Origin: Pseudomonadota bacterium
GTDB taxonomy: Bacteria > Desulfobacterota > Desulfobulbia > Desulfobulbales > Desulfocapsaceae
Assembly: GCA_023412495.1 (NCBI GenBank)
Contig: JAEYNP010000021.1
Location: 1 to 30,774 of the forward strand
Length of the DNA stretch: 30,774 nucleotides
Direction of reading: 5' to 3'
The position numbers and the translations under genes are program-made. Shown piece after piece: positions 1 to 30,774 of this stretch (position 1 is its first letter; each line of letters begins with the position of its first letter). The notes beneath the pieces are model-generated. The model searched no databases. It was not told where the DNA came from and worked only from the letters and a program-made list of their open reading frames with translations.

Positions 1-75
1 AAACACCTGGGCGGTGGTTTGGTACCCATTCAAGGAACACACGGCCCTTTCTGCTCCTGAGGACTCTCGCCGCTT

Positions 76-94
76 TAGGAGCCTGGGGCTCCTA
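76..94 (-). terminator. Hairpin at the 3' end of the HTH gene
   Basis: A perfect 8-bp inverted repeat, TAGGAGCC-TGG-GGCTCCTA, ends one base before the stop codon of the HTH gene at 95-97. No T-run follows on the minus strand, so it is a weak or factor-assisted terminator, or an mRNA-stabilising 3' hairpin. The fold is seen directly; its function is inferred. Confidence 0.4.
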
Positions 95-292
95 TCAGTG
101 CATCTTGCCCTTGTTGCACACCTCGTAAATACTGACAGAGTCGATCAGTATCTTGCCGTTTTCCCTGGTCGCCCGCAACTCTCCGAAATCCAGGAGCCGG
201 TAGATCTCCTTCTTGCCGAGCCCGAGGTATTTCGCGGCCTCGGGCACGGTGACCACATCGGGAAGCAATTTTTGGGGCATGAATGTCTGCAT
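95..292 (-). CDS. Small excisionase-family (HTH_17/MerR-like) DNA-binding protein
   Basis: This 65-residue protein is almost entirely one winged-helix DNA-binding domain. The central part, VTVPEAAKYLGLGKKEIYRL followed by LDFGELRATRENGK, matches the 'excisionase family' pattern of a helix-turn-helix and a basic wing. Such proteins are either recombination directionality factors of mobile elements or small transcription regulators. The ATG at 292 has AGGAG seven bases upstream, which supports the start. No integrase or other phage gene is visible nearby, so a role in excision cannot be shown. A perfect inverted repeat 20 bp upstream (312-332) could be its own operator. The neighbouring DNA on the right is gene-free and carries repeated elements, which fits an old accessory insertion but does not prove it. 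Domain assignment is fairly sure; biological role unknown. Confidence 0.75.
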   Translation of the reverse strand: MQTFMPQKLLPDVVTVPEAAKYLGLGKKEIYRLLDFGELRATRENGKILIDSVSIYEVCNKGKMH

Positions 293-311
293 GAAAACTC
301 TCCTACGTGAA

Positions 312-332
312 TTGTCGGTAAGACTCCGACAA
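312..332. promoter_or_regulatory. Inverted repeat upstream of the HTH gene
   Basis: TTGTCGG-TAAGACT-CCGACAA is a perfect 7-bp inverted repeat with a 7-bp spacer. It lies 20 bp before the ATG of the small HTH gene. It could be a binding site for the HTH protein (autoregulation) or a 5'-UTR hairpin. Only the symmetry is seen; function is inferred. Confidence 0.35.
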
Positions 333-466
333 GCAATGACTGATACAATTGTTTTCCCGCTCTAAGGAAGCAGCGGAAATGACCTCCTTCGTGAGCTTTT
401 GCAAAATGGGATTGTCGTCCGAGATCAAGGCATTCGAAAAATTTTACCGCAGGCATAGAGTTAATA

Positions 467-594
467 CGGGCTGACGCCCACAACCCAAAGGTTGTTCTCC
501 CCCCACAGCAGAGGGAACTCTTTTTAGTTACCCCCTTGAGGAGTACCTTCACGAAATTCATTCTCAAAAAACACGAAATGAATTTCTAAGGTAC
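467..594. repeat. Structured repeat element, copy 1
   Basis: First of two direct copies of an element that begins with GGGCTGACG and ends with AATTTCTAAGGTAC. Hairpin 1 is ACAACC-CAAA-GGTTGT (480-495). A shared CCCACAGCA-type box lies in the middle. Hairpin 3 is TACCCC-CTTGA-GGAGTA (529-545, one mismatch). Copy 1 is about 30 bp longer than copy 2, because its tail carries an extra perfect inverted repeat, GAAATTCATT (553-562) with AATGAATTTC (577-586). Strand of transcription, if any, is not known. Family not recognised. Confidence 0.7.
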
Positions 595-782
595 TAATAT
601 TCCGAAGATAAAATTTTGAGCATAACGCGGAGATTGGGCAAAAAGACCCTTTTTGCGAAAGACTCACGTGTCAGACCATAAGCACTGAACCACCATCCGA
701 AAGGGGTTCCTGTTTACCTGGGCCGAGTCAGCCGGCTTTGAGGTTTACATCTGAATTTCTCGGTGTTATTTCTTTCCTCATG

Positions 783-880
783 CGGGGCTGACGTGCAGCC
801 CAAGGGCTGTTATCCCCTCCCACAGCAAAGGGGACTCTTTTCAGTACCCCCTTGAGGGGTAGAATGAATTTCTAAGGTAC
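783..880. repeat. Structured repeat element, copy 2, upstream of pncA
   Basis: Second copy of the element, ending 62 bp before the pncA start codon. Hairpin 1 is GCAGCC-CAAG-GGCTGT (795-810) and hairpin 3 is TACCCC-CTTGA-GGGGTA (845-861, perfect). Compared with copy 1, hairpin 1 has a compensatory change (A-T to G-C) and a consistent one (A-T to G-T), so the fold rather than the sequence seems to be kept. It lies in the leader of the NAD-salvage operon and could be part of its mRNA, but it may equally be a mobile repeat. Confidence 0.7.
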
Positions 881-942
881 GAAAGAGTAGGATCATCGGC
901 CGGGAAAGTCGGCCGGCATGTATCGGTCAAGGAGGAAGTCAG

Positions 943-1584
943 ATGAAGAACGCCCTGTTGCTTGTGGATATCCAAAACGATTTCTGCCCCGGCGGCGCAT
1001 TGCCGGTGCCCGAGGGCGACCGGATCGTGCCGGCGATCAACCGACTCATGCACGTGCAGTTCTTTCCGAAGGTCGTCGCCACCAAGGACTGGCATCCGCC
1101 GGACCACATCAGCTTTGCCAGCCGCTACCGGAAAGGAGTATACGCCTCGGTGGACACGCCCTACGGGCCGCAGATTCTCTGGCCCGACCACTGCGTCCAG
1201 GGAACATGGGGGGCGGAGTTCCATCCGGCTCTGGAAGCCGGTCTCATTCGCCAGGTGGTCTATAAGGGCACCAACCAGGAGATCGACAGCTACAGCACAT
1301 TCTTCGACAACGCCCGGCTACAGCAGACGGGGCTTCACGCCTACCTACAGGATGCCGGAATCACCGATCTCTATCTCGCAGGCCTTGCCACCGATTACTG
1401 CGTCCTGTTCAGTGCCCTGGATGCCCTGGAACTCGGGTATAAGGTAACAGTGATCGAAGACTGCTGCCGGGGCGTCGAAGTCCGCCCTGGAGACAGCGTA
1501 AGGGCCTTGGAACGGATTGTCGCCGCCGGCGGACAGATAACGACCAGTCAGGATTTTATCGACGTGCGAAAGGAAGGAAGATAA
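943..1584 (+). CDS. pncA: Nicotinamidase
   Basis: The enzyme hydrolyses nicotinamide to nicotinate and ammonia in the cytoplasmic NAD salvage pathway. The 213 residues match the usual length of bacterial PncA (isochorismatase-like fold). The catalytic triad is visible as D9 in LLLVDIQNDF, K108 in VYKGTN and C153 in ATDYCV. The metal site is represented by D49 and H51 in KDWHPPDH and by the histidine in WPDHCVQG. The start ATG has AAGGAGG seven bases upstream. Its TAA stop shares one base with the ATG of pncB (TAATG), so the two are translationally coupled, and they catalyse consecutive steps. The leader contains a structured repeat (783-880). Function is secure by motif. Confidence 0.95.
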   Translation: MKNALLLVDIQNDFCPGGALPVPEGDRIVPAINRLMHVQFFPKVVATKDWHPPDHISFASRYRKGVYASVDTPYGPQILWPDHCVQGTWGAEFHPALEAGLIRQVVYKGTNQEIDSYSTFFDNARLQQTGLHAYLQDAGITDLYLAGLATDYCVLFSALDALELGYKVTVIEDCCRGVEVRPGDSVRALERIVAAGGQITTSQDFIDVRKEGR

Positions 1585-3152
1585 TGAGACGCGCACACCG
1601 GCAGTTGAGCGAAGGCATCCTGTTGACGGACCAGTACCAGCTGACCATGGCCCAGCTCTATTTCCGCCAGGGGCTGCACAACATGGAAGCACAGTTCGAG
1701 TATTTCTACCGTAAAAATCCGTCCTACGGCTCCCATCAGGCGGGTTACACCATCCTCGCGGGAACCGGCAGCCTCTTCGAGTGGATGGCGGAGGAGCGTT
1801 TCACCGAACGGGAGATCGACTATCTCAGGCGCCAGACCGGCCGCAGCGGTAAGCCTCTCTTCCACGCTGATTTTCTCGATTGGCTAATGAAGGACGGCCA
1901 TTTCGGAAAAATCCGGATGAAGGGCTTGCAGGAGGGCCGGGTCGCCCACCCCACCGTGCCGCTCCTGACCGTCCAGGGTCCAATGGCTATGGCCCAGATC
2001 CTCGAGACGCCGCTCTTGAACCACATGAACTACCAGACCCTCATCGCCACCAAAGCCTCGCGTATGCACCAGGCAGCGACCGGCCGGCCGATCCTCGAGT
2101 TCGGCCTGCGGCGGGCGCAGGGGTATGGCGGCAATGCCGGGGTTCGCGGGGCACTGGTCGGCGGGGTGGATGCTTCCAGCAACGTGGGCATCTCCCATGC
2201 CCTGGGAGTCGATCCGAAAGGCACCCACGCCCACTCGATGGTCCAGGCCTTCGGGGCTCTCGGCGCAGGCGAGATCGGCGCCTTCCGGGCCTACGCCGAA
2301 ACCTACCCGGACGACTGCCTCCTGTTGGTCGATACCGTCAATACCCTGGAGAGCGGCGTTCCCAACGCCATCAAGGTCTTCGAGGAGCTGCGCAGCAAGG
2401 GCCACCGGCCGGTGGGCATCCGCCTCGACTCAGGAGACCTCGCCCATCTCGCCCTCCAAGCCGCGCAAGCCATGAACGCGGCAGGTTTCCCCGACACCAC
2501 CATCGTCCTCTCCAATCAGCTGGACGAGATGGTCATCTGGCAGATCATCAGCCAGATCCGCAGCGAGGCCCCGAAGATGGGCCTTGCGCCTGCGGACGTC
2601 ATCAACAGGCTGGTCTTCGGCGTCGGCACGGCCCTTATCACCAGCCAGGGCGCTCCGGCCCTCGACGGCGTCTATAAACTCACGGCCGTAAAGGACGGAG
2701 GCCAGTGGAAACCGGCCATCAAGATCTCCGAGACGCCTGGCAAGACCATCAACCCGGGAACAAAAAACATCTGGCGGCTCTACGACCGGCGGGACAAGGC
2801 GGTCTGCGACGTCCTGGCCATGGAGGACGAGCGCCTCGACCAGGCCTCTGAGATCCACCTCCACCACCCGGTTGAGTTCCAGATCCAGCGCACCCTCACG
2901 CGGGAAGAACTCTCCCGCGTCGAGCGACTGAACGTCGACCTCCCCCAGACCGGCCCCGAATCCCCCCTCGCCGACGCCCTCGATGCCATGCGCGGCCGCC
3001 GGGAACACGACCTCGCCTGCCTGGACGACGGAGTGAAACGGATGGTCAACCCCCATGTCTATCACATTTCGCTGACGAACCCACTCTGGGAACTGAAACA
3101 GAAGCTGGTCAGGAATCAGAGGCCGGAAGCCGGAGGGCAGAAGCCAAAATAG
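1584..3152 (+). CDS. pncB: Nicotinate phosphoribosyltransferase
   Basis: It converts nicotinate and PRPP to nicotinate mononucleotide, the step after PncA. The N-terminus LLTDQYQLTMAQLYFRQG is typical of the long NAPRT type. FGLRRAQGYGG is the phosphate-binding region, GTHAHSMVQAF holds the conserved catalytic histidine (about H217), and VGIRLDSGDLAHLA is the C-terminal part of the PRPP/nicotinate site. At 522 residues it is slightly longer than most relatives. The last dozen residues (NQRPEAGGQKPK) are encoded by the left arm of a dispersed inverted repeat (3114-3212), so the natural C-terminus was probably altered by that element. The gene converges on the EAL gene, leaving 22 bp between stops. 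Function is secure. Confidence 0.95.
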   Translation: MRRAHRQLSEGILLTDQYQLTMAQLYFRQGLHNMEAQFEYFYRKNPSYGSHQAGYTILAGTGSLFEWMAEERFTEREIDYLRRQTGRSGKPLFHADFLDWLMKDGHFGKIRMKGLQEGRVAHPTVPLLTVQGPMAMAQILETPLLNHMNYQTLIATKASRMHQAATGRPILEFGLRRAQGYGGNAGVRGALVGGVDASSNVGISHALGVDPKGTHAHSMVQAFGALGAGEIGAFRAYAETYPDDCLLLVDTVNTLESGVPNAIKVFEELRSKGHRPVGIRLDSGDLAHLALQAAQAMNAAGFPDTTIVLSNQLDEMVIWQIISQIRSEAPKMGLAPADVINRLVFGVGTALITSQGAPALDGVYKLTAVKDGGQWKPAIKISETPGKTINPGTKNIWRLYDRRDKAVCDVLAMEDERLDQASEIHLHHPVEFQIQRTLTREELSRVERLNVDLPQTGPESPLADALDAMRGRREHDLACLDDGVKRMVNPHVYHISLTNPLWELKQKLVRNQRPEAGGQKPK

Positions 3153-3212
3153 AATGTCGCCTCCGGCGACCACATTATCTGTCTTCTGTCCTCTGTCCTC
3201 TGGCTTCTGATT
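3114..3212. repeat. Dispersed inverted-repeat element, copy A
   Basis: A 99-bp imperfect palindrome. The left arm starts AATCAGAGGCCGGAAGCC and the right arm ends CTCTGGCTTCTGATT. About 26 of 34 positions pair, and most of the differences are G/A transitions. The centre holds a perfect GTCGCC-TCC-GGCGAC hairpin (3156-3170). It forms the C-terminal codons of both convergent genes, pncB and the EAL gene, and could act as a bidirectional terminator. Related copies occur at 13920-14053 and about 19424-19511. Confidence 0.75.
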
Positions 3213-5415
3213 CCGGTATCCGATCCAGATCGAAAAGCTGGACCACCTCCTCCGCCGGCAGCGGCCGGCTGTAGAGGTTGCCCTGGAGGAGTTCGCAGCG
3301 CAGGAGGCGGAGCATCTTGGCCTGCTCCTCCAGTTCCACCCCCTCGGCCACCACCTCGAGCCCCAGGGAATGGGCGAGGGTGATGATGGAGCTGACGATA
3401 GCCATGCTGTTGGGGCGTTCGGTCATCTCGACGATGAAGGAACGGTCGATCTTGAGGGCGTTCACCGGCAGCTGGCTGAGATAGCTCAACGAGGAATAGC
3501 CGGTCCCGAAATCGTCGATGGCGATGTGAAAACCCATCTCCCGGACGGCCTCCAGCTTGGGGATGTTCTGTTTCACCTCGGTCATCACCGCGCTTTCGGT
3601 GATCTCCATGTCCAGGCCGTCGCTGTAGCCGTCGGTGTCCTGCAGAATCTGGCGCAGGGAAGGGATGAAGTTCTTCTGCCGCAGCTGGATGGGCGAGACG
3701 TTCACCGCCACCCGCGGAGGGTTGAGCTTCATCCTGCGCCATTTGTAAAGATCCTCCGCCGCCCGCCGCATCACCCAGTCGCCGATCACGATGATCATGC
3801 CGGTTTCTTCCAAGAGCGGAATGAATCCGCCGGGCAGGACCATGCCGCTCTCAGGATCGGTATAGCGAAGCAGGGCCTCGAGGCCCATGAGCCGACCATT
3901 GGCGGCCGAGACCTTCGGCTGGTAATGAACATCCAGGGCCCCCCGCTCGATCGCCTTGCGCAACTTGGCCTGCATGGTGACCGAGTGGATGATCCGGTCG
4001 TTCATCGCCGCATCGTACAACAGATACGGTTCGTCCTTGCGATGAGCCCTCTTGAGGGCGATCTCGGCGTTCTTGAAAAGCGTCTCGGCGTCGCCGGCAT
4101 CGGCGGGAAAGAGGGAAATGCCGACCTTGACGGCAATGTGGATTTCGGTGTCGTCGACCTGAAAAGGTTTGGCGAAGGTGCTGAAGACCTCCTGCTCCAG
4201 GATATGGGCGACCAGATCAGGTTCGTTGGTATTGGTGAAGGACAGAGCGAATCTCTCGGCCCCCAGTTTCGCCACCGTCTCGCACTCGCGGGACTCGCCG
4301 AAGCGCTCGGCTATCTGCTTGAGGAGACGGTCGCCGACGTGGCGCCCGTAGGTGTCGCTGACGTCTGAGAAATGCACCAGGTCGACCAGCAGCAGGACGG
4401 CGATCATCCCCGCCCGCTCCGCCGCCTGCAGCTGGAGAGAAAGTTGTTCCATCAACAGGCTGCGGTTGGGCAGCCCGGTCAGAAGGTCGTAGTACGCCAG
4501 GTAGTTGAGCTGTTCCCCTTTCTGGATATGTTCCAGGGCAAAGGAGAGGTCCCCCGCCATTTCCGTCAGCAGCCGCATCTCTTCGGATTTGAAAGCATCC
4601 GGTTCGGACGAGAAAAGAGCAAAAACACCGTTCACCTTGCCATCAATTTTGAGCGGCAGCAGACCGTAGGCTGGGAACCCCCCGGCAAAATCGTTCCAGG
4701 TCACCGGATTTTCCTCGTCCCGGTGCCGGACAATCGGCACACCCTCCTGGTAGACCCGATCAATCGAGCTGCTCACCTCTTCGCTGATCGCATCGACAGG
4801 GGAGGTCTGGCAGTTCGGACTGCCGCCGCCAAGATGGCACCAGGTATCGCTGACGATCTCCCCCGAGTTGCGCATGCTGATCCAAGCTACGGGATAGCCG
4901 CCCTGGTTGACGGCGATCCGGCAGGCCTCCGTGAACAATGCCTCGCGGTCCTCCAGGCGAACGATGGCCGAATTGATGCTGCTGAGAATGAGATAGAGAC
5001 GGGCCAGATCCTCGGTAATGCGCTGGCTCTCGCGGAGCTCATAAGTGCGTTCCTCCACTCGTTGCTCGAGGGTCGCGTTGGCCTGCTGCAGCTGTTTGAT
5101 GGTGTCGTTGAACCCGCGATGCATCATCTCGAACGGCGCCATCACCTCGGCCAGGAACTCTTCGCTGCGGCGAAGGTAGTCACTCATCCTTTCGATGGAG
5201 CCCCCGCAGCGCATGGCCTTCCAGACGACATCCTGGTGCATCGTCACCAGATCGAGAATGTTCATCTGGTCGGCAACTGCGCGACGGCCGAGCTCATAGG
5301 CGCACATCAGCCCCTCTTCGCCTTCTTCGGTGAGGGCGTATTCCTTCAAGGCGCGCGCATAAGCGTTCTTGAACGGTGTATCTTGATCAGCGGGTATCTG
5401 ACTGCCCATGCTCAC
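3175..5415 (-). CDS. RsbU_N-GAF-GGDEF(degenerate)-EAL protein, probable stressosome-controlled c-di-GMP phosphodiesterase
   Basis: Domain order over 746 residues: about 10-115 is an RsbU-type N-terminal domain (helical, with VADQMNILDLVTMHQDVV and FLAEVMAPFEMMHRG), which in RsbU binds the kinase RsbT. A coiled-coil linker follows, then a GAF domain (about 135-300), a GGDEF domain (about 305-465) and an EAL domain (about 485-735). The GGDEF signature reads GAERF at 385-389, so cyclase activity is unlikely. The EAL domain keeps E513-A-L, NVSPIQL, EITES, DDFGTGYSSL and AEGVE, so c-di-GMP hydrolysis is expected. The start is GTG at 5415 with GGAGG nine bases upstream, overlapping the rsbX stop as GTGA; an ATG two codons later is possible. 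It is the last gene of the stressosome operon, and the RsbU-like domain suggests direct control by RsbT. The last residues come from the dispersed repeat at 3114-3212. Confidence 0.9.
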   Translation of the reverse strand: MSMGSQIPADQDTPFKNAYARALKEYALTEEGEEGLMCAYELGRRAVADQMNILDLVTMHQDVVWKAMRCGGSIERMSDYLRRSEEFLAEVMAPFEMMHRGFNDTIKQLQQANATLEQRVEERTYELRESQRITEDLARLYLILSSINSAIVRLEDREALFTEACRIAVNQGGYPVAWISMRNSGEIVSDTWCHLGGGSPNCQTSPVDAISEEVSSSIDRVYQEGVPIVRHRDEENPVTWNDFAGGFPAYGLLPLKIDGKVNGVFALFSSEPDAFKSEEMRLLTEMAGDLSFALEHIQKGEQLNYLAYYDLLTGLPNRSLLMEQLSLQLQAAERAGMIAVLLLVDLVHFSDVSDTYGRHVGDRLLKQIAERFGESRECETVAKLGAERFALSFTNTNEPDLVAHILEQEVFSTFAKPFQVDDTEIHIAVKVGISLFPADAGDAETLFKNAEIALKRAHRKDEPYLLYDAAMNDRIIHSVTMQAKLRKAIERGALDVHYQPKVSAANGRLMGLEALLRYTDPESGMVLPGGFIPLLEETGMIIVIGDWVMRRAAEDLYKWRRMKLNPPRVAVNVSPIQLRQKNFIPSLRQILQDTDGYSDGLDMEITESAVMTEVKQNIPKLEAVREMGFHIAIDDFGTGYSSLSYLSQLPVNALKIDRSFIVEMTERPNSMAIVSSIITLAHSLGLEVVAEGVELEEQAKMLRLLRCELLQGNLYSRPLPAEEVVQLFDLDRIPESEARGQRTEDR

Positions 5416-6050
5416 GACGAATTACCTCCAGGCGTCGTTGCATTGAAAAAGTAGCGGGCCACGAGGACGAGGGCATCGTCGCTGGACTTGCCGAACCGAT
5501 CGAGAATGTATTCGGCAAGCTTGTCCGGCGGTTGGGGCTGGCTTATGGCCTGTACGAATCGGCAATCTATGCCGTCGGTGGCCAGCACCAGGATATCCCC
5601 GTCCTGCAACTGCAGAAAAGAGGTCTGCAGGCCGGGAATCCTCGCCCCGACGATGCCGCCGCGCATCGTTATGTACTCTTTCGGGAGGGCGGGATCCGCA
5701 TGCCGGATCACTCCTTCCACATTGCCCACTCCGGCCCAGCTGAGCAGGCATCGTTTCCTGTCGATGGCGACCACGGTCGCCGCGCTGCCGCGGGTATTCT
5801 TCAAGGCCTCGTGGCAGCGCCGGATCAACCGGTCCGGCGCCTCCTCGATATGCCGTCGCAACACCTCGATCAAGGTCCTGCTGGCCAGCGCCGCTTCGGC
5901 CCCGTGGCCCAGGCCGTCAGCCACCGCGAGCAACCAGCCCGTCGTCGTTTCGGCCACCAGATGGCTGTCGCCGCACTGTTCCTCACCCGGGAAAGGCCGC
6001 ATCGCGATGTGCCATTCCAGTACCCCGTTTTTGTTGCATTGGCCCGTCAT
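5412..6050 (-). CDS. rsbX: RsbX-like PP2C-family serine phosphatase
   Basis: A single-domain PP2C/SpoIIE-type phosphatase of 212 residues. Metal-binding motifs are LLAVADGLGHG near the N-terminus and LVLATDGIDCRF near the C-terminus; SWAGVGNVEG is the typical central motif. In Bacillus, RsbX dephosphorylates RsbS and RsbR and resets the stressosome; the same role is inferred here from gene order. I chose the ATG at 6050 because it overlaps the rsbT stop (TAATG) and has GGGAG eight bases upstream; an ATG at 6065 would add five residues. The 3' end overlaps the GTG start of the EAL gene. Catalytic aspartates are present, so it should be active. Confidence 0.9.
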   Translation of the reverse strand: MTGQCNKNGVLEWHIAMRPFPGEEQCGDSHLVAETTTGWLLAVADGLGHGAEAALASRTLIEVLRRHIEEAPDRLIRRCHEALKNTRGSAATVVAIDRKRCLLSWAGVGNVEGVIRHADPALPKEYITMRGGIVGARIPGLQTSFLQLQDGDILVLATDGIDCRFVQAISQPQPPDKLAEYILDRFGKSSDDALVLVARYFFNATTPGGNSS

Positions 6051-6451
6051 TACCGCTGCTCCCATTTGACCATCGTCACCGTCGTGCCTTTCCCGACCTC
6101 GGAGACGATCTGGAAGTCGTCCATCAGCCGCCGCGCCCCCGGCAGGCCCAGGCCCATGCCGCGCGAGGTTGAATAGCCGTCCTGCATGGCCTGGGCGATA
6201 TCGACAATCCCGGGCCCACTGTCGCGGGCGATGACCAGGAGGCCACGCCTGCCGCCTCTCACGATGCTGCGGAACTCGATCTCGCCCCTTCCGGCATACT
6301 GCACGATATTGCGGGCTATTTCGGAAATGGCGGTGGCCATCAGGGTCAGATCGCTCCCCGAGATACCGAGCGCCATCGCCAGTTCGCGCCCCTTCTGGCG
6401 CGCAAGCATCACCCCCGTGTCGGAAGCAACCTTGATGAGTTCACCGTCCAT
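6050..6451 (-). CDS. rsbT: RsbT-like serine kinase / anti-sigma-factor-type ATPase
   Basis: A 133-residue GHKL ATPase. The N-box is ISEIARNIVQYAGRGEI, followed by DSGPGI and GMGLGLPGARRLM, which form the ATP lid. In the stressosome RsbT is held by RsbR/RsbS, phosphorylates them on stress and is then released to activate a partner through an RsbU-type domain. Such a domain is present in the last gene of this operon (3175-5415). The ATG at 6451 (MDGELIK) is preferred because it overlaps the end of rsbS by 11 bp and matches the family length; a longer frame to 6514 would add 21 unrelated residues. It overlaps rsbX by one base. Confidence 0.92.
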   Translation of the reverse strand: MDGELIKVASDTGVMLARQKGRELAMALGISGSDLTLMATAISEIARNIVQYAGRGEIEFRSIVRGGRRGLLVIARDSGPGIVDIAQAMQDGYSTSRGMGLGLPGARRLMDDFQIVSEVGKGTTVTMVKWEQR

Positions 6452-6821
6452 TTCTGCCGAGCCCGTCCTTGTTGTTATCGGCCTTGAGCATGGCGATGCC
6501 GTCTTCCAGGTCAAGGCACGTGATTGTTCCTTCCAGCGACAGACCCAGTTGGACCATCGAAAAGGCGATCTCCGGCTGGATGCCGACCACCGCCACCTTC
6601 GCGCCCAGGAGGCGGGTCATCTGCGTAATGGAGCGCAGAGTCCTCGCGGCGAAGGAATCCATGACATCGAGCACCGTCACGTCGATCACCACCCCTTTGG
6701 ATCGATACCTGCGAACTGCCCGGACCAGGTTTCCCTGCAAATCGGTGAGATCGGTATCCGTCAGCGCGCCCTGGATCGAGGCGATCAGATAGTCGCCCTG
6801 TTTCAGGATCGGCACCTCCAT
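6441..6821 (-). CDS. rsbS: RsbS-like STAS-domain stressosome scaffold protein
   Basis: A single STAS domain of 126 residues. GVVIDVTVLDVMDSFAARTL contains S56, which sits at the place of the phosphorylated serine of Bacillus RsbS (DSF). MTRLLGAKVAVVGIQPEIAF is also typical. RsbS forms the stressosome core with RsbR and is the main substrate of RsbT. The start codon shares one base with the stop of rsbR (TGATG), and the 3' end overlaps rsbT by 11 bp, so the genes are translationally coupled. The C-terminal dozen residues after KADNNKDG are not part of the domain and are also the rsbT translation-start region. Confidence 0.93.
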   Translation of the reverse strand: MEVPILKQGDYLIASIQGALTDTDLTDLQGNLVRAVRRYRSKGVVIDVTVLDVMDSFAARTLRSITQMTRLLGAKVAVVGIQPEIAFSMVQLGLSLEGTITCLDLEDGIAMLKADNNKDGLGRNGR

Positions 6822-7804
6822 CAGGCCTTTCCTCCCTCATCGTGTCCACCGGCTTTTTCTCCTTTTTCCACCCGATAGCCGAGAAGCCGTTCGGCATGCT
6901 CGATGCCATCCTGCAGCGCCCCCACCGTATAGACCGGCCCCAGGTCGATGCCCAGTGTCACCATGGTCAGAGCGATCTCCGGGGATATGCCGGAGAAGAC
7001 CACCTTGGTCCCCATCAGCCGGGCCGCATCCACCGTCTGCACCAGGTGGTTGGCCACCCGCGAGTCGACGGTGGCCACCCCGGTAATGTCGATGACCACC
7101 ACCTTGGCCCGGTTGGCCCTGATCGACATAAGCAAACTCTCGGTCAGCTGCCGGGCCCGCTGGGAATCGATCTGGCCGATGATCGGCAGCAGCAGCATCC
7201 CCTCGCGGAACGGCAGCACGGGGGTGGAAAGCTCCCGGATCGCCTCCTGCTGCAGGGCCCTGATGGTCCTCTCGCGGGAGTCGATATAGGTGTCGATGGC
7301 CAGCGAAATATCGAGAAAGGTCAGCTTCATCAGAGAGAAGAAGACATCCATCATCTCGTCCGGATGCGTCCGGTCGATCTCGAAAATTCGCTTCCAGACC
7401 TCGCGCAGGTAAAAGTTATACATGCCGAGGTAAAACTTGACCGGCAGGTCGATCCGCTCATGGATCGCCCCGATCTTGAGCCGGTCCTCGACATAATCGA
7501 GATCGTAGTTGCCCTGGGTCAGGCGGATGAAATAGGCCTTCTGCTTGGCCTTGACCCGAGCCAGCAATTCGGCGTCCGGGAAGAAGGCCTTCATCTCTTC
7601 GAAGGACAGTAGATGCCGGTAAAAGGCATCGATGACATCCTGGGCGTATTCCAGGGAGACCTTGGCCAGTTTGTGGAGACGCTCCTCATCCTCCGGGCCG
7701 AACTCCAGGATCTCTTTTCTTTTGGCGAGTTCCAGTTCGGAAATATCCATCATCTCGGCCAGGGTGAGAAATCTCTCGGGCAAGTGCGTTGAGGGTGGCG
7801 CCAT
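6821..7804 (-). CDS. rsbR: RsbR-like stressosome sensor with N-terminal heme-globin domain
   Basis: Residues about 20-175 are a globin-coupled-sensor (protoglobin-like) domain. IGAIHERIDLPVKFYLGMYN carries the candidate proximal heme ligand H115 in the IGxxHxxI...YLG pattern. Residues about 195-310 form a STAS domain. S214 (GQIDSQRA) and S248 (ATVDSRVA) are 34 residues apart, the same spacing as T171 and T205 of Bacillus RsbR, so both phosphosites are probably kept as serines. The protein should sense O2 or another gas or redox state and set RsbT release. The ATG at 7804 (327 residues) is chosen for the GAGAGG seven bases upstream; the frame extends to 7879 without such a site. First gene of a five-gene operon. 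Heme binding is inferred from motif only. Confidence 0.92.
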   Translation of the reverse strand: MAPPSTHLPERFLTLAEMMDISELELAKRKEILEFGPEDEERLHKLAKVSLEYAQDVIDAFYRHLLSFEEMKAFFPDAELLARVKAKQKAYFIRLTQGNYDLDYVEDRLKIGAIHERIDLPVKFYLGMYNFYLREVWKRIFEIDRTHPDEMMDVFFSLMKLTFLDISLAIDTYIDSRERTIRALQQEAIRELSTPVLPFREGMLLLPIIGQIDSQRARQLTESLLMSIRANRAKVVVIDITGVATVDSRVANHLVQTVDAARLMGTKVVFSGISPEIALTMVTLGIDLGPVYTVGALQDGIEHAERLLGYRVEKGEKAGGHDEGGKA

Positions 7805-8207
7805 GAAAAAACCTCTCTTCTGTGTGGGGAAAGATTGACGTGCCGCTGTTGCTGCCTGAGCTTTTAAAAGTCGTGTCAATATTAATAAGTATTAATCTGC
7901 GGCTTGGATAGAGGGAAACCCGCAAGGCCTTGCCTGGTATGAAAAGGTATATTTGATCGATCGTCGTGGAGGGGGATTTCAGGAGAGGGGCAGCAGTTGT
8001 CCCCGAACAGCTTCGAGAAGCGGCTCCGGACCGCCGCTGCCGTGGCATTCCGATATCGGCACGGGCATGATTACGCGTAAGCGTTCAGACAACAACGTGA
8101 ATCTATTATCCAGGCAACTCGGGCCCTGGCACCCAAAGCTTCGCAGAACATAAAGACTCCATCTTTTCAGCTGTCCGCTGATCGATCAAAGCCTGGCGTT
8201 TCCCGGC
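7805..8207. other. Intergenic region between the diguanylate cyclase gene and rsbR
   Basis: About 400 bp without a credible gene. It contains the rsbR Shine-Dalgarno, the two palindromes described for the rsbR upstream region, and the 3' side of the diguanylate cyclase gene. No strong terminator hairpin with T-run was found, so read-through from the cyclase gene into the stressosome operon cannot be excluded. Confidence 0.6.
7874..7896 (-). promoter_or_regulatory. Palindrome next to a -35-like hexamer upstream of rsbR
   Basis: ATTAATA-AG-TATTAAT (7881-7896) is a perfect palindrome directly upstream, on the minus strand, of TTGACA (7879-7874). TTGACA is about 70 bp before the rsbR ATG. No convincing -10 hexamer follows at 16-18 bp, so the promoter call is tentative. 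A second perfect palindrome, GCAAGGCCTTGC, lies at 7922-7933. Confidence 0.35.
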
Positions 8208-9440
8208 CTATGCGAAAGACTGTCCCGCAAAGACGGCCATCTCCTCTTCATCCCGGCAGACGACCCGGTTCCGGCCGCCTTCCTTGGCAATGTAAAGGGC
8301 TTTGTCGGCCTGGCTGAACAATTCGCCCGGTTCCCGGGCATTGTATTGCAGCGATGCGACGCCGAAGCTTATCGTCACCGAGACCCCTACGGTGGAATCA
8401 TGCTGCACGGCAAGACGCATCCGCCCGGCGATCTTGGCCGCCTGCCTGACATCGAGACCGGGCAGGAGAATGCAGAATTCCTCCCCGCCCCAGCGGCCGA
8501 CCAGATCGGATTCGCGGGAGTTCTTCTGCAGGTTGGCGGCGACCATCCTGATCACCTCATCGCCTACGGCATGGCCGTAGCGGTCGTTGACCAATTTGAA
8601 TTGGTCGATATCGCTCATGATACAGGAGAGTTCCCGGCCCTGCCGCCGGGCCTCTTTGAATAGCCGTTCGAGCCCTCGGTTCAGGGCTCGGCGATTGAGG
8701 AGCTGGGTCAGGGGATCGTGGGTGGCCAGGAACTCCAGTTCCTTATTTTTGGTCAGCACCTCTTCCGTAAAGATCTGCAGTTGAGTCACGGTCTGGTTGA
8801 GTTCCTGATTTTTCTCATCGAGTTCGGTCACGTTGTCGAAAGTGACGAGCACTCGCCATCCACCCCGGTCGTCCAGCACCCGAGCGGCATTGACGACGAA
8901 CTTGAGCGGAGCGGCTCCGGCCTTCTCCATGACCAGGCGAACGCCGGTCCGGCTCGTTCCTTCCTTCAAAACCTGGAGCCAGGGGAGCAACCTGCCGTGC
9001 TGATTGGGATCACACCCCTTCCAACCCAGTTCCGAACCTTTGAGGCCGATCAGCTCCTCGGGGGTCTTGCCCACTGTTTCGGCAAAGGAGGTATTGGCAA
9101 GCACGATGCATTCATCCTCATCGAGAATGAGCACACCTTCTTTGAACACATTAAAGGCCTCCTGGACCCGGCCCGGGATCACACTCAACGGATCGAGCTC
9201 CCGCAGTGTATTCCTGGCGCGCAGGAAGTAGCCGAGGAACACGGCCAGGGCCACGAAGAGCACTATCGCGAAAGAGTTCTTCAGGGTGAACAGGGTATCA
9301 GAGCCCCCCAGGGGAGCAAAGCTTATCTCCACCGTCGCCCAGTGTTCGGGTATAAATCCCATCGATTTGTCGAAAAGCAGGATGCCGACCGCAAGCAACG
9401 CGAGACGGAGGCTGATTCGAGTAGCGCAGGTAAGTTGCAT
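8208..9440 (-). CDS. Membrane-bound PAS-GGDEF diguanylate cyclase
   Basis: Makes c-di-GMP from two GTP. A first hydrophobic segment lies at about residues 7-25 and a second at about 55-74, with a short periplasmic loop between them. A PAS domain follows (about 90-205, VFKEGVLILDEDECIVLANT), then a coiled coil and a GGDEF domain. The active site is GGEEF at 318-322 with the inhibitory-site motif RESD five residues before it, so the enzyme should be active and product-inhibited. LATHDPLTQLLNRR and DIDQFKLVNDRYGHAVGD are canonical. Three ATG codons are in a row (9446, 9443, 9440); AGGA spacing favours the third. It stands alone, with intergenic DNA on both sides, but it is next to the stressosome operon that encodes an opposing phosphodiesterase. 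Confidence 0.93.
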   Translation of the reverse strand: MQLTCATRISLRLALLAVGILLFDKSMGFIPEHWATVEISFAPLGGSDTLFTLKNSFAIVLFVALAVFLGYFLRARNTLRELDPLSVIPGRVQEAFNVFKEGVLILDEDECIVLANTSFAETVGKTPEELIGLKGSELGWKGCDPNQHGRLLPWLQVLKEGTSRTGVRLVMEKAGAAPLKFVVNAARVLDDRGGWRVLVTFDNVTELDEKNQELNQTVTQLQIFTEEVLTKNKELEFLATHDPLTQLLNRRALNRGLERLFKEARRQGRELSCIMSDIDQFKLVNDRYGHAVGDEVIRMVAANLQKNSRESDLVGRWGGEEFCILLPGLDVRQAAKIAGRMRLAVQHDSTVGVSVTISFGVASLQYNAREPGELFSQADKALYIAKEGGRNRVVCRDEEEMAVFAGQSFA

Positions 9441-9914
9441 CATCATCCTAAGGAAAAAAGGTACTAAGTCTCAGGTATAGATCAGGAGGCAATTCACCTG
9501 ACAACTTTCCTAATTCGGGCCTGTTTGTCAAGTAATATTTTTGTCAGGAGAAAACTCCATCACTTCTAAGGAGATCAAGGTTGCTATTATTTCGGAAAGT
9601 ACTACTGTCGGACTAGGTAAATACTGCAATCCCCAGAATTTGCGCAGAAAAATAGCCAATTACCGCAGAGCTGCTGAAAAGACAAGGCAAACGCCGGCAA
9701 CACCAGAACCTAGCAATGGCAATCCTGCCGGATATGAGTATTTACATGAGGGCTGGCAGAGCAAGCGGAGGGGGGAATCTCGCCTGCACCTGTGTCTGTC
9801 CCAGCCGGCGCGGCTAGAAAATAGCCTGCATATATGCCTTCGTTCAGGAAAACAAGGAAGGCCTGGAGAAAGCAAGAAACTGGACCACCGGATGGACGGT
9901 CCGGCTGCACCTTG
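9441..9914. other. Intergenic region without recognised gene
   Basis: About 470 bp. The plus-strand open frame that crosses it has no domain, no good ribosome site and runs antisense through the next gene, so I do not accept it. CCGGA-TGGACGG-TCCGG (9888-9904) is a small hairpin just downstream of the 9915-10325 gene and may be its terminator; a T-rich but interrupted stretch follows on the minus strand. Nothing else was recognised. Confidence 0.5.
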
Positions 9915-10325
9915 TCATTTCTTTTTCTGCTTTTCCATTTCCTTCTTGAACTTCGCCTCGATGTCGGCAAAAAGATCCTGCTTCTTCTTTGCCATCTCCG
10001 CCTGCATGGCGGCTACCTTCTGTTCCGTGTTCTTTTTCTCCGACTGGAATTTTTCCAGTTCTCTGGCAAGAGCGTTATCCTCCACCTGATGTTTCGGCAG
10101 TTTTTCAATCTCCAGGTGATTGGCCACCGCCAGCTTGATCGAGAAAGGATCAGTCAGGATTTCCATAATCCCCTTTTTTTCCAAGCTTCTGCAGATAGTA
10201 TGGCCCAGTTCCACGGAAAAGCCGAGGAGTGTGCAGACTTCTTCCAGGGCCGGTGGACAGCCTCCTTTGTGGTGGAGTACTCTTGTCGCTGCTACGAACA
10301 GATGGGCTTCAGTGTAGGCATCCAT
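9915..10325 (-). CDS. Small winged-helix/coiled-coil protein of unknown function
   Basis: The 136 residues fall into two parts. Residues about 1-75 look like a winged-helix fold (PALEEVCTLLGFSVELGHTI, then CRSLEKKGIMEILTDPFSIK). Residues about 80-136 are a charged, Lys/Glu/Gln-rich coiled coil ending in EMEKQKKK. This suggests a small DNA- or protein-binding adaptor. The start ATG at 10325 has only a weak purine stretch before it, and the leader is AT-rich. Transcribed toward the cyclase gene, separated from it by about 470 bp. I do not recognise a named family. Confidence 0.7.
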   Translation of the reverse strand: MDAYTEAHLFVAATRVLHHKGGCPPALEEVCTLLGFSVELGHTICRSLEKKGIMEILTDPFSIKLAVANHLEIEKLPKHQVEDNALARELEKFQSEKKNTEQKVAAMQAEMAKKKQDLFADIEAKFKKEMEKQKKK

Positions 10326-10462
10326 ATCTTTTCATTAATAAAAATTAGTTATCTCGGAAGTGCCGTATAAACATAAAGATCGTTGCTCAAAATCCTGTTT
10401 CATTCCTCTCCCGCCGGCAAGTATCATGTTTCCGCGCAAGGGTGGAACCGGCGCAACGCAGC

Positions 10463-10909
10463 CTATTTCCCGTCGGACAGGGGTGCCGACGGCTTCGGCC
10501 CCTCTTTGGCAAACAGCTCGGGGTAGAGCTTACGCGCACATTGGGGACAGATACCGTGGCTGAATTCCGCCTCCGACCGGTCGCGGATATAGTCTTCCAT
10601 CTGCTGCCAGTTCCCTTCATTGTCCCTGATCTTCTTGCAGGAGGCGCATATCGGCAGAAAACCTTCCAGATGTTTCAGCCTCCTGACTATCGAACGGGTA
10701 AAACAGACGGTCGCGAGAGCGATGGGAGCTATGACCAGGGTTTCAAATAATGACTCCCGCCAGTTGACCGGGGTAGCCTCCGCTCCCAGCAACAGAAACG
10801 GAATGTCGATCAGCTCATCGAGCCAGAGCAGGGCGATGACTACAAGAAATGCCACCAGCTCTACAGCCGCCAGACGTTTCGCCAGAAATCCTTTCCCCAG
10901 TGTCTTCAT
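10463..10909 (-). CDS. Two-TM protein with C-terminal Cys4 (CASCKKIR...CPQCA) domain
   Basis: The 148-residue protein has two hydrophobic segments (about 13-30 and 55-73) and a soluble C-terminus with ICASCKKIRDNEGNWQQMED (C88, C91) and SHGICPQCARKLYPE (C121, C124). This Cys4 module recurs at the ends of many deltaproteobacterial signalling proteins and may bind zinc; here it is on its own membrane anchor. A good Shine-Dalgarno (GGAGGGG, seven bases before ATG) supports the start. Divergent from the hybrid kinase gene at 11218. Role unknown; a signalling accessory is only a guess. Confidence 0.75.
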   Translation of the reverse strand: MKTLGKGFLAKRLAAVELVAFLVVIALLWLDELIDIPFLLLGAEATPVNWRESLFETLVIAPIALATVCFTRSIVRRLKHLEGFLPICASCKKIRDNEGNWQQMEDYIRDRSEAEFSHGICPQCARKLYPELFAKEGPKPSAPLSDGK

Positions 10910-11217
10910 TGCCGATCCCCTCCGAAGGCAGCGGGCTTTTCGCCGGCGCCCCTCGCTTCACCTTCACGTTGCCCAATCAGCTTGTCTCCTTACATTGAAA
11001 TATATACCCTCGATCCCCGTTAATTTCCAAATGGTTTCACAGAATGCAAGAGTACCCACCTTTTTCCCCGGCCCTGTGCGAAGCACGGGAAAATCAAAGA
11101 CAAATATGGTATTTTACAACGGTACCTTCATACGTTGGCAAGAGCCCGGCCGGCGTCATTCCGGGCGGAAGATGAAATCTCAACCGGGGATGTCGGCTGG
11201 ATCTGACAGATACTTCG
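10910..11217. other. Divergent intergenic region before the hybrid kinase
   Basis: 308 bp between two divergent genes. It should hold both promoters, but none is clear by eye. CCTGTGC-GAA-GCACGGG (11073-11089) is a 7-bp hairpin flanked by T-run and A-run; it might be a regulatory or terminator-like structure. No coding sequence seen. Confidence 0.5.
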
Positions 11218-14200
11218 ATGAAAACAGACGGTATCGGCCATCGTTTTCTCCCGCGCCTCCTCATCGCCATTCTTCTGTTTCTGCCTGCCGGCGCGACCTC
11301 AGCCGAGAAGCGGGCGCTCAAGATCGGCGTGCTCGCCACCCGGGGGATAGAGCATTGCCGCAGGGCATGGACACCCACCGCCGAATACCTCACCGAGATG
11401 ATCCCGGGAAGCACCTTCGTCATCGTCCCCCTCCCCCATGATCGGGTTGCCGAAAGCGTCGGCGCCGGCGAGCTGGATTTCATCCTGACCAATTCCTCTT
11501 TGTATGTGGAACTGGAAGAGGGTTACGGCATCAACAGGATCGCCACCCTCAAGGAGCGGCGACTGGGCCGGGCCTACTCCCGGTACGGCAGTGTCATCTT
11601 CGCCCGCAAGGACCGGACGGATCTCAAGAATTTTTCCGATCTCAAGGGGAAAACCTTCATGGGGGTGGCCGAGGAGTCGCTCGGCGGCTGGCTGATGGCC
11701 AGACGGGAGCTGGAGGAAGCGGACATCGTGCCGAAGCGGGATTTTGCCCGGCTGAGCTTCGCCCAGACCCATGACGACGTGGTCTTCGCCGTCCGCAACG
11801 GAGTGGTGGATGCCGGCTCGGTCCGAACCGGCACCCTGGAATCCCTGAAAGCTGAGGGCAAGATCGAGCTTTCGGATTTTTATGCCTTCCCCCCCCTGCG
11901 CGCCTCGGAGACGACCACCCCCTACCTCTGCTCCACCCGTGAGTACCCCGACTGGCCTATGGCAAAAGTCCGGGATACGCCGGACGAACTGGCGGAGAAG
12001 GTGGCCGTGGCCCTCCTGCAGATGCCTGCGGACGCGCCTGCCGCCCTCGCCGCCGAAAACGCCGGCTGGACCATCCCCGCCAACTACCAGCCGGTCATGG
12101 AGCTGATGATGACCCTTCGGGTCGGGCCCTACAAGGACCTCGGCAAGGTCACCCTGCGCGACCTCCTGCGCAATTACGGGCCCTGGTTCATCGTCGCAGC
12201 TCTCATGTTCTTCACCCATGCCGCCTTTACGCTGCTGGTAATGAAGCTCAACCGGCAGATCAAGGCCTCGCATCTGTCGCTCCTCACCGAGATCGAGCTG
12301 CACCGCAAAACCGACAAGGAACTGGAAAAGGCCAAGCAGCAGGCCGAGGCGGCGACGCAGGCCAAGAGCCAGTTCCTCGCCAACATGAGCCACGAGATCC
12401 GCACGCCGATGAACGGCATCATCGCCGCCACCGACCTGGCCATGGCGGAGCCCGTCTCCCCGGAAGTCGACCGTTATCTGCACATTATCCAGAATTCCTC
12501 CTACACCCTCCTCGGCATCATCAACGACATCCTCGACTTTTCCAAGATCGAGGCCGGCCAGCTGGAGCTGAAGGAGCGGGTCTTCCGCCTCGACGAGATG
12601 TTCGACCGGGTCATGGAGGTCTTCGTCAACCAGGCCGCGGAAAAAGGCATCGAGCTGCTCGTCGACATAGAGTGGCAGACACCCCGGATCCTTTTCGGCG
12701 ACTCGCTCCGCCTGCAGCAGATCCTCACCAACCTGATCAGCAACGCGATGAAATTCACGCCGCCCGGCGGCATCATCCTGATCAGCGTCCACGACATCAG
12801 CGCAACCACCGAAGGACTGGTGGACGAACAGGTTATGCTATTCCTGTCTGTCAGGGACACCGGCAGTGGTATCGATCCCGCCTATATGCCCTATCTCTTC
12901 GAGCCATTTACCCAGGGCGACTCTTCATTCACCAGAAAACACGAAGGCACGGGACTCGGATTGTCCATCTGCAGAAAATTCGTGGAGATGATGCACGGCA
13001 CCATCCGGGCCGAAAGCATTCCCGGCCAGGGATCGACACTCTCCTTCACCATCCGTTTGATTAAGGCCGGCTCCAATCTGCCTTCGCGGTACGTCTTCCC
13101 GGCCGATATCCAAGGACTCAACGTCCTCGTCGTCGACGACAGCGCCGACAGCCGGGAAATCATGATGAAGATGCTCCGCGCCTTCGGATTCCGCGTCCTG
13201 GCCCTTTCCTCCGGAGCCGAGGCGGTTGCGCGTCTTTCGGCCAAAGCTCAGGAACAGGAACCCATCGAGCTGGTGCTCATGGACGGCAAAATGCCCGGCA
13301 TGGATGGCCTTACGGCCTCCCGAATAATCCGCGAAGAGCTCCATCTTTCGCTGCCGATCATCATGATGACCGCCTTCTCCCGCGAGATCACCAAGTCGGA
13401 AGCGGAAAAGGTCGGCACCAACGGTTTTCTCGCCAAACCCATCTTCCAGTCGACGCTCTTTGACGCGATCATGGATGCCTTCGGCAAGGAAGGGGCGCAT
13501 CGGGGCGGGGTGAAAAAGGATTTCACCACCAGGGCCTCCATGTACAAAAAACAGCTGCAGGGCTGCCGCATCCTGGTGGCGGAGGACAATCTTACCAACC
13601 AGCAGGTGGCCCAGGCGGTGCTGGGCGGCGCGGGAATCGCCGTGACTATGGTCGCCAACGGCGAGGAGGCGGTAGCGGCGGTGCAAAGAGAAAGTTTCGA
13701 CGCGGTGCTCATGGACATCCAGATGCCGAAGATGAACGGGTACGAGGCCACGAAGGCCATCCGCCAGCTGCCTGGCTGCGATGTCCTGCCGATCATCGCC
13801 ATGACCGCCCACGCTTTGAAGGGCGATGAGGAAAAATGTCTCGAGGCCGGCATGGACGGCTATGTGGCGAAACCGATCAACCAGGATCGTTTGTTCTATA
13901 CCCTGTGGCGCCGTCTGAAAATCAGAAGACAGAGGACAGAAGACAGAGGACAGAATAGTGTGTCGTCCGCGGCGAGAGAGGAGCTTTTGCAAACCGATTG
14001 CCGAAGGCAAGAAATCTCTCTGCCTTCTGACCTCTGTCCTCTGGCTCCTGATTTGCCCGGCATCGACATCGGCAGGGTGCTGCAGTCAACCGGCCTCGAC
14101 TGGCGGACCTTCCAGGATATCCTTGCCGGCTTCTCAAGGGACAATCGGGATACCATCGCCAAACTTGAGCGGGCGCGGGCCGAGGGCGAACGAGAGGAGC

Positions 14201-14658
14201 TCATGCATATAGCCCACAGCCTCAAAGGCAGCGCCGGCAATATCGGAGCGGGCGAGCTGCGCGAGGCCGCCCTGGAGCTGGAGCAGAGCTGCAGTGAAAA
14301 TGCGCCTGCCGACACGGTCGATGCCTGCTGCATGGAACTCAAGCAGGAGTTGACCCGGCTTTTGACCCTTTTAGCCCAGATGAAGGAGCCCGAAGGGGAG
14401 AAAGAAGCACACCTTCCGCCGCCCGCGGGACATAGCGACTTAAATACCCTTCTGGCGCATCTCTCCGAGGCGATCGATCGTGCGGATCCCCAGGAGATAA
14501 AAGCGAAGACGGCGGAGGTCGTCGGCCGGCTGCTCGACCAGCCGCTGCTCGAGGCCTCGCTCCTCGAGAAACTCAAAACCGAAACCAGCCGGTACGATTA
14601 CGAACAGGCGAAGAAAACCATCCTTTCTCTGCGCAGTGCCCTGGGAGGGCTTCAATGA
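11218..14658 (+). CDS. Hybrid sensor histidine kinase with PhnD-type periplasmic domain (PhnD-TM-HisKA-HATPase-REC-REC-Hpt)
   Basis: 1146 residues. A signal peptide (cut after about ATSA) leads to a PhnD-like substrate-binding domain (about 30-300, with DFILTNSSLYVEL and DLKGKTFMGVAEES), so the ligand is probably a small periplasmic anion or metabolite. One TM segment (about 320-342) and a short coiled coil follow. HisKA carries H392 in FLANMSHEIRTPMNG. The HATPase has NLISNAMKFT, DTGSGIDP and GTGLGLSIC. REC1 has D689 (LMDGKMPGMDG), REC2 D833 (LMDIQMPKMNG), and the Hpt has H1000 (AHSLKGSAGNIG). This is a full phosphorelay. Residues about 901-946, between REC2 and Hpt, are encoded by a copy of the dispersed inverted repeat that keeps the frame open. 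ATGA overlap with the next gene (REC-HD-GYP), its likely phosphoryl acceptor. The ribosome site is weak. Confidence 0.93.
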   Translation: MKTDGIGHRFLPRLLIAILLFLPAGATSAEKRALKIGVLATRGIEHCRRAWTPTAEYLTEMIPGSTFVIVPLPHDRVAESVGAGELDFILTNSSLYVELEEGYGINRIATLKERRLGRAYSRYGSVIFARKDRTDLKNFSDLKGKTFMGVAEESLGGWLMARRELEEADIVPKRDFARLSFAQTHDDVVFAVRNGVVDAGSVRTGTLESLKAEGKIELSDFYAFPPLRASETTTPYLCSTREYPDWPMAKVRDTPDELAEKVAVALLQMPADAPAALAAENAGWTIPANYQPVMELMMTLRVGPYKDLGKVTLRDLLRNYGPWFIVAALMFFTHAAFTLLVMKLNRQIKASHLSLLTEIELHRKTDKELEKAKQQAEAATQAKSQFLANMSHEIRTPMNGIIAATDLAMAEPVSPEVDRYLHIIQNSSYTLLGIINDILDFSKIEAGQLELKERVFRLDEMFDRVMEVFVNQAAEKGIELLVDIEWQTPRILFGDSLRLQQILTNLISNAMKFTPPGGIILISVHDISATTEGLVDEQVMLFLSVRDTGSGIDPAYMPYLFEPFTQGDSSFTRKHEGTGLGLSICRKFVEMMHGTIRAESIPGQGSTLSFTIRLIKAGSNLPSRYVFPADIQGLNVLVVDDSADSREIMMKMLRAFGFRVLALSSGAEAVARLSAKAQEQEPIELVLMDGKMPGMDGLTASRIIREELHLSLPIIMMTAFSREITKSEAEKVGTNGFLAKPIFQSTLFDAIMDAFGKEGAHRGGVKKDFTTRASMYKKQLQGCRILVAEDNLTNQQVAQAVLGGAGIAVTMVANGEEAVAAVQRESFDAVLMDIQMPKMNGYEATKAIRQLPGCDVLPIIAMTAHALKGDEEKCLEAGMDGYVAKPINQDRLFYTLWRRLKIRRQRTEDRGQNSVSSAAREELLQTDCRRQEISLPSDLCPLAPDLPGIDIGRVLQSTGLDWRTFQDILAGFSRDNRDTIAKLERARAEGEREELMHIAHSLKGSAGNIGAGELREAALELEQSCSENAPADTVDACCMELKQELTRLLTLLAQMKEPEGEKEAHLPPPAGHSDLNTLLAHLSEAIDRADPQEIKAKTAEVVGRLLDQPLLEASLLEKLKTETSRYDYEQAKKTILSLRSALGGLQ
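13920..14053. repeat. Dispersed inverted-repeat element, copy B, in frame inside the hybrid kinase
   Basis: The left arm (13920-13955) begins AATCAGAAGACAGAGGACAG, and the right arm (about 14019-14053) ends CTCTGTCCTCTGGCTCCTGATT. The centre contains GTCGTCCGCGGCGAG, similar to the GTCGCC-GGCGAC centre of copy A. It is longer than copy A because of extra loop sequence. It encodes the linker RRQRTEDRGQ...LPSDLCPLAPDLPG between REC2 and Hpt without a stop codon. Confidence 0.75.
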
Positions 14659-15734
14659 ACAAAAACCGCTCGCTGGTCCTGATTGTCGACGACAACGCGA
14701 CCAACATCGACCTCCTGGTCAACACTCTGAAGGACGAATACCGGCTGGGGATCAGCAAGAAAGGCGCCGCCGCCCTGGAATACGCGGAAAAATATAGTCC
14801 CGATCTCATCCTGCTCGACATCATGATGCCGGAAATGGACGGCTACGAGGTCTGTCGCCGGTTGAAGAGCAATGCGGCAACACAGGCGATCCCGGTGATC
14901 TTTATCACCGCCATGTCGGAGACCATCAATAAAACCAAGGGCTTTACCTTGGGCGCTGTGGACTATATCACCAAGCCTTTCCATGCGGCGGAGGTGAAGG
15001 CACGGGTGGCGACCCATCTGACGCTCTCGGCCATGAAGGCGCAACTCGAGGCGCAGAATGAGCTCCTCGAGGGGATGGTGGCAGAAAAGACCCGGCAGAT
15101 CCATGAGATGCTCGACGGAATCATCTCCAGCATGTCGCTCATGGTCGAGATTCGCGACCCCTATACCGCCGGCCATCAGCAGCGGGTGGCCCGGCTGGCC
15201 TGCGCCATTGCCGCGAAGATGGGGCTTCCGCCGCAGACCATCGAAGGCATCCGTATCGCCGGTATTTTGCACGACGTCGGGAAAATCCGGGTCCCGGTGT
15301 CGATCCTGAACCGGACGGGGCAGTTGCTCGACGCCGAAATGGATGTCATTAAAATCCATCCGCGGGTCAGCTACGAGATCCTCAAGGGAATCCCCTTCCC
15401 TTGGCCCTGCGCCAGGATCGTGCTGCAGCATCACGAACGGCTCGACGGGTCGGGCTACCCCTTCGGGCTCCGCAGCGAAGAAATTCTCCTGGAAGCGAAA
15501 ATCCTGGCGGTTGCCGACGTCACCGAGGCGAGTAGTTCCTTTCGCCCCTACCGCCCAGCCCAGGGCCTGGAGACGGCGCTGGACGAACTGCGCCAGTACA
15601 GAGGCATCCGCTATCACGCGGCTACAGTCGATGCCTGCCTCTCCATCTTTGCCGCGGATGAGTTCCAATTCGATCAGAAAGAGCCGCTGACGATCCCGGA
15701 TTTCTGCAAAACCCAGGCTCCCTTGTATCGCTGA
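14655..15734 (+). CDS. Response regulator with HD-GYP c-di-GMP phosphodiesterase domain
   Basis: 359 residues. The REC domain (1-125) has the phospho-acceptor D55 (LILLDIMMPEMDG) and the K of ITKPFHAAE. A helical linker precedes an HD-GYP domain (about 155-345) with H206-D207 (GILHDVGKIRVP), HH at 259-260, and DGSGYP ending in GYP at 267-269. VADVTEASSSFRPYRPA is also conserved. The domain hydrolyses c-di-GMP to pGpG or GMP. The start overlaps the kinase stop (ATGA), so the pair is translationally coupled, and the Hpt domain of the kinase is the likely phosphodonor. All motif residues I can check are present, so activity is expected. Confidence 0.95.
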   Translation: MNKNRSLVLIVDDNATNIDLLVNTLKDEYRLGISKKGAAALEYAEKYSPDLILLDIMMPEMDGYEVCRRLKSNAATQAIPVIFITAMSETINKTKGFTLGAVDYITKPFHAAEVKARVATHLTLSAMKAQLEAQNELLEGMVAEKTRQIHEMLDGIISSMSLMVEIRDPYTAGHQQRVARLACAIAAKMGLPPQTIEGIRIAGILHDVGKIRVPVSILNRTGQLLDAEMDVIKIHPRVSYEILKGIPFPWPCARIVLQHHERLDGSGYPFGLRSEEILLEAKILAVADVTEASSSFRPYRPAQGLETALDELRQYRGIRYHAATVDACLSIFAADEFQFDQKEPLTIPDFCKTQAPLYR

Positions 15735-15750
15735 GGCCGGGAACCAGTCA

Positions 15751-15794
15751 AAAAAATCCCGAGCTTCTCCGAATTTCTTCGGAGACGCCCGGGC
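15751..15794 (-). terminator. Rho-independent terminator of the usp gene
   Basis: On the minus strand the hairpin TCTCCGAA-GAAA-TTCGGAGA, extended by CCCGGG/CTCGGG outer pairing, is followed by ATTTTTTT. It lies about 40 bp after the stop of the universal stress protein gene. The strong stem and T-run make this the clearest terminator in the window. It may also limit the convergent HD-GYP transcript. Confidence 0.8.
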
Positions 15795-15832
15795 GGGGTT
15801 TGCGCCGTCTGCCGATGACCGCCGGCTATCAG

Positions 15833-16273
15833 CTATTTGAACGGGTTCATGATAAGCACCGGGCAATGCGCCCGTTTCAGGACCCGCTCCGCCACGCTGC
15901 CGAGGAGAATTTTTTCCAAGCCCTTGGCACCGTGGGTACTGATGATGATCAGGTCTGAATCGGCCTCCTTGGCGAGCTCGACGATCTTGTCGACCGGCTC
16001 GCCGGGCACCACCTGTCCGGTACAGCCGGGGCAGTGCCGTTGATTGTCCTGAACCAGGCTGGCCATGCGATCCTTCGAAGCGAGATAAATTTTGTCCCTA
16101 TATTCAGCGGCGAAAGGAGCGCCGATCATGGCGTCGCCCGGATAGGCTGCAACGACATGGATGAAGTGAAGAGTCGCCCCCAGCTTCTCCGCCACATAGC
16201 AGGCATAAGCCACCAGCTTGTCGGTATTTTCTGAGAAATCGACAGGAACGACTATTTTTTGAATAGCTTTCAT
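15833..16273 (-). CDS. Universal stress protein, UspA family
   Basis: A single Usp domain of 146 residues. KIVVPVDFSENTDKLVAYAC is the first strand and helix. The C-terminal ATP-binding loop reads STHGAKGLEKILLGSVAERV, which fits the (G/S)xxG-x9-G(S/T) pattern of ATP-binding Usp proteins. HCPVLIMNP ends the fold. Usp proteins accumulate under starvation and stress; the specific role is not defined. The start has a strong AGGAGGG Shine-Dalgarno. A promoter (16341-16368) and a terminator (15751-15794) suggest a single-gene transcript, separate from glcD-glcF upstream. Confidence 0.92.
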   Translation of the reverse strand: MKAIQKIVVPVDFSENTDKLVAYACYVAEKLGATLHFIHVVAAYPGDAMIGAPFAAEYRDKIYLASKDRMASLVQDNQRHCPGCTGQVVPGEPVDKIVELAKEADSDLIIISTHGAKGLEKILLGSVAERVLKRAHCPVLIMNPFK

Positions 16274-16340
16274 TTTTTCCCTCCTTTCAGATATTTTTTA
16301 TCAAGCTGTTGCATACTCATCGGAATCATCATCTTCCAGT

Positions 16341-16368
16341 ATTTTAACATAAAACTGGCTCTTTCCAA
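16341..16368 (-). promoter_or_regulatory. Sigma-70-like promoter of the usp gene
   Basis: TTGGAA (16368-16363) and TAAAAT (16346-16341) are separated by 16 bp on the minus strand. They match 4/6 and 5/6 of the sigma-70 consensus. They lie about 70 bp before the usp ATG and after the glcF stop. Predicted by eye only. Confidence 0.5.
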
Positions 16369-16407
16369 AGTCCCTCGGCAGGAACTGTATCAGCCCTGGG
16401 ACGGCAT

Positions 16408-17712
16408 TCAATTCCGTTCCAGGGGATAAGCCACCGCCTGCGCCAGCAGCTCAAGGATATGCACCGCCCGCATCGGGAGGCCCGCGCGGTTTATGATATC
16501 CTGGAGTTGCATTATACAGCCGGGGCAGGCGGTGGCGACGAGGGCGGCACCGCTCTGCCGAAGCCCCGAAATCTTTCTCCCGCCGATCTTCAAGCTGTCC
16601 TCGTAGTGCGAGGCCGAAAAGGTCCCGCCAAGGCCGCAGCAGGAGCCGGCATCTTCCATCTCGACGAAGTCGACCTGGGGCAGGGCTCCCAGCAGTTCCC
16701 GCGGCTCTTTGGTTATTCCCTGGTTCTTCAGGTGACAGGGATCGTGGTAGGTAATCCGCACCCTTTCCGGCCGTTTTTCCATGGACGCAAGCCTCGTCAG
16801 GAAACCGTCGTTTTTCAGAAAGATGCTGAAATCCATCACCTTACCTGCAAAAGCGCAGAAATCACCCTGCATCCCCGCATAGTACTCCCGGGCGCCGCGG
16901 TTGCAGGAGGCGCAGGCGGTAACTATCCTGTGGACAGGCCTCCCGGCGAAGGCCCGGATATTGCTCTCGGCCGATTCCTCCACCAGCTTTGCGTTGCCGG
17001 TGGAAAGGGCCGGGATGCCGCAGCAACGCTGAGCCCTGGGGATGAAGACGGAATAACCGAGCTTGCGGAGGATCGCCACCATATGCTCGCCGATCTCGGG
17101 GTAGAGATAAGTGATGGAGCAGCCGGCGAAAAAGCCGACTGTCGGCTTGCCGGGTTCACCCTGGTAGAATTCCTTCACCCGGTCGAAGAGATTGCGGAAG
17201 GCGATCTTCGGGAGTGTCCGATCCTTCATTGCAGCGAGCGGGAACCGGAGGCGCAGACCGCTGGACTCCGGCACCTTCTTGAGGAAAATGGGCGAGATTA
17301 TCGCCCCGCCCTTACCCAAGGTCTTCATCAGCGCAGGCGAACCGAGCAGGGCCGCCACACCCTTGCCAAGGGGCGACAACCCCTCGTTGCCGGTGATCTC
17401 GCGGCGGATGGCGCCGACGATCTCGTCGGTCGGCACCTTGTTCGGGCACTTGGCTACGCAGGAGCCGCACATGAGGCACATGGAGATATCCTCCGCGAGC
17501 TGCCGCGTAAGGCCAGTCTCCCCGGCTAGAAGTGCCGCGGCAAGGGTCACCTTGCCACGGGCGACGGTCCCTTCCCTTTTGTTCGCCTGATAGGCGGGGC
17601 AATGGGCCTGGCAGATGCCGCATTTGACGCACTCGCGGATGACCTTCTCGTAGTCCCGCAGGGTTTTGTTCTTGCCTTTCGTCATCGGGGTGAGTTCGTG
17701 CCGGTCGGTCAT
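16408..17712 (-). CDS. glcF: Glycolate/D-lactate oxidase iron-sulfur subunit (GlcF-like)
   Basis: 434 residues. Two [4Fe-4S] motifs lie near the N-terminus: CVKCGICQAHCP (C28, C31, C34, C38) and CLMCGSCVAKCP (C79, C82, C85, C89). Two CCG (heterodisulfide-reductase-like) domains follow, with RCCGIPAL and CHLKNQGI...SCCGLGGTFS. The subunit passes electrons from the flavin subunit to quinone or another carrier at the inner face of the membrane. The start overlaps the glcD stop as ATGA, so they form a complex-coding pair. In deltaproteobacteria the substrate may be D-lactate rather than glycolate; this cannot be told from sequence alone. Confidence 0.9.
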   Translation of the reverse strand: MTDRHELTPMTKGKNKTLRDYEKVIRECVKCGICQAHCPAYQANKREGTVARGKVTLAAALLAGETGLTRQLAEDISMCLMCGSCVAKCPNKVPTDEIVGAIRREITGNEGLSPLGKGVAALLGSPALMKTLGKGGAIISPIFLKKVPESSGLRLRFPLAAMKDRTLPKIAFRNLFDRVKEFYQGEPGKPTVGFFAGCSITYLYPEIGEHMVAILRKLGYSVFIPRAQRCCGIPALSTGNAKLVEESAESNIRAFAGRPVHRIVTACASCNRGAREYYAGMQGDFCAFAGKVMDFSIFLKNDGFLTRLASMEKRPERVRITYHDPCHLKNQGITKEPRELLGALPQVDFVEMEDAGSCCGLGGTFSASHYEDSLKIGGRKISGLRQSGAALVATACPGCIMQLQDIINRAGLPMRAVHILELLAQAVAYPLERN

Positions 17713-19094
17713 CGGGAGGTCTCCGGGAAGATCTTGCCTGGGTTGAGGATGTCGTTGGGATCGAGGGCCGCCTTGATCCGCCGCATACAGGCGATGGTGG
17801 CGTCATCGAGCTCCAGCCCGAGGTATTTCTGCTTTGCGGTACCGATGCCGTGTTCGCCGGAAATGGAGCCCTTGAGGTCCACCGTCTCCTGGAAGACCTC
17901 GTCCAGGACCAGCTCCACCTTCTCGGCCATACCCTCTTCCCGCAGGTCAACCATGATGTTGACATGGATATTGCCGTCGCCGGCATGGCCGAAGTTGATG
18001 ATCGGCACCTGATATTTTGCCGAAATCCGCTCCAGGGCGCGGATCATGTCGGGGACCTTCGACCGCGGCACGACGATGTCCTCATTGAACTTGTCGGGGT
18101 TGACCTTGCGCAGGTTGGGGCTGACGCTCCGCCGGACCTGCCAGATCCGCTCCGATTCCTCCGGGGTTTCGGCTATCTTCACCGCGAGCACCCCCAAGGG
18201 CTGGAGGATGCCCATGATCTTCTCGACCTGGGGGTCGAGGGTGGCCGGCTCGCCGTCCACCTCGATGATGAGCAGCGCCCGGCAGGTATCGTCCAGGGGG
18301 ATGGCGCTCGCCCCGCGGATGCAGCCGATGGTGGCTGCGTCCAGGAACTCCAGCGTCGTCGGGATGATCTTCGCGCCGATGATCGCCGCCACCGACCGGG
18401 CCGCCCCCTCGATGGTAGGAAACTGGACCAGCATGGTCTTTTTGGCCGCCGGCTTGGGCAGGAGTTTCAGCGTAATTTGCGTGACGATGCCCAGCGTCCC
18501 CTCCGAGCCGACGAAGAGTTTGGTGAGATCGTAGCCCACCACGTTCTTGAGGGTCTTGCCGCCGGTGCGGATGATGTCGCCCTCGGGCGTCACCACCGTA
18601 AGTCCCAGCACATAATCTTTGGTCACCCCGTATTTCACGCAGCGCGGGCCGCCGGCGCACTCCGCCACATTACCGCCCAGGGTGCTGAACTCCTTGGAGG
18701 CGGGATCGGGGGGATAGAAAAGGCTCAATTTTTCCACCTGCCGCTGCAGCTCGCCGGTGATCACCCCCGGCTCGACCTCGGCGGTGAGGTTCTCGGTGTC
18801 GATCTCGATGATCCGATCCATGCGGGTCAGGACCAACACGATGCCGCCACGGATCGGCAGCGCCCCGCCGGAAAAGCCACTGCCGGCCCCGCGCGGGACC
18901 ACCGGGATCTTCAGGCGGTTGGCGAGCTTCATAATGCGGCTTACCTGTTCGGTGGTGGAGGCATAGACCACCGCATCGGGTAGATGCTGCTTTTGGGTGG
19001 CATCGTAGGAGTGGGTTAATCTGTCCGCCGAAGAGATGGAGACATTCGCCGCCCCCACGATCTCTTCCAGTTCTTTCACGACCTGCTCATTCAT
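17709..19094 (-). CDS. glcD: FAD-linked hydroxyacid oxidase (GlcD/D-lactate dehydrogenase-like)
   Basis: 461 residues in the FAD_binding_4 plus FAD-oxidase C-terminal arrangement. PDAVVYASTTEQVSRIMKLA and PVVPRGAGSGFSGGALP form the FAD pyrophosphate site. ECAGGPRCVKYGVTKDYVLG is typical of the glycolate/lactate oxidase clade. The C-terminal domain has FGHAGDGNIHVN and SGEHGIGTAKQKYL with active-site histidines. It oxidises a 2-hydroxyacid (glycolate or D-lactate) and passes electrons to the Fe-S subunit. The ATG overlaps the end of a 74-residue ORF by 8 bp. No permease for the substrate is in the window. Confidence 0.9.
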   Translation of the reverse strand: MNEQVVKELEEIVGAANVSISSADRLTHSYDATQKQHLPDAVVYASTTEQVSRIMKLANRLKIPVVPRGAGSGFSGGALPIRGGIVLVLTRMDRIIEIDTENLTAEVEPGVITGELQRQVEKLSLFYPPDPASKEFSTLGGNVAECAGGPRCVKYGVTKDYVLGLTVVTPEGDIIRTGGKTLKNVVGYDLTKLFVGSEGTLGIVTQITLKLLPKPAAKKTMLVQFPTIEGAARSVAAIIGAKIIPTTLEFLDAATIGCIRGASAIPLDDTCRALLIIEVDGEPATLDPQVEKIMGILQPLGVLAVKIAETPEESERIWQVRRSVSPNLRKVNPDKFNEDIVVPRSKVPDMIRALERISAKYQVPIINFGHAGDGNIHVNIMVDLREEGMAEKVELVLDEVFQETVDLKGSISGEHGIGTAKQKYLGLELDDATIACMRRIKAALDPNDILNPGKIFPETSR

Positions 19095-19311
19095 TTTTGC
19101 TTCCGCTTTCTTCGCACATTTTCCCGGCTGTCAAAATCGCCTGCCGAACAATTCTCTCAAAGTCCTCGTATTTCACAAACTTCGGCAACCCGATCCGGAC
19201 ATTCACCGGAATCGGCAGTTCCCTGCGGCTTAAAAAGCCGCTTCCTTTACTCGACATAATGTAACCATTTGCGGCCGATTCATACAATGAAACTTCAATG
19301 TTATCAGACAA
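19087..19311 (-). CDS. Small hypothetical ORF overlapping glcD
   Basis: A 74-codon frame from TTG (19311), or 56 codons from the ATG at 19257. The C-terminal half, VNVRIGLPKFVKYEDFERIV, looks like a real small protein rather than noise, and its stop overlaps the glcD start (ATGAATGA), which suggests coupling. Neither start has a Shine-Dalgarno, and I recognise no family. It might be the remnant of a larger gene or a leader peptide of glcD. Confidence 0.4.
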   Translation of the reverse strand: MSDNIEVSLYESAANGYIMSSKGSGFLSRRELPIPVNVRIGLPKFVKYEDFERIVRQAILTAGKMCEESGSKNE

Positions 19312-19423
19312 TGAAGAAAAGGAGGCGGGGGCGTTCAGTTGCTGATGGAAGACTGGGAATACTGCTCAGCAGGAGCGAAGCATCTTTCGCCCCTGCCTTA
19401 TTTCGTTTTGCCGAGAGAGGAAA

Positions 19424-19511
19424 AGATCAGGTAAAGGGGTCAGGCGTCAGGTTACCATATCGAGCGCAAGGCGCCTTACCCTTCTGTCTTCTGTCCTCTG
19501 GCTTCTGAATC
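19424..19511. repeat. Dispersed inverted-repeat element, copy C
   Basis: The right arm (19481-19511), TTCTGTCTTCTGTCCTCTGG then CTTCTGAAT, is nearly the same as in copy A. The left arm (from about 19424, TCAGGTAAAGGGGTCAGGCG) is more diverged. A palindrome AAGGCGCCTT lies near the centre. The stop codon of the beta-barrel gene is inside the right arm. Confidence 0.6.
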
Positions 19512-20166
19512 AGAATCTGAATCCGCCGTTGACGGTGATGGAGAAACCGCTCAGGTCGCCATCGTAAGAGACCGGAATAGAAGCGACGCTGTCGTCGAGA
19601 TCAAGATCGTCGGTCCAGCGGTACATCCCTTCCACACCGGCAAAAAACCGCTCGGTGATATCATAGTTCACGCCGGCCACCACATGGGCGCCGAACACTT
19701 GATCGTCGTCATCGTCGCTGCTGAAATCGCCGATCCGCTCCGTGTCGATGTCGCTGTCCAGGGTAGCCGAATAGAAGCCGACACCGACACCGCCGAAAAT
19801 GCTGGCGGAACCGACCGGCACCTCGCCCTTCAAGGTCGCCAGGAAACCCGCCACCGAGAGTGTGTTGTCCTGGTCGAAGTTGCCGGCAAGATCATTTCTG
19901 CCGCTAACATCGCTGTCCACGGCAAAACCGTCTATCCCCACCTCCACTATCAGATTGCGGGTCAGGTATCGGCCATAGGCACCGGAAGCCTGGAAGCCGG
20001 CATCGAAATCGGCATCGTCGAGATCGTCGGTAGGTACGAACGCCCCGAGTTTCAACTGGGCGTAATTTGGTCTTTCCATTTCGGCCATGGCATTCCCGGC
20101 AAAAAGAAGACCCATCACATTCACTGCGGCCAGCATTCCAACCACCTGCTTTCTTCCCAAAATCAT
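19510..20166 (-). CDS. Outer-membrane beta-barrel protein (OmpA-like barrel)
   Basis: The 218-residue protein has a signal peptide cut after about residue 28 (NAMA-E). Alternating polar and hydrophobic strands follow, such as YAQLKLGAFVP, FFAGVEGMYRW and GFSITVNGGFRF, with acidic loops (DDLDDADFD, SSDDDDDQ). It ends in phenylalanine, the usual BAM recognition residue. Predicted eight-stranded barrel of the OmpA/OmpW-like 'porin family'; not a trimeric porin by size. The start has AAAGGAGG seven bases upstream. It is divergent from rstA, and an RstA-box-like site lies 172 bp before its ATG, so it is a likely RstA target. The asparto-rich loops might bind cations (inference). The 3' end runs into dispersed repeat copy C. 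Confidence 0.88.
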   Translation of the reverse strand: MILGRKQVVGMLAAVNVMGLLFAGNAMAEMERPNYAQLKLGAFVPTDDLDDADFDAGFQASGAYGRYLTRNLIVEVGIDGFAVDSDVSGRNDLAGNFDQDNTLSVAGFLATLKGEVPVGSASIFGGVGVGFYSATLDSDIDTERIGDFSSDDDDDQVFGAHVVAGVNYDITERFFAGVEGMYRWTDDLDLDDSVASIPVSYDGDLSGFSITVNGGFRF

Positions 20167-20337
20167 TTTGTTCCTCCTTTAGCTGATATTCATTTGCCGA
20201 TGACATGCATTTCGGCTTCCATACCCATTTTCGATGCCGTCAACACAGAAACTGCTGTGCAGATGCCGGCCCCCCCCCGCACCTTAAGACCCTTATCCGG
20301 CAACTGTTCAAAATTCTGTAGCGAAGATGTTGGAAAT

Positions 20338-20351
20338 TGTATCAATTTGTA
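20338..20351 (-). promoter_or_regulatory. RstA-box-like site facing the outer-membrane protein gene
   Basis: On the minus strand TACAAATTGATACA matches 10 of the 12 fixed positions of the E. coli RstA box TACATNTNGTTACA. It points to the beta-barrel gene, 172 bp upstream of its ATG. It differs from the plus-strand site by one base. Confidence 0.6.
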
Positions 20352-20437
20352 GATTCTTCCGCCACTACTAAGACGCGACAGGAAAGAAAGCCGCAACCAG
20401 CCGTCCAAGCCTCAAATCCCGGAGAAGCCGGTGCCTC

Positions 20438-20451
20438 TACAAATTGTTACA
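20438..20451 (+). promoter_or_regulatory. RstA-box-like site upstream of rstA
   Basis: TACAAATTGTTACA matches 11 of 12 fixed positions of the RstA box TACATNTNGTTACA. It ends 87 bp before the rstA ATG, which fits autoregulation. No clear -10 could be placed. Confidence 0.7.
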
Positions 20452-20538
20452 TTTGACGACAAAACAGCAACAGTCCGGTACTCCTGAGTATGCTAAGCTG
20501 GTAAAATCTGAACAAACCAAGCGATCGGAGCAATCGCC

Positions 20539-21276
20539 ATGCCCCAACCACCCCGTATTCTGTTAGTCGAGGACGACAGGAGACTGGCCGAGCTGATAAA
20601 AACCTACCTGAGCAAACAGGGTTTTACCGTCGCCATCGAAGGCCGCGGTGATGCCGGGCTGCATAGAATTCTTGTTGACCAGCCGGATCTCGTCATCCTC
20701 GATCTTATGCTCCCCGGCATGGACGGCCTTACGGTATGCCGGGAAGTGCGCAGGGACTATGCCGGGCCGATCCTCATGCTCACCGCTCGCGAGGACGATA
20801 CCGATCAGGTGGTCGGCCTGGAGCTGGGGGCCGACGACTATGTGAAGAAACCGATCGAGCCGCGGGTACTCCTGGCCCGGATCCGCGCCATTCTCCGCCG
20901 CTTCGCCCGGGCCTTTGTTCCGGAGGATGCCGAAGCTGCACAGATCGAGGAGCTCAATTTTGGCGGCCTTCGCCTCAGCCAGGCCTCGCAAACCGCAACC
21001 CTCGGCGGCGTCCCCGTCGATCTCACCAGCAATGAATTCACCCTGCTCTGGATTCTGGCCCAGAACGGCGGCAGAACCATGGACCGGGAGACTCTCTTCC
21101 AGCTCACCCGGGGCATCGGCTACGACGGGCTCGACCGCTCGGTGGACATCGCCGTTTCCAGGCTCCGCAAGAAACTCGGGGACAACACCGCCAAGCCCTG
21201 GCGGATCAAGACGATCTGGGGCCAAGGCTATCTTTTCGTCAAAGACGCCTGGGACGACAACGGATACAGCAGATGA
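20539..21276 (+). CDS. rstA: OmpR-family response regulator, RstA-like
   Basis: 245 residues. REC domain 1-120: acidic pocket EDD (11-13), phospho-acceptor D55 (LVILDLMLPGMDG), K in VKKPIEPRVL. Winged-helix DNA-binding domain about 140-235 (LTSNEFTLLWILAQNGGRTM, then YDGLDRSVDIAVSRLRKKLG). The REC and linker sequences resemble RstA more than PhoB or OmpR, and the partner kinase is RstB-like in its sensor region. Two RstA-box-like sites in the upstream region support the name. ATGA overlap with the kinase gene. Confidence 0.92.
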   Translation: MPQPPRILLVEDDRRLAELIKTYLSKQGFTVAIEGRGDAGLHRILVDQPDLVILDLMLPGMDGLTVCREVRRDYAGPILMLTAREDDTDQVVGLELGADDYVKKPIEPRVLLARIRAILRRFARAFVPEDAEAAQIEELNFGGLRLSQASQTATLGGVPVDLTSNEFTLLWILAQNGGRTMDRETLFQLTRGIGYDGLDRSVDIAVSRLRKKLGDNTAKPWRIKTIWGQGYLFVKDAWDDNGYSR

Positions 21277-22610
21277 AAAGGGTATTTTTGAGTTTTTATA
21301 TCTTCCTGATTTTTTCCCTGCTCTTCGTCCAGTTTGTTCTGGGTCCTGCGGTCGAAAAGGTGGCCAACATCTACTTCCACGATAAGATTCTAGAGTATAA
21401 CAGGCAGCTTGCCAAAGGTGCTTTTCATACCGTCGAACTCGATCTGCTTCGTCTGCCCATGCATGAATGGCAGAATCGTATAAGAGAACTGAAACCGCAG
21501 TTCGGCTACGATATTAATTTGCTCGATTATGCTGAGTTGCAACTGGGGCAACAGGAGCTGGACCAGCTTCGGCAAGGATTGATCGCCGTGATAGACGACG
21601 GCAAACTGCTTTTCCATCAGGTCGGAAACAGCGGGATGGTTCTCCGGAAAGGACCCATTTCCGCGCTCCGGCCCGATTTCGGTTTTCAGCTCACGATATG
21701 GCTGGCCATTACGGCAATTGTCGGGCTCCTTACCCTCGTCTGGATCATTCCTTACTGGCGAAAGCTTAATAAAATCAGCACGGCCGCGATCCGCTTCGGC
21801 AACGGCGACTTCAGCGTCCGGGTGAAGCTATCGAAGAGATCGTCACTCGCCCCCATCGCTTCCGCCTTCAATTCCATGGCCGAAAGGATCCAACAGCTGA
21901 TCACCTCCCACAAGGAACTTACTAACGCCGTCTCCCATGAATTGCGAACCCCTCTGTCCCGCCTCCGCTTCGGCCTGGAACTGCTCGAGAACTCAGAGGA
22001 TCTCGAGAACCGCATCCATTATGCCAAAGAGCTGCAGATCGACGTTGCGGAACTGGAGACACTGGTCTCGGAACTTCTGACCTTTGCCCGTTTCGACCGG
22101 GAACGGCCGGAGCTGCAGTTCGGCAGCCACAACCTGAAAACCTTTCTCCACCAGCTCCTCGATGAATCGATGGACGACGGCCCCATAGGCTGCGAGCTGC
22201 ATTATCAGCTTGACGAGCAATCGGCCGAGGCTCGCTTCGAACCGAAATACCTGGCCCGGGCCCTCGGCAACCTCATCCAGAACGCCCTCCGCCACGCGGA
22301 AGGAAGAATCCAGCTCATCGTCATGCGCGACGGAGAAAACTGCATCATCCACCTCGACGACGACGGGCCGGGCATTCAGGAACCGGACCGGCAGCGAGTC
22401 TTCGAGCCCTTCACCCGCCTCGACGCCAGCCGCAGCCGCAAGTCTGGCGGCTACGGCCTGGGGCTGGCCATCGTCATGCGGATCATCACATGGCACAATG
22501 GCCGGGTCACCATCGCAGACTCCCCTCTGGGCGGCGCAAGACTCACCCTCTCCTGGCCGGGTTTTGTCGGTATGGATGCAAGTTCCCAAGGCGCTCAATT
22601 CATCAGTTGA
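21273..22610 (+). CDS. rstB: Sensor histidine kinase, RstB-like
   Basis: 445 residues. TM1 (about 5-25) and TM2 (about 137-158) enclose a periplasmic sensor of about 110 residues with RLPMHEWQNRIRELKPQFGY, which corresponds to the RstB sensor (PPHDWGKTL...). A HAMP domain follows (about 160-210), then HisKA with H222 (VSHELRTPLSRLRFGLELL). The HATPase has NLIQNALRHA, DDDGPGI and GGYGLGLAIV. It should phosphorylate RstA in response to an envelope or divalent-cation signal. The last 16 bp overlap the 3' end of the convergent CheR gene. Confidence 0.92.
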   Translation: MKRVFLSFYIFLIFSLLFVQFVLGPAVEKVANIYFHDKILEYNRQLAKGAFHTVELDLLRLPMHEWQNRIRELKPQFGYDINLLDYAELQLGQQELDQLRQGLIAVIDDGKLLFHQVGNSGMVLRKGPISALRPDFGFQLTIWLAITAIVGLLTLVWIIPYWRKLNKISTAAIRFGNGDFSVRVKLSKRSSLAPIASAFNSMAERIQQLITSHKELTNAVSHELRTPLSRLRFGLELLENSEDLENRIHYAKELQIDVAELETLVSELLTFARFDRERPELQFGSHNLKTFLHQLLDESMDDGPIGCELHYQLDEQSAEARFEPKYLARALGNLIQNALRHAEGRIQLIVMRDGENCIIHLDDDGPGIQEPDRQRVFEPFTRLDASRSRKSGGYGLGLAIVMRIITWHNGRVTIADSPLGGARLTLSWPGFVGMDASSQGAQFIS

Positions 22611-23404
22611 TAAACCCAAGGACAAGTCTCGTCGCGGGCGAAAGGCAAAGAGACCTCGGGCAGTCGCTCATGGGAGCCGAGGAGCAGCAGACCGCCCGGT
22701 GCCATAGTGCGGATAATCTCCTCCAGGGCCACTCGCAGGGGCTCGCCCTGATAATAGGTGAACAGATTGTTGCGGAGCAGGACGAGGTGGAATGCCCCGT
22801 CCGCGGACGGGGGTAGATCGCGCAGCAGGTCGTGCAGTTGCCAGTCGATGAGGTCCTTCAGATGCGGGTCGATCTCCCACCGGTGTCGGGGCAGAGGGGT
22901 AAAAAACTGTCGTCGCAGATCATCGGGGACTTCCCTCAAGCTGCCGTCGCCGTAAATCCCGCGCCGGGCGCGCTCCAGGCATTCGGGATTGGCATCGGTC
23001 GCCGTGATGCGCATGTGACTCGACTCCCGGGCACTCCCTGCCGAAGCCGTCCACACCATAGCCATGCTGTACGGCTCCTCGCCTCCGGCACAACCTGCCG
23101 ACCAAACGTGCAGTCCTTGGGGGAAATGCTGTTTCAATACCGGGAGCCAGTGGGTTCGCAGGCGATCCCAAAGGCGGCGGTCCCGGAAGAACCGGCTGAT
23201 GGTCACCAGCAGGCATTGGCGACACTGCTCGCCCGCGTCCGGGCGCTGCTCGACGAGGGCCAGATATGAAGGCATATCCGGGCAGCCCAGATCCTGCATA
23301 TGCCGCCGGATACGTTTTTTCACACCCTTGCGCACCTTGCGGTAACCTGCCCACGGTAAGTCGAAATGGGCAAGGAGTCTACGAAAATCGTCATCGCTGG
23401 ACAT
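22595..23404 (-). CDS. CheR-type protein-glutamate methyltransferase
   Basis: 269 residues from the ATG at 23404, which has GGAAG seven bases upstream; a longer TTG frame to 23425 is less likely. N-terminal helical CheR_N domain with GYRKVRKGVKKRIRRHMQDL (chemoreceptor-binding, basic). SAM site HVWSAGCAGGEEPYSMA, a near match to SAGCSTGEEPYS. Second acidic residue in ITATDANPECLERARRGIY. The usual CRNVLIYF motif is LLRNNLFTYY here. It should methylate chemoreceptor glutamates, but no che gene or MCP is in the window, so it is an orphan. It may act on a receptor encoded elsewhere. Divergent from the metal transporter operon. Confidence 0.85.
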   Translation of the reverse strand: MSSDDDFRRLLAHFDLPWAGYRKVRKGVKKRIRRHMQDLGCPDMPSYLALVEQRPDAGEQCRQCLLVTISRFFRDRRLWDRLRTHWLPVLKQHFPQGLHVWSAGCAGGEEPYSMAMVWTASAGSARESSHMRITATDANPECLERARRGIYGDGSLREVPDDLRRQFFTPLPRHRWEIDPHLKDLIDWQLHDLLRDLPPSADGAFHLVLLRNNLFTYYQGEPLRVALEEIIRTMAPGGLLLLGSHERLPEVSLPFARDETCPWVYQLMN

Positions 23405-23420
23405 GGCTAAGCTTCCATGA

Positions 23421-23432
23421 TTCAAACTTGAA
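23421..23432. promoter_or_regulatory. Palindrome between cheR-like and metal-transport genes
   Basis: TTCAA-AC-TTGAA is a perfect 5-bp inverted repeat in the 107-bp divergent region. It could be a metalloregulator operator for the transporter operon, since the operon's own permease carries a DtxR-like domain. It does not match a known DtxR or MntR box closely. Confidence 0.25.
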
Positions 23433-23511
23433 AGATCTTGCGCTGGATGAAAAAATATTTAGCATACAATCTATTACATTCTGGAAAAAGCGGCAAAAGG
23501 GAGGAGTGCAA

Positions 23512-24441
23512 ATGGTGAGGACGATGAAGACGCTTGCGTTGGTTCTGCAAGGCATCATTTTCTGTCTCGCGGCCTCCGGCGCGTTTGCCGCGGGGGCAAA
23601 ACCGGTGGTGATAGCCTCCACCACCCAGATTGCCGACTTTGCCCGGCAGATCGCCGGCGACGCCATGGTCGTCAAGTCGATCCTCGCCCCCGGCGCCGAC
23701 CCGCATACCTATCAGGTCACCCCCGCCGACGTCCAGGTGGTGCTGGACGCGGATCTCTGCCTGGAAAACGGACTGCACCTGGAGGGCAAGAACTGGATGG
23801 CAACTCTGGCAAAGGACGCCGGCAAGCCGCTCGTCACAGTAACCGACGGAGTCAAACCCATCGATATAGAAGTCGACGGGCAGAAAGTCGTCGACCCCCA
23901 TGCCTGGTTCTCTTCGCGCAACGCGGCCATCTACGTCAACAACATCGTCCGGGCCATGATCGGTCTTACGCCTGACCGCAAGGAAGAGTTCGAAGCCCGG
24001 GCCAGACTCTATCTCCAGCAGCTCCGGGTGCTCGATGCCTGGGTGCGCGAGCAGGTGGACCGCATACCGCCGGAACGAAGGATCCTGGTCACGACCCATG
24101 ACGCCTTCAATTACTTCTGCCATGAATACCGCTTCAATCCGAACAACAACTATCTCTCCATCGCCCCAGTAGGATGGTCCACGGGAGCGGAGGTGGGGGC
24201 GGGGATGACTCCGGAGCGGAGGCGGCGAGTGGTCGAGTCGATCCGTGAGTCGGGAGCGCCGGCGATCTTTGTGGAAACCACCATTAATCCCAAACAGATA
24301 CGGGAGATCGCCCTGGAGACTGGAGTGGGGATCGGCGGAGAGCTCTATTCCGACTCGATGGGCCCGGCGGGCACCGCCGGTGAAACCTATATCGGGATGA
24401 TGCGGGAAAATGTCCTGTTGATCGTCGGCGCCCTTCGCTGA
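23512..24441 (+). CDS. Metal ABC transporter substrate-binding protein (TroA/cluster A-I)
   Basis: 309 residues from ATG 23512, with GGGAGGAG five bases upstream. Signal peptide cut after AFA. Metal ligands are H65 (GADPHTYQVTPADV), H130 (DPHAWFSS), H196 (TTHDAFNYF) and D281 (YSDSMG). The spacing equals TroA H68/H133/H199/D279, so Zn, Mn or Fe are possible. There is no His-rich loop as in high-affinity ZnuA. The frame extends upstream to 23266, but the extension overlaps the divergent gene and lacks a ribosome site. First gene of a four-gene metal import operon. Exact metal cannot be decided from sequence. Confidence 0.92.
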   Translation: MVRTMKTLALVLQGIIFCLAASGAFAAGAKPVVIASTTQIADFARQIAGDAMVVKSILAPGADPHTYQVTPADVQVVLDADLCLENGLHLEGKNWMATLAKDAGKPLVTVTDGVKPIDIEVDGQKVVDPHAWFSSRNAAIYVNNIVRAMIGLTPDRKEEFEARARLYLQQLRVLDAWVREQVDRIPPERRILVTTHDAFNYFCHEYRFNPNNNYLSIAPVGWSTGAEVGAGMTPERRRRVVESIRESGAPAIFVETTINPKQIREIALETGVGIGGELYSDSMGPAGTAGETYIGMMRENVLLIVGALR

Positions 24442-24478
24442 CATCCGTTCTGTCCCGATCTTCCTGAAAGGAGAATGC

Positions 24479-24982
24479 ATGAGATTTCTTCTCGCTCTCG
24501 CAGCCTGGGTGGTGTTTGTCGGCGGTCTGTACAGCTATACCGCCTGGCGGGATGCCAGAGTTGTAGAGAGCGGAGGCACCGCTGCAGCCGCGCCGCCGGC
24601 CGCGGAGCGAAAGTATGACCTTGAAATCACCACGACCTTTTCCCTGGAGGAGGACCCTTTCGCCCTGCGGACCGATGGGGGCGGCAGCGAGCCGCTCGAA
24701 CTGCGCCTGAACGGCCGCCCGGTGCCGGTACCGGTCGACGAAATCCGGCGCGGTCGGCCCTTGAAGCTGGAAGGGTTCGCGGGCACCGTGAGAGGCCGCA
24801 ACGAAATCCATGTCAGGGCGAGCCCCCCGGTCGACGAAACCCTCGACAATGGCGTCCGTATTCGCATCTTCGAGGATGGCGCGGCCATTGCCGATGCAAC
24901 CATCTGGGGCGGCGGAGGGGCGCTGGTTTCCGGCACTGTGCCCTTCTCCACCACCGGGGAGGAGCAAAAGCATGACCACTGA
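24479..24982 (+). CDS. Membrane-anchored hypothetical protein of the metal transport operon
   Basis: 167 residues: one N-terminal TM/signal anchor (about 3-20), an Ala/Pro linker, then a beta-rich extracytoplasmic region (LEITTTFSLEEDPFALRTDG, VRGRNEIHVRASPPVDETLDN) and a short His-tipped tail (EEQKHDH). No named family recognised. It sits between the binding protein (37 bp gap) and the ATPase gene (11-bp overlap), so it is very likely a transporter accessory, perhaps in metal handling. ATG has GAAAGGAG upstream. Confidence 0.75.
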   Translation: MRFLLALAAWVVFVGGLYSYTAWRDARVVESGGTAAAAPPAAERKYDLEITTTFSLEEDPFALRTDGGGSEPLELRLNGRPVPVPVDEIRRGRPLKLEGFAGTVRGRNEIHVRASPPVDETLDNGVRIRIFEDGAAIADATIWGGGGALVSGTVPFSTTGEEQKHDH

Positions 24983-25733
24983 CCGCCGCTATGCGATCGA
25001 GGTCGAGCACCTCACCGTCAGTTACCATGCCCGGGCCGCCCTCCTCGACGTCAGCGTCCGCATCGAGAGGGATCAGCTGGTCGGCGTGATCGGCCCGAAC
25101 GGCGCGGGCAAATCGACCTTTATCAAGGCCCTGCTGGGTTTTCTCAAGCCCGATGTCGGCAGGGTTACCATCGACGGCCGCGACGTCCAGGAGGCCAAGG
25201 GCAGGGTGGCCTATGTGCCGCAACGCGGTTCGGTGGACTGGGATTTTCCGGTGACCGTCCGGGAAGTCGCGCTGATGGGCCGCTACCAGCGCATTCCCTG
25301 GTATGCCTCACCGTCCGCCGCCGATCGGCAGGCGGCCGCCGAGGCGCTGGCCATGGTGCGCATGGAGGAGTTCGCCGACCGGCAGATCGGTGAACTGTCC
25401 GGCGGTCAGCAGCAGCGCGTCTTTCTCGCCCGGGCCCTGGCTCAGGGCAGCGACATTCTTCTGCTGGACGAGCCGTTCGCCGGCGTCGACGCCGCCACCG
25501 AACGGGCCATCCTTGAGGTTCTGGAGCGGGCCAAGGGGGCGGGCAAGACCCTGGTGGTCGTACACCACGATCTGGTCACCGCCGCCGAGTATTTCGACAA
25601 ACTCATCCTGATAAAGCAGCGGCTGTACGCCTACGGCGAGCCCCGGGCGGTCCTGCGGGAGGATCTGCTCAGCCGGGTGTACGAGGGCCGGCTGCGCATC
25701 TTCGGCACGGTGTTCAAGGAGGAGAAGGCATGA
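24972..25733 (+). CDS. Metal ABC transporter ATP-binding protein
   Basis: 253 residues. Walker A GPNGAGKST, Q-loop VPQRGSVDWDFPVTVREVAL, signature LSGGQQQRV, Walker B ILLLDEPFAGVD, H-loop VVHHDL. The QRGSVDWDFP stretch is typical of the Mn/Zn/Fe (MntB/TroB/ZnuC) subfamily. It powers uptake through the permease encoded next. The ATG at 24972 overlaps the previous gene by 11 bp; the stop overlaps the permease start (ATGA). All catalytic motifs are intact. Confidence 0.95.
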   Translation: MTTDRRYAIEVEHLTVSYHARAALLDVSVRIERDQLVGVIGPNGAGKSTFIKALLGFLKPDVGRVTIDGRDVQEAKGRVAYVPQRGSVDWDFPVTVREVALMGRYQRIPWYASPSAADRQAAAEALAMVRMEEFADRQIGELSGGQQQRVFLARALAQGSDILLLDEPFAGVDAATERAILEVLERAKGAGKTLVVVHHDLVTAAEYFDKLILIKQRLYAYGEPRAVLREDLLSRVYEGRLRIFGTVFKEEKA

Positions 25734-26992
25734 TCCACGAACTCTTCATCGCGCCGCTCACCGAAACCTATTTCCAGAAAGCGCTGATCGGCGGCTCCAT
25801 CGTGGCGATAGTCGCCGGCGTCGTGGGCTGCCTGGTGGTGCTGCGGCGGATGGCTTTCCTGGGCGACGCGCTCTCGCACGCCATGATCGCAGGCGTCGCC
25901 GGGGGGTATCTGGTGATGAAGTTGCTCTTCGGCCTGGAAGCCCATGCCCCGGGAATGCTCATCGGCTCACTGCTGGCGGCGGTCGTCACCGTCGCCCTGA
26001 TCGGCTTCGTCTCGCGGATCTCCAGAGTCAAGGAGGATACCGCCATCGGCATCATGTACACCGGGATCTTCGCCCTGGGGGTGGTGGCGGTGTCGATCTT
26101 TCGCCACTATATCCACATCGATCTCATGCATTTCATCATGGGCGACATCCTCGGCATCGCCGACAGCGACCTGTGGGTGAGCGCCTTCGTCGCCGCCCTG
26201 GTGCTGACGGTACTGATCCTCTTTTACCGGCATTTCCAGCTGACCACCTTCGATCCGGTCATGGCGGCCTCTATCGGCCTGCCGGTGCTGCTGCTCGACT
26301 ATGTGCTCACCACCTGCGTCTCGCTGGTGGTGGTCAGCGCGGTAAGCATGGTCGGGGTGATCCTGGTGGTAGGCCTCCTGATAACCCCCTCCGCCACCGC
26401 CTATCTGCTCTGCGACCGTTTGGACCGGATGATGGCGCTGGCGGCGCTGTTCGGCGTCACCTCGGTTATCGGTGGGCTCTATCTCTGCGTCTGGCTGGAT
26501 TCCGCCGGCGGCGGGGCGATCATGCTGTTCTGCACCCTGCAGTTCCTGGCGGTGCTGATCGTGGCCCCGAAGTATGGTCTATTGGCCCGCTGGCTGCGCC
26601 TGCGGAGCCTCGTGCCGCAGCAGATCGTCGAGGACGTGCTCACCACCGTGCTGCGCTACGGCAAACCAACGCCGATGGAGACGATCAGACACTATGTCGA
26701 GGACGGCGTGCGGCTCAACCGGGCCATCCGGCGGATGGTCCAGGATGGCTTGCTGGGCGAGCGGGAGGGTGATTACATCCTGACGGAGAAGGGAGAACAG
26801 GAGGCGGCCAAGGTGCTGCGCGCCCACCGGCTGTGGGAAGCCTACCTGGAAACCATCGGCACGCCGCAGGAGCGTCTGCATGCCACGGCCCACCGGCTGG
26901 AGCACATCCGCGGCGGGGCGGCCGAGTATCTGGATGAAAAGCTGGGCCGGCCCGAGCAGGATCCACACGGCAAGGATATCCCGGGGAAATAG
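25730..26992 (+). CDS. Metal ABC permease fused to a DtxR-like metalloregulator
   Basis: 420 residues. Residues 1-285 are an ABC-3 (TroC/ZnuB) permease with 7-8 TM segments (RMAFLGDALSHAMIAG and VVSAVSMVGVILVVGLLITP are signature parts). Residues about 295-355 form a winged helix (PTPMETIRHYVEDG, AIRRMVQDGLLGEREGDYIL). About 355-418 is a DtxR dimerisation/metal domain: H366 and E370 (RAHRLWEAYL), H384, H388, E391 and H392 (HATAHRLEHI), and the C-terminal DPHGKDIP, all as in DtxR (H79, E83, H98, C102, E105, H106). Chlamydia YtgCR is a known case of this fusion, cut to release the repressor. No separate regulator gene follows. Either the tail acts as a membrane-tethered or released repressor, or it gates transport by sensing cytosolic metal. 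Confidence 0.93.
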   Translation: MIHELFIAPLTETYFQKALIGGSIVAIVAGVVGCLVVLRRMAFLGDALSHAMIAGVAGGYLVMKLLFGLEAHAPGMLIGSLLAAVVTVALIGFVSRISRVKEDTAIGIMYTGIFALGVVAVSIFRHYIHIDLMHFIMGDILGIADSDLWVSAFVAALVLTVLILFYRHFQLTTFDPVMAASIGLPVLLLDYVLTTCVSLVVVSAVSMVGVILVVGLLITPSATAYLLCDRLDRMMALAALFGVTSVIGGLYLCVWLDSAGGGAIMLFCTLQFLAVLIVAPKYGLLARWLRLRSLVPQQIVEDVLTTVLRYGKPTPMETIRHYVEDGVRLNRAIRRMVQDGLLGEREGDYILTEKGEQEAAKVLRAHRLWEAYLETIGTPQERLHATAHRLEHIRGGAAEYLDEKLGRPEQDPHGKDIPGK

Positions 26993-27037
26993 GAGTAAAA
27001 GGTTTACCCGTATCCTGGAAGAAGTCCCTAACCGATC

Positions 27038-27826
27038 CTAAAACGCTCCGTATTCATTGGGGGAATCCTCGGGAATTTCCTGGCTGATATCCCAGAATTC
27101 CACGATATACGGCCCTTCGAAGCGGAAAATGTGCACAACAGCCATCTCCGGCCTCGTTTTGCCGGGCCCGATGCGGGAATGGACGGCCACGAGATCGCCA
27201 TCCACCAATGCCCGTTGAATTTCCAGTTTCATATCGGGACAATGGGCATGGCTTTCCATCATTGCGGTGAGCAGCGTCTCCTGGTCTCCCTGAAAATATG
27301 GATTGTGGTGTCGAAAGTCGGGGTGGATGTATTTCTCGTAAGCCGCCTCTATATCTCTTTCGATAACCATGCGGAGAAAAGACAAGGCGGCCTCCTTTCT
27401 ATCGATGTCCGCATGCTCCTCCATCGGCACCGGCTGCAACATGCCGACCCGGTTATTTTCCGTATCGTGTAAAGAAACATACAACCCAACGCCTGGGATT
27501 TCCATGGGTTCCCCCAGAACTTCGCCGCCATTTTCCACAATTCTTCGCATGCTTTCCTCAATATCCTGGACGGCAACAACCACCGAGGGATATTGGTCCG
27601 GCCAGTCATCCTTTCTGGGATAAAAACCACCGTTGATTGCTCCCGCGTGTTTCGGCCGGCCTTTTTCATCGGTTTCGGTGGTGGCCGCCAGTATATAATT
27701 GCCCATCTCGGGCCCCAACTCACGGGTGACCCAGCCAAAGGTCCCGGAATAGAAAGCTGCCATACGCCCGGTGTCTCCTGCCGGCATCTCAAAATGGACG
27801 ACCGGGTTCATTGCTGTCTTCGCCAT
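27038..27826 (-). CDS. VOC (glyoxalase-like) - SnoaL-like fusion protein
   Basis: 262 residues. Residues about 5-132 are a VOC domain (VVHFEMPAGDTGRMAAFYSG, GLYVSLHDTENNRVGMLQPV); many such proteins are small-molecule binding or antibiotic-resistance related. Residues about 145-250 are a SnoaL/NTF2-like fold (MVIERDIEAAYEKYIHPDFR, FEGPYIVEFWDISQEIPED). The two halves probably act on or bind one small metabolite; no catalytic assignment possible. GGAGG seven bases before ATG. A MITE-like repeat ends 21 bp before the start, so the promoter lies in or beyond it. Convergent with the permease fusion (45 bp between). Confidence 0.85.
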   Translation of the reverse strand: MAKTAMNPVVHFEMPAGDTGRMAAFYSGTFGWVTRELGPEMGNYILAATTETDEKGRPKHAGAINGGFYPRKDDWPDQYPSVVVAVQDIEESMRRIVENGGEVLGEPMEIPGVGLYVSLHDTENNRVGMLQPVPMEEHADIDRKEAALSFLRMVIERDIEAAYEKYIHPDFRHHNPYFQGDQETLLTAMMESHAHCPDMKLEIQRALVDGDLVAVHSRIGPGKTRPEMAVVHIFRFEGPYIVEFWDISQEIPEDSPNEYGAF

Positions 27827-27847
27827 ATCGAATCCTCCACGATTGAG

Positions 27848-28021
27848 AAGTTTGATGGACTCGTAAAAAGTCCGATCTACTTCGTTGTAGGTCTGAAACG
27901 GCGCTTCGCTGTACCATATGTACTACCAAAGCACCGTTTCAGACACTACTCCTCGTATATCAAACATTTTCCAGAGTCCATCTCCACGGGTTGGAGCACT
28001 TTTTACGACTTTATCAAGTTT
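27848..28021. mobile_element. MITE-like element with terminal and internal inverted repeats
   Basis: 174 bp. Outer arms of about 25 bp: AGTTTGATGGACTCGTAAAA and the complement AACTTGATAAAGTCGTAAAA. Inner arms GTCTGAAACGGCGCTT (27891-27906) and AAGCACCGTTTCAGAC (27929-27944), 15 of 16 paired, with a core palindrome GTAC-CATAT-GTAC. No ORF. The structure suggests a non-autonomous transposable element. No clear target-site duplication was found. Confidence 0.7.
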
Positions 28022-28120
28022 GACAATCGACAATGCCCCGGCACACCTCCGCGCTACCGAAGGCATCTCTGCTTCGGGTAAACCGTCTCGAGCAAAAGAG
28101 ACACCTTTTCTTTCGCGAAC

Positions 28121-29038
28121 TCAACCGACACCCGGCAGACCGCCATAGGACTCCTTGAGATAATTGCCCTCATCACGGTTCTCGGCGAGCCTGCGGAACC
28201 ACCCTGCGATCGCTTCATCCTCCAGCGTCCAGCCGTGATCCCGCCATTGCTCACGGATATCGGGAACAGCGTCAAAAGTTGTCTTCACGATATCAACACC
28301 CTCCAACGAGCTCTCGCCACAGCACTCAAATGACATAATATCAGCAAGTTGCACAATATGCGCAAAGCCCTGTTCCACAATCGCCCGGTCGGGCCGGTGA
28401 TGGAAGGCTACCGCCGTGATCAGATTTTGCGGGAACAGCCATTTCTCCAGCAACTGCCCGCCCACAGCATCATGGGTAAACGAGTAAGTCCGGAGTTCCT
28501 CCTGCAGCACCTCCTCGCTGCTGTACCGCCAATGCCCGAGCGTGTAGTCGTCTGCAAAAGTCTGCAGCATGATGAGCTTGCCGATATCGTGGAGCAGCCC
28601 GCCCATGAAGGCACTATCATCATCGATCTTCAGGTCCCTGGCGATGATAACGGCCGCCAGGCCGCAGAGAAACGCATGGGTCCAGAACCTGTCCATGAAC
28701 GGTTTCTCCTTGTCGGGCAACTTGCCGAAGGAATTAATCAGGGCCTTGGTCACGGCAATCCTCCGCACCTCGTTGAAACCGAGGATCACCACCGCCGCTT
28801 TCAAGGAATCCGCCTTTTTCGGGCGGCCGAAGAGAACCGAGTTGGCAATCTTTAGAATAGTCAGGCAAAGGGATTGATCGGGAAGTATGGTGTGGATGAC
28901 GTCGTCCGCCGAACTATCCGGATCGTTGACGACGGCCAACAGCTTCACCACGGTTGCCGGCAATACGGGAAAGGAATCGATATGCCGCTTGATGAGATCG
29001 CTCCGTTTTCCTTTGAATTCGCTTCGTTTTTTTTTCAT
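28121..29038 (-). CDS. HDOD-domain protein
   Basis: 305 residues. An HDOD domain (about 18-215) follows a basic N-terminus (MKKKRSEFKGKRSDLIKR). SFPVLPATVVKLLAVVNDPD and LPDQSLCLTILKIANSVLFG are the family's start motifs; the HD pair H150-D151 (GGLLHDIGKLIM) and HHRPD are kept, unlike many HDOD proteins. HDOD proteins bind signalling molecules or partner kinases and often regulate c-di-GMP-linked or motility responses. Catalysis is possible but not shown. The 90-residue C-terminus has no recognised domain. Ribosome site weak. It stands alone, with a MITE downstream. Confidence 0.9.
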   Translation of the reverse strand: MKKKRSEFKGKRSDLIKRHIDSFPVLPATVVKLLAVVNDPDSSADDVIHTILPDQSLCLTILKIANSVLFGRPKKADSLKAAVVILGFNEVRRIAVTKALINSFGKLPDKEKPFMDRFWTHAFLCGLAAVIIARDLKIDDDSAFMGGLLHDIGKLIMLQTFADDYTLGHWRYSSEEVLQEELRTYSFTHDAVGGQLLEKWLFPQNLITAVAFHHRPDRAIVEQGFAHIVQLADIMSFECCGESSLEGVDIVKTTFDAVPDIREQWRDHGWTLEDEAIAGWFRRLAENRDEGNYLKESYGGLPGVG

Positions 29039-29311
29039 AGGAGTGGACCTTCGGCATCCTTCCGGAATCGGGATTAAAGAGCATCACGCTCCGGGTCATC
29101 CCGGAGGAAAGTAGTGACAGGGAGCCCGAGGAAACTCGAGATGGAAGCAGGTGAAATTTTGCTTTCTCGCAAACTTTCACTCATACAATAAGCATTCGAA
29201 TTCGCTGTCTCGTCGAAAATACATCTCTTGGGAGATCCCGGCAGGAGTCGCCATCCCCTGCCGGGCATCGAAGGGAATTTCACTCATTGAACTGGTGCTG
29301 AAGAAGGGAAG
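29039..29311. other. Intergenic region with a double hairpin
   Basis: On the minus strand CCCGGCAGG-(11 nt)-CCTGCCGGG (29237-29265) and then ATCTC-CCAA-GAGAT (29223-29236) follow the stop of the Gly-rich protein gene. A short T-run (TATTTT) comes right after, so this may be its terminator. Small open frames here, such as a 36-codon one after 29190, have no supporting evidence. Confidence 0.5.
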
Positions 29312-30301
29312 TTATCCTCGGCCGCCCGAACCGCCCCCGGAGCCGCCACTCCCACCCGATCCACCGCCGTTACCGCCCGAGCCACCACCGGAACCGCCGG
29401 AGCCGCCCGAACCGCCCCCGGAGCCGCTGCCGCCGGAACCTCCGCTTGAATCGCTGCCTCCATCGCCGCTTGAGCCGCCTGAGTTGCCTGAGTTGCCGCC
29501 GGAATTTCCACCGCCCGAGTCATTGCCGGTCGCAGCATTGCCGGTCGCGTCGCGACCGCTGAAGGCGCCCCCCTTGCCAAGTTCACCCGAGTGCCGATGG
29601 GCGAGGTGATTGGCCGCATTGTGCTCCGCTTCCTCGGCAAAATTGTGGCGGAGTTGCTCCATCTCGCGGAATGCATTCTGATGCTGGAGCGCCTGGGTCA
29701 CGGTGATGGCTATTTCATCCGACGAGACACCGAGTCTGGCCATCGAGCGGGCCGCGAGCATCGTCTGCAGGCAAAGCTTTTGGCAATCCTCCCGATCGAG
29801 CTGCCGGGCCCGGACCCGCAGGCGATCGGCAACTCTGTCCATGTCTTCGGTTTTCACTCCCGCCGCAAGACAGTCGGCAATGGCCTCCGCCACGGCCCCA
29901 TCGACTTTGCCGTCAGGAGCAAGCGCTCTCGCCACCTGATGCGCATAGCTGTAGCGGTGCCGGACCGTCTCCATGGCCGCCACGATTTCTTCCTCCCCTG
30001 CCTGCCTGGCTATTCCTTCCTTCGCCTTGTCAACCAGCGGCCCGGTCGGCAGCCCTTCCCGGGTAGCCAGCCGCATGGTCTGCCGGGCGAGCTCGATATT
30101 GCGTTCCTGAAAGCGATGCTCGCGCATCAGGGCGATCATATTTCGTTCATTCTCCCCGGCTGCCGCCGGTTCAGTGATTTCCGGCCCGCTCCGGGTTAGG
30201 ACGCGTTCCTCCGACACGACCTTTTCCTGAGGCTGGGGCAGGGCGGCGTAGGCCGGCAGCGCCAGCCAGACCGCGGCAATTACAAGATAACGAATTCGCA
30301 T
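29312..30301 (-). CDS. Secreted protein with Gly/Ser-rich C-terminal tail
   Basis: 329 residues. Signal peptide with cleavage near PAYA-A (19-20). Residues about 45-225 are helical and charged (MIALMREHRFQERNIELARQ, VDGAVAEAIADCLAAGVKTE), with no domain I can name. Residues about 235-329 are low complexity: about 70% Gly and Ser in GGSGGS-type repeats, ending GGSGGRG. The tail is probably flexible or cell-surface associated. The repeat DNA is GC-rich and could vary in length. Strong AGGAGG five bases before ATG. Family unknown; a genus-level hypothetical. Confidence 0.8.
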   Translation of the reverse strand: MRIRYLVIAAVWLALPAYAALPQPQEKVVSEERVLTRSGPEITEPAAAGENERNMIALMREHRFQERNIELARQTMRLATREGLPTGPLVDKAKEGIARQAGEEEIVAAMETVRHRYSYAHQVARALAPDGKVDGAVAEAIADCLAAGVKTEDMDRVADRLRVRARQLDREDCQKLCLQTMLAARSMARLGVSSDEIAITVTQALQHQNAFREMEQLRHNFAEEAEHNAANHLAHRHSGELGKGGAFSGRDATGNAATGNDSGGGNSGGNSGNSGGSSGDGGSDSSGGSGGSGSGGGSGGSGGSGGGSGGNGGGSGGSGGSGGGSGGRG

Positions 30302-30330
30302 GATAACCTCCTGAAAAAAAATGATTATTC

Positions 30331-30680
30331 CTAATAACGGCCGGACCGAGGAGCGCTCCGCCCTCTCGGCTCGAAAATGCAGTTCTCCGACCCATAGTCA
30401 TGTTTTTCCCTCATTAAGCAGGACGGGAGGAAGGTTCTGCCATCCACCCGGTAGAAGTAGCTGTATGCGGCCGGCGGAAGCGTCGCCGCCAAGATCCCTT
30501 GCTCGCGGGAGATAGGCTTGCCGGCGGAGCCGTCGAGGGACGTGAACAGCAACGACGGTTTCCGCTCCCGGCCGGTCAAGGTACAGGGCGACCTCCCGCC
30601 CCTGCAGCCTGGCATGGTGGGTGGTGCAGGCACTTAGGGGCAATCCCGAGCAGAACGACGACAAGGCGGGTTGTTCCCAT
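30331..30680 (-). pseudogene. Frameshifted small lipoprotein gene with a possible carbohydrate-binding-like (E-set) domain
   Basis: The ATG at 30680 has AGGAGG four bases upstream and begins MGTTRLVVVLLGIA. The frame soon stops, but in the next frame the sequence goes on as LSACTTHHARLQGREVALYL, which supplies a lipobox (LSAC). The third frame continues with KPSLLFTSLDGSAGKPISRE, then AAYSYFYRVDGRTFLPS and a stop at 30331. The YSYFYRVDG motif resembles the glycogen-binding E-set fold (CBM48-like). Two frameshifts in about 150 bp near a poly-G end suggest sequencing errors, but a true pseudogene is possible. Confidence 0.55.
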
Positions 30681-30737
30681 GGCACCTCCTGGGTTTCTGG
30701 TAACAAATGATGTTATTTTGCCACCGGTCCAGGCGGT

Positions 30738-30766
30738 GGGGGGGGGGGGGGGGGCCGGGGGGGGGG
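30738..30766. other. Poly-G low-complexity end
   Basis: About 29 bases are almost all G, followed by TGTATTTT. This is most likely a contig-end artefact. It lowers trust in the last 100-150 bases and in the frame of the lipoprotein gene next to it. Confidence 0.7.
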
Positions 30767-30774
30767 TGTATTTT

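Follow-up and report, generated by a model that had tools for sequence, protein, structure and literature searches.

A globin-type stressosome operon with a putative cyclic-di-GMP phosphodiesterase output in a Desulfobulbales-type bacterium

The 30,774-nucleotide stretch of DNA analysed here (the window) carries, on its minus strand from 7804 down to 3175, five overlapping open genes that encode RsbR, RsbS, RsbT, RsbX and an EAL protein with an N-terminal RsbU_N domain. The best-supported reading of this arrangement is a wiring that runs from the globin RsbR through RsbT and RsbU_N to EAL. The ligand state of the RsbR heme probably sets the release of RsbT, and free RsbT would then bind RsbU_N and activate c-di-GMP breakdown.

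Operon architecture

The features of the locus are as follows.

3156..3170, minus strand: terminator-like hairpin GTCGCCGGAGGCGAC, then ATTCTATTTT, directly 3′ of the EAL gene
3175..5415, minus strand: EAL output protein, 746 aa, GTG start at 5415 (Pfam, family alignment, AlphaFold2, profile match to RsbU structures)
5412..6065, minus strand: rsbX, PP2C/SpoIIE-type feedback phosphatase (Pfam)
6050..6451, minus strand: rsbT, HATPase switch kinase, ATG at 6451 (Pfam, scanned span 6050-6454; alignment)
6441..6821, minus strand: rsbS, STAS-only antagonist (Pfam, alignment)
6821..7804, minus strand: rsbR, N-terminal protoglobin sensor (residues 23-178) and STAS domain (195-287) (Pfam, PDB alignments, orthologues)
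8208..9446, minus strand: PAS-GGDEF diguanylate cyclase, 403 bases upstream of rsbR, a possible associate (Pfam)

Neighbouring genes overlap by 1 base (R/S), 11 bases (S/T), 16 bases (T/X) and 4 bases (X/EAL), and the full RSTX membership, comprising the STAS proteins RsbR and RsbS, the RsbT kinase and the RsbX phosphatase, is encoded side by side. An earlier note, made from the sequence alone, had described this five-gene overlapping set. Its coordinates are correct, although three details were amended: RsbT starts at the ATG at 6451, the EAL protein starts at the GTG at 5415, and a GAF domain separates RsbU_N from GGDEF.

The hairpin at 3156..3170 possibly marks the end of the operon. Terminator-like hairpins occur at 8 sites in the region versus 4.8 ± 2.3 in shuffles, and a hairpin is thus weak evidence by itself. 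Rfam gave no match at the gathering score within the window, so no RNA element is placed near the operon. One sigma-70-like site lies on the minus strand at 8132-8105 (shuffles of the region average 2.0), and the window holds two sigma-54-like matches against 1.87 expected, neither of them close to the operon. No promoter is claimed.

Globin sensor and stressosome core

All four RSTX proteins are recognised by Pfam. RsbR matches Protoglobin above the cut-off (E 1.9e-35, residues 23-178) and STAS (4.7e-15), RsbS matches STAS (3.1e-12), RsbT matches HATPase_c_2 (7.7e-13) and RsbX matches SpoIIE/PP2C (1.3e-16). The top solved relative of RsbR in the PDB comparison is chain B of 7o0i (E 1.2e-48), which we take to be the Vibrio vulnificus complex. 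In the RsbR globin, H115 as proximal His and Y62 as distal Tyr align with their counterparts in 7o0i and HemAT (1or4), and the equivalents are kept in the three globin RsbR relatives aligned. The heme-globin-type domain that the earlier note placed at the N-terminus of RsbR is borne out by these residues and by the Protoglobin match, and by analogy with its homologues the domain probably carries heme. Genomes G001 and G134 contain no protoglobin match besides this RsbR.

RsbR T241 and T280 and RsbS Ser56 (within MDSF) are invariant across the six RsbR and the six RsbS sequences aligned. We assume the two threonines, assigned after B. subtilis, and Ser56 to be candidate phosphosites.

The EAL output protein

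The EAL protein matches RsbU_N at residues 18-97 with an E-value of 8.3e-9 and 35.9 bits against a Pfam cut-off of 25.5. It continues through a GAF domain (span 156-295; GAF_2, 5.6e-12, above the cut-off) and a degenerate GGDEF domain (307-460, 3.4e-30) to an EAL domain (483-718, 3.9e-70). The profile of the RsbU_N region also matches four RsbU entries in the PDB, with E-values from 6.6e-5 to 0.0011. AlphaFold2 models the region as helices 14-29, 32-48, 53-69 and 74-159 with a mean pLDDT of 88.4, in which the short helices lead into the single long helix 74-159, a linker toward GAF. On the Pfam score over the cut-off, the RsbU profile match and the helical model, a spurious RsbU_N call was rejected. 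Over residues 10-115, which the earlier note had taken as RsbU_N, the HMM favours that assignment and the model is helical.

Likeness to true RsbU is nevertheless low. Of the B. subtilis RsbT-contact residues E24, Y28 and I74, as named in the accessible text of PMC12143880, the first corresponds to E33, the second to M37 and the third to A93 in a single alignment read by eye. Among the N-terminal residues that the family keeps without exception or almost so are EEALM- and APFEMMHR-like blocks, which align with the parts of RsbU that contact RsbT. The family alignment comprises the window and P0001-P0055, leaving out five kinase matches (P0056-P0060). Alignment A1 took in 9 of the 59 other matches (12 rows including the window were chosen earlier, with P0024 and P0039 unused) and alignment A5 took in 50 of the 59.

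Eight EAL positions, presumably the catalytic residues, are all present (E513, N572, E604, D634, D635, K655, E691 and Q711) and are kept in 52-55 of the 56 family rows, the remainder being gaps or one or two substitutions. The GGDEF domain reads GAERF rather than the GG(D/E)EF expected of an active diguanylate cyclase, and the motif is non-canonical in every one of the 55 readable family rows. Calling this GGDEF dead, as had been done earlier, is right at the level of the motif.

The sign of control is unreadable from sequence, and RsbT could instead inhibit the EAL protein, or phosphorylate it as a kinase, in which case RsbT release would raise c-di-GMP. The RsbU precedent is, however, activation by binding, which the long helix of the AlphaFold2 model also fits, and we consider inhibition or phosphorylation unlikely.

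Conservation of the locus and its neighbourhood

The same gene order, for which the earlier note had suggested a genome search, is complete in three of the five genomes with a relative (loci L001, L093 and L004). One further locus ends at a contig edge, and the last, L002 (genome G002), has RsbR and RsbS partly deleted and RsbX truncated beside an intact EAL gene, so either the wiring is not universal or the assembly is faulty. The named-locus scan found only four loci because it used two strict peptide patterns. An apparent MreC-RsbR fusion in L004 was rejected, as its frame crosses an N run at 6425-6434 and reflects an assembly gap.

At E ≤ 0.001 the EAL protein gives the sole RsbU_N match of its genome in G001, G134 and G004, three of the five. 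Two observations weigh against the proposed wiring. HATPase_c_2 matches number 7 to 34 in each of five genomes, and other RsbT-like or RsbW-like kinases are possible rivals for the target. EAL relatives that extend past the GGDEF-EAL part are rare, occurring in at least 4 of 257 class genomes with up to four candidates per genome scored. A census with the N-terminal profile, scoring up to nine candidates per genome, gave matches in at least 58 of 395 phylum and at least 57 of 369 class genomes; most cover the coiled-coil part only (about positions 70-164 of the model), and these were not treated as relatives.

Upstream of the operon and on its strand, the cyclase at 8208-9446 has an intact GGEEF with an RxxD five residues ahead, and an orthologue (70%) sits at the matching position in L001, where it is fused to a GGDEF-EAL part. 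These features would suit a shared circuit in which the locus sets both c-di-GMP synthesis and breakdown. Against this stand the 403-base gap to rsbR, a Pfam scan of the cyclase that found no RsbU_N, and the absence of an orthologue from the fetched flanks of L093, L004 and L002, which together make such a circuit rather improbable.

It is least probable that the RsbU_N region is no more than a dimerisation domain and that GAF, GTP bound at the degenerate GGDEF or the level of expression mainly controls the EAL protein, with the RsbT target elsewhere or none: the above-cut-off GAF, the retention of the EAL gene in L002 and the precedent of degenerate GGDEF domains as GTP sensors, for example Caulobacter PdeA, speak for it, but the 4-base overlap with rsbX, the gene order kept in three complete loci and the N-terminal blocks aligning with RsbU contact regions speak against it.

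Proposed mechanism

Under the preferred reading, activation of the EAL protein by free RsbT, the operon would encode a minimal stressosome of the Gram-negative type, with c-di-GMP breakdown as its output. The core would consist of RsbR together with RsbS, and the heme of the RsbR globin would report O2 or a different heme ligand. If RsbR behaves like its Vibrio counterpart, RsbT would phosphorylate RsbR and RsbS and depart when the ferrous heme is unliganded, and O2-bound heme would hold RsbT on the core; an effect of O2 in V. brasiliensis is reported in the accessible text of PMC4976288. Free RsbT would dock on the dimerised RsbU_N domains of the downstream protein and order the long helix into GAF, much as RsbT is described to order the RsbU linker (PMC12143880, accessible text), and the ordered helix would thereby switch on the EAL dimer. 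RsbX would reset the core. The predicted result at low O2 is free RsbT, an active phosphodiesterase and a low c-di-GMP level, and exposure to O2 should switch the phosphodiesterase off.

Domains, key residues, gene order and conservation are observed; heme binding, RsbT binding and phosphodiesterase control are drawn here from homologues, and we infer O2 as ligand, dimer formation and the sign of control. The proposal of the earlier note, that O2 or another heme ligand acts through RsbT to set c-di-GMP breakdown, is supported in part, its strongest element being the domain wiring (HMM, helical model).

We give about even chances to a broader proposal: that RsbT serves a c-di-GMP phosphodiesterase as its diffusible activating subunit, carrying the heme-ligand state of a protoglobin RsbR directly to EAL via an ordered helical linker, with no sigma factor, two-component step or phosphatase cascade in between, and that one RsbT pool is common to swappable RsbU_N outputs across relatives (cyclase, EAL, HD-GYP, histidine kinase, free-standing RsbU_N). 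None of the Pfam domains of the five gene products includes a membrane part. If the reading is true, the five genes would form a compact system that allows every step between gas ligand and second messenger to be reconstituted in vitro. The RsbT-RsbU_N contact would be a general plug for phosphodiesterases, phosphatases, cyclases and kinases, and a route is suggested by which Desulfobulbales-type anaerobes could couple O2 exposure to c-di-GMP.

Comparison with known systems

Oxygen-sensing stressosomes tied to cyclic-di-GMP are a kind of system already proposed in print. The accessible text of Heinz et al. 2022 (PMC9237108) surveys globin-RsbR RSTX modules with eleven downstream types, reports RsbU_N in some downstream proteins, lists GGDEF, EAL and GAF in its Fig. 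3 domain key and proposes c-di-GMP control in Vibrio, Chromobacterium and Herbaspirillum; that of PMC10014275 puts forward degradation of c-di-GMP as the output of the V. vulnificus stressosome. The earlier statement that such a complete gas-sensor-to-EAL operon is not described was therefore overstated. What is new, as far as searched, is that the operon occurs in Desulfobulbales-type bacteria and that it is conserved.

The Vibrio systems (V. vulnificus, V. brasiliensis) share with the present one a protoglobin RsbR that has both the proximal His and the distal Tyr, the R-S-T-X order and, in the published text accessible, c-di-GMP as proposed output. Downstream, however, V. vulnificus has a two-component pair in which the accessible text of PMC9237108 gives RsbU_N as not detected, whereas here a single RsbU_N-GAF-degenerate GGDEF-EAL protein follows. 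Moorella thermoacetica MtG, as described in the accessible text of PMC12143880, is likewise an RsbU_N-GAF output under an RsbT homologue with a second-messenger output, but its C-terminus is a GGDEF cyclase in place of EAL with a degenerate GGDEF. In the Bacillus subtilis RsbRST-RsbU-sigmaB pathway RsbU_N is also joined to a catalytic domain by a helical linker, although the output there, in place of an EAL protein, is a PP2C phosphatase that feeds a sigma factor, and the RsbR globin is without the key heme residues. Noviherbaspirillum denitrificans (L004) has the same series of globin RsbR, S, T and X followed by an RsbU_N, GAF, degenerate GGDEF and EAL protein, which differs by an additional PAS domain behind RsbU_N. 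Its RsbU_N scores 23.0 in the protein scan, below the cut-off of 25.5, and 27.5 in the genome search, above it.

A five-gene stressosome operon with a predicted EAL output

The operon occupies the minus strand of the window, where its genes were assigned as follows:

7804-6821, minus strand: rsbR (Pfam Protoglobin and STAS)
6821-6441, minus strand: rsbS (Pfam STAS)
6451-6050, minus strand: rsbT (Pfam HATPase_c_2)
6065-5412, minus strand: rsbX (Pfam SpoIIE/PP2C)
5415-3175, minus strand: EAL gene (Pfam RsbU_N, GAF, GGDEF and EAL)

Successive genes overlap by 1, 11, 16 and 4 bases (R/S, S/T, T/X and X/EAL), internal stops are absent from all five, and the named Pfam domains of every protein lie above the curated cut-off. 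An earlier note on this DNA had described these five genes, and they are confirmed. The operon is real, and it is conserved within a small group. Upstream of it, a cyclase (8208-9446, minus strand) is some 90 residues shorter in its N-terminal sensor part, probably periplasmic, than its orthologue at L001 (Desulfobulbaceae BRH_c16a), and does without the orthologue's C-terminal GGDEF-EAL part.

The output protein

Residues 18-97 of the EAL protein match RsbU_N, the RsbT-binding domain of RsbU, with 35.9 bits in Pfam. A profile of ten N-terminal sequences retrieved four RsbU entries of the PDB (E 6.6e-5 to 0.0011), the next matches standing at E 0.26 and worse, and an AlphaFold2 model of residues 1-160 (51 input sequences; mean pLDDT 88.4, pTM 0.65) comprises four helices, the last running from 74 to 159. 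All three lines bear out the proposed RsbU_N identity.

The GGDEF motif reads GAERF, and the canonical form occurs in none of the 55 readable rows of the family alignment. This alignment has 56 rows, one of which, the fragment P0024, is gapped at the motif; since both the window's protein and P0001, the same protein, are included, 53 readable rows represent relatives. As a motif call, the degenerate GGDEF therefore holds. Each of the eight EAL positions examined is kept in 52 to 55 of the 56 rows; the rest show a gap or, in one or two rows, a substitution.

The globin sensor of RsbR

The nearest solved structure to full-length RsbR is chain B of 7o0i, the V. vulnificus stressosome (E 1.2e-48, residues 39-313). 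Searched alone, the globin part gave 7o0i, the globin 2w31, HemAT (1or4) and a globin-coupled histidine kinase (5ohe) as top matches. In the structure-hit alignments, H115 and Y62 pair with the His and Tyr, respectively, of both 7o0i and HemAT. According to PMC4976288, a proximal His is needed for haem binding and the distal Tyr stabilises the ligand once bound.

In an alignment of six RsbR sequences, both residues are kept in all four globin RsbR (window, L001, L093 and L004), and two gammaproteobacterial sequences (L094, L095) fail to align as globins. A Pfam scan of the L094 RsbR found no Protoglobin, and RsbRD_N only below threshold (22.0 v 24.3 bits). Among five genomes searched, Protoglobin matched once each in G001 (the L001 genome) and G134 (L093), twice in G004 (L004) and not in G002 or G003.

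Conservation and rarity

Residues 1-150 of the EAL protein, used as a protein query, found 60 sequences among 1111 candidates, one being the window's own. By precomputed Pfam annotation, 54 bear EAL and GGDEF, with RsbU_N in 48 of these; the other six comprise the fragment P0024, which has no listed domains, and five RsbU_N proteins with histidine-kinase domains.

Scanning genome contigs yielded four loci. Over five loci compared, the R-S-T-X-EAL order is complete in three, namely L001, L093 and L004 (Noviherbaspirillum denitrificans), the last with an additional PAS domain in its output protein. At L002 (8006-8965), a deletion joins RsbR and RsbS in frame and RsbX is reduced to its C-terminal end, beside an intact RsbT and EAL gene; the damage reflects decay or misassembly, G002 being a metagenome-assembled genome. 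The fifth locus, L003, is cut by its contig end within the EAL gene. DNA identity to the window is 84% over 4.2 kb for L003 and 77% across the operon for L001, which places the window's source bacterium close to these Desulfobulbales-type genomes.

Within the class of G001, relatives matching far past the GGDEF-EAL part occurred, among the matches listed, in four of 257 genomes (G001, G002, G003 and G134), with at most four candidates scored per genome. RsbU_N was found at E <= 0.001 in seven of the 257, in six above the cut-off; G001, G134 and G002 have a single match each, that of G002 below the cut-off. Across a spread sample of 395 genomes of the phylum, 58 matched the N-terminal profile: G001 alone from its start (positions 2-164), G187 from position 34 (E 2.0e-7) and all others on later parts. 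Four of 369 genomes in the class of G004 matched from the profile start (G004, G719, G876 and G897); in G719 and in G876 the matching protein is an RsbU_N histidine kinase adjoining S, T and X.

Proposed mechanism and relation to earlier work

According to PMC4976288, the activity of RsbT in V. brasiliensis follows the haem state of RsbR: it is high when RsbR is ferrous and carries no ligand, lies at an intermediate level when NO or CO is bound, and is basal for the Fe(II)-O2 and Fe(III) forms. For B. subtilis, PMC12143880 describes activation of the phosphatase by RsbT, in whose presence the RsbU linker becomes an ordered coiled coil; its authors carry this idea over to MtG, a cyclase, and also to histidine kinases, while 'phosphodiesterase' and 'EAL' have no occurrences in its main text. 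Combining the two systems, low O2 would leave RsbT free, free RsbT would bind the RsbU_N domain of the EAL protein, and this binding would switch EAL on. By analogy this stressosome-to-EAL mechanism is plausible; from the same systems we infer the sign of control and the haem ligand.

The earlier note had suggested that a complete gas-sensor-to-EAL operon of this kind was not yet described. Heinz et al. 2022 (PMC9237108) reports RSTX modules with a globin RsbR, both in Proteobacteria and in further phyla, with eleven downstream architectures, some containing RsbU_N, proposes c-di-GMP control for Vibrio, Chromobacterium and Herbaspirillum, and includes EAL and GAF among the domain abbreviations of its Fig. 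3. PMC10014275 hypothesises c-di-GMP degradation by the V. vulnificus downstream module; PMC3360785 presents the operon of V. vulnificus with no known role. Given the proposals in PMC9237108 and PMC10014275, the concept is already in print as a prediction. What stands as new, as far as the literature searches go, is the specific operon in this Desulfobulbales-type group and its conservation. No test of any RsbU_N-EAL protein was identified among the matches listed, in literature whose coverage leaves out most subscription journals.

Other RsbU_N loci and signalling genes

Downstream of RsbX at L105 (1533-4984; G205, contig C163), a genome search matched three RsbU_N proteins in tandem: a free-standing domain of 102 aa, one with an intact GGDEF motif and one with an HD-GYP-like C-terminus, the C-termini being judged from translation. 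The contig stops near RsbX and shows no R, S or T. Judging from these domains, the stressosome may drive both c-di-GMP synthesis and breakdown, and the free RsbU_N could soak up RsbT. At L106 (G127, contig C222), two consecutive RsbT-like frames (42% and 40% identical to RsbT of the window) lie between RsbS and RsbX, and the translation of a downstream RsbU_N protein resembles a PAS-histidine kinase-receiver protein. Downstream of the gammaproteobacterial RSTX modules of L094 (3511-8759) and L095 (3777-8509) come a gene for an RsbU_N histidine kinase, then a 210-aa gene, which in L094 encodes a LuxR-type response regulator, and a GGDEF gene.

Elsewhere in the window (11218-15734, plus strand), a phosphonate-binding-type periplasmic domain and a hybrid histidine kinase with Hpt form one fusion protein. 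After it comes a protein with receiver and HD domains, and the two may be another c-di-GMP phosphodiesterase circuit. At 25730-26992 (plus strand), the C-terminus of an ABC-3 metal permease matches the metal-binding domain of iron-dependent repressors; read from its sequence, this protein is a transporter fused to a DtxR-type part.
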